Assembly: GCA_949927415.1 (NCBI GenBank)
Contig: CATLFB010000001.1
Location: 434,001 to 498,000 of the forward strand
Source: an uncultured Candidatus Melainabacteria bacterium
Lineage (GTDB): Bacteria > Cyanobacteriota > Vampirovibrionia > Gastranaerophilales > Gastranaerophilaceae
Direction: 5' to 3'
DNA length: 64,000 bases
Below the pieces are notes generated by a model, which worked only from the letters and a program-made list of their open reading frames with translations, was not told the origin of the DNA and made no database searches. Shown piece by piece: positions 1 to 64,000 of the stretch. Position 1 is the stretch's first letter, and each line of letters begins with the position of its first letter. The translations under genes and the position numbers were made by a program.

Positions 1-156
1 CCTTCCGTAAAAGTACAGGTTCCGCTAACACAATTCACATTCAGGCGCGGAGAAACACAATATAAGATAAGCCAAATAACTCCCAATACAACAAGAGAAA
101 TATTAAACCTGAAAAATTTTGAGAATCTATCCAAAAAGCACCTCTTTGTTTATTAG
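1..156 (+). CDS. C-terminal end of a gene cut by the window edge
   Basis: Frame 1 is open from the first base to a TAG at 154-156 and would encode the last 51 residues of a protein (start PSVKVQVPL, end KKHLFVY). It is convergent with uvrA, with only 25 bases between the two stops. The family is not recognised. The fragment is basic, with no cysteine and no clear motif. Being open with plausible residues and ending just before uvrA makes a real gene likely, but the fragment is short. Confidence 0.45.
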   Translation, partial: PSVKVQVPLTQFTFRRGETQYKISQITPNTTREILNLKNFENLSKKHLFVY

Positions 157-181
157 ATTAAATCATTTTTAACTTCTATTG

Positions 182-3124
182 TCAAGAAAAGAACGGCTTC
201 AAATATTGTCCTGTGAAAGATTTCTTGACCTTTGAAACCTGTTTTGGCGTACCTTTTGCAACAATCTGCCCGCCGCCGCTGCCGCCTTCCGGTCCAAGGT
301 CAATAATATAATCCGCGACTTTTATCAAATCCAGATTGTGTTCAATGATTAAAATCGTGTTTCCCTGATCAGCCAGCGCCTGAATAATTTTGATAAGTTT
401 ATCCAAATCAGCCCAATGCAATCCGACAGACGGTTCGTCCATCAAATACAAAGTTTTTCCTGTTGCGCGCTTGTTGAGTTCCGAGGCAAGCTTGATTCTT
501 TGCGCCTCGCCGCCTGAAAGCGTTGTCGCACTCTGTCCGAGTTTGATATAATCCAATCCGACATCATTTAGAGTTTGAAGTTTATTTTTTATAGACGGAA
601 CATTTTCGAAAAACGCAAGCGCTTCTTTTACGCTCATATCAAGGACATCGGCAATTGTTTTGCCTTTGTATTTTACTTCCAACGTTTCGCGGTTATAGCG
701 TTTGCCTTTGCAAATCGGGCATTTGACATAAACGTCAGAGAGGAAATTCATCTCGATTTTGTTAACACCGTCGCCCTTACAAGCCTCACAGCGTCCGCCT
801 TTTACGTTAAAACTGAATCGTCCGGCCTTGTAGCCTCTGAGTTTTGCCTCATTTGTTTTTGCGTACAAATCCCTGATATGCGTGAATAAATCCGTGTATG
901 TTGCAGGGTTTGAACGCGGAGTTCTGCCGATTGGCGACTGGTCAATGTCAATAATTTTGTCGATATTTTCAAATCCGGTGATTTCATCCACACCTTGCGG
1001 CTTTGGCTTGTTTTTGCGAAGTTTGTGGATTGCATATTCATAAATCAAATCCTGCATCAAAGTTGATTTTCCGGAGCCTGAAACGCCTGTCAGAACAACA
1101 ATTTTCCCTAGCGGAATGTCAACGCTGATATTTTTCAGGTTATTCAAATGCGCATTTTTCACGCTCAGAAAATTCCCGTTACCTTCACGAATTTTCTCGG
1201 GAATCGGGATATACCGTTCTCCGCTCAGATATTTTCCGGTAATCGACCTTTCAGCAGCGATAATATCATCAATCGTACCGGAGGCAATAACTTCTCCGCC
1301 AAGAACACCTGCGCGCGGGCCGATATCCACAAGAAAATCCGCATTTCTGATTGTTTCTTCGTCATGTTCAACGACTATCAGAGTGTTTCCGAGGTTGCGC
1401 AGTTTTATAAGAGTTTTTATTAAGCGGTCATTGTCGCGCTGGTGAAGGCCGATTGAAGGTTCATCCAAAACATACAAAACGCCTGAAAGTCCGCTTCCGA
1501 TTTGGGTTGCAAGTCTGATTCGCTGGGCTTCGCCGCCGGAGAGGGTTCCGGCCATTCTCGAAAGGTTTAAATAACTCAAACCCACGTCTTTTAAGAATTT
1601 CAGACGCGCGCGAATTTCATCGAGAATTTGTTTTGCGATTTGAATATGATATTCGCTCAATTCCAGATACAAATCCGAAATAAAGTCATATTCTTCATCT
1701 ATCGGCATTTGGGTAAATTCAAAAATATTTTTGCCCTTAATTGTTACCGCGAGCGGAAATGGCTTCAATCTGGCACCTTTGCAGGCTTTGCAAGGTGTCA
1801 TTATCATGTATTTTTCGATTTCTTCGCGCCAGTAATCCGCGTCTGATTCATGGTATTTTTTCATCAGATACGGGATGACTCCGGGATAGCTGTGATATCT
1901 GGTTTCGTAGCGCTTTGAGGTGAAACCTTTTATTTTCATTTTGATTATATCATCAGAGCCGTAGAGGATAATGTTCCGGTGTTCTTCGGGCAAATCTTCA
2001 AACGGAGTGTCAGGGTTGATTCCGTAAGTTGCGCAGACGGCCGAAAGCATATCTTTGTAGTAAGAAGTCGAGGATTTATCCCACGGATAAATCGCGCCGT
2101 TATTGATTGATTTTGTGCGGTCGGGCACGACTAAATCCGGTGAAATTTCGTAATCCACACCGATTCCGGAACATCTTTCGCAGGCGCCGTATGGAGCGTT
2201 GAAAGAAAAGATTCTTGGTGCAAGTTCTTCAAAACTGATATTACAATTCGGGCAGGCAAGTTTTTCGCTGAAAATGATTTCCGAAGAGCCATTTTGTTTC
2301 TCACCTCTTCCTTTGGAACAAAGGGAACTGACGAGTTCCGAGTCATGTGACCCTGTTTCCCGTAACGAAGTGGAGTGGTGAGAGGGGCTGGGGGTGAGGG
2401 TTTTCGCGACTACATCACAAATCACAACCCCTTCGGCTTTATGAAGCGCGATTCCGACGCTGTCTGCGATTCTGGACTGCGCATCGGGTTTCACGACAAT
2501 TCTGTCGACGACAACAGAAATGTCATGTTTTTTAGTTTTAGCAAGTTCAATTTCGTCTTCATCGAGATTATAAATTTCGCCGTCAACTTTTACGCGCACA
2601 AAGCCTTCCTGTCGAAGTTCTTCAAAAAGCGAACTGTATTCGCCTTTTTTGCTGCGGACAACAGGCGCCAGAATTTGGATTTTAGTACCTTCCCCGAGTT
2701 TCATAATACAACTGACAATTTCATCTATTGTCTGCGGTTTAATTTCTTCACCGCACTCAGGGCAGTGAGGCGTTCCGACACGAGCATACAAAAGTCGCAG
2801 GTAATCATAAATTTCCGTAACTGTTCCGACAGTTGAGCGCGGGTTGTTGTTTGTGGATTTCTGGTCAATTGAAATAGCCGGAGAAAGCCCGTCGATATAT
2901 TCAACATCGGGTTTGTCCATCTGACCCAAAAATTGACGTGCGTATGTGGAAAGGCTTTCGATATAGCGTCTTTGACCTTCCGCAAAAATTGTATCAAATG
3001 CAAGAGAACTTTTGCCTGACCCTGAAACACCCGTAAAGACGACAAGTTCATTTTTGGGAATCTCCAGTGAAACGTCCTTTAAATTATGTTCTTTTGCCCC
3101 TTTTATTTTAATCGTGTCTGACAT
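182..3124 (-). CDS. uvrA: UvrABC excision nuclease subunit A
   Basis: UvrA is the damage-recognition ATPase of nucleotide excision repair and loads UvrB. The 980 residues show the first Walker A ([14 protein letters not shown], about residues 33-46), the first zinc-binding pair (CPECGEE), the second zinc finger (CPNC...CERC), both ABC signatures (LSGGEAQRI), the second Walker A ([11 protein letters not shown]), the C-terminal zinc finger (CEACKGDG...CPICKGKRY) and both Walker B motifs ([20 protein letters not shown]). It is 30-40 residues longer than usual because of a low-similarity stretch, about residues 242-275, encoded by an inserted palindromic element (separate entry). The insertion lies between the UvrB-binding region and the zinc finger and keeps the frame. 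It is a monocistronic minus-strand gene. Confidence 0.97.
2300..2400. repeat. Palindromic element inserted in frame within uvrA
   Basis: About 100 bp bounded by CTCACC at 2300-2305 and its complement GGTGAG at 2393-2398. Inside are smaller inverted repeats (GGAAC/GTTCC, GTCA/TGAC). Its 21-base end at 2380-2400 matches the end of the intergenic element at 41987-42007 at 18 of 21 positions by eye. The uvrA reading frame passes through without a stop and yields a serine-rich segment foreign to UvrA. It fits a coding-tolerated repeat like the Rickettsia palindromic elements; that comparison is inference. Confidence 0.75.
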
Positions 3125-3162
3125 AATTATATTTTACACCAAGAAAAAAGGCTGGCAAGAAA

Positions 3163-3483
3163 TTATAAAAGTGACTTCACATTTGAATAAAGGATATGGA
3201 GTTTTTTGTTATCTTGAGAAATTTTGTCTATTGAGGAATAAATTTCTTTCAAGAGTTCCTCATTAGATTTTGCGCGGTCATCAATAAATAATTCATACAG
3301 TTCAATGGCCAATATATCTGCAATCTTTGCCAAATTTTCAGCAGTCGGATAATTCCGGCCTGTTTCAATTTTACTGAGGCTGATAGTGTCTATACCTATA
3401 GTTTCTGCAAGCTTTTCCTGAGTAATTCGCCTTAACTTACGGTAAGTTTGAATATTTCTGCCAAGAATTTTTTTAGGATCCAT
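3163..3483 (-). CDS. XRE-family HTH transcriptional regulator
   Basis: 106 residues with an N-terminal Cro/C1-type helix-turn-helix (LGRNIQTYRKLRRITQEKLA, then ISLSKIETGRNYPTAENLAKIA, about residues 7-60) and a short charged helical tail. The promoter region is shared with the divergent pseudopilin gene at 3609, and a palindrome at 3517-3545 is a likely operator. It probably controls itself and the pseudopilin. A similar arrangement recurs at 37886/38165. The DNA-binding family is certain; the target is inferred from the layout. Confidence 0.9.
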   Translation of the reverse strand: MDPKKILGRNIQTYRKLRRITQEKLAETIGIDTISLSKIETGRNYPTAENLAKIADILAIELYELFIDDRAKSNEELLKEIYSSIDKISQDNKKLHILYSNVKSLL

Positions 3484-3516
3484 ACCGCCTCCTATTTATA
3501 TAATTTTGAGACACTT

Positions 3517-3545
3517 AGCTTTTAAGTTTAATAACTTGTAAAGCT
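3517..3545. promoter_or_regulatory. Putative operator of the divergent HTH regulator
   Basis: An imperfect palindrome, AGCTTTTAAGTT then TAAT then AACTTGTAAAGCT, lies between the regulator at 3483 and the pseudopilin at 3609. A further half-site-like sequence (AACTTTAAAAGC, 3563-3574) sits in the spacer of the promoter at 3553-3581, where binding would block transcription. Confidence 0.55.
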
Positions 3546-3552
3546 AAACACC

Positions 3553-3581
3553 TTGACAACTTAACTTTAAAAGCATATAAT
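3553..3581 (+). promoter_or_regulatory. Sigma70-type promoter of the pseudopilin gene
   Basis: TTGACA at 3553-3558, a 17-base spacer and TATAAT at 3576-3581: a perfect consensus 28 bases upstream of the ATG at 3609. An operator-like half-site fills the spacer. Confidence 0.8.
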
Positions 3582-3608
3582 ATAAATAAATTTTACTTTG
3601 GAGGATAT

Positions 3609-4295
3609 ATGCAAATAAAAAAACACGGATTTACATTAGCCGAAGTGCTCATTACCCTTGGCATAATAGGAATTGTCGCCGCGATGACACTTCCTACCGT
3701 TATTAATAAACACCAGGAAAGAGTTACTGTAGCAAGAGTTAAAAAATTCTATTCTGTAATGAATCAGGCACTTTTATTTGCAATTAAAGATAACGGCTAT
3801 GTAAACGACTGGAGTTTTGTAGAATATGATGAAAACAATGTTTCCAGAAGCGACAAATTTGTGAGTTACATTAAACCATATCTGCATATCGCAAAATTTT
3901 GCGGTGCTGAATCAGGCTGCATAGCTGCTCAATACAAATATTTAAAAGGCACAATTAATGGTACTGACTATGACAAACATAAAAGGTATTCCAAAATGAT
4001 ACTTAATGACGGGAGTTATTTATGGATTAGAAATAGCATTGGAACAGGCAACGAGAATAGTTCCACTGAGTGTAATGCAACAGATGGTGGACAGAAAAAT
4101 GTTTGCGGACTTATTTGGCTTGATATCAATGGAAAAAAAGAACCTAATACTTTAGGAAGAGATGTTTTTGTATTTTTGATTTTAAAAGACAGAATTTTAC
4201 CGCATGGCAATGATGATTGCAATGGCAAATCTAATGGCTGGGGATGTTCCGGATACATATTGCAAAATGATAACATGAAATATTTTTATAAATAG
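3609..4295 (+). CDS. Type IV pseudopilin-like protein (prepilin N-terminus)
   Basis: 228 residues. The short basic leader MQIKKHG precedes the prepilin peptidase motif G|FTLAE, with the conserved glutamate at mature position 5, and a hydrophobic helix (LITLGIIGIVAAM). The rest is a variable extracellular body with four or more cysteines and a C-terminal D-x-N-G-x-K-x-P-N-x-L-G-x-D motif (DINGKKEPNTLGRD) shared with other pseudopilins here. GGAGG lies 5 bases upstream of the ATG. No pilus assembly genes are nearby. The 3' end overlaps convergent folP by 10 bp. Export and assembly by a type IV pilus or type II secretion-like machine is family knowledge; the specific role is unknown. Confidence 0.9.
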   Translation: MQIKKHGFTLAEVLITLGIIGIVAAMTLPTVINKHQERVTVARVKKFYSVMNQALLFAIKDNGYVNDWSFVEYDENNVSRSDKFVSYIKPYLHIAKFCGAESGCIAAQYKYLKGTINGTDYDKHKRYSKMILNDGSYLWIRNSIGTGNENSSTECNATDGGQKNVCGLIWLDINGKKEPNTLGRDVFVFLILKDRILPHGNDDCNGKSNGWGCSGYILQNDNMKYFYK

Positions 4296-5443
4296 TCAAT
4301 ACCGCCTGTTAATGTCACCAAAGTTTTATGCAGCGGCACATTATGTACCCTTAAATAATCAACTTTTCGCTCAATTGCAAGCGTATTCAAGGCAACGGTG
4401 AAAATATCTTTCATTTCATTGGATTCGTCCGACATATTCAGCAAAGATTTTCGCGAAAGCCCGAGCATAACTTCACATCCGAGGCCGTAAAATTCTTCAA
4501 TACGCTTCAATATCTCAAAGTTGTCCTCACGGGTTTTGCCAAAGCCGATTCCGGGATCAACGATAATATTTTCGTGAGCAATGCCTTTTGATAGGGCAAA
4601 ATCTACTTTTGAGTGCAAATTAAGATAAATCTCATCAATCAGGCTTTCATAATTCGGATTGATTTGCATATTCTCCGGAGTGCCTTTAGAATGCTGGAGA
4701 ACAATTTTTACACCATATTTTGTAATTACACCGGGCATTTCTTCATCAAAATCAAAGCCTGAAACATCGTTAATGATTTTCGCACCGGCTTTAATGCATT
4801 CTTCTGCAACCCTGGCGGATCTTGTGTCAATGCTTATCGGGACTTGGATGTTTTCTTCTGCCGCAAATTCCAACATCGGCAAAATTCGTCGTATCTGGGT
4901 TTCACAAGAAACCGGTGTTGAATAAGGTTTGGTGGATTCTGCGCCAATGTCAATTATATCTGCGCCGCTTTCTATCATATAGAGAAAATGCTCTTTTGCT
5001 TTTTCATAATCCAGAAATTCTCCGCCGTCAGAAAATGAATCCGGTGTTAAGTTCAGGATTCCGACGATTTTTGTTTTTGAAGTTTTTGAAAAATCTGCCA
5101 TTGCTGAAATTTTTTCACCGAGAATTTTCAGACCAAAAGGCTGATTAGAAAGCTTTTGCGAAATTTTTTTTAACTGCGAAAGGCTTCCTCCTAAAACACA
5201 ATCGCTTGTTTCAATATTGCCGGTAATGACTTCGCGATGGGTTGCGCAGTCAGCACCAACGGTTAGAGCAGTTTGCTTCAGAATATTTGCCTGCGCCGGC
5301 GAAAGTGAGTAAATTTTGATATTTTTATATTTATATTTTGACGCGGCCGCCGCGCGATAGGATTTGTCAAAACCGATTGTCTCTAACTCTTTGACAATAT
5401 TTTCCGCAACAATTTCTTTTAGAATAAAATCTTTCATAAACAC
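4286..5443 (-). CDS. folP: Dihydropteroate synthase
   Basis: Joins p-aminobenzoate to dihydropterin pyrophosphate in folate synthesis. 385 residues: an N-terminal extension of about 115 residues, then the TIM-barrel core beginning VGILNLTPDSFSDGG, followed by DIIDIGAESTKP, ISIDTRSARVAEECIKAGA and NDVSGFDFDEE. The long form with an extra N-terminal domain is known in several bacterial groups; bacteria such as E. coli have about 280 residues. It stands alone; no other folate gene is in the window. Confidence 0.95.
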   Translation of the reverse strand: MFMKDFILKEIVAENIVKELETIGFDKSYRAAAASKYKYKNIKIYSLSPAQANILKQTALTVGADCATHREVITGNIETSDCVLGGSLSQLKKISQKLSNQPFGLKILGEKISAMADFSKTSKTKIVGILNLTPDSFSDGGEFLDYEKAKEHFLYMIESGADIIDIGAESTKPYSTPVSCETQIRRILPMLEFAAEENIQVPISIDTRSARVAEECIKAGAKIINDVSGFDFDEEMPGVITKYGVKIVLQHSKGTPENMQINPNYESLIDEIYLNLHSKVDFALSKGIAHENIIVDPGIGFGKTREDNFEILKRIEEFYGLGCEVMLGLSRKSLLNMSDESNEMKDIFTVALNTLAIERKVDYLRVHNVPLHKTLVTLTGGIDYL

Positions 5444-5461
5444 AGTTTAGCAAAAAACAAA

Positions 5462-5635
5462 TTATTGCTCAATGGCATCATCGCGCTTTTTGTCGCTTTT
5501 TGTAATTATAAGTTTGTCACGTTCGATTGTATATTCGACCATGTCGGTTTTAGGATTGACTTTGAGAAGGTCGAGGATTGTGGCATTCAGACAGAGCGCC
5601 CATCCGTTACCGTTTCGCATTAGTTTTCTATCCAT
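5462..5635 (-). CDS. Small AbrB/MazE-like DNA-binding protein
   Basis: A 57-residue ORF, MDRKLMRNGNGWALCLN..., with a SpoVT-AbrB/MazE-like swapped-hairpin pattern: a basic start, L-N-A-T-I-L-D-L-L-K-V-N-P-K-T-D, then VEYTIERDKLIITK. AAGGA lies upstream of the ATG. No toxin partner is adjacent, so it may be a stand-alone transition-state-type regulator or an orphan antitoxin. It is directly upstream of folP on the same strand (18 bp gap). Family assignment is by pattern only. Confidence 0.7.
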   Translation of the reverse strand: MDRKLMRNGNGWALCLNATILDLLKVNPKTDMVEYTIERDKLIITKSDKKRDDAIEQ

Positions 5636-5776
5636 ACATTTATCCTTACATTTAACTTGACATTATCATATTAAATGTGCTATAAAGTTTCTAACATTAC
5701 TTTGTATGGTTAAATGTATGTACAAAATAAAAAAGTTGACGTATTGAAAGCAAAATATTTAAAAACGGAGGTAAAA

Positions 5777-6481
5777 TTGTCAGGAAGTTTGAAAAGGTTG
5801 GGAAATTTTAATTATTATAACTGTAAAGGCTTTACGCTCGCTGAAGTTTTAATCACGCTCGGGATTATCGGAATAGTTGCGGCGATGACTTTACCTGCGA
5901 TATTGGAGCATCATGAAAAAGTTGTCACTGCAAATAAATTAAAAAAATTCTACACTGTAATGCAGCAGGCAATATTATTTTCAGAAAATGAGAATGAAGA
6001 ATTAAAGAATTGGATGCCATCAGAAGCCCAAGTTCGCAAAAGTGAAGGTTTTGAACAGTGGTACAATCTTTATCTGGACAAACACATACAATCAATAAAC
6101 AAAAAGAAGCTAAAAGAACCATATTATCAAATTACGCTTGCTGACGGAAGTGGTTTTGTTGCATATATCGCTAATCGGCAAAACATTTTTTTTATGTACT
6201 GCACTGATATAAAATACTGCGGGCCGGAAATTTATGATGGCAGACATTCGTTTCTTTTTACAATAGATTCAAACAAAAAATTCATTGCATCTCTCGTTGG
6301 CAGTCAAAACGCGACACGCGAGAAGCTATTGGACTCGTGCTCCAAGGGCAATTTTGACGACCCTGAAAACAGCCGTAAAGATGCACGCCATACCTGCGCA
6401 AGACTTATTCAATATGACGGCTGGGAAATCAAGAAAGATTACCCGTGGCGGCAAACTATGATTAAAAAACAAAAAAGTTAA
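5777..6481 (+). CDS. Type IV pseudopilin-like protein
   Basis: Contains KGFTLAEVLITLGIIGIVAAM, the same head as the pseudopilin at 3609, then HHEKVVTANKLKKFYTVMQQA, also close to that protein (ERVTVARVKKFYSVMNQA), and a divergent cysteine-containing C-terminus. I place the start at TTG 5777 because GGAGG sits 6 bases upstream, giving a leader of about 20 residues. An in-frame ATG at 5714 has no ribosome-binding site. It lacks the D-x-N-G-x-K motif of the other copies. It is isolated from pilus machinery genes. Confidence 0.85.
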   Translation: MSGSLKRLGNFNYYNCKGFTLAEVLITLGIIGIVAAMTLPAILEHHEKVVTANKLKKFYTVMQQAILFSENENEELKNWMPSEAQVRKSEGFEQWYNLYLDKHIQSINKKKLKEPYYQITLADGSGFVAYIANRQNIFFMYCTDIKYCGPEIYDGRHSFLFTIDSNKKFIASLVGSQNATREKLLDSCSKGNFDDPENSRKDARHTCARLIQYDGWEIKKDYPWRQTMIKKQKS

Positions 6482-6502
6482 ACGTCAGAAATTTATTCAA
6501 AC

Positions 6503-6994
6503 TTATTCTTCGTCTTCTTTTCCGAGAGAGTTTAAGAATTTTGAATTTTGGATATGGTCACTGTATGCAGTTGTAGTAGCTTTTGCAATATTTGTAAGCC
6601 CAGTCAACAATGTCAGAACCGCAAGTCCAAAGCCTAAGAAGGAAGCTGTTCCAATGAACAATTTGCTTTTTACAACTTTTCCTATAACCGGCGCCTTGTG
6701 AACCCAATTTGTGATTCCATCAGCAAATCCTTTTGCCATTTTGCCAAACTTGCCGAAAAGCGATTTAGTTTCTTTTATGGGTTTGTTTGCAATTCTGATG
6801 CTGTCAACAACTTCTTGTTGCAAGTATCCGATTTTTTTTGCTGATTTGAACATCTTGAAACCGGCTCTGTTGCCTGCCGCAGCTACTGCACTTGTCCCGA
6901 CAGCGGCTTCACCGACTTTTTTCTTTTTATTTTCAATCTCAGCACGCCGGTCGTAATCCCGTCCGGTGAAGGTTATTTTTGCAGAAATCTGCAT
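6503..6994 (-). CDS. Membrane protein with N-terminal FxG motif, unknown function
   Basis: 163 residues, basic, with a short N-terminus ending ITFTGR, a helical middle and a hydrophobic segment LFIGTASFLGFGLAVLTLLTG near residues 112-132. The start ATG overlaps the stop of the upstream gene as TAATG, so the pair is translationally coupled. It resembles its partner in having an F-x-G motif near the N-terminus, also seen in the protein at 63145. I do not recognise a family. It may be a lineage-specific envelope protein. Confidence 0.75.
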   Translation of the reverse strand: MQISAKITFTGRDYDRRAEIENKKKKVGEAAVGTSAVAAAGNRAGFKMFKSAKKIGYLQQEVVDSIRIANKPIKETKSLFGKFGKMAKGFADGITNWVHKAPVIGKVVKSKLFIGTASFLGFGLAVLTLLTGLTNIAKATTTAYSDHIQNSKFLNSLGKEDEE

Positions 6995-7791
6995 TATATT
7001 TCCTCCTCGATATAACGATGAACGTCAGAGTCTGATTTTTCGTTATCTTTGGGCTTTTTAACTTCATCCATCAATGCAACGGCACCTGTTGAAACACCGC
7101 CTGCAACACCAAGTGTATCTGCGGCCGCGTTTTTATAGTTGACGCGTGCAAGTTTGTTATATATTTTTACAACGCCTTCGCCGATTGCGCTGAATACCGT
7201 ATCAATTGCGCCGGTTACTTTTTTAACAATTTTGTTATTTGCGATTTTTGCAAAGAATTCTTTTACTGACTTTGCAAATTTTGAAGTTGTAAATTGATTA
7301 TATTTATTCTTGATTTTTGCCGTATTGTTTTTGTAAGAATCGGTTTTCTTCAACTTGGCAAACTGAGATGTTACATAATTTTTGACAGTTGTCAGGCCCT
7401 TTTTAACCGGAGTTGAGATGTGTTTATCGAAACTTTTCACAGCTGCCTGAACCTGTTTTGACTTATACATTTTCTGGAATGCAGTCATAATATATTTTGC
7501 ACTGTATCCTGTTGCCATACCGCCAAGAACACCGGCAGCAAGAATTACGCCGCCTTTCATTGTTGTTTTAAGCGGTTTTGGAAGATTCGCTTCCTTGTCA
7601 CGAATCATTTCCTCAATGCCTTGTTTGTGTTCAATCCACTCACTGCGCTCCTCGTCGTATTCACGTTTTAAGCGGTCCATTTCGGACATATTGTTTTGTT
7701 CATCCTGCTCACGTCTTTTTGCTCGATTGCTTTTGCCGAATACAGGATTTTGCTGATAGTTTTGATTGATTGCTGAATGAATTGTTAACAT
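6994..7791 (-). CDS. Unknown basic protein with FxG motif and membrane segment
   Basis: About 265 residues from the ATG at 7791, which has GGAG 6 bases upstream; a GTG at 7809 is less likely. The N-terminus MLTIHSAINQNYQQNPVFGKSNR carries the F-x-G motif, followed by a highly charged coiled-coil-like stretch, a glycine/alanine-rich segment (GGVILAAGVLGGMATGYSAKY) and a long lysine-rich repetitive region. A second hydrophobic patch, DTLGVAGGVSTGAVALM, is near the C-terminus. Coupled to the downstream gene. Family not recognised. Confidence 0.75.
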   Translation of the reverse strand: MLTIHSAINQNYQQNPVFGKSNRAKRREQDEQNNMSEMDRLKREYDEERSEWIEHKQGIEEMIRDKEANLPKPLKTTMKGGVILAAGVLGGMATGYSAKYIMTAFQKMYKSKQVQAAVKSFDKHISTPVKKGLTTVKNYVTSQFAKLKKTDSYKNNTAKIKNKYNQFTTSKFAKSVKEFFAKIANNKIVKKVTGAIDTVFSAIGEGVVKIYNKLARVNYKNAAADTLGVAGGVSTGAVALMDEVKKPKDNEKSDSDVHRYIEEEI

Positions 7792-7936
7792 ATTTTCTCC
7801 ATTTCTCACTTTGGCTTTTGCCAGTAGTTTAAAATTCGTGAAAAAGTTTTTTTGCCGGTAGAATCCGATTATTTTAACAAAAGTTTACACACTTCGCTAT
7901 GAGCATTATCTCATATTTTCAGGTTTTTGTAAACAT

Positions 7937-8863
7937 TTATATTAACTTTTTAAAACCTTGAAAAGTTCCGCGTGAAATAAGCTCTCTGTCGATTTTATTC
8001 AGGCAATCGAATTTTTTGCCAAGCCACTGCGGCTCAATTAGAGTTTTGCTGAAACCGTTGCCGGCAAGCCTGTGAATAGTAGTTTCTTTCGGAAGATATT
8101 CCAGAAAGTCACAAACCGTTTGAACATATTCATCTTCACTCATAAAATCAACGCCGCCCGCGCGATAAATATTCGCAAGCTTTGTATTTTCAAGCGCGCA
8201 GAGCATGTGGATTTTAACGCCGTCGACATTTAATTCTGCGAGTTTTTGTGCGGTCTGCATAATTTCATCATGCCCTTCCCAAAGCCCGAAAATCACATGA
8301 ACACAAACTTTCAACCCCTTATCTTTTGTTTTTTCATAAGCTTTTAAGAAACAATCGAAATCATGCCCGCGGTTTATTTTCAACAAAGTTTTATCATGAA
8401 TCGACTGAAGCCCGTATTCAATCCATGTTTCATAATCGTCTTTATAAGAAGAAATCATGGTTAATTTTTCATCATCTACGCAGTCAGGACGGGTTCCGAT
8501 GGAAAGCCCGACGATTCTGTCATCCGAAAGTGCGGATGTGTAGATTTTTTCAAGTTCTTTTACGGGCTTGTAGGTGTTTGAATAGGCTTGAAAATATGAC
8601 ATGAATTTTTCGGCTTTAAAGCGTTTGCTCAAAGTTTCAATTCCGGTTTTCACCTGTTCTTCCACTGAAAGTGTGTTTGAATGCGCCTGAGAAAAACTCC
8701 CGCCTTCATCGCAGAAAATACAGCCGCCTGTTGAAATTGTGCCGTCCCTGTTCGGACACGAAAAACCGGCATCAAGAGTTATTTTATAAACCTTGACGCC
8801 GAATTTGTTTTTCAAATATGCACTAAATTGATTGTAACGTTTGTCAGAATTTTCGTAAAACAT
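7937..8863 (-). CDS. TIGR01212-type (YhcC-like) radical SAM protein
   Basis: 308 residues. The N-terminus YNQFSAYLKNKFGVKVYKITLDAGFSCPNRDG leads to the iron-sulfur cluster motif C-x7-C-x2-C (CPNRDGTISTGGCIFC), followed by GGSFSQ and radical SAM barrel elements (YFQAYSNTY, GLSIGTRPDCV, WIEYGLQS, HVIFGLWEG). This matches the YhcC/TIGR01212 family, widespread and often linked to tRNA or translation but without a firmly assigned reaction. It is followed by no same-strand gene and preceded 4 bp upstream by a small zinc-ribbon gene, so the two are probably cotranscribed. Confidence 0.9.
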   Translation of the reverse strand: MFYENSDKRYNQFSAYLKNKFGVKVYKITLDAGFSCPNRDGTISTGGCIFCDEGGSFSQAHSNTLSVEEQVKTGIETLSKRFKAEKFMSYFQAYSNTYKPVKELEKIYTSALSDDRIVGLSIGTRPDCVDDEKLTMISSYKDDYETWIEYGLQSIHDKTLLKINRGHDFDCFLKAYEKTKDKGLKVCVHVIFGLWEGHDEIMQTAQKLAELNVDGVKIHMLCALENTKLANIYRAGGVDFMSEDEYVQTVCDFLEYLPKETTIHRLAGNGFSKTLIEPQWLGKKFDCLNKIDRELISRGTFQGFKKLI

Positions 8864-8866
8864 TAC

Positions 8867-9037
8867 TTATTTTTCTTCGCCCTCTTCGCCGATAATCGGG
8901 TAAACATAGTGCTCGCCGCAGTTCGGGCATACAACTTCCTGCTGTTTACCGTCTTCAAGTTTTGCAACTTCAAACAAAGTTTTGCATCCTGATTGAACGC
9001 ATCTTATTGCCCAGGTTGGTCTGATTAATCTTGCCAT
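8867..9037 (-). CDS. Small zinc-ribbon protein
   Basis: 56 residues, MARLIRPTWAIRCVQSGCKT...EVVCPNCGEHYVYPIIGEEGEEK. Four cysteines in C-x4-C and C-x2-C pairs suggest a zinc ribbon. AGGGA lies upstream of the ATG. The stop is 3 bp before the start of the radical SAM gene, indicating an operon. Specific function not recognised; it may be a conserved small protein of this lineage. Confidence 0.7.
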   Translation of the reverse strand: MARLIRPTWAIRCVQSGCKTLFEVAKLEDGKQQEVVCPNCGEHYVYPIIGEEGEEK

Positions 9038-9197
9038 AAAATTCCCTCTTAATTACTTTAAATCAACAAAAACATTTTACCATCAGAAACGCGGTTTTGC
9101 AAGTTTTGAAAAAATCACATAATAGCCATGACGTGCCCGAAAGAGTAATTTAATACAAACCTATAAAAAGTATAATGAACAAAACGGAGGAAAATTA

Positions 9198-9506
9198 ATG
9201 AAACGATTTTTGATATTATTTTCAATAATGGTTGTTGGCATGCTGGCGTTTGTGGATGCAAAAACCAGAATGGACGAACTTGATGATGTTGCGGCAACAA
9301 CCCCGGGTCAGGTTGAAATGAAACGAGAAATTCCGCAATCAACAGGCTCTGGGATACAGGAACAGACCGACAATTCACCATCCAAGCTTGCGTTTCCCAA
9401 AAGCCCCAATAACAATGCAGAATTCCAAAACATTCCGCAGAAATTAAATCCCGAATTCACTGATAAAATTCAGCCGGCGATACCTCAAATAAATCACAAT
9501 CCGTAG
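9198..9506 (+). CDS. Small secreted protein, unknown
   Basis: 102 residues. A Sec signal peptide (MKRFLILFSIMVVGMLAFVDA) precedes a polar, proline/asparagine/glutamine-rich region that looks disordered. A strong GGAGG precedes the ATG. The 3' end overlaps the convergent gene at 9494 by 13 bp. No domain recognised. Confidence 0.7.
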   Translation: MKRFLILFSIMVVGMLAFVDAKTRMDELDDVAATTPGQVEMKREIPQSTGSGIQEQTDNSPSKLAFPKSPNNNAEFQNIPQKLNPEFTDKIQPAIPQINHNP

Positions 9507-10312
9507 ATAATTTCGCCGAAATCACCTTCATTAATGCCTTTTATATCGTCCATTTTAGCCGGCATAACAGGCGTTGAAGGGTTTACTTTCGGGAACGATA
9601 CAGGTGAAACGTTTTCCGTACTTTTAGGCGCAACAACAGGGTTTGCGGTTTTCGGGAAAAATCTCAAAGTAACGTTTTGCGAAATATTTCCGGCCGCGAT
9701 TGCTTTACTGTAAAGTTTTATTTGCTCCAGCTTTGCGTATGCTGCAGAAGGAGTTTTGGCTTTGAATTCGTTGTTATTATTGCCTAATTTTTTTGTAAGA
9801 TTTCCGCTCCACATCACAAGCCCGTTTACGGTATCAAGAAGAACGGCATTAGTATCCATTTCAAAAGGGTAGACAATATCAAATCCGCTTGACAAGTCGA
9901 GAACTTCCCACACGCTTCTTCGCAAATTGCTTTTTTTCGTCATTGCGGATGTGGAAATCAGAAGGACTGATTTTGCGGAAAATTCGTTTGAAATATTTTT
10001 TATTGCCGGCATATCGATATTTCCGGCTTTGTTGAATTTTCTCAAAGTATTTATAGTTGTTGTTTTGAGCGCCGGATTTGCGTTTAATTTGGCGCGAACC
10101 AAATCGAGAGACGGCGCTTGAATGGCTGGCGTTTTTGAAAAATTGTCAATCACGTCTTCTGCTATAATATTTGATACTTCATCAAAGCAGTAATAATTGT
10201 TGCAAACATTTTCGATATCAGCCGGAAGAACAAGTACATTAAAAGTTACAGCCGAAGCTTTGAGCGGCACAAACAATAAAAGTGCGAGTAAAACTTTAAA
10301 TAAATTTTTCAT
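9494..10312 (-). CDS. Exported protein, possibly TolB/CsgG-N-like
   Basis: About 272 residues from ATG 10312, where a Sec signal peptide begins (MKNLFKVLLALLLFVPLKASA). A longer form from TTG 10345 would add 11 residues in front of it. The mature part begins VTFNVLVLPADIENV and continues SNIIAEDVIDNFSKTPAIQ, similar in outline to periplasmic domains that bind small partners in TolB/CsgG-like proteins. The C-terminal 60 residues are proline-rich. Only export is well supported; the domain idea is weak. Confidence 0.7.
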   Translation of the reverse strand: MKNLFKVLLALLLFVPLKASAVTFNVLVLPADIENVCNNYYCFDEVSNIIAEDVIDNFSKTPAIQAPSLDLVRAKLNANPALKTTTINTLRKFNKAGNIDMPAIKNISNEFSAKSVLLISTSAMTKKSNLRRSVWEVLDLSSGFDIVYPFEMDTNAVLLDTVNGLVMWSGNLTKKLGNNNNEFKAKTPSAAYAKLEQIKLYSKAIAAGNISQNVTLRFFPKTANPVVAPKSTENVSPVSFPKVNPSTPVMPAKMDDIKGINEGDFGEIIYGL

Positions 10313-10403
10313 AATTTTATTGTAACACATAATTTTCTCATACAAGTAACGGATTAATTTTACACCAATATAACTTAAAATAACATAAAAACAGGAGAGC
10401 CGG

Positions 10404-10787
10404 ATGGACTATCAATTTTTAATGGAAAAAGCAAAGGAAGCATCGAAGAATTCATATTCACCATACTCGCATTTTGCGGTTGGGGCATGCGTTCTTGGTG
10501 AAAGCGGCAATTATTATTACGGCTGCAACTTTGAAAACTCCAGCTTTGGCCTCACTATTTGCGCGGAAAGAAACGCCATCGGTAACGCGATTGCAAACGG
10601 GGAAAAACAGATTAAGGCGATTGCGATTTATTCTCCGAACCGCGAAGATTGTCCGCCTTGCGGGGCTTGCCGGCAGGTAATTTCTGAATTTTCGGCACCT
10701 GAAGGAATTCCTGTTATTACACTGGGCGCAGACGGTCTTATCACGCGGAATTTTAACGAGTTGTTTCCGGGAAGATTTCAGTTGTAG
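10404..10787 (+). CDS. cdd: Cytidine deaminase
   Basis: Deaminates cytidine/deoxycytidine to uridine in pyrimidine salvage. 127 residues, the usual length of the homotetrameric form. Zinc and catalytic motifs are intact: C-A-E (LTICAERNAIGNA) and P-C-x2-C (DCPPCGACRQVISEF); the substrate loop GCNFENSSFG is present. AGGAGAG precedes the ATG. The next gene starts 2 bp downstream. Confidence 0.95.
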   Translation: MDYQFLMEKAKEASKNSYSPYSHFAVGACVLGESGNYYYGCNFENSSFGLTICAERNAIGNAIANGEKQIKAIAIYSPNREDCPPCGACRQVISEFSAPEGIPVITLGADGLITRNFNELFPGRFQL

Positions 10788-10789
10788 AA

Positions 10790-11038
10790 ATGTATATTTT
10801 TGAACTTTTGGTAAAATATTTTCAGAAAAACAGAGTTGAAGATTTGATTGAGAAATATGAAAGCGAGCGCGCACAAGACCCGCTCAATGAGACTTTTGAT
10901 GTCGAAGACGACAGCCAAAATTGCGAGCATGTTTTTCTGCCGATTGACAGCACCAAAGAAACTTTTGCCTGTTCAAAATGCGGACTTGTGATTAATCGAA
11001 AAGCTTACGAAAGCAGGAATTTTTTCAAGGATAAATAA
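10790..11038 (+). CDS. Small zinc-ribbon-like protein, unknown
   Basis: 82 residues, acidic in the middle. It has C-x-H (NCEHVFLPID) and C-x2-C (FACSKCGLVINR), enough for a small zinc ribbon like those in nucleic-acid-binding proteins. It starts 2 bp after the cdd stop and is probably coupled to it. No family name is supported. Confidence 0.65.
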   Translation: MYIFELLVKYFQKNRVEDLIEKYESERAQDPLNETFDVEDDSQNCEHVFLPIDSTKETFACSKCGLVINRKAYESRNFFKDK

Positions 11039-11062
11039 GTTCAAATTTTAGCGTAACTGAAG

Positions 11063-12328
11063 TTATTTTTTTAGAGCCGTTGTTGTTTCCTGCTGAATCA
11101 TTTGTGAAAGGATTTTTTTCGCGGTTTCAAGTTGAACGTCTTTTCTGTTTTTGACATCTTCTGCCGTAAGTTTAACTTCGATATCAGGCGAAATACCTTT
11201 TTTATTGATGTCAGAACCGCTCGGGGTCAGGTATTTTGCGATTGTCAAGTTCAGGCCGGTTTCGTTTGGAAGCGGAATTATTTTTTGCACCATGCCTTTG
11301 CCGAAAGTTTTTGTGCCAAGAAGTTTTGCGCGTTTGTAATCCTTCAGTGCGCCCGAGAGAATTTCGCTGGCACTGGCAGATGAGCCGTCGACAAGCACTA
11401 TCATGGGTTTGTCGATTTCAAATTCGGTGTCTTCTGCGTAGATATCAAATTTGTAGTTGTTACGGCCGACGATACTTACGATATTGCCATCCGGAATAAA
11501 CAGGTTTGCAATAAAGATTGCGTTTGGCAAAAGCCCGCCGGTGTTGCCGCGAAGGTCAAGGATTATCCCTTGAGATTCTTTTGTTTTTTCAACCGCGTCT
11601 ATGAATTCATTCGGGGTTGAGGTTCCTAAAAAGGAGGAAATCTGAATGTATCCGATATTTTTATCAACGGAACTTTTGACTGTTTTTATTTTGATTTCTT
11701 TTCGGGAAACTTTTTTGATAAATTTGTCTTTGTTTCTCAGAATTGTAAGCTGAACGATGGTGTTTTCAGGGCCGCGGACAAGGTTTGCAACATCTGAAAG
11801 CGGAAGACCGTTAACTTCTTTGCCGTTAATGTCTAAAATTATGTCGCCCGGCATAAGATTCGCCGCTTGAGCGGGCGTACCGTCCATAACGTTTATTATG
11901 TGGACTTTACCTGATACTGAGGCAATATTTACGCCTATCCCTGTAATTTTTGAATTCAGAGAGGTATTCTGGTCGTTGTATTCGGCCTTATCCATATATC
12001 TTGAATACGGGTCGTCAAGGCTTGCAAGCATTGAATCAATTGCGACTTTTGCATCCTCGTCGGTTTTAATTTTTCCGTGATAATGCTCTTTCCATCTTGC
12101 CCAGGACTGGTGGTTCATTGAAGGATCATAGTAATTATTTTTTACGGCACCCCAAACATTTTCAAAAAGTTTTTGGCTTGAAACATGCTCATGGTTTACA
12201 AGTTCGCTCGTATCCGTAATGGAAATGTTGTTATTCACATTCATTACAAATTTATTCAGAAGGAACAAACCGGCGATTGTTATTATAAATAAAATTACCT
12301 GATTTCTTTTCATACGATTATTTAACAT
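11063..12328 (-). CDS. Carboxy-terminal processing protease (S41, CtpA-like)
   Basis: 421 residues: an N-terminal signal anchor (VILFIITIAGLFLLNKF), an N-terminal helical region (WARWKEHYHGKI...SLDDPYSRYMDKAEY), a PDZ domain (GIGVNIASVSGKVHIINV...PGDIILDINGKEV) and the S41 protease domain with the catalytic serine in GSSASASEIL and the lysine in TFGKGMVQ. Such proteases trim or degrade envelope proteins in the periplasm. TTG 12331, ATG 12328 and ATG 12313 are all possible starts; none has a clear ribosome-binding site. Cyanobacteria use a relative for D1 processing; that role is not implied here. Confidence 0.92.
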   Translation of the reverse strand: MLNNRMKRNQVILFIITIAGLFLLNKFVMNVNNNISITDTSELVNHEHVSSQKLFENVWGAVKNNYYDPSMNHQSWARWKEHYHGKIKTDEDAKVAIDSMLASLDDPYSRYMDKAEYNDQNTSLNSKITGIGVNIASVSGKVHIINVMDGTPAQAANLMPGDIILDINGKEVNGLPLSDVANLVRGPENTIVQLTILRNKDKFIKKVSRKEIKIKTVKSSVDKNIGYIQISSFLGTSTPNEFIDAVEKTKESQGIILDLRGNTGGLLPNAIFIANLFIPDGNIVSIVGRNNYKFDIYAEDTEFEIDKPMIVLVDGSSASASEILSGALKDYKRAKLLGTKTFGKGMVQKIIPLPNETGLNLTIAKYLTPSGSDINKKGISPDIEVKLTAEDVKNRKDVQLETAKKILSQMIQQETTTALKK

Positions 12329-12385
12329 CAAGGCATTTTTTTAATCAATATACTTTATAATTAGCATGATGGGATATTATAAAGT

Positions 12386-13072
12386 TTACAAATCTTCAAA
12401 GCCCGGGGAGGTTGCCGGAAGTCCTTTGTAGCCTTCATTTGACTGGACTGTTTTGCGGATATATTTGTTAGAATAGTTGCCTTTTTCGAAAAGTTTTTTT
12501 AAGGTATTTTCGCGGTTAACCAGGGGGCTTAAATTTTCGTTGCTTTCCGGGTAGATATCCAAAATTTCGCACCATACAGAGGCTTCCATTGTCCAGGCGT
12601 AAGTTTCTTCCGCGATTGAGTTGTATTCATCCTGATGGAGCGCTTCATGAGAAAGCAAGGCCGCAAGAGCCCCGGGAGGCGCGTCTTTGTGTTTCGGATT
12701 TATAAAAATATAAAGCCGTCCGCCTTTTTTCCAGCCAAGCGCGTCAAAATCAGAATATCCGGGATTGATAGTCCCCAAATCCTTAAACATAACTCTGACA
12801 GGTTTTTGCGAAAGGTTACTTCCTAGAATTGCGCGTCTTGAGAATTCGCCGTTTGTATCTTTCAGCATATCAAGAGCCACATGGAAAATATGTTCTTCGC
12901 TTACGTCTTTGTATAGCGGTTTAATTCTTTTTACGTATTCAGCGTTGTATTTTTCCGGATAATTTTTGGGAATTACCAATTCTTCCTTTTTGCCCAATGC
13001 GTATGACGGAATCGCCATTGAAAACGCCGCAAGCGTGAGCATTATATTCACATATTTTCTAAATCTTTTCAT
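12386..13072 (-). CDS. Exported putative HExxH metalloprotein
   Basis: About 228 residues from ATG 13072 (MKRFRKYVNIMLTLAAFSMAIPSYA, a signal peptide), with GGAGGA upstream. The core LAALLSHEALHQDEYNSIAEETYAW contains HEALH plus a downstream glutamate, the layout of gluzincin-like zinc peptidases. The rest is polar. The active-site pattern is clear; the substrate and whether it is a protease are unknown. Directly upstream of the ctpA-like gene, on the same strand, so the two may act together in the envelope. Confidence 0.7.
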   Translation of the reverse strand: MKRFRKYVNIMLTLAAFSMAIPSYALGKKEELVIPKNYPEKYNAEYVKRIKPLYKDVSEEHIFHVALDMLKDTNGEFSRRAILGSNLSQKPVRVMFKDLGTINPGYSDFDALGWKKGGRLYIFINPKHKDAPPGALAALLSHEALHQDEYNSIAEETYAWTMEASVWCEILDIYPESNENLSPLVNRENTLKKLFEKGNYSNKYIRKTVQSNEGYKGLPATSPGFEDL

Positions 13073-13174
13073 ATCCGCTAATCTCCTCCAAATTACTACA
13101 TACTTAACAGTATATATCATATTATTTTAAGGACAAATTTTTTAAAAACAACATTGAGCCAAAAGCTTTTAAAT

Positions 13175-14746
13175 TCAGGCTTTTCGATTTTTTGCCGCAA
13201 GTTCTTTGTAGATAATTTTATATTCGCTGTTTTTGTTATCGAGAGTTTCGGCTTCCTTAATGTATTCAAAAGCAGTTTTAAAGTCGCCCTTTTCTTTGTA
13301 CAAACCGCTCATTTCAGCATAATAAAGGGGATTGTTTATATCATAAAAAATTGCGCGTTTCATGCATTCAACAGCCTCTTCAAAGTCGCCTTCCGAAGAA
13401 CGGACTTTTGAAAGCCAGCAGTAACCTTTTGAACAATTCACATCGAGTGCAATCGCGTTTTGCGAGAATTCTTTTGTTTTTTCCAGATCGCCCTTTTGGA
13501 AGGCTGCGCCGGCCGCCAGAATATACGCATCCAAATAATTTTCATTTTCGCTTATAACATTTTCCAGAAGGGAAAGCGCATCATCGAACCTTTTTTCTTT
13601 AATATAAACGTTTGCAAAATCGCACTTGTAAGCAAGGTTTTGTGGGAAAAGAGCTGTCAATTCTTCAAGAATTTTTTCGGCTTTGTCTAAATTCAAAAGT
13701 TCTGAATAGACTTTTGCAAGCGCGGATTTTGTGAAAGCATCATCCGGAGAATTTTTCAGGTTTTCTTCAAGAATTTTCTCTGCGCCAAGATAATCATTGA
13801 ATTCAAACTTCAAAAGTGCGTCAAGAACTTTTGTCTGCGAATGGTTGGGATTGTTTTCGAGAATGAATTTGACTTCATTTTGCGCTTTTTCAAAATCTTT
13901 TTGTCTGAAATACAAATAGCAGAGAGAATATCTGTAATCGCAATTATCAACATCAAGCCCGATTGCCTTTTTGTAAGCTGAAACAGCCTCTTCTATCCAG
14001 CCGTTAAGAAAATATGCGTTGCCTAAATTATAGAAATACACGGATTTATTTTTGTTCATTGAAGACGCTTTTGAAAAATATTTTACAGCGTCCGTAAAAC
14101 GCTCATCTTCCATTGCAAAAAGTCCGAGATAGTTTAAAACTTCGTCATTTTCGGTTATTCTCTCGAGTTTTTGGAAAATTTCGCGTGATTTTTGCATATC
14201 GCCATTGTCAAAGTAAATTTTTCCTTTGAGAATTTGCGCATCGTCAGATTCTTCGCTGATTTGCGCAAGAATTTCAAGCGCATGCTCCAAATCTCCCTTT
14301 TGCCTGCAGCAGTTGGCATATTCAACCATCACGTAAGCGTCAGAAAGATTTCCCGAAACATATTTTTCTATTTCGCCGAATTCTTTTAGCTGCGCGAGGA
14401 TATTTATTAAATTTGCAAGGTTTTTGGATGAGCCGTCGAGCGTGTAAATCTTTTCGGCAATTGTTTTAGCATTTTGAAGATTGTTTTCGCGAATGCAGAT
14501 TTCTTTTAAAAGTTTATAAGAATCTATATGGCGCGGATTTTTTAGAAGAACTTTTTCCAGATATTTTTCTGCGCGCACGTAATTGTGAAGCTGAAAATAC
14601 AAATCCCCCAGTTGAAACAAAATTTCCGCATTATCAACATCGCACTCAAGCGTTTTGTAGAGCATTTCGATTGCCTGTTTAAAACAGCCTTGCTCTTTTA
14701 ATTCAAAAGCCTGTTTTATATAGTCTAAAACTTCTTTATCCTGCAT
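13175..14746 (-). CDS. Large TPR-repeat protein
   Basis: 523 residues made almost entirely of tetratricopeptide repeats (for example AEILFQLGDLYFQLHNYVRAEKYLEKVL, VYFYNLGNAYFLNGWIEEAVSAYKKAIGL, KGYCWLSKVRSSEGDFEEAVECMKRAIFYD). No signal peptide, so probably cytosolic or peripheral. It lies 11 bp downstream of the FtsB-like gene, so the two probably share a transcript. TPR proteins are scaffolds; the partner is unknown. Confidence 0.9.
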   Translation of the reverse strand: MQDKEVLDYIKQAFELKEQGCFKQAIEMLYKTLECDVDNAEILFQLGDLYFQLHNYVRAEKYLEKVLLKNPRHIDSYKLLKEICIRENNLQNAKTIAEKIYTLDGSSKNLANLINILAQLKEFGEIEKYVSGNLSDAYVMVEYANCCRQKGDLEHALEILAQISEESDDAQILKGKIYFDNGDMQKSREIFQKLERITENDEVLNYLGLFAMEDERFTDAVKYFSKASSMNKNKSVYFYNLGNAYFLNGWIEEAVSAYKKAIGLDVDNCDYRYSLCYLYFRQKDFEKAQNEVKFILENNPNHSQTKVLDALLKFEFNDYLGAEKILEENLKNSPDDAFTKSALAKVYSELLNLDKAEKILEELTALFPQNLAYKCDFANVYIKEKRFDDALSLLENVISENENYLDAYILAAGAAFQKGDLEKTKEFSQNAIALDVNCSKGYCWLSKVRSSEGDFEEAVECMKRAIFYDINNPLYYAEMSGLYKEKGDFKTAFEYIKEAETLDNKNSEYKIIYKELAAKNRKA

Positions 14747-14757
14747 ATATCCTCTGA

Positions 14758-15189
14758 TTATTTTTTCTTCTTATTTTTAGTTTCGGGAACGGGCTTGTTG
14801 ATAATCACCAGAACCTCATCTTCGCCGGCCATTTTCAGATTGTTGCGCGCAATGCCTTCAAGCGAGGCGGCTGATGAAAACTGCCTGATATCATTTTTTA
14901 AATCCTGATTGCGTGCCTCAGCCTCATCGCGAACTTTTTCAAGCGTATTAATTTTAGCCCTGTAAGAAATCGTTTTTGAGATATTCAAAATCGCGCCAAA
15001 TCCCACCTGAACAAGGCAGAACAGCAAAACAAGCGTCAAAAAAGAATAATAGAAACCCTTTTTGACCTTTTGCGCACGGCTTTTATGCTTCAATTTTTGA
15101 GAAGCATCTTTTGGCGCCTGAGAATTCGCATTCAGATTCCCTTCCGGATTCGGGTTGTTATTTTGATTTTGCGCACAATCTTCTGACAC
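14758..15189 (-). CDS. FtsB/DivIC-like septum formation protein
   Basis: 143 residues: an asparagine/proline-rich cytoplasmic tail, a single transmembrane helix (FYYSFLTLVLLFCLVQVGFGAIL, about residues 46-68), then a coiled coil (KINTLEKVRDEAEARNQDLKNDI) and a C-terminal EGIARNNLKMAGEDEVLVII typical of septum formation initiators. The start is GTG 15189 with GAGG 7 bases upstream. Expected partners are FtsL and FtsQ. An FtsL-like gene is at 19164 but not adjacent. Confidence 0.8.
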   Translation of the reverse strand: MSEDCAQNQNNNPNPEGNLNANSQAPKDASQKLKHKSRAQKVKKGFYYSFLTLVLLFCLVQVGFGAILNISKTISYRAKINTLEKVRDEAEARNQDLKNDIRQFSSAASLEGIARNNLKMAGEDEVLVIINKPVPETKNKKKK

Positions 15190-15260
15190 ACATACCTCAC
15201 TTAATTTCTGACTATATTATAAACAAAATAAAATGCGCAAACAACAATGTTTTCATAAAT

Positions 15261-16133
15261 TTACAATTTGAAATTAGTGGAAAATTCCACCTGCGACCAC
15301 GAGTTGCCGCTATTAACGTCATAGGTATGCTTTGCACCGACATTAAATCTCATACGGTCAATATCTTTGCTTCCGAGCGGATTAATCGAGAAAACAAGTT
15401 CGCTAGACCTTCTGTTTCGCGTCATATCTGCTGAAAGTATTTCCTGAATTGCAAAAATATTATTGAATTTCAACTCCGGAATTATGCTGAAATTATCAGT
15501 CTGAATCTGCGAAACCGTCATGTTATTTTTTTTGTATTTAGAGCTTAGAGAAAAATATTTGGTGTCATATTTTGTAAACAAACTTGTCGTATTTTCAAGC
15601 TGGGCAATGTTTGTGGATTCAGTGTCAAACGAAGTCCCTAAAGACCAGTTACCTTCTTTGATTACGTAATTTTTACTGTATGGCGAAATATTATACTCTT
15701 CACCCTTAAATTTCGAAATCGAATAGATGTTTTTCATATCCGGAACAATCTTTTTTGATTCCGCAAGCTTTTGGGCAGCCATTTGTTCAGGCGTTTTTAG
15801 ATTAAGCACAAACTTCTTATGATCATCCATATATAAAATATCGTCCGCACCTTCGACAAATTCCGTATAACCCTTCAATGTCACAGGTTTTAGAACAATT
15901 ACTTCGCCTTCTTCCGGCATAAGTTCCTGCTCTTCAGATGACTCTTTTTCCTGTTTTTTATTCTTTTTGGAAACCTTTTCTGTTGTCACAGCCCCGTCTT
16001 CATCATCAGGCATTGCATAAATGAAGATATTCGGCAATGTTGGCTTTTCTTCATGCGGAATCTCTCCCGCAAAACACGGAATGAAACTAAATACAAACAA
16101 AAATATTGCAGATATAATTCCCGCTCTCTTCAT
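15261..16133 (-). CDS. Exported, possibly outer-membrane beta-barrel protein
   Basis: 290 residues with a signal peptide (MKRAGIISAIFLFVFSFIPCFA), a charged linker rich in K/E/S to about residue 75, and a C-terminal half of alternating short strands (FSLSSKYKKNNMTVSQIQTDNFSI, RMRFNVGAKHTYDV, SWSQVEFSTNFKL) consistent with an outer-membrane barrel, although the last residue is leucine. No family recognised. The gene is single and minus-strand, divergent from gltX. Confidence 0.6.
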   Translation of the reverse strand: MKRAGIISAIFLFVFSFIPCFAGEIPHEEKPTLPNIFIYAMPDDEDGAVTTEKVSKKNKKQEKESSEEQELMPEEGEVIVLKPVTLKGYTEFVEGADDILYMDDHKKFVLNLKTPEQMAAQKLAESKKIVPDMKNIYSISKFKGEEYNISPYSKNYVIKEGNWSLGTSFDTESTNIAQLENTTSLFTKYDTKYFSLSSKYKKNNMTVSQIQTDNFSIIPELKFNNIFAIQEILSADMTRNRRSSELVFSINPLGSKDIDRMRFNVGAKHTYDVNSGNSWSQVEFSTNFKL

Positions 16134-16277
16134 ACTCCTATTTTAGCCTCTAACAGAATGTAGTCAAATAGTTTACGGGAAGTTAAGTAAAAGTTTCAAA
16201 TATTTGCTTTTCCTTGAAATTATTTTTTCCGCGTGATAAAATTTTTTTGCGAAATATAAAAGAAAACGAGGTTTACA

Positions 16278-17738
16278 ATGGAAGATGTAAGAGTCAGAAT
16301 AGCGCCCTCTCCGAGCGGTAATTTGCATGTCGGAACGGCAAGAACAGCTTTATTTAATTATTTATTTGCAAAGAAAAATAACGGTAAATTCGTACTCAGA
16401 ATTGAAGATACAGACGCTGAGCGCACAAGTCAGGAATATATCGACAATATTTTTGACAGCTTAAAGGCTCTCGGGCTAAACTGGGATGAAGGTCCGGATG
16501 TTGGCGGTCCTTACGGCCCTTACACACAATCCGAAAGATTTGACATTTATCCGAAATACGTTCAGGAACTTTTAGACAAAGGTTTTGCCTACGAATGCTT
16601 CTGCACGCCGGAAGAACTTGAGGCTGAAAAAGAAGAAGCTTCAAAAAACAAAAAACCTTATGTTTACACAAGAAAATGCGAAAATTTGACAGAAGATGAA
16701 AAAGCAAAACTCCGCGCAGAAGGAAGAAAACCCGCAATCAGATTCAACATTGCAAAAGCGCAAAAAGCTTTTCATGAAACTTCAATGCTTACATTTGAAG
16801 ATATGGTAAAAGGCGAACTTCATGTAGATACAAACCTTCTCGGCGATTTCGTAATCCTGAAGTCAAACGGAACTCCGACATACAACTTCGCGGTTGTAAT
16901 TGACGATATGCTGATGAAGATTTCCCATGTAATCCGCGGCGAAGACCATATTTCAAACACATTCAAACAGATTTTAATATTTGAAGCGCTGGGTGCTGAA
17001 GTTCCGAAATTCGGACATTTGGGAATGATTCTTGCTCCTGACAGAAGCAAGCTTTCAAAACGTCATGGAGCAACTGCTGTTTCCGAATTCGTTGAAAAAG
17101 GCTATCTGACAGACGCTTTGATTAACTTTGTTGCACTTCTTGGCTGGTCGCCTTCTGACGGACAGGAAATTAAAACAGTTGATGAAATCGCACAGGATTT
17201 CAGAATCAATGAAATCTCATCTTCAAACTCAATTTTCGAATACGACAAACTCAACTGGATGAACAGCCACTATATCAAAATGCTTTCAATTCCTGAGTTG
17301 AAGGAAAGATTGAAACCATATCTTGAAAAATACAACTTATCAGAACTCACAGATGCTCAATACACAAGAATGGTTGAAATCACTTATGAACCGTTGACTC
17401 TGCTTTCAGACATCACTGATGCGGTTCCGTATTTCTTCGGCGAAGGCGTCGAATTCGACGAAAAAGCAAAAGAAACGCTCGAAACTGATGTTTCGCAGGA
17501 TGTGTTGAAAAAATTCCTAGAACAAGCCAAAGATTGGGAATGGACAGAAGAAAATCTTCATGAAAAACTTGAAGCTTTCAGAGCATTCTACAAAGAAAAA
17601 GGCGTAAAACCAAAAGTTACAATGTGGGCCATCCGCGCAGCCGTAACAGGCAGAATCTGCGGAGCCGATATGACAGCAATCCTTGCAATCATCGGCGAAG
17701 ACAAGACTTTCAGCCGTGTCAAAGCTGCTATTAAATAA
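16278..17738 (+). CDS. gltX: Glutamyl-tRNA synthetase
   Basis: Charges tRNA-Glu. 486 residues, the normal class I length. HIGH-type motif SGNLHVGTARTALFN near the N-terminus and KMSKS-type KLSKRHG at about residues 256-262; the cysteine-containing insert CFCTPEELEAEKEEA is present. No second tRNA-Glu/Gln synthetase is visible, so whether it also misacylates tRNA-Gln cannot be judged. Single plus-strand gene. Confidence 0.97.
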   Translation: MEDVRVRIAPSPSGNLHVGTARTALFNYLFAKKNNGKFVLRIEDTDAERTSQEYIDNIFDSLKALGLNWDEGPDVGGPYGPYTQSERFDIYPKYVQELLDKGFAYECFCTPEELEAEKEEASKNKKPYVYTRKCENLTEDEKAKLRAEGRKPAIRFNIAKAQKAFHETSMLTFEDMVKGELHVDTNLLGDFVILKSNGTPTYNFAVVIDDMLMKISHVIRGEDHISNTFKQILIFEALGAEVPKFGHLGMILAPDRSKLSKRHGATAVSEFVEKGYLTDALINFVALLGWSPSDGQEIKTVDEIAQDFRINEISSSNSIFEYDKLNWMNSHYIKMLSIPELKERLKPYLEKYNLSELTDAQYTRMVEITYEPLTLLSDITDAVPYFFGEGVEFDEKAKETLETDVSQDVLKKFLEQAKDWEWTEENLHEKLEAFRAFYKEKGVKPKVTMWAIRAAVTGRICGADMTAILAIIGEDKTFSRVKAAIK

Positions 17739-17779
17739 TAAAAACTACACCTGTAATATTTTGTAAATAAATGTAACAA

Positions 17780-17816
17780 AACAGTCGTCAGAAATTAAAG
17801 ATTTTTGACGGCTGTT
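17780..17816 (+). terminator. Hairpin after gltX
   Basis: AACAGTCGTCA at 17780-17790 pairs with TGACGGCTGTT at 17806-17816 (two G-T pairs). There is no long T-run after it on the plus strand, so it may be a weak or antisense terminator. Confidence 0.35.
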
Positions 17817-17849
17817 CCGTATATTCAAATATATTAACGGGTTGCACGA

Positions 17850-17888
17850 GTCCGGTATTAAATTGAGAGTATATAAGAGTAACCGGAC
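17850..17888. promoter_or_regulatory. Inverted repeat upstream of the 83-residue gene
   Basis: GTCCGGT at 17850-17856 and its exact complement ACCGGAC at 17882-17888 flank an AT-rich stretch with TATATAAG. The arms are 25 bases apart and lie 20 bases before the ATG at 17908. It may be an operator or a leader hairpin. Confidence 0.3.
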
Positions 17889-17907
17889 AACTAAAGGAGT
17901 TTAAAAT

Positions 17908-18159
17908 ATGGCAGTAGCAAAAAGAGCATCAGAACATCAAAATTATGCAGAAGTACTGGAATTCTTCACAGCGGAAGAAGTTCAGAACAACCTGACATTC
18001 ATTATGCTGGTTGATTCTTTGATTCGCAAAGGCGTAGAGCACAAAAACAAAATTATTAAAGTTATTGACCCTGAAGATGAAAACAACATCTTGTACTACA
18101 CAAATGACAAGTTTTTGGAAGTAATCGACATGTACGGTCTTGACGGCTTTATTTATTAA
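17908..18159 (+). CDS. Small conserved-looking protein, unknown
   Basis: 83 residues, acidic, cysteine-free, no signal peptide (MAVAKRASEHQNYAEVLEFFT...YGLDGFIY). AAAGGAG precedes the ATG. It is 23 bp upstream of rsmH on the same strand and may be cotranscribed. Not recognised. Confidence 0.65.
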   Translation: MAVAKRASEHQNYAEVLEFFTAEEVQNNLTFIMLVDSLIRKGVEHKNKIIKVIDPEDENNILYYTNDKFLEVIDMYGLDGFIY

Positions 18160-18182
18160 TATGCGCATGCTAAACTTTAAGC

Positions 18183-19112
18183 ATGGAATTTAAGCATTAT
18201 ACGGTAATGAAAAATGAAGCAGTCGATGCGCTGGAATGCAGCAGCGGCAAGATATATGTAGACTGCACACTTGGCGGCGGAGGCCACAGCGGGCTGATAC
18301 TCGAAAGAATTCAGCCGGAGGGCAGACTTATTGCATTTGATATTGATCAGGATGCAATAGATTCGGCATCTGAACGATTAAAAGATTACAAAAATTTAAC
18401 AATAGTCAAAAACTCCTATACGACTATCAAGCAGACACTTGCCACACTTGGGATTTCTAAGATTTCGGGCGGTGTCCTGTTTGATTTGGGCGCAAGCTAT
18501 CACCAGTTTAATAAGGCTGAGCGCGGCTTTTCATTCTCAAAAGAAGCGCCGCTTGATATGCGGTTTAACCGGGATGCTGAATTTTCGGCGTATGATGTTG
18601 TAAACACGTATTCAGAAGCGGATTTGGTACGGATATTTTCAGAATACGGTGAAGAAAGATTTTCAAAAAGAATAGCAAAAAAAATAGTTGAGGAAAGAAA
18701 AGCACTCAAGATTGCAACAACAACAGAACTGGCAAACTTAATTGTTAATTGCACCCCACGCGTAAAATCATCCATCCATCCGGCAACACGTGTATTTCAG
18801 GCAATTCGAATCGAAGTTAACCAAGAGTTAACAAATGTTAAAAATACTCTAAATGATGTGTTGGATTTATTGGAAGTTGGTGCTATAATAAGTGTAATAA
18901 GTTTTCATTCTCTTGAAGACAGGTTAGTGAAAAACTTATTCAGATATCATTCGCAAAAATGTCACTGCGAACCAAATCAAATGATTTGCAAGTGCCCGCC
19001 GCCAAGGCTGGAATTGGTTAACAGAAAACCGATAATTGCGAGTGAAGAGGAGATTAAAGAAAATCCGCCGTCAAGAAGTGCAAAATTGAGAATTGCAAGA
19101 TGTATTAATTAG
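18183..19112 (+). CDS. rsmH: 16S rRNA (cytosine-1402-N4) methyltransferase
   Basis: 309 residues. It opens with HYTVMKNEAVDAL and has the S-adenosylmethionine-binding YVDCTLGGGGHSGLIL, then LFDLGASYHQFNKAERGFSF, IEVNQELTN and the C-terminal FHSLEDRLVKN with a C-x-C...C-x-C stretch (CHCEPNQMICKC). RsmH modifies 16S rRNA and typically begins dcw division clusters; here it is followed by the ftsL-like gene, while the other mur/fts genes lie on the opposite strand 2-8 kb away. Confidence 0.95.
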   Translation: MEFKHYTVMKNEAVDALECSSGKIYVDCTLGGGGHSGLILERIQPEGRLIAFDIDQDAIDSASERLKDYKNLTIVKNSYTTIKQTLATLGISKISGGVLFDLGASYHQFNKAERGFSFSKEAPLDMRFNRDAEFSAYDVVNTYSEADLVRIFSEYGEERFSKRIAKKIVEERKALKIATTTELANLIVNCTPRVKSSIHPATRVFQAIRIEVNQELTNVKNTLNDVLDLLEVGAIISVISFHSLEDRLVKNLFRYHSQKCHCEPNQMICKCPPPRLELVNRKPIIASEEEIKENPPSRSAKLRIARCIN

Positions 19113-19163
19113 TTTTTGAAAAAGATTTTTCACATTTTGGGGCATCAGTTGGGGAATTAAAAG

Positions 19164-19628
19164 TTGAATACAGCAAGAGTAAGACGAGAAGATTTAAACT
19201 ATTCTTATACACAACCGGGTTACGGCGAAAACCCGATAACTCAAGCACCGGTAATAGAAGGACCTTTTTATTACGATAAAGAAAATCTGGTAAAAGAAAT
19301 GGCAATCAGAAGAATTAACAAAACTTTAAGCGGGTTGTTGACCCTTCTTATTCTGACAGCATTCGTCAGTTACTATTTTGCCATGACAAGCGAAGTCTCG
19401 CTGAACAAATTAAGACGCCAGATTACAACGCTGAACGAAGAAAATGCGGAACTTCAAAACAACCTTGACCGCCTAAAATCGTTCAATAATGTAGATGTTA
19501 CAATGGGTCAGTACAATTTGCTTCAAAAAGCCGCAAAAGTAATCGAAGTTCCGGCAGTCACAGCCGCAGTTCCCGTTGACAGCAAAAAAGCCGCAACAGC
19601 CGCATTCAGCTGGGCTATCGGGTATTAA
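19164..19628 (+). CDS. FtsL-like cell division protein
   Basis: 154 residues from TTG 19164, preceded by GGGGA. A cytoplasmic tail is followed by one membrane helix (LSGLLTLLILTAFVSYYFAM, about residues 55-75) and a coiled coil (LNKLRRQITTLNEENAELQNNLDRLKSF). Position right after rsmH and this topology are typical of FtsL. Sequence similarity within FtsL is low, so the name rests on context. Confidence 0.7.
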   Translation: MNTARVRREDLNYSYTQPGYGENPITQAPVIEGPFYYDKENLVKEMAIRRINKTLSGLLTLLILTAFVSYYFAMTSEVSLNKLRRQITTLNEENAELQNNLDRLKSFNNVDVTMGQYNLLQKAAKVIEVPAVTAAVPVDSKKAATAAFSWAIGY

Positions 19629-19660
19629 AAATTTCGATAAAATTCAAGATATTATTGTTT

Positions 19661-19695
19661 AAAAAACTTCCGCGACAAACGACGGAAGCTTTTTG
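19661..19695 (+). terminator. Rho-independent terminator after ftsL-like gene
   Basis: CTTCCG at 19667-19672 pairs with CGGAAG at 19683-19688, flanked by an A-run and a T-rich tail (CTTTTTGTTGT). It ends the rsmH-ftsL transcript. Confidence 0.7.
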
Positions 19696-19871
19696 TTGTC
19701 TTAGAGAATATTTCTAATGCAAAATATTACCTGCGCCCAAAAATTACTTAAGCAACTTTTGTATAACTTTTCCATACTAAAGTATGAACTTTTGTAAAAT
19801 ATGTTAAAGTTTTTTTCATGCTCTGCCGTAATACAAAACAAAAGTAGTAAGTAGAGAAGGCATGAACTTAA

Positions 19872-21158
19872 ATGAATAAAGATGGAAATAAAAACAGCGT
19901 TTCACTTTTCAGTCAATCTGAATTCTTAATTGATAACGACCCGCTGGAAGAAATTTTTGCACTCAACCTCGGTGACTTTTTGTCTGAACATTTGATATCA
20001 AAAGATTTGGCAGAAAAAATCGGCGAACACTCAAAAGAAGACAAAAAAGCCGGACTGAAAAACCAGCTTTCAGAACTCATTTCCATATATTCACTGAACA
20101 ATACACTTTGCGTGTTGAATTTTGAAACAAAAGAAGATTATGCAATCATAACATCCATCGCAAAATCAGTTGCGCAGATGGTCGACATAAAAGATTGCAA
20201 CATTTATCTTGCAAAAGAATTCACAAAAGGCTTTGGCGAAAACGAAATGCCGCTTGTACTTGCAGGTTCAACAACAGAATCTGCCGCAAAAGGTTATCAA
20301 CTGAATGAAGAAAATATTATTGCCAGAACATATTTAGAAAAAGATACAATCCATAATGAAAACTCAATTGCAATCTCAATCCATAGTATCTCTCAAAACA
20401 TCGGTGTCATTGAATTGCAAACATCTGCACTTCCTGATGAATTCATCGGGCTTGTTGAAAGCATCGCAAACCTTTTTGCAACCTCAATAACTCTGCAAAG
20501 CCAGATTGATGAATCGAACAAACTAATTGCTGATGAAAACTCTGCAACCCCGGATTTACAGCACATGAGAGCGGAATTGACCGCATTAATCGGCGACTTG
20601 TGCGACTTCCAGCAAATCTTTGTGGAAAACCTTGCAAATGCAGTTGACACAAAAGGCGGCTATAAAGTTTCGCACTCCAAAAACACAGCAAATCTTGCAA
20701 GAAAAATCTGCAAACAACTCGGACTGAACGAAAAGACAACAGATTTGATATATTATGCCGGATTGCTGCAAAATATCGGGAAAATCACACTTCCGGAAAG
20801 CATTTTTGCCACAAACGGAAAACTCTCCGATGAAGACTTCAAAAAAATCCAAAACCACTCAAATGTCGGCGTAAACCTTTTGATGAACATCAATTTTCTA
20901 TCAGAAGTTGTACCATATATCACATATCAAAAAGAACGCGTCGACGGCTCGGGTTCACCGGAAGGGCTGAAAGGCCAGTCAATCCCGTTCGGCTCAAGAA
21001 TTATTGCTGTTGCTGATGCGTATTCCGCAATGACATCTGACAGACCCTACAGAAAGGCTCTGCCGGCAGATGAAGCCCTTTCAATTCTAAAAAGTGAAGC
21101 CGGAAAGTTGTGGGATATTGATGTCGTCAATGCTCTTGCCCAAACGGTTCAAAACTAA
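19872..21158 (+). CDS. HD-GYP-like protein with degenerate active site
   Basis: 428 residues: an N-terminal region, a GAF-like domain (about 60-210) and a C-terminal HD-GYP fold (about 255-425). The HD-GYP skeleton is clear (SHSKNTANLARKICKQLGL, IGKITLPESIF, GSRIIAVADAYSAMTSDRPYRKAL), but catalytic positions are altered: LHDIGK is LQNIGK, HHE-x-x-DGSGYP is YQKERVDGSGSP. The protein is therefore unlikely to hydrolyse c-di-GMP and may sense or bind a ligand. Family is well supported; inactivity is inference from sequence. Confidence 0.85.
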   Translation: MNKDGNKNSVSLFSQSEFLIDNDPLEEIFALNLGDFLSEHLISKDLAEKIGEHSKEDKKAGLKNQLSELISIYSLNNTLCVLNFETKEDYAIITSIAKSVAQMVDIKDCNIYLAKEFTKGFGENEMPLVLAGSTTESAAKGYQLNEENIIARTYLEKDTIHNENSIAISIHSISQNIGVIELQTSALPDEFIGLVESIANLFATSITLQSQIDESNKLIADENSATPDLQHMRAELTALIGDLCDFQQIFVENLANAVDTKGGYKVSHSKNTANLARKICKQLGLNEKTTDLIYYAGLLQNIGKITLPESIFATNGKLSDEDFKKIQNHSNVGVNLLMNINFLSEVVPYITYQKERVDGSGSPEGLKGQSIPFGSRIIAVADAYSAMTSDRPYRKALPADEALSILKSEAGKLWDIDVVNALAQTVQN

Positions 21159-21184
21159 TTTCTGCATAAATTATATAAAAGGAT

Positions 21185-21220
21185 TGAGGCCGCGAAAAAA
21201 TTTGCGGCCTCAGTCTTTAT
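21185..21220 (+). terminator. Terminator after the HD-GYP gene
   Basis: TGAGGCCGC at 21185-21193 pairs with GCGGCCTCA at 21204-21212 across a loop of A/T bases, followed by GTCTTTA. It is a strong, GC-rich stem. Confidence 0.75.
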
Positions 21221-21282
21221 CGACGGTCTTTTTTTAATGCCGGATTTGAAGCAAAAAACAAATCCAAATCCGCATTTATGGA

Positions 21283-21579
21283 TTACTCCTGAACCACGCT
21301 GAAAGCCGTGATATCATCAATTGCAACACTCAGCCAGTCATAGCGGAAGCAAACATAATCATTGCATTCGCAGTTGTCATCATCGCATGTGCAATAATCT
21401 TCCAAACGGCAAACAAGCGCGTTTTCTAATGCGATAAAATCATCGTGGCATTCTTCACACTTGCCTTCAGGAAGAAAAACACGTCCGTCAATTTTCAAAT
21501 GCCCTGTGAAAATAACAATTTTATCAGTTCCGTTGTCTTCAACAATTTTCTTCAAGGATTTAATCAATTTTTTACTCAT
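21283..21579 (-). CDS. Cysteine-rich small protein, unknown
   Basis: 98 residues. After a basic helix comes a cysteine-rich acidic centre (CEECHDDFIALENALVCRLEDYCTCDDDNCECNDYVC) with eight cysteines, suitable for zinc or iron-sulfur binding. No signal peptide. GGAG precedes the ATG. Not recognised; it stands alone between the HD-GYP gene and murG. Confidence 0.65.
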   Translation of the reverse strand: MSKKLIKSLKKIVEDNGTDKIVIFTGHLKIDGRVFLPEGKCEECHDDFIALENALVCRLEDYCTCDDDNCECNDYVCFRYDWLSVAIDDITAFSVVQE

Positions 21580-21681
21580 CAGTTTTCTCCATATATTTAA
21601 AGCCCTAAGGCCACTCTAAACAAGTATATTTAATCAAATATTTGGAGAAAATAAATTCGACAACCAAACTAGGCGCAAATA

Positions 21682-22803
21682 TTAAGATTTCGCAAAACCA
21701 ATCAACTCTTCAGTTATCAAATTCACACTGTCATATTTTGCAAGCGAAATTGCATTTTGCTGAATTTTGCTTAATTCCGCGGGATTGTCCAAAAGATAAG
21801 AAATCAATTCCAACAGCATTTTTTCATTAACTTCCGCATCCTCAAGATATAAAGCAGCACCTTTTTCCTGCATATATTTTGCGTTTTTGCGCTGATGATC
21901 AGCCGCAGCATGCGGATATGGTACAAGGATTGAGGCAATACCCGATGCGCAAAGTTCCGACAAACTTAAAGAGCCGGATCTGGAAATCGCAATATCCGAC
22001 GCCTTCAAAACCGTCACCATATCATCGAAATAAGGCTTAACAATCAGGTTTTTATCAGCCTCATATTCAGGATAAATTTTAATCAACTGTTCAATTACGC
22101 GGCTGAAATTCTTCTTGCCGGTCTGAACAATAATCTGCAAATTGTAATCTTTGGAAAGCTTTTCTAAAATCTTCACAGCCCCGTCGTTAATTGAGCGCGC
22201 GCCCTGCGAACCGCCCATGATACAAAGCGTTGTACGATTTTGAAGCCCCAAATTTTTGCGCGCATCTTCTTTTGTAAGCGTTTTGAAAGCTTCCCGAATC
22301 GGGTTTCCGCCAATTAAACAATTTTTATTGCAAATCTCTTTTTTCGCACATTCAAACGCAAGAGAAACAGCCGCAGCGCCAGACGACAATTTTCTTGTAA
22401 CAAGTCCCGGCTTTGCATCGCAATCATGGAGCATATAAGGCGTTTTTGTAATCTTTGCCGCCAACAGAGCCGGCGCCGACACATAACCTCCGGTTCCAAA
22501 CACAGCATCCGGCTTGTATTTCATAATATATCCGACAGATTTCAAAACCGCAATCCCGAGTTCAAAACCCCATTTCACAAGCGCCAATTTTGCCCCGCGG
22601 GGCATCCCATGAACATTTACCGGCAAAAAATCGTACCCTTTTTGAGAAACAATTGAAAACTCAAGATTGTCAGGATTTCCGACATAAAATATTTTGTGGC
22701 CTTTATCTTTTAGAGAATCCGCAACCGCAGATGCCGGATAAATATGTCCGCCTGTGCCGCCGCCGGTTATGAAAAAAGTATATTTTTTATCGGTTTGAGT
22801 CAT
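21682..22803 (-). CDS. murG: UDP-GlcNAc:lipid I GlcNAc transferase
   Basis: Adds GlcNAc to lipid I to form lipid II at the inner membrane. 373 residues, with the G-loop FITGGGTGGHIYPA, the second glycine-rich loop IMGGSQGARSIND and the UDP-binding SRSGSLSLSELCASG. The start lies 17 bp inside the end of ftsW, so the two are coupled. It is the last gene of the murF-mraY-murD-ftsW-murG operon. Confidence 0.96.
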   Translation of the reverse strand: MTQTDKKYTFFITGGGTGGHIYPASAVADSLKDKGHKIFYVGNPDNLEFSIVSQKGYDFLPVNVHGMPRGAKLALVKWGFELGIAVLKSVGYIMKYKPDAVFGTGGYVSAPALLAAKITKTPYMLHDCDAKPGLVTRKLSSGAAAVSLAFECAKKEICNKNCLIGGNPIREAFKTLTKEDARKNLGLQNRTTLCIMGGSQGARSINDGAVKILEKLSKDYNLQIIVQTGKKNFSRVIEQLIKIYPEYEADKNLIVKPYFDDMVTVLKASDIAISRSGSLSLSELCASGIASILVPYPHAAADHQRKNAKYMQEKGAALYLEDAEVNEKMLLELISYLLDNPAELSKIQQNAISLAKYDSVNLITEELIGFAKS

Positions 22804-23989
22804 TTTCCTGATTCCTTATTTTTTTTATACGTTTTTTAGAAATATTCAAAAGAATTCCGACCATCCACAAAGATACAATCAAAGATGAGCCGCCATAACT
22901 TATGAAAGGCAGAGGAACGCCGGTTGTCGGCAGGAATGAACTTGCAACGCTTATGTTCAAAAAGGCTTGAAACCCTATTGAGAATGTAATTCCGACAGCC
23001 AAAAGTCTTCCGTACATATCCGGACACCTTGATGCGACAATAAATCCGCGGTGGATAAACGTCCAGAAAAGCCCGATAACTAAAACGCATCCGACAAATC
23101 CCAATTCTTCCGCGACAATTGCGAAGATAAAGTCCGTATGGCATTCCGGCAGATACGACAATTTCTGGATAGATCCGCCGTATCCGACACCGTTGAAACC
23201 GCCTGAGGCAAATGCAATCAGCGACTGAATAATGTTATAGCCTGCGCCCTGCGGGTCAGTTTCCGGATGGCGCCAGATTCTTAAGCGCTGGAGCTGATAG
23301 GGTTTAATAATTGTTGTCAGAGCCAGGATAACCGTTGTGACGCCGGCTGCAAGACAGCTGAAAAAGAGTTTTAAAGAACCACCGCCGCACAAAAACATTA
23401 CAACCGACACAGAAAGCAACAAAATTACCATACTTAAATTCGGCTGCATGAAAATAAATGCAAGCATTACAAGAATCGGAACGAAGTATTTTATCCATTT
23501 TGTTTCGTCGAAAAGATTTCCGTTTTCTCTAAAGGCTGATGCCAGAAGCAATACAACTGCAGGTTTTGCAAATTCTGACGGCTGAAGCTGGAAGCCTAAA
23601 AGGTTAATCCATCTTTTTGCGCCGTTGACGGTAACTCCAAGCGGCGTAAAATCCACCAGCAAAAGAAGTATAATAATACCTGCCGCTACGATTGTATTCC
23701 ACTGCGCGAGTTTTTTGTAATCGTAATTTGTGAAAAATTTAAGCCCGACAAATCCGACAACAAAGCAGATAATTTGTTTTATCAAAAATTGCGCGGGATT
23801 AACGCCCTCATCAAGACATTTTGGAGCCGAAGCCGAAAATATTGCCATAAATCCTATCATAACAAGGAAAGTCACGACAACTAAGAGCGTTCTGTCCGGA
23901 GAGGAGATAATAACACTCTGAATCGGCTGGCGATTTGCGCGCTGTCTTTCTCTTTCATAATTATTTCTGTCATAATCGCGATAGGACAT
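22787..23989 (-). CDS. ftsW: Lipid II polymerase FtsW (SEDS family)
   Basis: 400 residues with about ten membrane helices. Family motifs include FSAS near the first helix, QLQPSEFAKPAVVL, GFNGVGYGGSIQKLSYLPECHTDFIFAIVAEELG and the C-terminal TTGVPLPFISYGGSSLI. SEDS proteins polymerise septal peptidoglycan with a class B penicillin-binding protein. The gene overlaps murD by 20 bp and murG by 17 bp. Confidence 0.95.
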   Translation of the reverse strand: MSYRDYDRNNYERERQRANRQPIQSVIISSPDRTLLVVVTFLVMIGFMAIFSASAPKCLDEGVNPAQFLIKQIICFVVGFVGLKFFTNYDYKKLAQWNTIVAAGIIILLLLVDFTPLGVTVNGAKRWINLLGFQLQPSEFAKPAVVLLLASAFRENGNLFDETKWIKYFVPILVMLAFIFMQPNLSMVILLLSVSVVMFLCGGGSLKLFFSCLAAGVTTVILALTTIIKPYQLQRLRIWRHPETDPQGAGYNIIQSLIAFASGGFNGVGYGGSIQKLSYLPECHTDFIFAIVAEELGFVGCVLVIGLFWTFIHRGFIVASRCPDMYGRLLAVGITFSIGFQAFLNISVASSFLPTTGVPLPFISYGGSSLIVSLWMVGILLNISKKRIKKIRNQENDSNR

Positions 23990-25322
23990 ATTCTTTAAAT
24001 ACCTTTCCCCTTTCTTCGTATCCGCTGAACATATCGAAACTTGCGCATGCCGGCGAGAGCAGAACTACATCCGGATTCAATTCGATTGATTTGTCGATTG
24101 CGCTTTGCATTGTAGTTTCGCGTATAATATTGTTAAACCCGTCTGATCTGAGGTTTTCTTCAAACCTGTCTGCGGCCTCTCCTATCAAAATCACGGTTTT
24201 AATATGTTTTTTGCAAGCCTCGTCGAATTCTTTCAAATCAGTATTCTTGTCGCGGCCGCCGGCAATCAGTACAACATTTTCATCTTCTTTGAATGAGCGG
24301 ATTGCAACAAGCGAGGCTTCCGGATTTGTCGCTTTTGAATCGTTGTAGAAAACAGTTCCGTTTTTCTGTGCAAACTTTTCTAACCGATGCTCAGGAACTT
24401 TGAATGACATAATCGCATTTTTTATGTTTTCGTTTGAAACCCCTTCGAGTTTTGCTGCAATCACTGCACACTCAATATTTTGATAATTGTGTTCGCCAAT
24501 CATCGGGCAGTCTTTCAAGTCGATTATATGTTCTTCTATTCCGCCGCGTTTGAAATAAATCGCGTCATCTTTGACATAACAGCAATTTTCGCCCAAATTT
24601 TCGGCAAACATAAATACAGTTCCGCCGCAAACTTTTGCAAACTCTCTCAAACGTTCATCCTTGGCATTCAGGATTGAAAATGCTGGTGCGGTCGGAGATT
24701 TAAAGATTTTCGACTTTGCATTAAAATAGTTTTCGAGATTTCCATGCCAGTTGATGTGATCGGGTGTGAAGTTTGTCCAAACTGAAATCTGCGGCTGGAA
24801 AGCGTCGCTGTATTCAAGTTGGAAAGAACTGCATTCGCACACAAAAACCTCAACCTCAACATCCAAAAGGTCACATGGCGGAACTCCGTAATTTCCGCAA
24901 GGATAAGCCTTAAATTCCGTATTCAAAATATGCGCCGTCAGAGCAGTTGTTGTTGTTTTGCCGTTGGTGCCGGTTATTGCAACAAAAGGTTTCAGGGTTT
25001 GTGTGAAGGCAAGTTCGATTTCAGAGATTACCTGAATATTTTCATTCTTCAATTTTTGCATAATCTCTGACTGAGGCGGGATTCCGGGGCTTGTGACGGC
25101 TATATAGGAATCTTTTATAAAATCTTCGCTATGCGCGCCCATCTCTACCTTTATGCCTGATTTTTCCAATTCTTCAATAACTGCAGAATCTTTATCCTCG
25201 CGCGGGCGGCTTTCTGTGATGTAAACATCCGCGCCATGTTTGTTCAAATACTTTGCGGCCGCAATTCCGCTTTTTGATAAACCCAATACCAGAACTTTTT
25301 TATCAAACCAATTTGTTTTCAT
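23970..25322 (-). CDS. murD: UDP-MurNAc-L-Ala:D-Glu ligase
   Basis: 450 residues. N-terminal Rossmann start KVLVLGLSKSGIAAAKYL, ATP-binding GTNGKTTTTAL, FTPDHINWH, the C-terminal domain with EHRLE and NDSKATNPEAS and IAGGRDKN. It adds D-glutamate to the peptidoglycan precursor. Starts 3 bp downstream of the mraY stop and overlaps ftsW. Confidence 0.96.
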   Translation of the reverse strand: MKTNWFDKKVLVLGLSKSGIAAAKYLNKHGADVYITESRPREDKDSAVIEELEKSGIKVEMGAHSEDFIKDSYIAVTSPGIPPQSEIMQKLKNENIQVISEIELAFTQTLKPFVAITGTNGKTTTTALTAHILNTEFKAYPCGNYGVPPCDLLDVEVEVFVCECSSFQLEYSDAFQPQISVWTNFTPDHINWHGNLENYFNAKSKIFKSPTAPAFSILNAKDERLREFAKVCGGTVFMFAENLGENCCYVKDDAIYFKRGGIEEHIIDLKDCPMIGEHNYQNIECAVIAAKLEGVSNENIKNAIMSFKVPEHRLEKFAQKNGTVFYNDSKATNPEASLVAIRSFKEDENVVLIAGGRDKNTDLKEFDEACKKHIKTVILIGEAADRFEENLRSDGFNNIIRETTMQSAIDKSIELNPDVVLLSPACASFDMFSGYEERGKVFKEYVLSRL

Positions 25323-25325
25323 AGA

Positions 25326-26315
25326 TTATATTACACCTCTGTTTGTCAGATAAAACAACGCGAGCGCAAACGCTCCAAGAATTGCTGAGGAAAAAGCAAA
25401 CACCAGAACAATTTTCTTTTCGCTCCATCCGCAAAGTTCAAAGTGATGGTGAATCGGCGCCATTTTAAAAATCCGCTTTCCGGTTGTTTTGAAACTTGTA
25501 ACCTGCAAAATTACAGACAAAGTTTCCATCACAAAAATTCCGCCGATAAAAATCAAAAGGAATTCAAATTTACCGACAACCGCTAACGTTCCAAGAAGTC
25601 CGCCGATTGCAAGAGAACCCGTATCGCCCATAAAAACCTGAGCTTTGGGCTTGTTATATCTCAAAAATCCAAACAATGCACCCGCAACAGACGCTGAAAT
25701 TATCGCCGCTCCCGGATGCCCGCCAAAAAGCAGAATCAATGCACTCGCAGTAAATGCAAAAACACCCGTAGACGCCGCCAGCCCGTCAAGCCCGTCTGTC
25801 AGATTGTAAGCATTTGACGCTCCCGTAATTACGAAAACGGCCAAAAACGGATACAGCCATTTCAAATCAATTGCAAAATGCCCGACAGAAAACACTGATC
25901 CGTCAGGATTTGTCATCATGACATACAATGCCGGCAAAAGCGCGATTGCAATTTGGCGGAGAAGTTTTCCGCGCGCGCTCAGGCCATCGTTAGTTCTACC
26001 TTTAAGTTTCAAATAATCGTCCTGAAAGCCCGCGAAAGTATAGAACAAAAGCGTAATCAAAATTATTCCGACTTCGGCGGAAAGTCTTTGCGCAAGCATT
26101 AATGTAATAATTGATGCGATAATTACTGCAAGAATTATAAAAACGCCACCCGTTGTCGGCGTGCCTTGTTTCTGTTTATGTGCTTCCGGCGCCAAATCTT
26201 TCACGTATTGGCCAATCATTTTCTTTTTCAAAAAAGATATATACGGAACCCCGAACAAAAGACATAATATCATTCCCAGCAAAAATGCTACTGTAACCAT
26301 TATCATAATAATCAT
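25326..26315 (-). CDS. mraY: Phospho-MurNAc-pentapeptide transferase
   Basis: Transfers phospho-MurNAc-pentapeptide to undecaprenyl phosphate, making lipid I. 329 residues and about ten helices. Motifs are TPTTGGVFI, FQDDYLKL, NLTDGLDGLA, VFMGDTGSLAIGG and the histidine-rich MAPIHHHFELCGW. The first ATG overlaps the murF stop as ATGA; GGGAGAG upstream is better spaced for the third methionine (26306), which may be the real start. Confidence 0.96.
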   Translation of the reverse strand: MIIMIMVTVAFLLGMILCLLFGVPYISFLKKKMIGQYVKDLAPEAHKQKQGTPTTGGVFIILAVIIASIITLMLAQRLSAEVGIILITLLFYTFAGFQDDYLKLKGRTNDGLSARGKLLRQIAIALLPALYVMMTNPDGSVFSVGHFAIDLKWLYPFLAVFVITGASNAYNLTDGLDGLAASTGVFAFTASALILLFGGHPGAAIISASVAGALFGFLRYNKPKAQVFMGDTGSLAIGGLLGTLAVVGKFEFLLIFIGGIFVMETLSVILQVTSFKTTGKRIFKMAPIHHHFELCGWSEKKIVLVFAFSSAILGAFALALFYLTNRGVI

Positions 26316-27655
26316 CTCTCCCTGATAATTTCTAGTATTTCTTCAAATTTCATAGAACGTGAAGCCTTTAAAAATATTGTACTTCCGGCTTTTATGTTTT
26401 CAAGTATGTAAAGCGCTGTTTGCATATTATTTTCAAAATTCTTTACAAAAATGCCCTGTTTTGAAAGCGCATGACCGATTTTTTCTCCGAGATTTCCGAC
26501 TGTCAAAAACTTAACTTCTTTTTCTCTTCTGTATGTCAAAACTTCATTAAGCAAAGCTTTTCCGACATTTTCGTGGATTTCTTCTTCCGCACATCCCAAT
26601 TCACCCATATTCCCGAGAATAATAACAGGATTTTCATAAAAATAAAGAAATGTCGAAACAGAAGCCTTCATCGACTCAGGATTGGCGTTGTAGCTGTCAT
26701 TGATAAATTTAAACCCTTTAATTTCTTCAACTTCCCATCGCTTTTCAATCGGTCTGTAATCCAGAAGCCCCGCTTTAATCTCTTCATAAACCATTCCGGC
26801 TTTATAACCCGCCTCAATTGCCGCAAGCGAGTTTTCTATATTGTAATTTCCCTCAACGTTAAGTTCATATTCAAGTTTCTTATAGATAAATTTTGAATAC
26901 CCCTGCCTTTGTTCTAAAACTTCGACATCCCACAAAGAATACCAAACTTTTTCACCGTCAAATCCGGCAAAATTCTTCAACCGCGGATTGTCATTAGCAA
27001 TTAAGGCACCCTTTGAATTCAAATAAGAAACAATTTCCGATTTTGCTTTTGCAATATTATCAAGGCTTCCAAGCCGTCCCAAATGCGCGGAGCCGGCGTT
27101 TGTAATTATTGCAACATCAGGTTCAGCGTATTTTGAAAGAAGTTCTATTTCACCTAACCCCCTCATTCCCATTTCGACAATCAAAACTTCGGTATTTTCC
27201 GGCATCCCGAGAATAGTCTGGCAAAGCCCTACTTCGTTGTTATGATTTGAGAAAGTTTTTTTTGTTTTGAATTTTTTATTTAAAACCGCAAAAACCATTT
27301 CTTTTGTGGTGGTTTTGCCTGAACTTCCGGTAATAGCAATGGTCAGCGGATTGATTTTGCGCCTGTAAAACCTTGCAAGAGCCAAATATGCATCCAAAGT
27401 ATTCTCAACTTTAAATACAACTTTTGCATCCTCAAAAACCTCTTTGCCTGTAGTAAAATATCCGGCCGCACCTTTATCAAGCGCCTGCCTAATAAATTTT
27501 TCGCCATCAAAAGTTTCGCCCTTCAAAGGAAGATAAATTTCACCTTCCTTAATCGTTCTTGTATCAGTTGAAATACCGTATAAATCAGCATTTCCCAAAC
27601 TTTTTAACACATCTGCCTCTGTGGCAATCCCTATTTCTTTCTCATTAAACTTCAT
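26312..27655 (-). CDS. murF: UDP-MurNAc-tripeptide:D-Ala-D-Ala ligase
   Basis: 447 residues. The N-terminal domain has GISTDTRTIKEGEIYLPLKG, the ATP loop is ITGSSGKTTTKEM, then SNHNNEVGL, EMGMRGLGEI and NDSYNANPESMKAS. It completes the UDP-MurNAc-pentapeptide. It is the first gene of the five-gene minus-strand operon and is divergent from the rplU promoter. Confidence 0.96.
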   Translation of the reverse strand: MKFNEKEIGIATEADVLKSLGNADLYGISTDTRTIKEGEIYLPLKGETFDGEKFIRQALDKGAAGYFTTGKEVFEDAKVVFKVENTLDAYLALARFYRRKINPLTIAITGSSGKTTTKEMVFAVLNKKFKTKKTFSNHNNEVGLCQTILGMPENTEVLIVEMGMRGLGEIELLSKYAEPDVAIITNAGSAHLGRLGSLDNIAKAKSEIVSYLNSKGALIANDNPRLKNFAGFDGEKVWYSLWDVEVLEQRQGYSKFIYKKLEYELNVEGNYNIENSLAAIEAGYKAGMVYEEIKAGLLDYRPIEKRWEVEEIKGFKFINDSYNANPESMKASVSTFLYFYENPVIILGNMGELGCAEEEIHENVGKALLNEVLTYRREKEVKFLTVGNLGEKIGHALSKQGIFVKNFENNMQTALYILENIKAGSTIFLKASRSMKFEEILEIIRER

Positions 27656-27716
27656 ATTTATAATTTTACTTCAAACAAAACAACAGGCGCAGAAAGTTAA
27701 TAAATATTAATACTGC

Positions 27717-27745
27717 TTGACAATCGGATTTGACTATCTGATAAT
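27717..27745 (+). promoter_or_regulatory. Promoter of rplU-rpmA
   Basis: TTGACA at 27717-27722, a 17-base spacer and GATAAT at 27740-27745. The roughly 85-base leader that follows could hold the L21-type leader seen before rplU in many bacteria, but I cannot fold it with confidence. Confidence 0.75.
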
Positions 27746-27835
27746 AATTATACGTGTATTACAGGTAAATCGTTGACAAAACCCCGACGCTTGTGCTGAA
27801 AGGGTTACGAAACCTCAATTAGAAAGGACAAACAA

Positions 27836-28186
27836 ATGTACGCAATTGTAGAAACAGGCGGAAAACAGTATCAGGTTGAAGAAGGACGCTATGTTGATAT
27901 CGAACTTCTTAATCAGGAAGCAGATTCTAAAGTTGTTTTTGACAACATCGTTATGATTGTTAACGGCAAAAAATCAAAAGTAGGTCAGCCTTATGTTTCA
28001 GGCGCTTCTGTTGAAGGCGTTGTTGTTAAAGAAGACAAATCTAAAAAAATCATCGTCTTCAAACAAAGACCAAAAAAAGGCTACAGAAAAAAACAAGGCC
28101 ACAGACAAGGCTTTACAAGAGTTATGATTAACAAAATCAGAACTTCTGCACAGAAAAAAGCAGCCGAAACAACTGAAGAAGCGTAA
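27836..28186 (+). CDS. rplU: 50S ribosomal protein L21
   Basis: 116 residues, MYAIVETGGKQYQVEEGRYV, with FKQRPKKGYRKKQGHRQGFT, typical of L21. GAAAGGAC precedes the ATG. It binds 23S rRNA near L20. It is followed by rpmA, with a palindromic element in between. Confidence 0.97.
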   Translation: MYAIVETGGKQYQVEEGRYVDIELLNQEADSKVVFDNIVMIVNGKKSKVGQPYVSGASVEGVVVKEDKSKKIIVFKQRPKKGYRKKQGHRQGFTRVMINKIRTSAQKKAAETTEEA

Positions 28187-28191
28187 TTTAT

Positions 28192-28263
28192 TCACCCTCT
28201 ACCTCTGGGAGAGGGAAGAATTTCTTAGTGAACGCAAGTGAACTTAGAAATTCGGGTGAGGGT
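28192..28263. repeat. Palindromic element between rplU and rpmA
   Basis: About 72 bp with two hairpins: CCCTCT/AGAGGG, then an arm GAATTTCTTAGT pairing with ACTTAGAAATTC with one mismatch. The right end reads GGGTGAGGGT, as in the copies at 40481 and 41966. It is within the transcript, so it could also act on mRNA stability or L27 translation. Confidence 0.7.
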
Positions 28264-28337
28264 CAAACCTCATAAATACTCCGTAATCAACACGGAAAAC
28301 AAGTAAAAGAAATCAAAACAATACAGGAGATAAAGAA

Positions 28338-28592
28338 ATGGCACATAAGAAAGGTATGGGATCAACCCGTAACGGACGCGATTCCGAAGCGAAGCGATTA
28401 GGCGTCAAAAAATTCGGCGGCGAAGTTGTCAAAGCCGGAAACATTATTGTTCGCCAACGCGGAACCAAAATTCACCCGGGCAACAATGTAGGCATCGGTT
28501 CAGACGATACTTTGTTCGCTCTTATCGACGGTCAGGTGAAATTTGAGCCGCACAGACGCGACAGAAAACAGGTTAGCGTTTACGCTGTATAG
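28338..28592 (+). CDS. rpmA: 50S ribosomal protein L27
   Basis: 84 residues beginning [28 protein letters not shown], directly at the conserved A-H-K-K-G start with no N-terminal extension, so the Firmicutes-type cleavable leader is absent. AGGAGAT precedes the ATG. Ends with a strong terminator at 28652. Confidence 0.97.
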
Positions 28593-28651
28593 TTAAGTTA
28601 AATGCTCAGCCATGCAGCAACTTAAACTTTAAATCAATAGAACTATTAACA

Positions 28652-28683
28652 AAAAGCGGTTTTGATTAAAACCGCTTTTCTGT
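28652..28683 (+). terminator. Terminator of rplU-rpmA (bidirectional)
   Basis: AAAAGCGGTTTT at 28652-28663, loop GATT, then AAAACCGCTTTT at 28668-28679. Perfect 12-base stem with A- and T-rich flanks, so it also serves the convergent pseudopilin gene. Confidence 0.85.
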
Positions 28684-29617
28684 TTAAAATTTTACGGGAT
28701 AATCATCCGGAATCCTCATCCCATTTTGGAAAATCAGAACCGTACACCAATGTTCCCTTTGCCAAAAAGTACCGTGAGGAGTGGTAAATGGCGAGACACA
28801 ATTCTCAATTATTTTAGCTCGGGATGCATTACCAGAATCAATAGCCTTCAGATTCATTTTATAATCATTCTTTTTTAAATTTCGCTGAACTTGAAAATGA
28901 AAAATATCCTTTCCTGCAACCAAAACTTTTTTACTCGGAGAAAGAATTATCCACCACATCATCGCAGCCGAATTATCAACCCCAAGTCCTTTTCCCTGAT
29001 TTTGTTGCATAAACCCCAGCCCAACGCCATTTTTCAACCTTACAAAATAAGCCAAATGAGGTGAATAAACACCTTCATTTTTAGCATTAGCAATCTTAAT
29101 ATCATTTCCGTATCTCTTAGTAATTTGCAAATGAGGCGCAAAATAATGCTCAAAAACTTCTATAGAAAGAGTTCTCGAATAACCATTTCCGTCAGCATCT
29201 CCATATTCTTTATAAATTTCCTCCGGAATAAATGCTAAATCATGTTCAGAATTTACCTGCTCAAGCACATTAGACAATAACGAATATGTAGATTTTAATT
29301 TATTCTCCGCCACGACTTTCCTGTAATATCCCATTAGATTTGGGATTGTAATAGCTGCAATTATACCAATAATACCAAGCGTAACGAGCACCTCAGCCAG
29401 TGTAAATGCAATCTTTTGGTTTGATGAATTAATTTCAGGAAATCCTTTTGCTTGAAAGGCAAAACTATCAAATTTAGAAACTTTTACCTTAAAAATATTA
29501 ATGGCATTGTGCCATTGACAAATAGTTCGGATTTTTTCATCATTTAAAAACCTTTCAGGAGTACTGTTTTTACTTGCCCCCCCCCCCGGCAAATCCAATC
29601 ATAGCTTGTTTTTCCAT
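28684..29617 (-). CDS. Type IV pseudopilin-like protein with G-tract (frame OFF)
   Basis: The prepilin part contains IAFTLAEVLVTLGIIGIIAAI, a hydrophobic helix and a long variable body (KVVAENKLKSTYSLLSNVLEQ...). The start with a good ribosome-binding site (GGAGGT 7 bases upstream) is ATG 29617, giving MEKQAMIGFA before a run of 11 G. With 11 G that frame reaches TAA within two codons of the run. The pseudopilin frame is open without the ATG from 29598; one G fewer (10) would join the start to GGGASKNSTPERF... and the pilin. The tract is therefore a likely switch, in the OFF frame here. A homopolymer assembly error could give the same result. Confidence 0.75.
29577..29587 (-). repeat. G11 homopolymer in the pseudopilin 5' region
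   Basis: Eleven consecutive C on the plus strand (G on the coding strand), at codons 11-14 of the ATG 29617 frame. Ten G would put the ORF in frame. A similar tract at 33426 has the same relation to its gene. Confidence 0.85.
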
Positions 29618-29754
29618 AAATCATACCTCCTTTATAACAAATTTATCATATCATGCATGTTACGCTTTGTAAACTAATATAATAAAAATTCTAAAGTTTT
29701 CACAATTACCTGCCGATATAGAGTTTGTAAGAAAGCTCATAAGGAGACCCCAAA

Positions 29755-29910
29755 ATGTTAAAAAAGATTGTAAAACCTGCGTGTAATGTATGCGGCAGTG
29801 TTGAATATATATTAAGAGGAGCGAGAAAACGCCGTTCTATGGCGGTGGCTAATGCCGGACGTATCAATACAGAAGCCGGAATTAAGCCGAAACTTGCTGT
29901 TGTAAAATAA
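29755..29910 (+). CDS. Small CxxC protein, unknown
   Basis: 51 residues, MLKKIVKPACNVCGSVEYILRG...RRSMAVANAG..., strongly basic, with one C-x2-C. AAGGAG is 9 bases before the ATG. It ends before a strong terminator. It resembles small ribosomal or RNA-binding proteins in charge and size but matches none that I can name. Confidence 0.6.
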   Translation: MLKKIVKPACNVCGSVEYILRGARKRRSMAVANAGRINTEAGIKPKLAVVK

Positions 29911-29963
29911 GTAAATAGTAAGTATACAGCAAGAATTTTAAGAAGTTGAGAGCAAAATTGAGC

Positions 29964-29995
29964 GGGCTGAGAGAAATCTCAGCCCTTAGTTTTGT
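29964..29995 (+). terminator. Terminator after the 51-residue gene
   Basis: GGGCTGAGA at 29964-29972, loop GAAA, TCTCAGCCC at 29977-29985, then a TTAGTTTTGTC tail. Confidence 0.8.
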
Positions 29996-30037
29996 CTTTG
30001 CCAAAAGCCATAGCCCCATGTAACGTTTTGTCATAAA

Positions 30038-30067
30038 GTGACAATATAATTATGTTTATGCTATAAT
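30038..30067 (+). promoter_or_regulatory. Promoter of gyrB
   Basis: GTGACA at 30038-30043, 18-base spacer, TATAAT at 30062-30067; 41 bases before the ATG at 30108. Confidence 0.6.
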
Positions 30068-30092
30068 TTTGTTAAAGAATCATGAGAATTAA

Positions 30093-32657
<2,565 letters not shown>

Positions 32658-32670
32658 AAAATACGAAAAC

Positions 32671-32703
32671 ACCCCGGAGAGATAATTTCCGGGGCGTTTT
32701 TTA
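32671..32703 (+). terminator. Terminator after gyrB
   Basis: CCCCGGA at 32672-32678 pairs with TCCGGGG at 32688-32694, preceded by an A-rich run and followed by CGTTTTTTATG. Confidence 0.85.
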
Positions 32704-32712
32704 TGTAATAAA

Positions 32713-33466
32713 TTAATCCAAAAGCAATGATTTATAGTAACAATGCCCGTCCGGACACCAGCGTTCCTTTTCAATAATATCATCCATGGGAATAATTATA
32801 TTCGGGCTTTGCATATAGTTTGAATTGCTGTTATTTTGTCCAAAGCGCAGAACATATCTGTCTTTGCCGAGTTTATTCGGATTTTTGGCTCCATTAACAT
32901 CAATAAGAATCGGGTATTCATCATTGTGGTATAAATGCCACGCCATACCAGAAGCATCCACAAAGGCATAACTATCCTTGTAGCAGCCAAGCCATAGAGG
33001 AGCACTTCCCCTCCAATATCCGGCCTGACCCTTTTCGCAAACCCAGCATTCATCGGCATTGTCATTAAAACATGTTTTTACGGTTTTAAAATATTTTGAT
33101 AAAGTTTTAAAATTTTCACCAACAGCATCAGAACGCAGAACTCCCATACCATCAATATAAGATGTCATATCAATCACTTCGCCTTCGTTTTGCATTCTCA
33201 AGAATGCCTGTGAAATACCGGAATAAGCCTTTTTATAGGCTGAGTGCCATTCCTTTTCATTCGCCCTGTTTATTAGTGAAGGCAAAGTCATAGCAGCAAC
33301 TATACCAATAATTCCCAGCGTAATAAGAACTTCCGCCAATGTAAATCCAAAAACGCAGAAATAAGAGAATGAAAATCTCTTCAAACAATCCGGCCAAAAC
33401 CTTTTAAGGAGCTGATTAGAGGACGCCCCCCCCCCCCTGGAATTCAGTAATAACAAGCTTTTTCAT
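32713..33466 (-). CDS. Type IV pseudopilin-like protein with G-tract (frame OFF)
   Basis: Pilin head FGFTLAEVLITLGIIGIVAAM, then LPSLINRANEKEWHSAYKKAYSGISQAF and a body with cysteines and IDVNGAKNPNKLGKDRYV, the shared C-terminal motif. The start by ribosome-binding site is ATG 33466 (GGAG 8 bases upstream), MKKLVITEFQ, then 12 G. In this frame translation stops seven codons into or after the run (TAA). The pilin frame needs 11 G: then GGGASSNQLLKRF leads into the pilin. So, as at 28684, the sequence is one G long and OFF. The prefix GGGAS-x-N is shared with the 28684 gene. Confidence 0.75.
33426..33437 (-). repeat. G12 homopolymer in the pseudopilin 5' region
   Basis: Twelve consecutive C on the plus strand, at codons 10-14 of the ATG 33466 frame. 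Eleven G would restore the frame. Confidence 0.85.
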
Positions 33467-33554
33467 ACAATAGTCTCCTTTTTCTATATAATTTATTATA
33501 CAATCTTTCTTGAAAATTTTCAACATCCAAATCTCAAAACTTCTCCGGGCACCG

Positions 33555-33583
33555 TTTAAAAAGAATTTATTTTATGCTACAAT
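33555..33583 (+). promoter_or_regulatory. Promoter of metG
   Basis: TTTAAA at 33555-33560, 17-base spacer, TACAAT at 33578-33583. Confidence 0.55.
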
Positions 33584-33624
33584 TGCGGCAGAAGAATAAC
33601 AAAATTAAGAGGGATGAAACAGTT

Positions 33625-35208
33625 ATGGAAAAATTTTATTTAACAACAGCAATAGATTACGTAAACGGCGCTCCGCACATCGGACATGCTTATGAAAAGA
33701 TTTTGACAGATATTCTTGCAAGGCACTATTCTCAACGCTGTGATGATGTATTTTTCCTGACAGGAACTGACGAACACGGAATTAAAATCCAGAAAACAGC
33801 AGAAAAAAACGGAATTTCTCCTAAAGAACTCTGCGATATGAACGCTCAATCCTTCAAAGACGCCTGGGAAGCGCTTGATGTCGATTACACCAGATTTATC
33901 AGAACAACCGATGAAGATCACGAAGCAATCGTACAGAGAATTTTCAAAAAACTTGTAGAACAAGGCGACATCTACAAACACAAATATGAAGGCCTTTACT
34001 GTTCCGGATGCGAATGCTTCCTCAACCCGAAAGACCTGACAGAAGACGGTCTTTGCCCGGATCACCTTAAAAAACCCGAAGTCGTCAGCGAAGAAAACTA
34101 CTTTTTCAAGCTTACAAAATACAAAGACGCCATTGCAAAACATATTAAAGAAAATCCGGATTTTATCATCCCGCAATTCAGAGCCAACGAGGTTTTGAAC
34201 CAGCTTGAAGACATTCAGGACATCTCTGTTTCCCGCTCAAAAGACAACGTAAAATGGGCAATTGATGTCTTAGATGACGAAGATCAGTCGATTTATGTTT
34301 GGATTGACGCGCTTTCAAACTACATTACAGCCCTTGGGTATGATGTGGAAAATCCTTCTGAAAACTTCAAAAAATACTGGCCGGCTGATGTTCAGGTTAT
34401 CGGAAAAGATATTTTGAAATTCCACAGCATTTACTGGCCCGCAATTTTGATGGCGCTGGATTTGCCGCTGCCGAAACACATTTATGCGCACGGCTGGATT
34501 ACGATTGATGAGAGCAAAATGTCAAAGTCTCTCGGAAACGTAATATCACCAACTTCAGTTCTTGAAAACTTTGAACTTGATATTCCGGACCCGTTCCGCT
34601 ACTATATGGCGGTTTCCGCACCTTGCGGCAAGGACGGAAACTATTCGGACGAAGATTTCAAAGAAAAAGTTAACGCACACCTTGCAAATTCAATGGGAAA
34701 TCTTCTCAACAGAACGCTTTCAATGCTCGTGAAATATTTTGACGGCGAAATCAAACCGGAATTTGATGTCAGAGAAAACGAACTTGTCGCAGGTTCAAAA
34801 AGCCTTCTTCAAGCCGCAAAAAACAAAATTGATCTGGTGAAAAGCCACTTTGACAACTTCGGAATTGCAGAAGCCGGCAATGAAATAATCCAGCTTGTTG
34901 ATATGACAAACAAATACGTCACAGATAACGCGCCATGGACTCTTGCAAAAGAAGAAAAAATGGTTGAATGCGGTCAGGTGTTGACAACAGTTCTTGAAAT
35001 TATGTGCGTGGTGTCAGCGCTGATTTATCCATATTGCCCGAACATCGCGCAAAGAATGGCATCTCAACTTTCTTTTGATTTGAAAGGCGCAAAATTAGAC
35101 GGCCTTGACAGCAATTGCTTAAAGGCGGGAAAACTGATTTCAAAAGAAGATATCAAGCCGGTATTTTTGAGAATGGACAGCGAACTTGCCGACAAAAGCA
35201 AAAAATAG
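33625..35208 (+). CDS. metG: Methionyl-tRNA synthetase
   Basis: About 527 residues from ATG 33625 (MEKFYLTTAIDYVNGAPHIGHAYE); an upstream ATG at 33574 adds 17 residues unlike the family. HIGH motif is PHIGHAYE; the zinc insert has CSGCECF...CPDH; KMSKS motif is MSKSLGN at about residue 304. The C-terminal tRNA-binding (OB-fold) domain of longer homologues is absent, as in many organisms with a separate protein or none. Single gene. Confidence 0.95.
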   Translation: MEKFYLTTAIDYVNGAPHIGHAYEKILTDILARHYSQRCDDVFFLTGTDEHGIKIQKTAEKNGISPKELCDMNAQSFKDAWEALDVDYTRFIRTTDEDHEAIVQRIFKKLVEQGDIYKHKYEGLYCSGCECFLNPKDLTEDGLCPDHLKKPEVVSEENYFFKLTKYKDAIAKHIKENPDFIIPQFRANEVLNQLEDIQDISVSRSKDNVKWAIDVLDDEDQSIYVWIDALSNYITALGYDVENPSENFKKYWPADVQVIGKDILKFHSIYWPAILMALDLPLPKHIYAHGWITIDESKMSKSLGNVISPTSVLENFELDIPDPFRYYMAVSAPCGKDGNYSDEDFKEKVNAHLANSMGNLLNRTLSMLVKYFDGEIKPEFDVRENELVAGSKSLLQAAKNKIDLVKSHFDNFGIAEAGNEIIQLVDMTNKYVTDNAPWTLAKEEKMVECGQVLTTVLEIMCVVSALIYPYCPNIAQRMASQLSFDLKGAKLDGLDSNCLKAGKLISKEDIKPVFLRMDSELADKSKK

Positions 35209-35231
35209 CCGCACATAAATCCAAACCTCCG

Positions 35232-35260
35232 TTGAAATCAAAATGTGCTTGTAGTACAAT
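35232..35260 (+). promoter_or_regulatory. Promoter of adk
   Basis: TTGAAA at 35232-35237, 17-base spacer, TACAAT at 35255-35260. Confidence 0.65.
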
Positions 35261-35352
35261 TGTTGTGTATTGAACACTAATAAAGAAAAGAGTTTTGTAT
35301 GGACGTGATAGAAAATCAAAAAATTTACAATAATTTAGAAAAGAGTACAACA

Positions 35353-36015
35353 ATGAAAAAAGAATTTATTTTTCTGGGCCCTCCGGCTTGCGGCAAAGGC
35401 ACGCAAACCACAAAGCTTGCAGAATATTTAAACTTTCCGCACGTAGATACAGGCTCACTTCTCAGGGCGGAAATCAAAAACCAAACACCTGACGGCGTTA
35501 TTGCAAAATCGTTTATTGACAAAGGCAACCTTGTACCTTTGGATTTGGTTGCAAAGATTATCAAAAACAGACTTTCAGAAAACGACTGCCGCGACGGATA
35601 TATTCTTGACGGATACCCGAGAAGCGTTGAACAGGCTGACAAACTTGATGTTATCAATGACGAAATCAACAGCAAACGCGATTTGGAAGTTGACTTCAGA
35701 GCGATTTACTTCGACATTGACACAAAAGTTCTTGTTGAAAGAATCGTGAACCGACGTTCTTGCCCTGTTTGCGGTGAAATTTACAACCTTGAATTCAAAG
35801 CGCCTCACAAAGACGGCATTTGTGACAAGTGCGGAACTGAACTTGTGCAGAGAAAAGATGACACAAGAGAAGTTGCCGAAGCGCGTTTTGAAACCTATTT
35901 CCACGAAACAGCACCTTTGATTGAATATTACAAAAACAAAGGCGTTTTGAAAACAATCGATGCAAACGGAACCATTGACGAAGTTTGGGAAAGATTGCTG
36001 GAAGTAATTAAGTAA
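35353..36015 (+). CDS. adk: Adenylate kinase
   Basis: Catalyses AMP + ATP to two ADP. About 220 residues from ATG 35353 (MKKEFIFLGPPACGKGTQTTKLA); the ATG at 35299 adds 18 residues and also has a weak AAAAGAG upstream, so either is possible. P-loop GPPACGKGTQ, LDGYPRSVEQA, the NRRSCPVCGEIY...CDKCGTELVQRKDDT zinc-LID domain with four cysteines, and the adenylate-binding DTGSLLR. Single gene, with its own promoter. Confidence 0.95.
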   Translation: MKKEFIFLGPPACGKGTQTTKLAEYLNFPHVDTGSLLRAEIKNQTPDGVIAKSFIDKGNLVPLDLVAKIIKNRLSENDCRDGYILDGYPRSVEQADKLDVINDEINSKRDLEVDFRAIYFDIDTKVLVERIVNRRSCPVCGEIYNLEFKAPHKDGICDKCGTELVQRKDDTREVAEARFETYFHETAPLIEYYKNKGVLKTIDANGTIDEVWERLLEVIK

Positions 36016-36028
36016 GTAAGAAAGGTCG

Positions 36029-36132
36029 CTGTTGCAGTGAGAAGTGAAAGGTAAAAAACAGTATCGGAATTTATATCAAACGAAGTTGTTTTCTATTGTC
36101 CGGTGAAAATTAATCACTTCTCACTGCAACAG
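36029..36132. repeat. Inverted-repeat element (MITE-like) between adk and map
   Basis: A 19-base sequence at 36029-36047 (starting CTGTTGCAGTGAG) has an exact inverse copy at 36114-36132, separated by 66 bases. The whole is 104 bp, has no ORF, and could be a non-autonomous mobile element or a large RNA hairpin. No other copy was seen in the window, although GTGAGAAG-like words recur near 44690. Confidence 0.7.
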
Positions 36133-36147
36133 TCATTAAGGAAATAA

Positions 36148-36900
36148 ATGATTAACAAAAAATCACGCGATGAAATAAAGAGAATGCGTCATGCGGGTCA
36201 TATTGTGGCTCTGGTTCATGCGAAGATGAAAGAGGTAATTGAACCCGGAATCAGCACAAAAGAACTTGATGATATCGCTTTTCGTATTATTAAAGAAAAC
36301 AAAGCAATCCCGACATTTTTGGGATATTCGGGCTTTCCGGCCTCAATCTGTGCATCAATAAATGAACAGGTTGTCCATGGAATTCCGGATGAAAAAACAA
36401 TTGTAAAAGAAGGCGACATCATATCAATTGATGTTGGCGCAACTTACGGCGGAATGGTCGGGGATGGCGCGTGGACTTATCCTGTGGGACAAGTTTCAAC
36501 GGATGTTCAAAAACTTTTGAAAACAACTGAAGAAGCACTGTTTGCAGGGATTAGCCAGATGCGCGAAGGAAACGTTCTTGACGATGTTTCAAAAGCGATT
36601 GAGAGGGTTGCCAAACGAGAAAATCTCGGGATTGTTCGCCAGTACGGCGGCCATGGCGTCGGTCATCAGATGCATGAAGAACCATTCCTTTTTAATTACA
36701 GCGTCGGCGACAAAACTTTGTTGAAACAGGGTTTTGCAATCGCGATTGAGCCTATGCTCAATCTAGGAGTTGACGATGTTGAAGTTGCAGATGATGAATG
36801 GACGGTTTCGACCGTGGATAAAAAGCCTTCTGCGCACTTTGAACATACTGTTCTTGTAACTGAAGATGAGCCGCTCATCATAACACAGCTTATGGCGTAG
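36148..36900 (+). CDS. map: Methionine aminopeptidase, type I
   Basis: 250 residues. Active-site pieces present: INEQVVHGIPDE, ISIDVGATYGGMVGDGAWTY (metal-binding aspartates), YGGHGVGHQMHEEPF (histidine) and FAIAIEPM (glutamate), and the final ligand in FEHTVLVTE. Removes initiator methionine. No SH3-like N-terminal extension. Eight bp upstream of the SMR gene. Confidence 0.95.
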   Translation: MINKKSRDEIKRMRHAGHIVALVHAKMKEVIEPGISTKELDDIAFRIIKENKAIPTFLGYSGFPASICASINEQVVHGIPDEKTIVKEGDIISIDVGATYGGMVGDGAWTYPVGQVSTDVQKLLKTTEEALFAGISQMREGNVLDDVSKAIERVAKRENLGIVRQYGGHGVGHQMHEEPFLFNYSVGDKTLLKQGFAIAIEPMLNLGVDDVEVADDEWTVSTVDKKPSAHFEHTVLVTEDEPLIITQLMA

Positions 36901-36908
36901 GAGGAAAA

Positions 36909-37226
36909 ATGGGCTGGGCATACCTTGCAGGTGCAATTCTTTGCGAAGTTTTTGCAACCTCAATGATGAAACTTTCAAACGGGTTTACTCAAATAATTCC
37001 CGCGGTTTTAATGTTTGCCGGATATGCCGCAAGTTTTACACTCCTCGCTTTTGCACTCAAAACGGTTGAAGTCAGTGTTGCATACGCAATATGGTCAGCG
37101 CTGGGAATTATCTTAATCACAATTATCGGAATCATTTATTTCAGCGAAAGTTTTTCGTACGCAAAAGTTTTTTCAATAATCCTGATTCTTGCAGGAGTCG
37201 TATCTCTAAAATTATGTACAAACTAA
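36909..37226 (+). CDS. Small multidrug resistance (SMR) family transporter
   Basis: 105 residues and four membrane helices. Key glutamate in the first helix (AGAILCEVFATSMMKLS) and the conserved tryptophan in YAIWSALGIILI, as in EmrE. Substrates of such pumps are cationic compounds or guanidinium; which applies here is unknown. It may be cotranscribed with map. GGAGG precedes the ATG. Confidence 0.93.
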   Translation: MGWAYLAGAILCEVFATSMMKLSNGFTQIIPAVLMFAGYAASFTLLAFALKTVEVSVAYAIWSALGIILITIIGIIYFSESFSYAKVFSIILILAGVVSLKLCTN

Positions 37227-37270
37227 TCCGGCGACATTTTTCAAACAGAAAAAACGCCAAAGGAGTTTAA

Positions 37271-37924
37271 ATGAAATATTACATAGGCCTCTCACTGGCC
37301 GCAACATCAAGTGTAGACACAGGCGTTGCAATAATAGACAAATTCAACAATATTATTTTCGTTGATAAACTTTATCGAATGAACGATATCATACATTTTT
37401 TTGACAACTATTCTTCCCTGAAAGATTCAGAAATCTGTGTTTCGCTTGCCTGGGACAGGACAATGCTGAACGGCAAGTGGAGAATTCTATCAAAACCTTA
37501 CCAGCTAGTATCTACAAACACGCACATGCCAAATCAGGACAACTGGACTCAAAGATACACAACCCGCGGCTGCGAATACTTTAAATCTTTAAGCGAAAAA
37601 GGCGTGTCCATCAATCGTTTTGAACTTTACCTGACGCGCCAGAGCCTGCATTTGAATTCCTGCTACAAAGAACGCTCACCCGCAGATTGCAAATTTCTCC
37701 AGCAAGCTCTGAAAAACGAATGGGGATTTGAAGATATCCCATCTAATATGATGCCGATGGGTCAATTGGAGGCAATTGTCGGTGCAATTTTGGCCAGAGA
37801 AAACTCCAAAAATCCTGAAAATATTAAACAAATTTCAACTTTCCGAGATTTTCCGGTAATCGACGTTGTTAAAAACCCCAAAAATCTATTTGAAATCGGT
37901 CAACAAACAGAAATCTACGTCTAA
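37271..37924 (+). CDS. Possible RNase H-fold protein (DUF429-like), unknown
   Basis: 217 residues. The N-terminus YYIGLSLAATSSVDTGVAIIDK and a downstream AWDRTML suggest an RNase H-like fold such as DUF429, but similarity is weak. A helical middle and a QLEAIVGAILARE helix (common in DUF429) follow. GGAG precedes the ATG. The 3' end overlaps the convergent XRE gene at 37886. Function not established. Confidence 0.5.
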   Translation: MKYYIGLSLAATSSVDTGVAIIDKFNNIIFVDKLYRMNDIIHFFDNYSSLKDSEICVSLAWDRTMLNGKWRILSKPYQLVSTNTHMPNQDNWTQRYTTRGCEYFKSLSEKGVSINRFELYLTRQSLHLNSCYKERSPADCKFLQQALKNEWGFEDIPSNMMPMGQLEAIVGAILARENSKNPENIKQISTFRDFPVIDVVKNPKNLFEIGQQTEIYV

Positions 37925-38095
37925 GGCATCAGAAATCGCAAACAATTTTTTCAAACTTATATTTTTCTGCCCGCGCTCTACACGGGTAATATATTCGCGC
38001 GAAAGATCGACAAGCTCTGCAAGTTTCTCTTGAGAGAGCCCCTTTTGCTGTCTGAATTTGGCGATATTTTTTCCTAATAATTCGAGCCTTGACAT
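37886..38095 (-). CDS. XRE-family HTH regulator
   Basis: 69 residues, essentially a single Cro/C1 helix-turn-helix (LGKNIAKFRQQKGLSQEKLAEL, then SREYITRVERGQKNISLKKLFAISDAL). It is head-to-head with the pseudopilin at 38165 and its start region holds repeated GTGACCTATTT sequences. It parallels the regulator at 3163. Overlaps the 3' end of the previous gene by 39 bp. Confidence 0.88.
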   Translation of the reverse strand: MSRLELLGKNIAKFRQQKGLSQEKLAELVDLSREYITRVERGQKNISLKKLFAISDALDVDFCLLTDFK

Positions 38096-38141
38096 GTGAC
38101 CTATTTTGCCTTAAACTTTCATTAAAGTCAGTGACCTATTT
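38096..38141. promoter_or_regulatory. Repeated sites between regulator and pseudopilin
   Basis: GTGACCTATTT occurs at 38096-38106 and 38131-38141, 35 bp apart, enclosing the inverted repeat ACTTT/AAAGT (38115-38119, 38124-38128). This is a plausible operator set for the XRE regulator. Confidence 0.45.
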
Positions 38142-38164
38142 GTCCAAAAATTTATGGAGGTTTT

Positions 38165-38872
38165 ATGTACAAAACAAACGGTTTTACGCTCGCAGAAGTC
38201 TTGATAACACTTGGAATTATCGGAATAGTTGCCGCGATGACGCTTCCTACTGTTATAAACAATTCGCGCAACAAACAGCTGGAAGCAGGTTTGAAACGCA
38301 GTTATTCACTAATAAGTCAGGCTCTCGATTTGTATCAGGCAGAAATCGGAGAGCGCATAACTCCGGATACAAAAGGAGTAAAAAAACAACTTTTGAAGTA
38401 TATAAAAACCGCAAGAGACTGCGGACAGGGGTCAGAAAGTACAGAAGAAGCACTGGCAAAAGTTTGTATACCAAATTATGTAAACACAGGTTCCACCGAA
38501 AAAAATTCAACAAAATACAAAACTTTTAATGGCAGCACAAATATCAATCTAGGCTACTTTGATGACGGACAATTTGTCATGACTGACGGAAGTCTTGTTC
38601 TTTTAGAAAATCGCATTTTTGAAGGTAGGGACAACAAGCTTTACATATCAGTTGACGTTAACGGCTTCAACAAAAATCCTAACAGACTTGGACATGACCT
38701 TTTCATGTTCCAGATTGATAAAAAAGGAAAACTTCTTCCGATGGGAGTTGAAGGAACAGATTACAACAACACAGACTTTTGTTCTCCGACATCAACGTCA
38801 AATATGAACGGTGCCGGATGTACTTATAACGCGCTTACAAATAAAGATTATTTTAAAAATCTGCCTAAATAA
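38165..38872 (+). CDS. Type IV pseudopilin-like protein
   Basis: 235 residues. Leader MYKTNG|FTLAEVLITLGIIGIVAAM, LPTVINNSRNKQLEAGLKRSYSL, then a variable body with four or more cysteines, TDGSLVLLENRIF and VDVNGFNKNPNRLGHDLFMF. The head and the D-x-N-G...P-N-x-L-G-x-D motif match the copies at 3609 and 32713. GGAGG precedes the ATG. Terminated by the hairpin at 38876. Confidence 0.9.
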   Translation: MYKTNGFTLAEVLITLGIIGIVAAMTLPTVINNSRNKQLEAGLKRSYSLISQALDLYQAEIGERITPDTKGVKKQLLKYIKTARDCGQGSESTEEALAKVCIPNYVNTGSTEKNSTKYKTFNGSTNINLGYFDDGQFVMTDGSLVLLENRIFEGRDNKLYISVDVNGFNKNPNRLGHDLFMFQIDKKGKLLPMGVEGTDYNNTDFCSPTSTSNMNGAGCTYNALTNKDYFKNLPK

Positions 38873-38875
38873 GTC

Positions 38876-38907
38876 AAAAAGGGCACAAATATTTATGAGC
38901 CCTTTTT
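38876..38907 (+). terminator. Terminator after the pseudopilin
   Basis: AAAAAGGGC at 38876-38884 pairs with GCCCTTTTT at 38899-38907. It is bidirectional and shared with the convergent gene. Confidence 0.8.
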
Positions 38908-38937
38908 ATAAAAATGCCTTTTTCAGAAAAACATTGA

Positions 38938-39456
38938 TTATCTGTCTTTTGTTCCGAAAAGGCTCAACGACATGCCAAGAACCGCACCGATTCCCATACC
39001 CCACTTAAACCCGTTCCATTTAATGTTGCTCATTGCTTTTGAGGTTACTGTATCCATCAAGCTTGCGTCTTTTTTATAGCTTTTGAAGTGGTCGGCAAAA
39101 TCCTTTTTCATGGCTTTAACAGTTGTCGGGTCAGTAACACCTTCTTGCAGGGTTTTGCATTTATCTTTAATCGCATCAAGGCTTTCGGCGATTCCGATAC
39201 GATGAAGAAGGATTTTGCTTTCGTTAGAAAGTTTGTTCTTTGAAATTTCATCAGCTGCAACATTCAAGGCCTTAATATCGTTTTCGGCATTCTTTTTAGT
39301 AACCCTGAAAGCTTCATTAACAAACGTATCTTTTGTAATCGGAAGGTAATAGCAGGTCATACCGGCGACTCCGCCAAGCAAAGTTGCACCTGCACGTTTT
39401 GAGCGTTCAGAAACTGTCGGGCGCTGAAAATAAGTCATAGATGCATCATAATTCAT
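38938..39456 (-). CDS. Membrane protein, unknown
   Basis: About 172 residues from ATG 39456 (GAGG 6 bases upstream; MNYDASMTYFQRPTVSER). Hydrophobic glycine-rich segments near both ends (RAGATLLGGVAGMTCYYLPI; FKWGMGIGAVLGMSLSLFG) bracket a lysine-rich helical middle. The layout resembles the genes at 6503 and 6994. Family unknown. Confidence 0.65.
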   Translation of the reverse strand: MNYDASMTYFQRPTVSERSKRAGATLLGGVAGMTCYYLPITKDTFVNEAFRVTKKNAENDIKALNVAADEISKNKLSNESKILLHRIGIAESLDAIKDKCKTLQEGVTDPTTVKAMKKDFADHFKSYKKDASLMDTVTSKAMSNIKWNGFKWGMGIGAVLGMSLSLFGTKDR

Positions 39457-39522
39457 AGAAAACCTCACAAATATTTTGTATTTGCTTATTTTAAATCCCG
39501 TAAAAATATTTTTTGCTAGTTT

Positions 39523-40134
39523 TTACAAATATTTTTCAATTATTTTTTTCACATCATCAAAAACTGCTTCAATTGATTGTGCGGCATTGACGACTTTAAT
39601 TCGTTCGGGCTCTTCTTTCGCGATATCCAAATACCCGAATCTTACGCGGTTATGAAACTCGCAACCTGCGCTTTCCATTCTGTCTTTATTGTCGCCGACG
39701 CGCTTTTGAGAGGTTTCTAAATCAACGTCAAAGACGATTGTCAAATCCGGTTTTCTGCCGTTAGTTGCAATTGAGTTAAGCATTTTTATACGTTCGATAT
39801 CAAGCCCTCTGCCGTAACCCTGATAGGCGACGGTTGAATCAATGTGTCTGTCACAGAGGACAATTTTTCCCTCGGCAACCGCGGGATTGACAATAATGTC
39901 GATATTTTGGGCACGGTCAGCAAGAAAGAGAAAGGATTCGCATCTGTCAGACACAGGGCCATCGTAATTTAGAAGGATTTCACGGACTTTTTCTCCTAAA
40001 CCTTTTCCGCCGGGTTCGCGTGTAATCACGATATCACGGCCTTGATTTTCAAGGTATTGTGCAAGAAGTTTCAACTGGGTAGTTTTACCGCACCCATCAG
40101 CGCCTTCAAAAGTAATGAACAAGCCTTTTTTCAT
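39523..40134 (-). CDS. tmk: Thymidylate kinase
   Basis: About 203 residues from ATG 40134 (GGAGAG upstream); an upstream ATG gives a hydrophobic prefix. P-loop FEGADGCGKTTQL, REPGGKGLGE, DRHIDSTVAYQGYGRG and a lid region. Phosphorylates dTMP to dTDP. Single minus-strand gene. Confidence 0.95.
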   Translation of the reverse strand: MKKGLFITFEGADGCGKTTQLKLLAQYLENQGRDIVITREPGGKGLGEKVREILLNYDGPVSDRCESFLFLADRAQNIDIIVNPAVAEGKIVLCDRHIDSTVAYQGYGRGLDIERIKMLNSIATNGRKPDLTIVFDVDLETSQKRVGDNKDRMESAGCEFHNRVRFGYLDIAKEEPERIKVVNAAQSIEAVFDDVKKIIEKYL

Positions 40135-40186
40135 ATTCTCTCCAAATAAAAAGATTATATAATACAAAACCCCAAAAATCAAGGTG

Positions 40187-40760
40187 CTACAGTGCTACGC
40201 ACGTAGAGACATTGGGTCTGAATTAGGTGGGTGGCGCTTTTTGAAGAATCAAACACGGAAGTCCGGAATTAGGACATAAGCGCTGGGAAAGGGCAACGTC
40301 TTCTGACGATTCTAGTCTACCGCGACGGGATTATTACGCACATAGACGTATTGAGCTTGAATTTGATGAAGAGAGTCGGAGAAGAATTAGACACGAAAGT
40401 TCAGAATTAGGACAAAAGCCCGCTCGGAACGACCGCCGTCTTCTGCAGAATCCCACAAAATCTCACGAAAATCGTCGCAATCCCCTCTCCTGTTAGAGGA
40501 GAGGGCAGAATTTCTTAACGAGCGCCCCGCGAGTTTAGAAATTCGGGTGAGGTACTACGCACGCAGGAACATTGGAGATGAATGAGATAAAACCGCGTTG
40601 GGAAAATTTAGACGCCGAAACTCAGAATTATGACAACGGTGCCGGGTGGATTTTCGGCAGAGTTCTGGCTAATCGCGGCGTCGGCTTCACTCCACTCTGC
40701 CGAAAATCCACAGAAAGTACAACGTCTTCTGACGAAATCCCAAAACGTCACGGTGAAATT
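40187..40760. repeat. Three diverged direct-repeat units
   Basis: Three units begin near 40189, 40333 and 40554 with TACGCAC(G/A)-x-AG. Each continues to a GAATTAGGACA-like word (GAATTATGACA in the third) and ends CGTCTTCTG-x-x-GA. Spacing differs (about 120 to 200 bp), and the palindromic element at 40481 lies between units two and three. A 71-codon ORF in the third unit (40572-40787) begins MEMNEIKPRWENLD but has no other support. The stretch otherwise has no gene. It may be decaying copies of a short coding repeat. Confidence 0.5.
40481..40553. repeat. Palindromic element
   Basis: Same family as 28192: first hairpin CCCCTCTCC/GGAGAGGG, second arm GAATTTCTTAACGAG pairing with the TTTAGAAATTC side, right end GGGTGAGGT. 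Confidence 0.7.
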
Positions 40761-40861
40761 ACGAACGTGGAACTAAATTTGCCATAACATAAAATCTGAC
40801 GCAAAAACAAAACAAAAGCGGCCGGTAAACCTGGCCGCCCGCATTATTATTCCTCAAATTG

Positions 40862-41755
40862 CTAGAGCAAACCATCTCTTATATAAGCCTCATTACACCT
40901 GATTTTTTCCAAAAGTTCAGTGTATCTTGTTCCTAACTTAATCTTTTCTTCTTCTGTTTGCGCTTTAGAAAATGCACTTTGTAATTTATCAGCCTCATTC
41001 TTCATCAAAGCATTGCAATCTTTTATCTCTTTAATTTTCTGCTCGTTCATTTTTGCTTTGTTTTTAGAGATAAATGCAGCGATATCTTCAGAATTTACTT
41101 CATGCGCACCTTTAGCTTTCGCAGCAGTTTTTTCAAATGAAGCATCTACGACCTTAGAGGACGGCTTTTTCGCAAATGGATTTACGCGTTGCAAACCATA
41201 CGCGATTTTTTGGCGTGCAGTTTCAAGAATATTTACATGCACCTGGCGGCCTTTTTGTATTATCTTCTCACCGCCCATTAAATTAATTGTTTCTACAAGT
41301 GCAGGATTGTTGCCTTTAATATCCGCATCCAAAAATTCTGATTTTGCTTTTATTGAAACATCGCCACCGACCTTGCTCACCGTCAATTCATCCATTGCTT
41401 CAAGATTTATCTGTTTGTTCGTATTCATTTTAACATTTGCTCTCAAGGCATCACCTGTGCCGGTATTCTTTTTCACAAACCCTTTAACCTGCAACAGCGG
41501 CTCGGCATCCATGTAATCAATTCGGCCGGCAGCTGCGGCAACAGGTTGTTTATTACCTTTTGCGAAAACTTTAATCCCATACATTGAACCTTCCGCCCCG
41601 CGACCGTTGATTCCAAGATGGACAACCGGCTTTTCGATATTTTGAGTCAGAACTTTTAAATTGACAGGCAGAGCCTCAATTTGTTTTCCTTTTAATACAC
41701 AACGATATTTTGTGCCATTTCCTAAAAATTTCACAGCTGAAGTGATAAGTGACAT
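40862..41755 (-). CDS. Unknown protein, coiled-coil C-terminus
   Basis: 297 residues, basic in parts, no signal peptide. The first 170 residues are beta-rich with repeated K-G and N-G turns (VVHLGINGRGAEGSMYGIKVFAKG); the last 100 are helical (KIKEIKDCNALMKNEADKLQSAFSKAQTEEEK). Not recognised. AGGAG precedes the ATG. A four-copy ACCAT repeat lies 90 bp upstream. Confidence 0.65.
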   Translation of the reverse strand: MSLITSAVKFLGNGTKYRCVLKGKQIEALPVNLKVLTQNIEKPVVHLGINGRGAEGSMYGIKVFAKGNKQPVAAAAGRIDYMDAEPLLQVKGFVKKNTGTGDALRANVKMNTNKQINLEAMDELTVSKVGGDVSIKAKSEFLDADIKGNNPALVETINLMGGEKIIQKGRQVHVNILETARQKIAYGLQRVNPFAKKPSSKVVDASFEKTAAKAKGAHEVNSEDIAAFISKNKAKMNEQKIKEIKDCNALMKNEADKLQSAFSKAQTEEEKIKLGTRYTELLEKIRCNEAYIRDGLL

Positions 41756-41846
41756 AATTTCTCCTTTCGTTTTTCCCTTAAAAAGTTTGTTTCCCTATAC
41801 TTTTAGAAAAACGGAAGGGCTGAAAATATTGACACCAGGGCACCGC

Positions 41847-41868
41847 ACCATACCATACCATACCATAC
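41847..41868. repeat. ACCAT pentanucleotide repeat
   Basis: Four exact tandem copies of ACCAT at 41847-41866, then AC. They lie in the likely upstream region of the minus-strand gene that starts at 41755. Length is short but the pattern is exact. Confidence 0.7.
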
Positions 41869-41965
41869 AGCAGATTATGACTGGGTTTGAGGTGTTTTTA
41901 AATCTGTTTTTACATTTCGTAATATTTAAAAAATTTTGTTTTAATTATCAACGCGGCCTTGTTGC

Positions 41966-42007
41966 ACCTCCCCTCTCCTAAATTAGGAGAGGGGGCGGGG
42001 GTGAGGT
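41966..42007. repeat. Palindromic element
   Basis: A perfect 11-base stem (CCCTCTCCTAA / TTAGGAGAGGG, centre at about 41981) followed by GGCGGGGGTGAGGT. Its right end matches the uvrA insertion at 18 of 21 bases. Confidence 0.75.
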
Positions 42008-42113
42008 CTTAATACAGCTTTGACAAAATCTAAATTCTCTATTTACCAATATTTATTATGTAAAGGACTATTCACCTTTCACCTCTCACAAATAAGCCAT
42101 CCCGCGGCAAGAA

Positions 42114-42146
42114 AAAAAGCGCCTCTTTACAGAGACGCTTTTTATC
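42114..42146 (-). terminator. Terminator after rplA
   Basis: On the minus strand, AAAAAGCG(T)CTCT pairs with AGAG(G)CGCTTTTTTT; plus-strand positions about 42114-42143. Confidence 0.8.
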
Positions 42147-42159
42147 ATTTCGCTATAAC

Positions 42160-42882
42160 TTAAACAAGTTCTTTTACTTCAGCGGCAAATGTTTTCGGAT
42201 CCAATTTGATTCCGGGGCCCATTGTTGTTGAAAGGTAAACTGATTTTACAAATGTACCTTTTGCTGAAGACGGTTTTGCTCTTAGAATTGCATCAGCCAA
42301 AGTTGCGTAGTTTTTAACCAGGTCAGCTTCTACAAACTGAACTTTTCCGATAGGACAGTGAATCATACCCTGTTTGTCTGCACGGAATTCAACTTTACCT
42401 GCTTTTGCATCTTTAACAGCTTTTTCTACATCCATTGTAACTGTGCCGGTTTTCGGGTTCGGCATCAAGCCTTTAGGTCCTAAAACGCGGCCCAGTTTAC
42501 CGAGCATGCCCATGCAGTCCGGTGTTGCAATCAATGTATCGAATTCAAACCAGCCGCCTGAAATTTTATCAACGATTTCTTCTGCACCTGCAAAGTCTGC
42601 GCCTGCATCTTTTGCTTCAGTTGCTTTTGCACCTTTTGCGATAACGCAAACTCTGACAGTTTTACCAAGACCTGCCGGCAAAACTACTGTTGAGCGGATT
42701 TGCTGGTCTGCCTGGCGAACGTCGATACCTAATCTCATGTGGCATTCAACTGTTTCGTTAAATTTAGAAAGCTCTTTTGAGATTTCCTGAAGTTTTTTTA
42801 TTGCATCAACTGCTGTTGAAGGTTGTTCAAAGCCTTCAAGCATTTCCTGCATTTTCTTTTGTTTTTTAGTTAATTTTGACAT
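42160..42882 (-). CDS. rplA: 50S ribosomal protein L1
   Basis: About 240 residues from ATG 42882 ([18 protein letters not shown] upstream). L1 motifs [65 protein letters not shown]. Last gene of secE-nusG-rplK-rplA. Its upstream region resembles that of rplK (see 42883). L1 often represses its own operon by binding mRNA. Confidence 0.97.
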
Positions 42883-42935
42883 TTTTATTTCCTTTCGTGG
42901 TATTAGCGGACACGAGTCCTTCCATCTAACCATTT
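42883..42935 (-). promoter_or_regulatory. rplA leader similar to the rplK leader
   Basis: Read on the minus strand: TGGAAGGACTCG..., CCGCTAATACCACGAAAGGA before the ATG. The rplK leader (43487-43541) has TGGAAGGACCCT..., CCGTTAGTACCACAAAAGGA. The two share about 16 of 20 bases in the last block. A shared RNA element for coordinated translation is plausible. Confidence 0.45.
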
Positions 42936-43057
42936 CCGCCTGTCAAATCAAAGATTTGTTCGTTCATTTCGCTCACGCTCCATTCACAACGGCGGCATCG
43001 TAGAGTTTCGCCCTGCTTGTCTTGCTAAACGCAAGCCAACACCGGCTTCACTCCGGC

Positions 43058-43486
43058 TTACGCCTCTTTTACTGTTACGCCCATTGCGCGGCAAGAACCT
43101 TTAATCATTCTGACAGCCGCTTCCATAGTTGTAGCATTCAAGTCGTCCATTTTAATTTTTGCGATTTCTTCAAGCTGTTCTTGAGTAATTTCGGCAACTT
43201 TATCCTTGTTCGGAACTGATGAACCTTTTGACAAGTTTAAAGCTTTTTTAATCAATACCGGAGCCGGCGGTGATTTTGTTACGAATGTAAAACTTCTGTC
43301 TTCGTAAACATCAATTACTACAGGGATGATATAGCCTGCCTGGGATTCTGTTTTAGCGTTGAACTGTTTGCAGAAATCCATGATGTTAACACCGTGCTGA
43401 CCTAGTGCCGGACCTACCGGAGGTGACGGGTTTGCTTTTCCTGCTTCGATTTGAAGCTTGATTTTTCCTACTACTTTCTTTGCCAT
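43058..43486 (-). CDS. rplK: 50S ribosomal protein L11
   Basis: About 142 residues from ATG 43486 ([34 protein letters not shown]). Typical L11. AGGAG precedes the ATG. Followed on the same strand by rplA. Confidence 0.97.
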
Positions 43487-43541
43487 TTTTTTCTCCTTTT
43501 GTGGTACTAACGGTCTTCCTTTTTCATTGGCAGGGAAGGGT
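43487..43541 (-). promoter_or_regulatory. rplK leader similar to the rplA leader
   Basis: See the entry at 42883. Contains a GGAAGGACCCTTCC palindrome (plus strand 43524-43540 region) and a CCGTTAGTACCAC block before the ribosome-binding site. Confidence 0.45.
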
Positions 43542-43675
43542 CCTTCCACATTTTGTACTATACTGGCGGATGTTACTATCGGGTTAATTCCGCCGGACTT
43601 TATTTTTATTGTTTTTCACGATTTGTGAATTACAATTCCTGAATTCTTGTAATGTTCAAGAGATTTTACAGGACA

Positions 43676-44314
43676 TTACAATTTATTAATTTGTTTATAT
43701 TCCAATTCAACAGGCGTTTCGCGGCCGAAGATTGAAACATTTGCACGAAGTTTTGATTTATCCGGATAAACTTCAATAATATCCGCAACAAAGTCTGCAA
43801 ACGGGCCTGATGTAATTCTGACCTTGTCGCCTGCCTTAACGTCAAGTTCGATTTTTTGTGCGGTTGAAGTTGAACGGTTAATAATTTTCTTAATTTCGCT
43901 GTCACGTGCAGGAATCGGTTTTTTAGCAGAGCCGACGAATTTTGTGACGCCAGCAGTGTGTCTTACAACATACCAGCTGTCTTCGTCCATAATCATTTCG
44001 ACCAAAACATAGCCCGGGAAGATTTTTTCTTCACGTTCCTGCTTTTTGCCGCCCTTCATCTGCGTAACTGTTTTTTGCGGGACTTCCACACGGAAGATTT
44101 TTTCTCCCATGTTCATATATTCAATACGTTTTTCAAGGTTTACTTTAACCTTGTTTTCATGACCTGTTACTGTATGAACAATATACCAGCGTTTTTGACC
44201 TTTTTTAGCAGCCCTTTTTTCTTCTTCAGCACTGGCTAAAGCTTCTGCTTCGGCTCTTTCTGCCTGCAAATCTTCATTCAATTGTTCTTCCATTGATTTT
44301 TCTTTTTTAGTCAT
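43676..44314 (-). CDS. nusG: Transcription termination/antitermination protein NusG
   Basis: 212 residues. After a charged N-terminus, the NGN domain (RWYIVHTVTGHENKVKVNLEKRIEYM) and the C-terminal KOW domain (GDKVRITSGPFADFVADIIEVYPDKSKLRANVSIFGRETPVEL). AAGGTGG precedes the ATG. Couples RNA polymerase with Rho or the ribosome. Position between secE and rplK is classic. Confidence 0.97.
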   Translation of the reverse strand: MTKKEKSMEEQLNEDLQAERAEAEALASAEEEKRAAKKGQKRWYIVHTVTGHENKVKVNLEKRIEYMNMGEKIFRVEVPQKTVTQMKGGKKQEREEKIFPGYVLVEMIMDEDSWYVVRHTAGVTKFVGSAKKPIPARDSEIKKIINRSTSTAQKIELDVKAGDKVRITSGPFADFVADIIEVYPDKSKLRANVSIFGRETPVELEYKQINKL

Positions 44315-44341
44315 AAGCCACCTTTATTTTTGCCGCTGCGA

Positions 44342-44572
44342 TTATTTTATTAAGCCCAGCAGACCTTTAAAAATTATATCCATTAAATACACTGATACCG
44401 TAAATACAAACACAATTGCGATTACAAACATGGTTTCCGCAACAACCTGACGTCTTTCAGGCCAGCTGATTTTACCCCATTCAGACCTTACGCCCTTGAA
44501 GTAATTAATGATTCCGTTCATAAATGCCGGTGTTTTTCCTCCCATTTGAGAAGAAGAATCGTTACCTATCAT
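44342..44572 (-). CDS. secE: Preprotein translocase subunit SecE
   Basis: 76 residues, single membrane helix form: NYFKGVRSEWGKISWPERRQVVAETMFVIAIVFVFTVSVYLMD. Directly upstream of nusG. Confidence 0.95.
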   Translation of the reverse strand: MIGNDSSSQMGGKTPAFMNGIINYFKGVRSEWGKISWPERRQVVAETMFVIAIVFVFTVSVYLMDIIFKGLLGLIK

Positions 44573-44595
44573 ATCTGTTTCCTTATTTTTAAAAT

Positions 44596-44668
44596 CGCGC
44601 CCTGAAGGACTCGAACCCTCGACATCCGGTTTTGGAGACCGACGTTCTACCGACTGAACTAAGGACGC
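44596..44668 (-). tRNA. tRNA-Trp (CCA)
   Basis: 73 bases with a seven-pair acceptor stem (GCGTCCT/AGGGCGC), anticodon loop reading CTCCAAA with CCA anticodon, GGTTCGAGTCC T-loop and G73. CCA end is not encoded. It is between rpmG and secE, the common place for tRNA-Trp. Confidence 0.97.
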
Positions 44669-44674
44669 ATATTA

Positions 44675-44760
44675 AGTGAATAGTGAGGTGTGAAAAGTGA
44701 AAAGCTCTTTACGTTCGCTTCGCTCAAAATTATCAGAACTTTTGTTTCTCACCATTCACT
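44675..44760. repeat. Inverted repeat between tRNA-Trp and rpmG
   Basis: AGTGAATAGTGAG at 44675-44687 and CTCACCATTCACT at 44748-44760 are inverse with one mismatch. The enclosed 60 bp has no gene. Similar GTGAATAGTGA words occur near 29911 and 60530, so it may be a dispersed element. Confidence 0.5.
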
Positions 44761-44766
44761 TTTAAC

Positions 44767-44934
44767 TTACTTAGTTTCTTTATGTTTTGTGTGTTTTTTA
44801 CAAGTCGGACAGTATTTGTTCAATTCAAGTCTTTCCTTGATATTTTTTTTGTTTTTTGTTGTTGTGTAGTTTCTTTCTTTGCAGTCTTCGCATGCAAGAA
44901 CTACCATTTTGTCTGTTTTTCCTTTGATACCCAT
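44767..44934 (-). CDS. rpmG: 50S ribosomal protein L33
   Basis: 55 residues, [29 protein letters not shown]...[17 protein letters not shown]. Two C-x2-C pairs make it the zinc-binding form. GGAAAT precedes the ATG. Starts the rpmG-tRNA-Trp-secE-nusG-rplK-rplA group. Confidence 0.95.
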
Positions 44935-44996
44935 TGTTTTTATTTCCTTTTTCTTATTAAATTTTCAACGATTTATGTATATTTTTAATCTTTTTA

Positions 44997-45028
44997 AAAT
45001 AGAATGTGAGAGAAATCACATTCTATTT
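44997..45028. other. Perfect 13-bp hairpin upstream of rpmG
   Basis: AAATAGAATGTGA at 44997-45009, loop of six, and its exact complement at 45016-45028. It lacks a poly-T tail on either strand beyond the stem itself. It may be the leader structure of the rpmG operon or an insulator. Confidence 0.6.
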
Positions 45029-45095
45029 AATCGGCTTATAATAATATAATAAAACAAAAATAAATAAATGCAAACAAATGTTAACAAATACTACA

Positions 45096-45127
45096 AAAAA
45101 GAGACGCCTGTTTAGACATCTCTTTTT
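45096..45127 (-). terminator. Terminator of the coiled-coil gene
   Basis: AAAAAGAGA at 45096-45104 pairs with TCTCTTTTT at 45119-45127; the minus-strand tail is T-rich. Confidence 0.75.
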
Positions 45128-45148
45128 GATTAAAATTATTTATGATTC

Positions 45149-45745
45149 TTACTTCACAACGTAATCAGAAGAACTGTTTCGATATTCGTAAGAACTCGGA
45201 ACATCATAAGCGCCGTATGATTCAGAGCGGAGCTGTTCCATATAAACCTGGCCGTTTTTGACAACTTGCTGAAGCTGAGTGAGGTCGCGTTCAAGATTTG
45301 TCAAAACCTGTTCTGCATAGATTTCAGCACCTTCTCTTGTTTTCATTGCATCCTGACTTGCTTTTGCTCTAATATCATCTGATTCTTCAAGTGCTCTGCG
45401 TTTCAAGTCTTCGCATTCTTCTTGAACTTGTGCTCTGATTCTGTTACCTTCGCGCTCGAGTGCTTTTATAAAGTCAGCTTCCGATAATTTTCTGTCCGCT
45501 TCGGCTTGTGCATCAGCTACGATTTTTTCGGCTTTTTGCTGCGCTTCGGCTTGCAATTCATCACGTCTTCTCAAAAATGCTCTTGCTTCCTGAACTTCTA
45601 CAGGCAAGGCTTTATATACTTCATCAATCAATGCGATAATTTCTTTCGGCTTAACCAGAACATAACGTCCGGGAATAATCGGGAAACTATCGTCAATTGA
45701 CATTTCCAATAATCTTAATAAGTCAAATACGCCATTCTGCTGCAT
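45149..45745 (-). CDS. Coiled-coil protein, DivIVA-like, unknown
   Basis: 198 residues. An N-terminal module of about 50 residues (LLRLLEMSIDDSFPIIPGRYVLVKPKEIIALIDEVY) is followed by a long coiled coil rich in A/E/K/R (AEAQQKAEKIVADAQAEADRKLSEA), then a tyrosine/serine-rich tail. No membrane segment. The N-terminal module recurs in the next gene upstream (45855). Resembles DivIVA-like or ATP-synthase-b-like coiled coils; I cannot name it. It has its own strong promoter. Confidence 0.8.
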   Translation of the reverse strand: MQQNGVFDLLRLLEMSIDDSFPIIPGRYVLVKPKEIIALIDEVYKALPVEVQEARAFLRRRDELQAEAQQKAEKIVADAQAEADRKLSEADFIKALEREGNRIRAQVQEECEDLKRRALEESDDIRAKASQDAMKTREGAEIYAEQVLTNLERDLTQLQQVVKNGQVYMEQLRSESYGAYDVPSSYEYRNSSSDYVVK

Positions 45746-45775
45746 GATTTTACATATCCCTTTCTTGATAATAAC

Positions 45776-45804
45776 ATTCTACATAAGGGATTTTCAATTG
45801 TCAA
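45776..45804 (-). promoter_or_regulatory. Promoter of the coiled-coil gene
   Basis: On the minus strand TTGACA (45804-45799), 17-base spacer and TAGAAT (45781-45776). Confidence 0.7.
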
Positions 45805-45854
45805 ATAATTGCAGAACTTGTAATTACATAATTTAACATGATACGAAAATTTGA

Positions 45855-46193
45855 CTAATGTTTGGAGAGGATACTAATTGAATGTTTAATTTCATCTAGC
45901 TTGCTTTTCATTTCCTTGATTGACACAACAGAGTACATTATTATATTAAAATTTTCAACCATTCTTTCCATTGCTGACAAAATATCATATATTTCCGTCC
46001 CATTAAAATCATTGCCGCAAACTCCGTTTTCGCGCGTCATTTTAATATCCATTGGAACTTCGGAATAAATTTTGTCTATATATTCAAATATCTGTGACTT
46101 TCTTACAGCAACAAACCCAAAAGGAAGCCTCAGTGCCCTTATATAAATATAATCTTCTAATTCACTTAGTACAGCAAGAGTTTTCAAGTTCAT
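45855..46193 (-). CDS. Small paralogue of the coiled-coil protein's head
   Basis: 112 residues. Positions about 10-50 (LSELEDYIYIRALRLPFGFVAVRKSQIFEYIDKIYSEVP) align with the N-terminus of the 45149 product: P-x-G-x-x-x-V-x-K/R-x-x-x-I, I-D-x-(V/I)-Y, (L/V)-P. The long coiled coil is replaced by a short helix. Three bp separate it from the downstream coaD stop side; it is likely cotranscribed behind coaD. Confidence 0.75.
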   Translation of the reverse strand: MNLKTLAVLSELEDYIYIRALRLPFGFVAVRKSQIFEYIDKIYSEVPMDIKMTRENGVCGNDFNGTEIYDILSAMERMVENFNIIMYSVVSIKEMKSKLDEIKHSISILSKH

Positions 46194-46196
46194 CAG

Positions 46197-46673
46197 CTAA
46201 ATTTCCTTATTTTTCAAATATTCATACACACATTCGGGAACGAATTTTGAGATATCGCCGTTGTTGAGATAAATTTCTTTTATCGTGCTTGAAGAGATGA
46301 AGTTATATTTAGGCTTTGTAATCATGAAAATTGTTTTTATATCACTTGAAAGCGCGCTGTTTGCCTGCGAAAGCTGCATTTCGTATTCAAAATCCGAAAC
46401 CGCACGCAAACCTCTCAGAATCACATTTGCACCGCGTTTTTTTGCATACTCGATGGTTAACCCGTCAAAACTGTCAACTTCAACATTTGCGATATCTTTA
46501 ACACTTTCCTGAATAAGCTTAACCCTGTCTGCAACAGAAAGAAACGCATGTTTTTCGGAATTTTTTGCAACTGCAATTATCACCTTGTCGAAAATTTCCG
46601 CACCGTTTTTAAGAATGTCGATATGCCCTTTTGTAATCGGGTCAAAGCTTCCGGGATAAACTGCTATTTTCAT
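46197..46673 (-). CDS. coaD: Phosphopantetheine adenylyltransferase
   Basis: About 158 residues from ATG 46673 (MKIAVYPGSFDPITKGHIDIL; AAAGGA upstream). Has the nucleotidyltransferase T/HxGH motif, RGLRAVSDFEYEMQ and ISSSTIKEI. Makes dephospho-CoA. The panB and panC genes of the same pathway are about 10 kb away. Confidence 0.95.
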   Translation of the reverse strand: MKIAVYPGSFDPITKGHIDILKNGAEIFDKVIIAVAKNSEKHAFLSVADRVKLIQESVKDIANVEVDSFDGLTIEYAKKRGANVILRGLRAVSDFEYEMQLSQANSALSSDIKTIFMITKPKYNFISSSTIKEIYLNNGDISKFVPECVYEYLKNKEI

Positions 46674-46861
46674 TTTTGTTTCCTTTCCGTATTTTAAGGC
46701 AAGACAATTATAAAACGAAAAGAAGTTATTTTGCAAACTTTTGTAAAGAAAAATCAAATTTGCGAAATTTTATATATGAAAAATACTTTATTAATATATA
46801 AGAAATAAATAACTTTTAAATATTATAATTTACACTACCTACTACACACTTTTGATTAACC

Positions 46862-46888
46862 AAACTTCTTTTAAAGAAGTTTTTTTTT
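46862..46888 (+). terminator. Terminator-like hairpin ahead of the split subtilase
   Basis: AAACTTCTTT at 46862-46871 pairs with AAAGAAGTTT at 46873-46882, followed by a run of T on the plus strand. No plus-strand gene ends here, so it is an orphan terminator or attenuator. Confidence 0.5.
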
Positions 46889-46918
46889 GCGAAATTTTGT
46901 TTTCGCGCAAAAAATTTT

Positions 46919-47896
46919 ATGTTTAAATTTATAATAGATATGAAAATTCTCAAACCCCTCAACTACATCACTCATGGATGCCTGGTTACTTATGTTTGCT
47001 TAAAGGCATGCTCACCCGCTATAAAAAATGCGAAAGAAGCAATTCCGGTTGTTGACAGAATTGTCGCTCGCACTGAAGTTGCGGATACGTTTCAGCGGGT
47101 AAGGCCGAAAACTGTCGGTGTCATAGATTTCTTTTCGAATGATCATATCAATATTAATTTGGATTTCACACCGGACGTATCACATGGATTTGTTACGAGC
47201 AGGATTATTGAAGAGGGGCTGCCGGAGGCAAATGTCAAAAAATTTGATGTTTTAAACGGTGCTGATGAAGATGATAATGATTTGCTTTATCATAATATGG
47301 ACAGTATCTTAAAAAAGATTCGTCAGGATATCAAAAACGGCACAAAATATCATGCAATAAATATCTCTCTCGGAGAAGAAATAAAATTTTCAAGTTTAAA
47401 CAAACAACTTGGCACGAATTTTTCAAAAGAAAATATCAAGGATAAAGCAAAAGAATTAAAATAATTATTCATGAAAAATAAAGATAAAATCCTCATATCC
47501 GTCATTGATTCAATTAAGCTAAAAGATGTTGCTCAAATAATTGACAATCTTGACAGCATCTGTGCAAGCGGAACAAAGATATACATATCTGCCGGAAACA
47601 AAGGAGATAAAAGTTTAAATCTTTACACTCTGGCAGATAGCGTAAGAAGCGTCGGCGCGCTGAATAACAAAGGTAAAAAAGCATCTTTTTCTTGCGACAA
47701 TTCATTAGTCAACAGGTGGGAAAACGACAAGTTGGAAATTCACAGAACAAAAGACGGCTATGACATATTAGGAAACGGAAAAACGGATGTAACATTCAGC
47801 CAGACAGGTTCATATATAAGAATTCCGTCATTCTTTAATATCAGAGGCACATCATTTGCCAGCCCGAAAGCACTTGTGAAAGATTTGAAAGAATAA
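46919..47896 (+). pseudogene. Subtilisin-like (S8) protease split by an in-frame stop
   Basis: Two ORFs in the same frame (46919-47464 and 47471-47896) are separated only by TAA at 47462-47464. Together they carry all four catalytic regions: aspartate in VGVIDFFSNDH, histidine in SHGFVTSRI, asparagine in ISAGNKG (second half) and serine in RGTSFASP. The first half begins with a hydrophobic region (LNYITHGCLVTYVC), so the precursor could be exported. Neither start has a clear ribosome-binding site. A single base change would restore a 325-residue protein. It is most likely a recent pseudogene; stop readthrough is the alternative. Confidence 0.7.
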
Positions 47897-47914
47897 AACC
47901 AATTAACAGAAGAT

Positions 47915-47938
47915 TAAAAAAGGCGCCCTGCGGGCGCC
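47915..47938 (-). terminator. Terminator of the winged-helix gene
   Basis: GGCGCCC at 47922-47928 and GGGCGCC at 47932-47938, with T-run on the minus strand at 47921-47915. Confidence 0.8.
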
Positions 47939-47965
47939 TCTAAACTTTTAAGTAAATTCTCAAAA

Positions 47966-48175
47966 CTATTTCAAAGTTACTCTTACAGAAGAACCTTTTT
48001 TAGAGAATTCAACTTTGTCTTCTCTGGCCAACCAGCCAAGACCTAAATCAGCGAAGTTGCCTTTAAGATCTAATTCTTTTTTCATTTTAGCGATAGTTGA
48101 AGTACCGTTGTTTGATGATAAATAGTTGTAAATCTGACCTGCTGAAGATCCGATTTGTTCTTGTAATTCTTGCAT
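47966..48175 (-). CDS. Small winged-helix protein (PF10771-like)
   Basis: About 69 residues from ATG 48175 (GGAGG 5 bases upstream; a GTG at 48187 overlaps that site). IGSSAGQIYNYLSSNNGTSTIAKMKKEL...LGLGWLAREDKVEF is the pattern of the winged-helix domain once called DUF2582. Probably a DNA-binding or regulatory protein; target unknown. Confidence 0.8.
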   Translation of the reverse strand: MQELQEQIGSSAGQIYNYLSSNNGTSTIAKMKKELDLKGNFADLGLGWLAREDKVEFSKKGSSVRVTLK

Positions 48176-48331
48176 TTCTACCTCCACATTCTTACAATAT
48201 GCACTATATTGATTTACAAACTAATAGTAGAACATTTTTTTCAAAAATGCAATAGTATAATAATATTAATTTAAAAGGTAAAAATAACACTTTTTTTGTG
48301 ATAAAATACTGTAAAAAGAGGATTGATTAAG

Positions 48332-51300
48332 GTGCTTTTAGAGGGAAGTTTATCATCAAAAAAAACAGACATGCTTGTTGAAAAATACGCAAAACTTTTG
48401 AATGCGGGAATTGAGGCCTCATCAATTCTTGTACTTGTGCAGAATTCGCAGGCAAAAAACAAATTTTTAGAAAGTACACTTAATCTTTTAAACATAAATG
48501 CAATCGAAAAACTTGAAGTTCATTCATTTTTTTCGCTAGTTTATAACACAATAATCGACAACTGGGCCGTTTTAGAAAACATAAACCCTTATCCCGGCGC
48601 GGAAATCCTGCCGAACCTTGCCGGACTTGAAGTTTCACAATTTATTTTAAAAGACATCATAAGAGAAGTTAAATTCAAAGGTTACAATTCAAAAAAATCA
48701 CTTCTCCACCAGCTTTTCAGACGTTATTCACTAATCGTCCAGAACAATTTGACAGACGAGGATGTTGAATGGCGTTCAAGAATTTTAGGCGAAAGTTTTG
48801 CGGATGATGCAAAAGCCGCGCTTAAAAAACTTCTGGCAAGAACTCTTGAACTTCGGGACTTTGACTACCTGCGCCAGGGGCTTGTTTTCAATTATATTTA
48901 TAAAAACACGGATTACTTTAAAAACATAAAATATTTGATTATAGATGACGGAGATGAAATTACGCCTGCTTGTTTTGATTTTATCAAACATTTAGCGCCG
49001 CAATTAAAAGATTACGCAATCGCGTTTGACAAGAAAGGCGCCAGCCGCACAGGCTATTTGAGCGCAGATAGAACCGCCGTTTGGGAGTTTGAAAAACTTT
49101 TTAATGAACCTGTTATTTCGATTGATGCAAGTTCAAAAATGAAATTTGACGCGGAAAATCTTTTCAAAAATATCACGGAAGAAAAGTCGGAGATTTTGCA
49201 AAATTTTTCACTTTCTTCACCCTCAAAACGCGCAAAAATGATTGACCTTGCATCAAAACAAATCAATTCTCTGTTGAAATCAAACGTCAAGCCAAACGAA
49301 ATTGCAATCGTGACACCGGTGATTGACGATATGCTGAAATTTTCGCTGAAAGAATCAATAAAAAATCATACGCGTCTTTTGTTTTTATCGGGCAGTGAAA
49401 AACTTATTCAAAACCCGCTTGTGCTCTCAACCCTGACGATTATCAAACTCAATTGCGGAATGCGCAGCTCTCTGACATCATTTGATTTGAGAATAATTTT
49501 GTCGAATTTTCTGGAAATTCCAATCAAATATTGCCGCGAAATTCTATCTCAATTTGACCGCACAAAAGAACTCATTGATTTTGAATTTCCTCATGAAGAT
49601 TACACCGAAAAATATCGAAAATTTTTAAAACTTGTTAATGAACAGGAAAATTCCGAAAAAAAACTTTCACTCCAAGCTTTAGAAATCTACAACGAACTTG
49701 TGGAGTTGAAATCCTTTGATACTCAGGTTTTGAACAAGTTTAATTTCTTCATAAAACAGCTTCAGGAGTTTGAAAATATTTTCAAAAATGATTTTGAAAA
49801 TCGCAAGAGCGAAATCATAATCCAAATCGAAAATTCAATAATTTCCGAAAATCCATACTCGATTTTGGAAATTTCTGAACGGGATTTGGTAATCGGCACG
49901 CCGCAAAAAATCATCGACAACCAAATCCGCACAAAATACCAAATCTGGCTGGATGTCTCAAGCGACGAGTGGATTAAAAGCGACACAGGCCCCTTGTACA
50001 ACGCATGGGTTTTCCAGCGCGGCTGGGCAAAAGATGAATACACAATTGACGATAATATTGAGTTGGGTCGAGAAAAAACAGCCAGAATTTTAAGAAAACT
50101 TACGCTTTGTGCTGATGAAAAAGTTTTTGCATACTCAAGCCTTTTTGACGGCAACGGAATCGAAAACTTCGGCGGTATCGAAAAACACATTTTGACACCA
50201 ACCGAAACAACGGTTCAACCCGAAACTCAAAAGAAATTCCAAATCACACCGCGCCCGGACCAGCAGCCGGTATTGGATTACAAATCCGGAAAGATGGCAA
50301 TTTCAGCGGTTCCGGGCGCCGGCAAGACAACAATTTTGCTTGCTTTAATCCTGAAACTTCTTGAAAACGGCGCGTGTCCTGAAAACATTTTTGTCTTGAC
50401 ATATATGGAATCCGCCGCCAGAAATTTCCGCGAAAGAATCAAATCAGTTAGAGAAGATTCTTCGCAATTGCCGAATATCAGTACAATTCACGGGCTTGCG
50501 CTGAGGATTCTCAAAGAAAACGGAAACTTTGAACGCCTAGGGCTCTCATCAGATTTTGAAATCTGCGACGACACTCAGCGCTCGAGAATTGTGAAAGAAA
50601 TCGCCGCAAAATTAAAACTCAAAAAAACAGAAACCGATGAATTTGACCGGGGGATTTCAGTTTACAAAATCGGCTGCAATGTTGGTGCGAAATCAGCTCA
50701 AAATGCCGCAGGCGCACAAAACATAACAGATAAAAAAGTTTTAAAATTCCTTGATTTTTTTGAAGAATATCAAAGCCGTTTAAAAGAAAGCAATTTGATT
50801 GATTATGATGACATGCTGGTCTCATCCGTCAGACTTCTGGAAGAAAACCCGGATATCCTTGCATATTATCAGGAAATCTGTCATTTTGTAATTGAAGACG
50901 AAGCGCAGGATTCATCGGCAATTCAGCAGAGGCTTATCAATCTTTTGAGTGCGAAGTACAAAAATCTGATTCGCTGCGGCGACATAAATCAGGCAATTAC
51001 AACAACTTTTTCAAACGCAGATGTTGAAGGATTCAGAAACTTCATTTCGCAATCAAACAACGTGAGCATGAATTGTTCGCAGCGCTGCACAAAAGATGTC
51101 TGGATGCTTGCAAACAATCTTGTGAGATTTGCAGATGTTCATGATGAGATGAAAAACGCGTTTTTCAAAATATTTATGTCACCTGTGGAAGGCAGAAATC
51201 CGGTGAGCGAAAACGCGGTTACGCCAAAAATTTTCGATACTACAATCGAAGAAAAAAATTACATTTTATCCGTAATCAAAAACACGCTCAAAAAAAATCC

Positions 51301-52231
51301 GAAAGCGACTGTTGGAATTCTTCTCCGAAACAATTTTCAAGTTGTTCAGTGGATGGATTTTATAAACAACAGCGGGCTGAAAACCATTACCAGAAGCGAA
51401 TGTTTGGAACAAAAGACTATTTTCCGCGTAATTTTTGCAGTTCTTTCTATGATTTTGAACCCGTTTGATAACGACACAATTGCGGACAATTACGAAATTC
51501 TGGCAGAAAGCGGACTTTACAAACAACGGCTCGGATCTGAAGTCAGAAAGTATGAAAACCCGTTTATTTCGCTAAATTGCGACAATATCAACAATATTTA
51601 TCTTGAACAATTTTACTGGGATTTGACATACTGGCTATCGTTTCCGCATTTGACGGTCGATGAACTTGCAATAAAAATCGGGCTGCATTATTTTTCAAAC
51701 GAAATCGAAAAGTCAAATGTTTACCTGATTTCAACGCTCATAAAACGAATCGGGATGGCAAATTCGGGGTTTGAATACATTATAACGCGGCTTGGCGAAT
51801 TGGCGAAAAAGACTTCTTTAAGCGGCTTCAAATTTTTCTCGGAAGAGGATGAAAGCGACAAAGAATTTTTGGAAGGAAAAGTTCAGATTATGACGCTTCA
51901 CAAGTCAAAGGGTGATGAATTTGACCTTGTATTTTTGCCGGAGATGGCGGAGAAAAATTTGACACTTGATTTTGCGCAAGTCAAGTTAAAATCGTCGGAT
52001 TTTATGGAAAATTTGCGCCAGTTGAACCCTGAATACAAGCCGAAATCGGAAATTCAGCTTAAAGAAGAACTGTTGGCAGAAAACTTGAGGCTTTTGTATG
52101 TTGCGATTACGCGCGCGAAGAGAAATCTTCACATCACAGTCAGCCGCAAGGCAAAAGCTTTTGAAAAAATGATTGATCAGCAGCCGTCGTTGGTGTTTGA
52201 TGTAATTGAAGAAAGGGCCGGTGTTTTATGA
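48332..52231 (+). CDS. AddB/AddA-like double helicase
   Basis: About 1300 residues from GTG 48332 (AGAGGA 9 bases upstream; TTG 48323 is an alternative). The C-terminal half is a UvrD/AddA superfamily I helicase: Walker A SAVPGAGKTTI near residue 657, LTYMESAARNFRERI, Walker B VIEDEAQDSSAIQQR near 855, TLHKSKGDEFDLVFLPEM near 1190 and LYVAITRAKRNL near 1257. The N-terminal half has a helicase-like start with a degraded P-loop (LLEGSLSSKKTDMLVEKYAKLL) and UvrD-like IAIVTPVIDDML, as AddB has. It overlaps the nuclease gene (ATGA). Probably processes DNA ends for recombination. The two-half reading is by pattern. Confidence 0.85.
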   Translation: MLLEGSLSSKKTDMLVEKYAKLLNAGIEASSILVLVQNSQAKNKFLESTLNLLNINAIEKLEVHSFFSLVYNTIIDNWAVLENINPYPGAEILPNLAGLEVSQFILKDIIREVKFKGYNSKKSLLHQLFRRYSLIVQNNLTDEDVEWRSRILGESFADDAKAALKKLLARTLELRDFDYLRQGLVFNYIYKNTDYFKNIKYLIIDDGDEITPACFDFIKHLAPQLKDYAIAFDKKGASRTGYLSADRTAVWEFEKLFNEPVISIDASSKMKFDAENLFKNITEEKSEILQNFSLSSPSKRAKMIDLASKQINSLLKSNVKPNEIAIVTPVIDDMLKFSLKESIKNHTRLLFLSGSEKLIQNPLVLSTLTIIKLNCGMRSSLTSFDLRIILSNFLEIPIKYCREILSQFDRTKELIDFEFPHEDYTEKYRKFLKLVNEQENSEKKLSLQALEIYNELVELKSFDTQVLNKFNFFIKQLQEFENIFKNDFENRKSEIIIQIENSIISENPYSILEISERDLVIGTPQKIIDNQIRTKYQIWLDVSSDEWIKSDTGPLYNAWVFQRGWAKDEYTIDDNIELGREKTARILRKLTLCADEKVFAYSSLFDGNGIENFGGIEKHILTPTETTVQPETQKKFQITPRPDQQPVLDYKSGKMAISAVPGAGKTTILLALILKLLENGACPENIFVLTYMESAARNFRERIKSVREDSSQLPNISTIHGLALRILKENGNFERLGLSSDFEICDDTQRSRIVKEIAAKLKLKKTETDEFDRGISVYKIGCNVGAKSAQNAAGAQNITDKKVLKFLDFFEEYQSRLKESNLIDYDDMLVSSVRLLEENPDILAYYQEICHFVIEDEAQDSSAIQQRLINLLSAKYKNLIRCGDINQAITTTFSNADVEGFRNFISQSNNVSMNCSQRCTKDVWMLANNLVRFADVHDEMKNAFFKIFMSPVEGRNPVSENAVTPKIFDTTIEEKNYILSVIKNTLKKNPKATVGILLRNNFQVVQWMDFINNSGLKTITRSECLEQKTIFRVIFAVLSMILNPFDNDTIADNYEILAESGLYKQRLGSEVRKYENPFISLNCDNINNIYLEQFYWDLTYWLSFPHLTVDELAIKIGLHYFSNEIEKSNVYLISTLIKRIGMANSGFEYIITRLGELAKKTSLSGFKFFSEEDESDKEFLEGKVQIMTLHKSKGDEFDLVFLPEMAEKNLTLDFAQVKLKSSDFMENLRQLNPEYKPKSEIQLKEELLAENLRLLYVAITRAKRNLHITVSRKAKAFEKMIDQQPSLVFDVIEERAGVL

Positions 52232-52962
52232 AGAATTTTTCACCTAACATGCTGAAAACATATCAGAGCTGCCCTTTAAAATACAATTTGAAATTCAACG
52301 AAAAAATCACGATACCGCAGAATCCGGCATTTTTTGAAAAGGGCAAAAAAATTCATGCACTGGCAAATTACTATCATCGCGGCGCAGACATTACAAAGCT
52401 TGAAAAGGCTTTGAATGAAAGCGAACGCGAGATTTGGAAACGTTTAAAAAATAACGAATATTTTTCGAAAAAATGTTTGCATTCGGAATATCCGATAACG
52501 GCAAAGATTGATGATATCTGGATTTTCGGGCGGCTTGATGCGATAGTTTGCGAAGCTGTTGGTGAGGTATCAGCGCGAAGTTTTGAGGTTAATGAAAAAG
52601 ACACCGGCACCTGCGGGCAACTCGGGCCGGATGAAGAAAAGTGCGCCTCTTCACACTCATATTGGATTTTGGATTACAAGACGGGTTCAATTCCGAAAAA
52701 TCCGGAAAAAGATTTTCAGACAATGATATATTTGCTTTGCGCAGATTTGATTTTACCTCCGCGCAAGTCGCTTTCTTTTGTCTACATTGATTTGAAAAAT
52801 AATGAAAACAAAGTTATTGAATTCACGCCTGAATTAAAAGAATTTTACGAAAACACAATAAAACAACAGTGCCGCGAAATCCTTGCAACAAAAGATTTTG
52901 AAGGCAAAGAAAATCGTGAACACTGCCGTTTTTGCGAATATAATAAAATCTGTCGTTATTAA
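52228..52962 (+). CDS. PD-(D/E)XK nuclease with iron-sulfur cluster
   Basis: 244 residues, RecB/AddB/Cas4 nuclease type. Cysteine in SCPLKYNLKF (residue 15) plus C-x2-C-x5-C (233, 236, 242) form the iron-sulfur staple seen in AddB. Catalytic GRLDAIV and WILDYKTG (aspartate, D-x-K) and Q-x-x-x-Y (QTMIYLL) are present. A non-family stretch of about 30 residues (GEVSARSFEVNEKDTGTC...CASSHS) separates GRLDAIV from YWILDYKTG. The start overlaps the helicase stop, implying a complex. Confidence 0.88.
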   Translation: MKNFSPNMLKTYQSCPLKYNLKFNEKITIPQNPAFFEKGKKIHALANYYHRGADITKLEKALNESEREIWKRLKNNEYFSKKCLHSEYPITAKIDDIWIFGRLDAIVCEAVGEVSARSFEVNEKDTGTCGQLGPDEEKCASSHSYWILDYKTGSIPKNPEKDFQTMIYLLCADLILPPRKSLSFVYIDLKNNENKVIEFTPELKEFYENTIKQQCREILATKDFEGKENREHCRFCEYNKICRY

Positions 52963-53065
52963 ACGGTCACCGCTATTTTTACCGCTCCCCCTCCCCTCCT
53001 TTTTAATAAGAAAAAGAGGTGACTTTTTTAGTTTTTTTAAAAAAGGAGCATTCACCTCTAGAGAT

Positions 53066-53119
53066 TTGCGATAGCTATGACCTTATCGCAATTATTTCCT
53101 CAGCTATGATAAGGAAATA
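53066..53119. promoter_or_regulatory. Two adjacent hairpins upstream of an HTH gene
   Basis: TTGCGATA (53066-53073)/TATCGCAA (53084-53091) and TATTTCCT (53093-53100)/AGGAAATA (53112-53119), each an exact 8-base stem and each with AGCTATGA in its loop region. They lie in a 250-bp gap (52963-53213) with no gene. Confidence 0.5.
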
Positions 53120-53231
53120 CCTTTATAAAATTTTCACAATTTATAGAAACACGGCCAATTGTCTAATATATTTTACATAATAACATAATATTGGGTAGCA
53201 AGTCAATATATAGGTGTTTACAATAAAATGT

Positions 53232-53462
53232 ATGACTAACGGAAATCATACTAATTTAACTGAAAAACTCGGGCAAAAAATTCGCATTGAAAGAATGAAA
53301 CGAAAAATGTCTCAAGAAAAGCTCGCGGAACTCGCCGAACTTAACAGAAATTTTATCGGCATGGTTGAAAGAGGCGAAAGCAATATTACAGTCAAGAATC
53401 TTGAGCATATTTCAAAAGCATTTGGAATGGAAATTCAGGATTTATTCAATTTTGTTTTGTAA
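53232..53462 (+). CDS. XRE-family HTH regulator
   Basis: About 76 residues from ATG 53232 (MTNGNHTNLTEKLGQ); an ATG at 53214 is an alternative. Single Cro/C1-type HTH (IRIERMKRKMSQEKLAELAELNRNFIGMVERGESNITVKNLEHISKAF). Unlike the other two XRE genes it has no pseudopilin partner. Confidence 0.88.
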   Translation: MTNGNHTNLTEKLGQKIRIERMKRKMSQEKLAELAELNRNFIGMVERGESNITVKNLEHISKAFGMEIQDLFNFVL

Positions 53463-53570
53463 ATACTGCAGATACGTAATATAAGATTTTCATGCCTTTA
53501 CAATTATAAAGCATGACAGAATTGCTGATTTATTTTGGCTGACTAATTTTATTGAATCTAATAAAACAAA

Positions 53571-53596
53571 ACCCCCGCAAATTTGCGAGGGTTTTT
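53571..53596. terminator. Bidirectional terminator between HTH gene and rplL
   Basis: ACCCCCGCAAA at 53571-53581 pairs with TTTGCGAGGGT with one mismatch, A-run before and T-run after. Confidence 0.8.
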
Positions 53597-53617
53597 AGAT
53601 TATGTTTAAGAATCAAA

Positions 53618-53992
53618 CTACTTGATTTCAACTGTAGCGCCAGCTGCTTCAAGCTGTTTTTTGATTGCTTCAGCATCTTCTTTTTTGATGCCTTCTTTAA
53701 CCGGTTTCGGAGCACCGTCAACAAGGTCTTTAGCTTCTTTCAAGCCAAGGCCTGTGATAGCACGAACTTCTTTCAATACAGCGATTTTGTTAGCGCCTGC
53801 TGAAGCAAGGATAACTGAAACTTCTGAAGCTTCTTCAGCTGCTGCTTCGCCTGCTGCTGCTGGTGCTGCTGCTACTGCAACAGGTGCTGCTGCAGATACG
53901 CCGAATTTTTCTTCCATTGCTTTTACTAATTCTGCTGCTTCTAATAAAGTTAATTTTTCAATTGATTCTAAAATTGATTCTACGTTAGACAT
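53618..53992 (-). CDS. rplL: 50S ribosomal protein L7/L12
   Basis: 124 residues. N-terminal dimerisation domain ([31 protein letters not shown]), alanine-rich hinge, and C-terminal [43 protein letters not shown]. Follows rplJ; rpoB does not follow, because a terminator and an HTH gene do. Confidence 0.97.
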
Positions 53993-54112
53993 TATTTTTC
54001 TCCTTGTATGTTAATTGTGTACGTTTAGTTTGTTTGATTTGTGTCTTTCGGATTTATCAGCCTTTTAGCTTAAGCACAACTTAAAACTATGCGGCCGGCT
54101 TTAGAAAATCCG

Positions 54113-54634
54113 TTATGCAGCTTTTTGATCTCTGACAGCTGCAACAGCTCTTGTGAGAGATGCCATAACTGCGTTGACTGAAAGTGCAATGCCTGATGCC
54201 GGTGAGTTGATTGAACCGAGCATTTTGGCGATAAGTTCTTCTTTTGAAGGAAGTTTTGATAACGCTTCTGCTTCTTTTGCTGATAACAAATTGCCGTCAA
54301 GCGCTGCACCTAAAATTACACCTTTTTTGCTTTCTTTGATGAATTTTGCAACGACTTTAGCAGGGCTTACCTGGTCTTCGTAACCGAAAGCAAGAGCAAT
54401 CGGTCCTTTGAATGTATCATTAAGAACTTCAAAATCAGTACCTTTTACGGCGATTTTAGCAAGAGTGTTTTTTGTAACCATATAGTCGCCGCCTTCTTTT
54501 TGAAGTGCGCGTCTAAGCTTTTGAATTTCTTCAACAGTGTAGCCTTTGTATTCAGTTACGATTGCAACTTTTGCTTTTTCTAATTTTGATTTCAGAGCGT
54601 CTATTTTTTCAGATTTAAATTGTTTTGTTGCCAT
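54113..54634 (-). CDS. rplJ: 50S ribosomal protein L10
   Basis: About 173 residues from ATG 54634 (MATKQFKSEK; AGGAGC upstream). VTEYKGYTVEEIQKLRRALQ, KNTLAKIAVKGTDF and FGYEDQVSPAKVV are L10-like. Binds L12 dimers. It heads rplJ-rplL. Confidence 0.96.
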   Translation of the reverse strand: MATKQFKSEKIDALKSKLEKAKVAIVTEYKGYTVEEIQKLRRALQKEGGDYMVTKNTLAKIAVKGTDFEVLNDTFKGPIALAFGYEDQVSPAKVVAKFIKESKKGVILGAALDGNLLSAKEAEALSKLPSKEELIAKMLGSINSPASGIALSVNAVMASLTRAVAAVRDQKAA

Positions 54635-54830
54635 TTTTAGCTCCTTGTTTTTGTATCGACCTGTTGTTTTGAATGGAAATCTTTTCATACAAAAAAGATT
54701 TTGCGCATCCAAACCGCAAAATCACACATTTCTGAAATATAAAATATTTAGCCAGTGTAACCTCGATTAGCAGTTTTTGAACTTTTAACGCCGATTGGCG
54801 GCTAATTGTCTGCGGTTTATGAGATTATAT
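54635..54830 (-). promoter_or_regulatory. Possible L10 leader RNA
   Basis: The roughly 200-base region before rplJ contains, on the minus strand, ACCGCAGACAATTAG followed by GCCGCCAATCGGCG, a small hairpin. L10 leaders repress rplJL in many bacteria. I cannot verify the fold. Confidence 0.35.
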
Positions 54831-54862
54831 TATATTAAAACATTTAAAAAATCAAGCATAGC

Positions 54863-55786
54863 TTAATATTTTTTAACCAAAGTCCAAACGTTTTCGGGTT
54901 CCGTTGTATCGTAAACCCCTTTCAAATACGCTTCAAACATGTTTTTCGGCTCCATGTAATATCTGTTACAGAAGTTGCCGTAGCAGATAATTTCGTTATA
55001 GAGGTTGAGTTTCAGAAGGATTTGCAAATCATAGTAGACATCTTTCAAAAGCGCCTTGTCATCGAAGGCATCAATTGCAGCATAGAATTTTAGAATGCAG
55101 TGTTCTTTGCGCATTTCGGCCTGCAAATCTTCTAAAGCCTTATTTGTGTAGTATAAAAGCTTGTTTACATGCGTAAACCCTTTTAAGGTTACAACAAGCT
55201 GGTCGCCGCTTTTTGCAAACTTGCAGCAGGGCGCTTCTTTGATTCTGTTGTAAAATTCACAAACCAGCCTGTCAGCGATTTCTTTATTCTCTTTTTCTTT
55301 TTCTTCATCAGGACGAATATCGTCAACAATTCGTTTTTTGGCCGCAAGCTTTACTATCAAAACGACATTTCTGTAAGCCAGAATTGCCTGATCGGCTTCT
55401 GCTCTGAGCTGGGCGTTAAATTCGTCTTCATTTTTTGATTTAATCTTATCAATTGTTCTTCCGATTCTGTTTTCTGCAGAAGATGTGTAAATTTTCAACT
55501 GAGACAATGCGCCGATTACAACAAGCAGGAACATTACAAAAAGGAAAAGTGAACCGTCGGTTTGATTTACGCCTTTGTTCAGGGATTCTTCAAAGTATGC
55601 ATGCATAAAGTTTGTGATATTTTCCGCAACCGGATTCAAAAATGCAAGAAACTGACAGTTTATTAAATCGAAAAACCAGTACATTATAAAAGCAAAAAGT
55701 GTTATAAAAACGACAATCTGGATTACCATTGCGAAATCCACAAACAGTCTTAAAAACTTTTTCAAAAAATTAAATATTGCAAGCAT
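54863..55786 (-). CDS. Membrane protein with cyclase-like C-terminal domain
   Basis: 307 residues with three hydrophobic segments in the first 105 residues, a charged linker, and a C-terminal domain (about 190-300) with KFAKSGDQLVVTLKGFTHVNKLLYYTNKAL, HCILKFYAAIDAF, LNEIICYGNF. The order resembles a class III nucleotide cyclase domain, but the metal-binding aspartates are not obvious. Function unknown; the cyclase idea is weak. Confidence 0.55.
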   Translation of the reverse strand: MLAIFNFLKKFLRLFVDFAMVIQIVVFITLFAFIMYWFFDLINCQFLAFLNPVAENITNFMHAYFEESLNKGVNQTDGSLFLFVMFLLVVIGALSQLKIYTSSAENRIGRTIDKIKSKNEDEFNAQLRAEADQAILAYRNVVLIVKLAAKKRIVDDIRPDEEKEKENKEIADRLVCEFYNRIKEAPCCKFAKSGDQLVVTLKGFTHVNKLLYYTNKALEDLQAEMRKEHCILKFYAAIDAFDDKALLKDVYYDLQILLKLNLYNEIICYGNFCNRYYMEPKNMFEAYLKGVYDTTEPENVWTLVKKY

Positions 55787-55803
55787 ACTCTTCCTCTTTT
55801 ATA

Positions 55804-56661
55804 CTAGTTTTCCAGCGATATATTGTCAATCAAGCGCACGTTACCGATTTTTACGGCAATAAAAACGATTGTATCTTTGTCCGCGGTTTTCTTTAATTCC
55901 AAATCGTTTTTGTCGCGGAATTCAAGATATTCAAGACTGTGGCAGCTTTTCAGAAAATTGAAAGCGGTTTCTGCCAGCGCTTCGGTATCTTTTATACCTG
56001 AATTATAGCATGATTTGATGTTAAATAAAATGTTTTTAAGAACAAGTGCATCTTTTCTTTCTTGTTCATTGAGATATTTATTGCGCGAACTCATTGCCAG
56101 ACCGTCAGCTTCGCGAACAATCGGGCAGGGAATAATTTCTGTCGGAATGCTCAAATCTTTAACCATTTTCTTAATAATTATTAACTGCTGGCGATCTTTT
56201 TCCCCGAAAAATGCAAAATCCGGCTGTACAATATTGAACAATTTATTCACAACTGTACAAACTCCGTCAAAATGGCCTGTTCTTGACTTTCCGCAGAGTT
56301 TATTCACGTAGAAAAACGGCGGGATGACATAGGTCAGAAAATCATTTGACATAATATGTCCTTCTCCGTACATTTCAGCGGCAGATGGTGCAAAAACAAT
56401 ATCAACACCCGCGCTTTCAGCCATTTCTCTATCGGCATCAAGGGTTCTGGGATATTTTTCAAAATCTTCGCCGGGGCAGAACTGAATCGGGTTCACAAAA
56501 ACTGAGACAACAGTTTTGTCGCATTTTTCAACACTTTTTTTGATTAAACTCAAATGTCCCTCATGCAAAGCCCCCATTGTCGGAACAAGCCCGACGGTTA
56601 GCCCTTGTTTTTTCCAGATTCTAATTTGTTCTCTGACTTCCGCTATAGTGTGTAATAACAT
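55804..56661 (-). CDS. panC: Pantothenate synthetase
   Basis: 285 residues. VPTMGALHEGHLSLIKK (HxGH), VFVNPIQFCPGEDFEKYPR, FFGEKDRQQL and LAMSSRNKYLN. Joins pantoate to beta-alanine. On the minus strand downstream of panB; a TPR gene lies between them. Confidence 0.96.
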   Translation of the reverse strand: MLLHTIAEVREQIRIWKKQGLTVGLVPTMGALHEGHLSLIKKSVEKCDKTVVSVFVNPIQFCPGEDFEKYPRTLDADREMAESAGVDIVFAPSAAEMYGEGHIMSNDFLTYVIPPFFYVNKLCGKSRTGHFDGVCTVVNKLFNIVQPDFAFFGEKDRQQLIIIKKMVKDLSIPTEIIPCPIVREADGLAMSSRNKYLNEQERKDALVLKNILFNIKSCYNSGIKDTEALAETAFNFLKSCHSLEYLEFRDKNDLELKKTADKDTIVFIAVKIGNVRLIDNISLEN

Positions 56662-56698
56662 TTCTCTACCTCTTATTGGAATAATTATATCACAAGTT

Positions 56699-57451
56699 TT
56701 AGAATTTATATTTTTTCTTTAAATTTGCATAATGCTCTTCGTAATAATTTTTATTATTATAAAGTTCTTTCAACCTTTCATTTTTCGGACACATTTTGAC
56801 AGCCGTATTGTAATCAGACAGGAACAATTCGTTCTGTCCGAGAGCCCTGTAAATATAGCCTCTCACTGCATAATCATGGCAGGAAGGTTTTTCATCATTT
56901 TGGATTTCCATATCTATAAGATTCAGGGCAATTGTATAATCTTTGTTTAAAATCCCGTTTATTGCTGCAAGCTGGTTGGATTTTGTTTGAACACAGGCGG
57001 CAATTGCGTTTTCTTTGTCACCTTTGATTGTGTAGAGGAGGCACAATTGCGCAAGGGCCATGTCATTTTTACTTATGCTGTATGATTTTTCAAATGCCTG
57101 AATAGCGTCTTTGCCCCGGAACGTTCTGCTGTAGTATGAGCCTTTTTCTTCGTACATAACGGCTTTTACAGATGGAAAAAGCGCGGTTTTCAAAGCCAAA
57201 TCGTAGTATTTGCCGGCATGCGACAAATCTTCCGTTTTATAAGCCGCACTCAAAAGCCAGAAAGGTAATCCCAAATACAAAATAAATAAAGCCGTGACTA
57301 TCACACCGATTTTTGCATACGCATACTTTAATTTCTTTGTCCGATACAATTCGATTCCGGAAAAAACGCTCAACACGACAATAGCAATTACGCTTACTAT
57401 TGATACCAAAACCATTACAACCACAGTAATAAACAAATCATTATTAATCAT
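56699..57451 (-). CDS. Membrane-anchored TPR-like protein
   Basis: 250 residues. Two N-terminal hydrophobic segments (VVVMVLVSIVSVIAIVVLSVF and IGVIVTALFILYLGLPFWLL), then TPR-like pairs (GKYYDLALKTALF, DAIQAFEKSYSISKNDMALAQLC, NELFLSDYNTAVKMCP). Between panB and panC on the same strand. Role unknown. Confidence 0.8.
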   Translation of the reverse strand: MINNDLFITVVVMVLVSIVSVIAIVVLSVFSGIELYRTKKLKYAYAKIGVIVTALFILYLGLPFWLLSAAYKTEDLSHAGKYYDLALKTALFPSVKAVMYEEKGSYYSRTFRGKDAIQAFEKSYSISKNDMALAQLCLLYTIKGDKENAIAACVQTKSNQLAAINGILNKDYTIALNLIDMEIQNDEKPSCHDYAVRGYIYRALGQNELFLSDYNTAVKMCPKNERLKELYNNKNYYEEHYANLKKKYKF

Positions 57452-57468
57452 AATTACCAGCCTCTTAT

Positions 57469-58269
57469 TTAAAAAACTTCGCTCTCTGACGGGAATTTGC
57501 CGCTTTTAACATCAGTATCAAATCTTTTTGCACAATCCAGAATTAACCCTCTCATATCACCGTATTTTCTGGCGAATTTCGGAGTGAATTCGCTGTATTT
57601 ACCAAAAACATCGTCGCATACAAGCACCTGCGCATCGCAATATTTTCCGGCACCGCAGGAAATAGTCGGGATGGAAAGGTTTTCGGTTATATATTTCGCG
57701 CTTTTTTCAGGAACCATTTCCAACACTAAAGAAAATGCTCCGGCCGCTTGCAATTCTTTTGCCTGACGGAGAATTTCATCTGCGGCTTCCTGAGTTTTCC
57801 CTTGAATTTTGTAGCCGCCGAGAGTATTCAAAAACTGCGGAGTGAAACCAAGGTGTGCCATTACCGGAATTCCGGATTCGGTCAGTCTTTTTACAAGTGT
57901 CACGATATATTCGCTGTAACCCTCGATTTTTACAGCATTGGCATCAAGCTTAATCATTTCGCCACAATTTTGAATTGCAATAGAAACATCCGCATGATAG
58001 CTTAAAAACGGCATATCCGTCACGACCAGCGCTCTTTCAACACCTCTTGCAACTGCGCTTGTGAATATTTTCATCTCGTCAACCCCGACAGAATGGGTTG
58101 TTTCATATCCTAATGCTGTCATTGCAAGGCTGTCGCCGATTAAGATTACATCAATTCCGGCTTCGTCGATGTATTTCGCGGTTGAAAAATCGTATGCGGT
58201 CAGAACTGAAAATTTTTCGCCGGAAGATTTGATATTTTTCAGAGTGTTTACAGTAACCTTTTTAACCAT
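57469..58269 (-). CDS. panB: Ketopantoate hydroxymethyltransferase
   Basis: About 266 residues. VLTAYDFSTAKYIDEAGID, LIGDSLAMTALGYETTHSVGVDEM, DMPFLSYH, KIEGY and VLEMVPEK. The ATG overlaps the yvcK stop as TAATG, so translation is coupled. First step of pantothenate synthesis. A misread GTG or longer start at 58281 is unlikely. Confidence 0.96.
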   Translation of the reverse strand: MVKKVTVNTLKNIKSSGEKFSVLTAYDFSTAKYIDEAGIDVILIGDSLAMTALGYETTHSVGVDEMKIFTSAVARGVERALVVTDMPFLSYHADVSIAIQNCGEMIKLDANAVKIEGYSEYIVTLVKRLTESGIPVMAHLGFTPQFLNTLGGYKIQGKTQEAADEILRQAKELQAAGAFSLVLEMVPEKSAKYITENLSIPTISCGAGKYCDAQVLVCDDVFGKYSEFTPKFARKYGDMRGLILDCAKRFDTDVKSGKFPSESEVF

Positions 58270-59624
58270 TACACCGCACATTCTTTCCGGTGTTCTCTGT
58301 GCGGGAGGCGGGCTGTTTTGTCGAGTTTGTGTTCTTTTCTGAACCAGTAATAAATTGCGCGCGCTACACGGTTAGAACTGTGTCTTACAAGGCCTTCGCG
58401 GCTGTCTTCGATAAGTTTGCGCGGGAAGATTTTCACACCCAGTTTTTTGATATTTTCAAAATCGAGTTTTACAGGGTAAGAGCCTGCAAGTTCGTATTTT
58501 TTCGCAAGATTGCAGGGGATGAAATCATTCACAAGAACCGCATCAATTATATTTTTGCTGTTTGCATGCTGCATTAAAGCTTTAACATGGTCTGAAGTTG
58601 TGTAGTTATCGGTTTCGCCCGGTTGTGTCATTATATTGCAGACATAAATCTTTTTGGCGGGAGAATTTGCGATTTCCTGCGCAATTTCTTCAATTAGAAG
58701 GTTCGGAATTACGCTTGTATACAGGCTTCCCGGGCCAAGGATAATCAAATCAGCGTCTTTTATTGCCGCAATTACATCTTCAAGCGCGCGGCAACGGCCG
58801 GGGTCAGTGAAAAGTCGTTTAATTTTGCCATGGGCTTCGGGGATATTAGATTCGCCATGGATTATGCGGCCGTCTTCCATTTCGGCAACAAGTTTCATAT
58901 CATCAAGAGTTGAAGGCAGTACTCTGCCGCGGATTGAAAGTACATTAGATGATTCCTTAACCGCTCTGACCATATCGCCTGTTATTGCGCAAAGTGCCGT
59001 CAGGAAAAGGTTTCCGAAGCTGTGGCCTTCAAGCCCTTCGCCGGATTTAAAACGGTATTGGAAGAGTTTTGTAATCAAATTTTCATCATCAGCGAGTGCC
59101 GCAATACAGTTTCGGATATCGCCCGGTGGCAGGATTCCCATATCTTCGCGAAGCCTTCCGGAACTTCCGCCGTCATCGCCGACGGTTACGACGGCTGTGA
59201 TGTTATTTGTGATGTTTTTAATGCCTCTTAACAGCATTGAAAGTCCCGTGCCGCCGCCGACTGCAACGATTTTCGGACCGCGGTTGAGTTTGCGGCGTCT
59301 GTAAAGCGCTTCAAGCATTGTATTGTCGTCTTTTAACCCAAGCATTGAAAGGTTTGTTTTTTGCCAGCCTTTGAAGAATATTCCGGCCCCGAACATTACG
59401 ATTGCGAACGCTATCCATTCAGTTGAAACATTCATCGCAACTTTTTTGATAAATTGCATTGTATAAAATACCGGTTTGATATCACAAAGGATTAAAAAAC
59501 CTATTGTCATCATTGATGCGCCGAAAAATATCATTGCAAACCAGCGTTTTACCTGCAGTCCGGGCACAAGCCAGGCCGCATCTTTCGGCATTTTCATATT
59601 ATTTCTAAAATTCTTCATCACCAT
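58269..59624 (-). CDS. yvcK: YvcK/CofD-like protein with membrane anchor
   Basis: 451 residues. Two N-terminal membrane segments (WFAMIFFGASMMTIGFLIL and EWIAFAIVMFGAGIFF) precede the YvcK core: VAVGGGTGLSMLLRGIKN, TVGDDGGSSGRLRED, ILPPGDIRNCIAAL, GPGSLYTSVIPNLL. YvcK-type proteins bind UDP-sugars and affect cell-wall synthesis and carbon balance. The anchored form resembles cyanobacterial versions. Starts at 59624 or 59618. Confidence 0.93.
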   Translation of the reverse strand: MVMKNFRNNMKMPKDAAWLVPGLQVKRWFAMIFFGASMMTIGFLILCDIKPVFYTMQFIKKVAMNVSTEWIAFAIVMFGAGIFFKGWQKTNLSMLGLKDDNTMLEALYRRRKLNRGPKIVAVGGGTGLSMLLRGIKNITNNITAVVTVGDDGGSSGRLREDMGILPPGDIRNCIAALADDENLITKLFQYRFKSGEGLEGHSFGNLFLTALCAITGDMVRAVKESSNVLSIRGRVLPSTLDDMKLVAEMEDGRIIHGESNIPEAHGKIKRLFTDPGRCRALEDVIAAIKDADLIILGPGSLYTSVIPNLLIEEIAQEIANSPAKKIYVCNIMTQPGETDNYTTSDHVKALMQHANSKNIIDAVLVNDFIPCNLAKKYELAGSYPVKLDFENIKKLGVKIFPRKLIEDSREGLVRHSSNRVARAIYYWFRKEHKLDKTARLPHREHRKECAV

Positions 59625-59642
59625 TTATCCCTGATATTTAAT

Positions 59643-60446
59643 TTATTCAACCCAGCCTGACGCGTAGACATTTTTATAGTTTACCGGAACCGGAGTTATG
59701 ATTTTTTTAGCTTCCGAGGCTATTTCCAAAACATTTGAGACTTTGTTTGAAAAATGTATCGAATCTGCGTTTACAAAAGTTTTTCCGCCTTCGCGGTTTT
59801 GAACCTGTGAGAAGTTCAACAATGTTTTCAGGCGCCCGATGTTATCAAAAACGCTTTCGTTGTCTTTTGCGGAAAAATCAATTGTTCCGTCAACATTATA
59901 AGTCTTTTCAAGCATGATTTCCTGTGCAGTCGGAATATTTACAAATTCTCCTGCTTTTGCCGTAACATCTCCTGATGCTCCGTAATAGACAAGCCATTGT
60001 GAACATTTTTTGACAGCTTTTGCAATTGAGCAGGCAAAAGTGAAATCTTCAGCCGCCATTTTGTACATCGCGCCATGCGGACGAACATGTTCGATTTCCA
60101 TTTTAAAACTCTTTGCAAAAGACATTATTGCGCCAACCTGATAAAGAACCAGCGCTTCGATTTCATCTTCATCCAAATCCATTGCACGGTATCCGAATCC
60201 TTGAATATCATCGAATCCGATATGCGCTCCGACTACTACATTTTTTTCTTTTGCCGCTAGAAGTGCTTTTTGAATCGTCAAAGGATCGCCCGCATGAAAT
60301 CCGCATGAGATATTCACCGAACTCACGTAATCCAACAGTTCAAATTCCGAACTGTTTTTATATACGCCGAAACTTTGCGCGAGATCGCAGTTAAAATCTA
60401 TATTTTTAATTTGTTTTCTTTCAGGTTTTTCTATAATTTGCTGCAT
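59643..60446 (-). CDS. pxpA: 5-oxoprolinase subunit A (LamB/YcsF family)
   Basis: 267 residues. NFDCNLAQSFG-like start (IDFNCDLAQSFGVYK), NISCGFHAGDPLTIQKAL, VVVGAHIGFDD, EHVRPHGAMYKMA. PxpA usually works with PxpB and PxpC; neither is adjacent, so the activity may depend on distant genes or differ. Ends 18 bp before the yvcK start. Confidence 0.85.
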   Translation of the reverse strand: MQQIIEKPERKQIKNIDFNCDLAQSFGVYKNSSEFELLDYVSSVNISCGFHAGDPLTIQKALLAAKEKNVVVGAHIGFDDIQGFGYRAMDLDEDEIEALVLYQVGAIMSFAKSFKMEIEHVRPHGAMYKMAAEDFTFACSIAKAVKKCSQWLVYYGASGDVTAKAGEFVNIPTAQEIMLEKTYNVDGTIDFSAKDNESVFDNIGRLKTLLNFSQVQNREGGKTFVNADSIHFSNKVSNVLEIASEAKKIITPVPVNYKNVYASGWVE

Positions 60447-60601
60447 ATTTCCATTTCCGTTATCTACAAAGATTATTATACTAGTAAAATATTTAATTTG
60501 TACAATCTTTACATAATTTTAACCAAGTAAATAGTGAAGTAAAATTTTATTTCGCACATCGTGCGCCGTTTCTTTTGAGGCGCAGTTTAATTCTGCACTA
60601 A

Positions 60602-60631
60602 AAAAGCCTCTGCTAAACAGAGGCTTTTGGC
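60602..60631 (-). terminator. Terminator of rpsT
   Basis: AAAAGCCTCTG at 60602-60612, loop CTAAA, CAGAGGCTTTT at 60618-60628. Symmetric; serves rpsT. Confidence 0.8.
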
Positions 60632-60652
60632 ATTTTTTAAAAAATCAATTAA

Positions 60653-60922
60653 CTATTTTGCCTGGATTTTGTTTAATGCTTTAGTTAATCTTGATTTTTT
60701 TCTGGCAGCTGTATTTTTGTGCAAAACACCTTTTGATACAGCTTTGTCGCATAGCTGGTAAACTTTTGATAAAGCTGAATTTAAAGCTTCTTTGTCATCA
60801 GCTGTGCTAAGTTCAAGAACTTTTTTTACAGCAGTTTTGATTGAAGATTTCATTGCAACATTTCTCAATCTGTTTCTTTCTGCTACTAAAATTCTTTTTT
60901 TAGATGATTTAATATTTGCCAT
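60653..60922 (-). CDS. rpsT: 30S ribosomal protein S20
   Basis: 89 residues, MANIKSSKKRILVAERNRLRN, highly basic and helical, with the C-terminal RKKSRLTKALNKI. Single gene with its own terminator. Confidence 0.96.
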   Translation of the reverse strand: MANIKSSKKRILVAERNRLRNVAMKSSIKTAVKKVLELSTADDKEALNSALSKVYQLCDKAVSKGVLHKNTAARKKSRLTKALNKIQAK

Positions 60923-61268
60923 TTTATTTTGCCTTTCTGTTACTCTTACGCCTGATTAATGACTTCAGGCACATTTGAGGATGTGAGTATTTTTATAATT
61001 AATATAAAAACAACTTTATTGCAAGCCTTTTATTAAAAGATTTTAAGAAAAAACGAATTCGATTGCAGCTCTGAAAATTTTGAGGCAAAATTATTCAAAT
61101 CACAATACAAATAGTGTATAAAAGATATATAAAAAATAAACATTAACATTTGTAACAGTATTCACAAGAATTAATTCTATAGGATTATATTTTTTGCCCT
61201 TTTGTGGTATATATAAAAATTATAAAGTTGGATTATAGTTATATAATAATTCGCTTAAAGAGAAGATA
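60923..61268. other. AT-rich intergenic region
   Basis: 346 bp without a gene between divergent rpsT and the GH57 gene. It contains the likely promoters of both, with several TATAAT-like words near 61125, 61208 and 61245, but no convincing paired -35/-10 set was fixed. No repeat or RNA was recognised. Confidence 0.5.
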
Positions 61269-61280
61269 ATGGAGGCAAAA

Positions 61281-63005
61281 ATGTCAGTAGGACAATTCGT
61301 ATTTATGTTACACAGCCACCTTCCTTACTATAGAAAAGCCGGCATGTGGCCTTTCGGGGAAGAAAACCTTTATGAATGCATGGCGGAAACTTATGTTCCT
61401 TTACTCAATGCCATTTCCGAGCTTTATGATGAAGGTATTAAAGCAAAGCTTACGGTAGGCATTACGCCTATTTTGGCAGAACAGCTTAACGATGAACATC
61501 TTAAGCATGGTTTTGTTGAATATTTGGATTCAAGAATTGCTAAAGTTTCTAAAGATTTGGACAGATATCCGGATCCGAAAGTTCCGCATTCACAGCATTT
61601 AAAATATCTGGCTAAATACTATTACGATTGGTTCAACCATATTAAAGATTCATTTATTAACAAATATGGCATGGACTTGATTGCCCAGTTTAAAAAATAT
61701 CAAGACCTTGGATGTATCGAAATTACAACTTCCGGCGCAACCCATGGTTTTTCACCGCTTCTTGCAACTGACAGCAACCTGAATGCACAGTTCAAAATCG
61801 GTTCTGACACAACAAAAAGATTGTTCGGCAAAAAAGCTGACGGATGTTGGCTTCCTGAATGCGCTTACAGACAGGGCTATGAATATGTAGGAAAAGACGG
61901 TCAAAAACATTGGCGTCCTGCAATTGAAGTAACACTTCAAAACAATGACATTGAATATTTCTTCACAGAATCACATGTTATTGAAGGCGGAAATTCAATC
62001 GGAAACAGACGTGTAATCGGGGTTTACGGAAACATCGAATACATTCCGCTGCCTGAGCGCGAAGCAACCGGATATGACACATATTCGGCATACTGGCTTC
62101 CGGATGCACAGGTTGCGGTTATGGGAAGAAATGACAGAGCCGGTTATCAGGTATGGTCAGCGGCTGACGGATATCCGGGAGACGGATGTTTCAGAGAATT
62201 CCACAGAAAAGACTGCAATTCCGGTATGCATTACTGGAGAATAACGTCTTCCAAAACTGATTTAGGCGACAAAATGCTTTATGATCCGGTTTTGGCTCAA
62301 AATAAAATCAACGAAAACTCTGATCACTACACAACTTTGATTTACCATTTGCTGAACGATTACAAAATGGCTCACAATGGCAAAGAAGGTCTGGTAATGG
62401 TTTCATTTGACACAGAACTTTTTGGACACTGGTGGTTTGAGGGTGTTGAATTTATAAAACAGGTTATCAAGAAATTCAACCAGTATCTTCCTGAAGTAGA
62501 AAGAATGACAGCGGGTGAATATGTACATGCATATCCTCCGAAAGAAGCAATTCAGATTCCGGAAAGCTCATGGGGTCAAGGCGGACACTTCTACGTTTGG
62601 AACAACCATTTAACAGAATGGATGTGGCCGATAATCCATGCTTGCGAAAAAAGAATCAATGCGATTGCTGACAAATACTCTGAAATTCCGGAAGACAAAG
62701 TTTTCCACAGAGCATTAAATCAGCTGGCCAGAGAAAATCTGTTGCTGCAAAGTTCAGATTGGCCGTTTTTGATTACCACATGGCAGGCAAAAGATTATGC
62801 AACAGACAGGTTCAGAGAGCATGTCGAAAGATTTGAAAAAATCGCCGATATGATTGATTCCGGATGCATTGATGAGGGTGCACTGCAGGAAATCGAAAGT
62901 ATCGACAACTGCTTCCCGACAATTGATTACAGGGTTTACCAGTCAATTGAAGAAGGTGTAATCCCGCAGCAGTCTAAAAAACTTGCTCCGCTTTATGTGG
63001 ATTAA
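61281..63005 (+). CDS. GH57 family alpha-glucan branching/amylase-type enzyme
   Basis: About 574 residues from ATG 61281 (GGAGG 6 bases upstream; ATG 61269 overlaps that site). GH57 order: FMLHSHLPYYRKAGMWPFGEE, TVGITPILAEQL, TTSGATHGFSP, CWLPECAY (catalytic glutamate region), VSFDTELFGHWWFEGVEF (catalytic aspartate region) and W-rich tail. Resembles cyanobacterial 1,4-alpha-glucan branching enzymes of GH57. Single gene, followed by a terminator; no other glycogen gene is in the window. Confidence 0.9.
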   Translation: MSVGQFVFMLHSHLPYYRKAGMWPFGEENLYECMAETYVPLLNAISELYDEGIKAKLTVGITPILAEQLNDEHLKHGFVEYLDSRIAKVSKDLDRYPDPKVPHSQHLKYLAKYYYDWFNHIKDSFINKYGMDLIAQFKKYQDLGCIEITTSGATHGFSPLLATDSNLNAQFKIGSDTTKRLFGKKADGCWLPECAYRQGYEYVGKDGQKHWRPAIEVTLQNNDIEYFFTESHVIEGGNSIGNRRVIGVYGNIEYIPLPEREATGYDTYSAYWLPDAQVAVMGRNDRAGYQVWSAADGYPGDGCFREFHRKDCNSGMHYWRITSSKTDLGDKMLYDPVLAQNKINENSDHYTTLIYHLLNDYKMAHNGKEGLVMVSFDTELFGHWWFEGVEFIKQVIKKFNQYLPEVERMTAGEYVHAYPPKEAIQIPESSWGQGGHFYVWNNHLTEWMWPIIHACEKRINAIADKYSEIPEDKVFHRALNQLARENLLLQSSDWPFLITTWQAKDYATDRFREHVERFEKIADMIDSGCIDEGALQEIESIDNCFPTIDYRVYQSIEEGVIPQQSKKLAPLYVD

Positions 63006-63030
63006 GAAATAACAAAGGATAAACAGACAA

Positions 63031-63060
63031 AAAAACTCCGATAAAATCGGAGTTTTTTTA
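63031..63060 (+). terminator. Terminator of the GH57 gene
   Basis: ACTCCGAT at 63035-63042, loop AAA, ATCGGAGT at 63046-63053, then T7. Confidence 0.9.
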
Positions 63061-63144
63061 TGCTCTGCTCCGAAATGTAAAAAAATGTTAACTTTGTAGC
63101 AAAAAATTTTTTCAGCATTTTTTTAACATTCGAAAGGAGAATAT

Positions 63145-63630
63145 ATGCAAATAACTACAAATTATAATATGCCAAGTTCATACAAAATGACGTCAAATTC
63201 AACAAGACCGGTAAACACAAATTTACAAACAAAAAATATTGATACTGTTTCATTCAAAGGAAATAAAATTGGCGAACTAATAGATTTTGTGAACAAACAT
63301 TCAAAAATAATTCCGGCAGAAAAAGCAGGAAGCAATGATATTAATTTAACATTTTTTGGTGTGAGAAAAATTGGCGAACCGTCAGTTGAAAAATTCAAAG
63401 AACTTGCCTCGCCCATAAAAGAGATTCTAAATAAAACAAAAGAGGATGTTTCTTATATTAAACTTGGCCCGATTTTTGACAGTCAGGAAAAAGCCTTACA
63501 AACAATGGGGCTTGGTCACTTGATGGGAGAATGGGAAGTATTATCTCCTGATACGCTAATGGAATTTGCACCAAAAGGATTCAAAAACCATTTAGCAGGG
63601 CAGGGTTTGGTAACTATAAAAAATAAATAA
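63145..63630 (+). CDS. Unknown protein with N-terminal FxG motif
   Basis: 161 residues. A polar serine/asparagine/threonine-rich N-terminus of 35 residues ends IDTVSFKGNKIGE, the F-x-G motif shared with 6503 and 6994. The rest is globular, with no signal peptide or membrane helix. AAAGGAG precedes the ATG. Family not recognised. Confidence 0.65.
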   Translation: MQITTNYNMPSSYKMTSNSTRPVNTNLQTKNIDTVSFKGNKIGELIDFVNKHSKIIPAEKAGSNDINLTFFGVRKIGEPSVEKFKELASPIKEILNKTKEDVSYIKLGPIFDSQEKALQTMGLGHLMGEWEVLSPDTLMEFAPKGFKNHLAGQGLVTIKNK

Positions 63631-63817
63631 TTTTTGTCATAAGAGAATTCTTCGACAGTGTCTTATTATATCCCTCAGCCATGTTTAAGAACTTATTAAA
63701 ACTATTGATAAGTAAAGTTGAGCCGGAAATGTGGTAATGGACTAAAAATCAGTAATGGTATCCCGAACATAGTCATTATATTCATTGCAAGGCAAGAAAA
63801 AAGTTTAAAAGAAGTAC

Positions 63818-63846
63818 TTGATTTTTAAAATTCAGCATATTATAAT
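63818..63846 (+). promoter_or_regulatory. Promoter of tRNA-Asp
   Basis: TTGATT at 63818-63823, 17-base spacer, TATAAT at 63841-63846; 42 bases before the tRNA. A perfect hairpin GTCGGAA/TTCCGAC at 63854-63870 falls in the leader. The preceding 63631-63817 has no gene. Confidence 0.7.
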
Positions 63847-63888
63847 AAGACTTGTCGGAAGAGTTCCGACGATGACAAAAGAATTTAA

Positions 63889-63966
63889 GGGAGCGTAGCT
63901 CAGTTTGGTTAGAGCGCATGCCTGTCACGCATGAGGTCGCGAGTTCGAGCCTCGTCGTTCCCGCCA
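63889..63966 (+). tRNA. tRNA-Asp (GTC)
   Basis: 78 bases including an encoded CCA (63964-63966) and G73. Acceptor GGGAGCG pairs with CGTTCCC; anticodon loop has GTC. The TTCGAGCC T-loop is normal. tRNA-Trp in this window lacks an encoded CCA, so encoding is not uniform. Confidence 0.97.
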
Positions 63967-63977
63967 TTATTAAAATT

Positions 63978-64000
63978 AGCACCACAAGGTGCTTTTTTTA
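63978..64000 (+). terminator. Terminator of tRNA-Asp
   Basis: AGCACC at 63978-63983, loop ACAA, GGTGCT at 63988-63993, then T-run. Confidence 0.85.

Follow-up and report, generated by a model that had tools for sequence, protein, structure and literature searches.

Prepilin-like genes poised one base out of frame at G and C tracts: a candidate phase-variable pilin repertoire in Gastranaerophilaceae

The phase-variable gene sets of Campylobacter, Helicobacter and Neisseria, known as phasomes, cover many gene functions and are found in mixed ON and OFF states. A studied bacterial example with pilus genes is Bifidobacterium breve UCC2003, in which the sortase-dependent pilus loci bbr_0113 and bbr_1889 carry tracts of G10–G11 and are OFF in the reference sequence (PMC9187656). 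Experiments have shown that these loci are turned ON by the loss of one base (−1+3n), and in-frame alleles form a minority that rises in mice (PMC9187656). Here we describe a family of type IV prepilin-like genes that probably constitutes a large pilin repertoire, phase-variable by replication slippage, with OFF as the default and ON a single slip away.

The window, by which we mean the whole 64,000-nucleotide stretch of DNA analysed, carries one such gene on the minus strand at 32713–33466. A sigma70-like promoter (TTGAAA-17-TATAAT, 33495..33523; 11 of 12 consensus bases) and a Shine–Dalgarno (SD) sequence, AAGGAG, 8 nt 5′ of the start codon (33475..33480), precede an ATG at 33466–33464. From there the frame reads MKKLVITEFQGGGGVL*, reaching a G12 tract (33437–33426), the proposed slippage switch, after nine codons and two bases; it continues past the tract as GGGGVL* and ends at TAA 33418–33416, which delimits an OFF-state leader ORF at 33416..33466. 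The prepilin frame, which reads ASSNQLLKRF...GFTLAEVLITLGIIG..., has no stop between the tract and TAA 32715–32713 and lies one base off the ATG frame, the two being joined at 11 (or 14) G. If the tract were in frame, translation would enter this frame (32713..33425), in which the leader SSNQLLKRF... is followed by G|FTLAEVLITLGIIGIVAAMTLP; cleavage is expected after the G at 33348–33346 and would leave a mature pilin domain at 32713..33348. An earlier sequence-only reading had proposed that the ATG frame meets a TAA soon after 12 G and that 11 G would restore the frame, and both statements hold. A terminator-like hairpin in the interval between this gene and gyrB (32672..32694) is listed for the plus strand; in the minus-strand reading, TGTTTTCGTATTTTTT comes after it.

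A second tract pilin gene lies at 28684..29617 on the minus strand (promoter 29673–29645, ATG 29617, G11 at 29587–29577). Its prepilin frame, GASKN..., is in frame at G10, so the design and the OFF offset of one base are indeed those of the first gene, as the same reading had stated, while the tract lengths differ (G12 versus G11). Seven overlapping G9 matches occur in the window against 0.03 expected from shuffles, and two tracts of at least 9 G within 64 kb are far above chance. At 38165–38872 the window also has a prepilin without a tract (MYKTNGFTLAEVLITLG), whose leader is short and ordinary; it offers a natural comparison for the tract genes.

Both genes belong to a family of about 35–40 tract pilin genes in this genome (2.18 Mb in 22 contigs, 99.86% complete, with 66 G/C tracts of at least 8), of which the gene at 33466 is an ordinary member. 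In this gene and across the family, the frame is set by the length of a homopolymer within the 5′ coding region. The architecture observed is an own sigma70-like promoter, an SD, an ATG, a lead-in of 20–38 nt and a tract of G10–13 or C11–12; beyond the tract the ATG frame soon meets a stop, and a prepilin (FTLAEVLITLGIIG) is encoded in a different frame. Most tracts in the genome sit in one kind of leader, consisting of SD, ATG, a lead-in such as KKQAIIEF and the tract, which falls 7–13 codons after the start; downstream come residues of the type A[SP]xNxxLKxF, then a leader that varies from 11 to 225 codons, and the prepilin motif. The promoter usually stands 20–60 nt 5′ of the ATG, with a mean of 2.2 mismatches against 3.9 in shuffles (n = 35). 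The ATG-frame stop follows the tract within a few codons (median 3). The genome contains 78 prepilin N-methyl matches, about half of them tract-free, and comparison with the number of tract genes indicates that roughly half carry a tract.

Several further features of the leaders were seen. The segment between tract and motif seems able to accept intergenic repeats inserted in frame, up to 225 codons here (L075 3462, L073 3468, L182 and loci of G022, with translations HCERERSNPA, HPELDSES and SLDRSRNKFGMT). Contigs C5, C7, C16, C17 and C18 break at tract leaders (L046, L054, L061–L063), where the downstream sequence is repeated, and some tract pilin genes are thus truncated in the assembly. A G18 tract, L073 9519 (G000:C1:388518, minus strand), has no open leader and is apparently intergenic.

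For counting, we used the 35 genes of this genome that have an SD, an ATG, a tract and a recognised prepilin motif. One base fewer would bring 32 of them into frame and the other change the remaining three; none is in frame, and the shared offset departs from an expectation of 1/3 with p = 1e-12. Tracts of C11 or C12 are present in 5/35, with the same offset as in G tracts. These poly-C leaders (MHREDSIIT-C11; L051 3479, L053 3384, L059 3102, L070 3899 and L084 3127) have an unrelated lead-in sequence and the same ATG-frame offset, and most have a SANxKGF-like stretch after the tract. Outside the 35, a leader with G10 at a contig end (L050) continues in frame as a prepilin-like ORF that is short and divergent. 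Prepilin frames are open to their stop in nearly all tract genes; the absence of any stop between tract and motif partly reflects how the genes were chosen, as only motifs lying in an open frame were accepted. Alternative start codons in the pilin frame were considered and rejected because TGA (aTGActg) closes that frame just upstream in many members; an SD and start between tract and motif exist in only 2/35 genes.

We extended the count to 115 genes from 12 unevenly sampled genomes of the genus. Relative to the in-frame (ON) length, 96 stand at ON+1, 11 are in frame and 8 are in the other OFF state. The modal length follows the class of flank that sets the ON length: where ON is 10 the tract is 11 (13/15), where ON is 11 it is 12 (70/79) and where ON is 12 it is 13 (11/21). 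With lengths permuted among genes of the three flank classes the ON+1 share would be 51%, against 83.5% observed, and in 20,000 permutations the table statistic never came up to the observed value. After clustering by flank to reduce paralogy, ON+1 remains the majority state in 28/35 clusters (p = 2e-8). The quantity kept is therefore the offset and not the tract length. A common mutational tract length as the cause was rejected, since tract length depends on flank class. The sequence-only reading had argued that two independent genes with one design and one OFF offset speak for a real mechanism. That inference is strengthened by the counts for this genome (32/35), the genus (96/115) and the flank clusters (28/35), and the sharing of design and offset stands; the independence does not, as the two are members of a set of about 35 whose leaders are paralogous.

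The same counts bear on whether the offset is an artefact of assembly or sequencing, with true lengths in frame and homopolymer miscalls shifting them by one. G tracts are hard to sequence, consensus assemblies can misstate their length by one, and at one B. breve locus the reference is one base away from the length found in the majority (PMC9187656). Such errors, however, would not track the flank class of each gene, nor would they reverse direction in another genus (G034, below), and near-identical in-frame and out-of-frame paralogues within one assembly would not be expected. The outcome that the earlier reading named as its refutation, assembly errors with in-frame lengths throughout, does not fit an offset that is consistent over many assemblies, alike in G and C tracts and opposite in another genus, and we regard an artefact as very unlikely.

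In other genera of the family, the offset is again held, at different lengths and on either side of the ON state. In genus g10 (G022), 30/38 genes are at ON+1 (modal G13, ON at 12), and in genus g22 (G034), 37/46 are at ON−1 (modal G10, ON at 11); the genes are thus poised one slip from ON, on a side that depends on the genus. The shift seen is +1 in g1 and g10 and +2 (−1) in g22 and a few g7 genes, the tract genes of G034 and G019 needing one base more. In the genus of the window, genes at ON=12 are more often ON (5/21, against 6/94 at ON=10–11) and depart more often from ON+1 (9/21 against 10/94; p = 0.001), and the commoner ON state at ON=12 is in line with a length-dependent slippage bias. 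Within a sample of the phylum, an SD-ATG-G10 pattern occurs in 84/170 genomes of Gastranaerophilaceae, up to dozens of times per genome, and in 9/216 genomes outside the family, with 1–3 matches each; none of the outside examples checked was a prepilin. At the surroundings of gyrB in sister species, a tract pilin is at the same place only in L260, with G12 and the same offset. Tract leaders in other genera of the family sometimes precede non-prepilin genes (L351 in G237, L352 in G388, L353 in G400 and L362 in G247); the tract ORFs of G237 and G247, named from translation alone, are epimerase-like and likewise out of frame.

That a single offset recurs in dozens of genes, whether the tract is G or C and whatever the flank class, and persists over large divergence could also mean that the OFF-by-one allele is itself functional, with RNA polymerase slippage or ribosomal frameshifting giving steady low levels of pilin. 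The nearness of the ATG-frame stop to the tract (median 3 codons) suits such recoding. Among the 40 tRNA genes found (G000), the only tRNA-Gly genes are UCC and GCC, so the GGG runs lack a cognate CCC tRNA, which also fits frameshifting on them. The direction is nevertheless reversed in g22 (G034) and in a few g7 genes (G019), and the uniform direction across the family that a programmed frameshift gene would lead one to expect is not met; the opposite offset in G034 weakens the idea that one +1 ribosomal frameshift serves all members. Also against recoding are the in-frame alleles in most deeply sampled genomes, tracts of 10–13 that exceed what a frameshift site needs, replication slippage as the mechanism of the studied bacterial analogue (PMC9187656), and the location on A/T runs of the bacterial transcriptional slippage surveyed (PMC1088944). 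Steady expression through recoding is thus unlikely in our estimation, and the same doubt attaches to its broader form, a genome-wide regulon in which dozens of pilins would be expressed only by RNA-level recoding at G12/C11 with direction tuned per genus. RNA-level frameshifting is not excluded.

In-frame alleles one slip from the modal length were observed in relatives (11/115 in the genus, 6/38 in G022 and 8/46 in G034). L182, a sister-species homologue of the window pilin (G012), has the predicted G11 tract and a continuous 357-codon frame, and is ON, with a mature domain 64% identical to that of the window pilin; two further homologues, L129 and L181, are OFF with G12. Near-identical paralogues distinguished only or nearly only by the tract were also found (L245, G13 OFF and G12 ON; L229, G10 and G12). 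The sister-species homologues are 62–64% identical to the mature window pilin, with pN/pS of 0.32–0.40, and among all four proteins pN/pS is 0.27–0.40 with synonymous sites near saturation; the pilins are therefore under purifying selection, though their consensus sequences are mostly OFF. These ratios are hard to reconcile with decay, in which the tract genes would be pseudogenes and the tract-free pilins the live ones. The lack of in-frame tract genes in this genome (0/35) and the tract-free half of the 78 prepilin-like matches would agree with decay, but the frames open to their stops, the retained promoters and the non-random shared offset would not, and we find this reading scarcely credible.

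The products are, as judged from their sequences, type IV prepilin-like proteins, and there is no direct evidence that they form a pilus. The window pilin scores 19.3 bits against TIGR02532, over the cut-off of 16.3, and 18.2 bits against N_methyl PF07963, under the cut-off of 21.2. It has the prepilin cleavage/methylation motif G|FTLxE and a hydrophobic helix (predicted at 4–54), and its structure model (pLDDT 74) shows a long helix at the N terminus and a beta region. In structural comparison, type IV pilins rank highest (3sok, Z 4.1; 1ay2, 3.8; 2hi2, 3.6), with low Z scores, and a Foldseek search of the PDB with the model gave no match at E 0.001. The genome has one prepilin peptidase match (PF01478, 27.9 bits, over cut-off). 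Searching the genome collection with the window pilin protein gave only one distant match, at 28%, in a MAG labelled Tissierellia bacterium.

A possible second layer of control is offered as a lead only. Across the genus, a CTCCT about 12–16 nt 3′ of the tract can pair with the SD (AGGAGC(T):(A)GCTCCT) and is strongly complementary to it; at the window gene the SD-region complement is AGCTCCTT (33406..33413, minus strand), suggestive only of an SD-masking hairpin. Predicted folds pair the SD with downstream sequence in 17/30 leaders of this genome and 20/25 in G012, and in G034 both sides of the hairpin are altered (GGAGA:TCTCC). Within genomes, SD:CTCCT covariation is weak (p = 0.05 in this genome and 0.09 in G012), and because re-pairing within a genome is nearly equal, the covariation rests mostly on the difference between genera. 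The pairing is absent in G022, so the hairpin is not essential; where present, it may dampen translation in the OFF state.

Under phase variation by replication slippage, the account we favour, each gene would be transcribed from its own promoter, as inferred from the promoters found, and translation would begin at the ATG, the frame of the tract deciding between a leader peptide of roughly 15–25 residues and the full prepilin. Because the ATG frame stops within a few codons at the consensus tract length, no pilin would be made. A one-base slip, here from G12 to G11, would fuse the short leader with the prepilin frame and turn the gene ON in that cell, and the reverse slip would switch it back OFF. 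Selection would hold genes in the OFF state, exactly one common slip away from ON, at ON+1 where tracts tend to contract and at ON−1 where they tend to expand. With genes OFF yet one slip from ON, a population should hold many small subpopulations with different pilins.

Reversible switching in the population is inferred; so are the display of the pilins at the cell surface and their part in attaching to a host or in antigenic variety. Against phase variation stands the fact that alleles in and out of frame by tract length were seen only between homologues and paralogues: each species was represented by a single consensus genome, and in no strain or population did a tract show two states. MutS1 matches were found in 40/40 genomes searched, 37 over the cut-off and this genome included, and loss of mismatch repair as the cause was rejected on these matches. 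Together with a modal offset held over deep divergence, the presence of MutS1 suggests that these tracts may be less mutable than those of classical phase variation. The rarity of the second OFF state (8/115) needs a strong slippage bias or selection for switchability, and recoding explains it more directly. If slippage is nonetheless the mechanism, a poorly studied bacterial family maintains a large phase-variable repertoire drawn from one pilin family, in which almost all genes are silent yet one slip from expression, and pilus display would be a cell-by-cell lottery. It would explain the broken look of these genes in consensus genomes and allow a direct test of whether selection acts on the offset of a tract and not on its length. 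Gene callers will split or truncate the tract genes.

In the literature searched, we found no paper linking Gastranaerophilales with phase variation and no slippage or frameshift system that comprises dozens of pilin genes with long G/C runs. Programmed slippage and frameshifting resemble the present genes in a slippery homopolymer that joins two frames at a fixed offset with a frame-0 stop after it (PMC1088944, PMC5009743); the transcriptional cases surveyed there lie on A/T runs (PMC1088944), and here the direction differs between genera. The B. breve loci share with ours a gut bacterium, a pilin gene, an intragenic G tract, a short upstream ORF with promoter and SD, a reference state that is OFF and the same ON offset. 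They differ in encoding sortase pili at two loci per genome, at operon starts, whereas the genes described here encode prepilin-type proteins, number about 35, are dispersed, have an extended leader, use G and C tracts and hold a common offset genome-wide. With the phasomes of Campylobacter, Helicobacter and Neisseria they have in common poly-G/C tracts that lie in surface genes and determine the frame by their length (PMC6321876, PMC2823697, PMC5084427), and they are set apart by one dominant protein family, nearly all of it poised OFF, at one offset.
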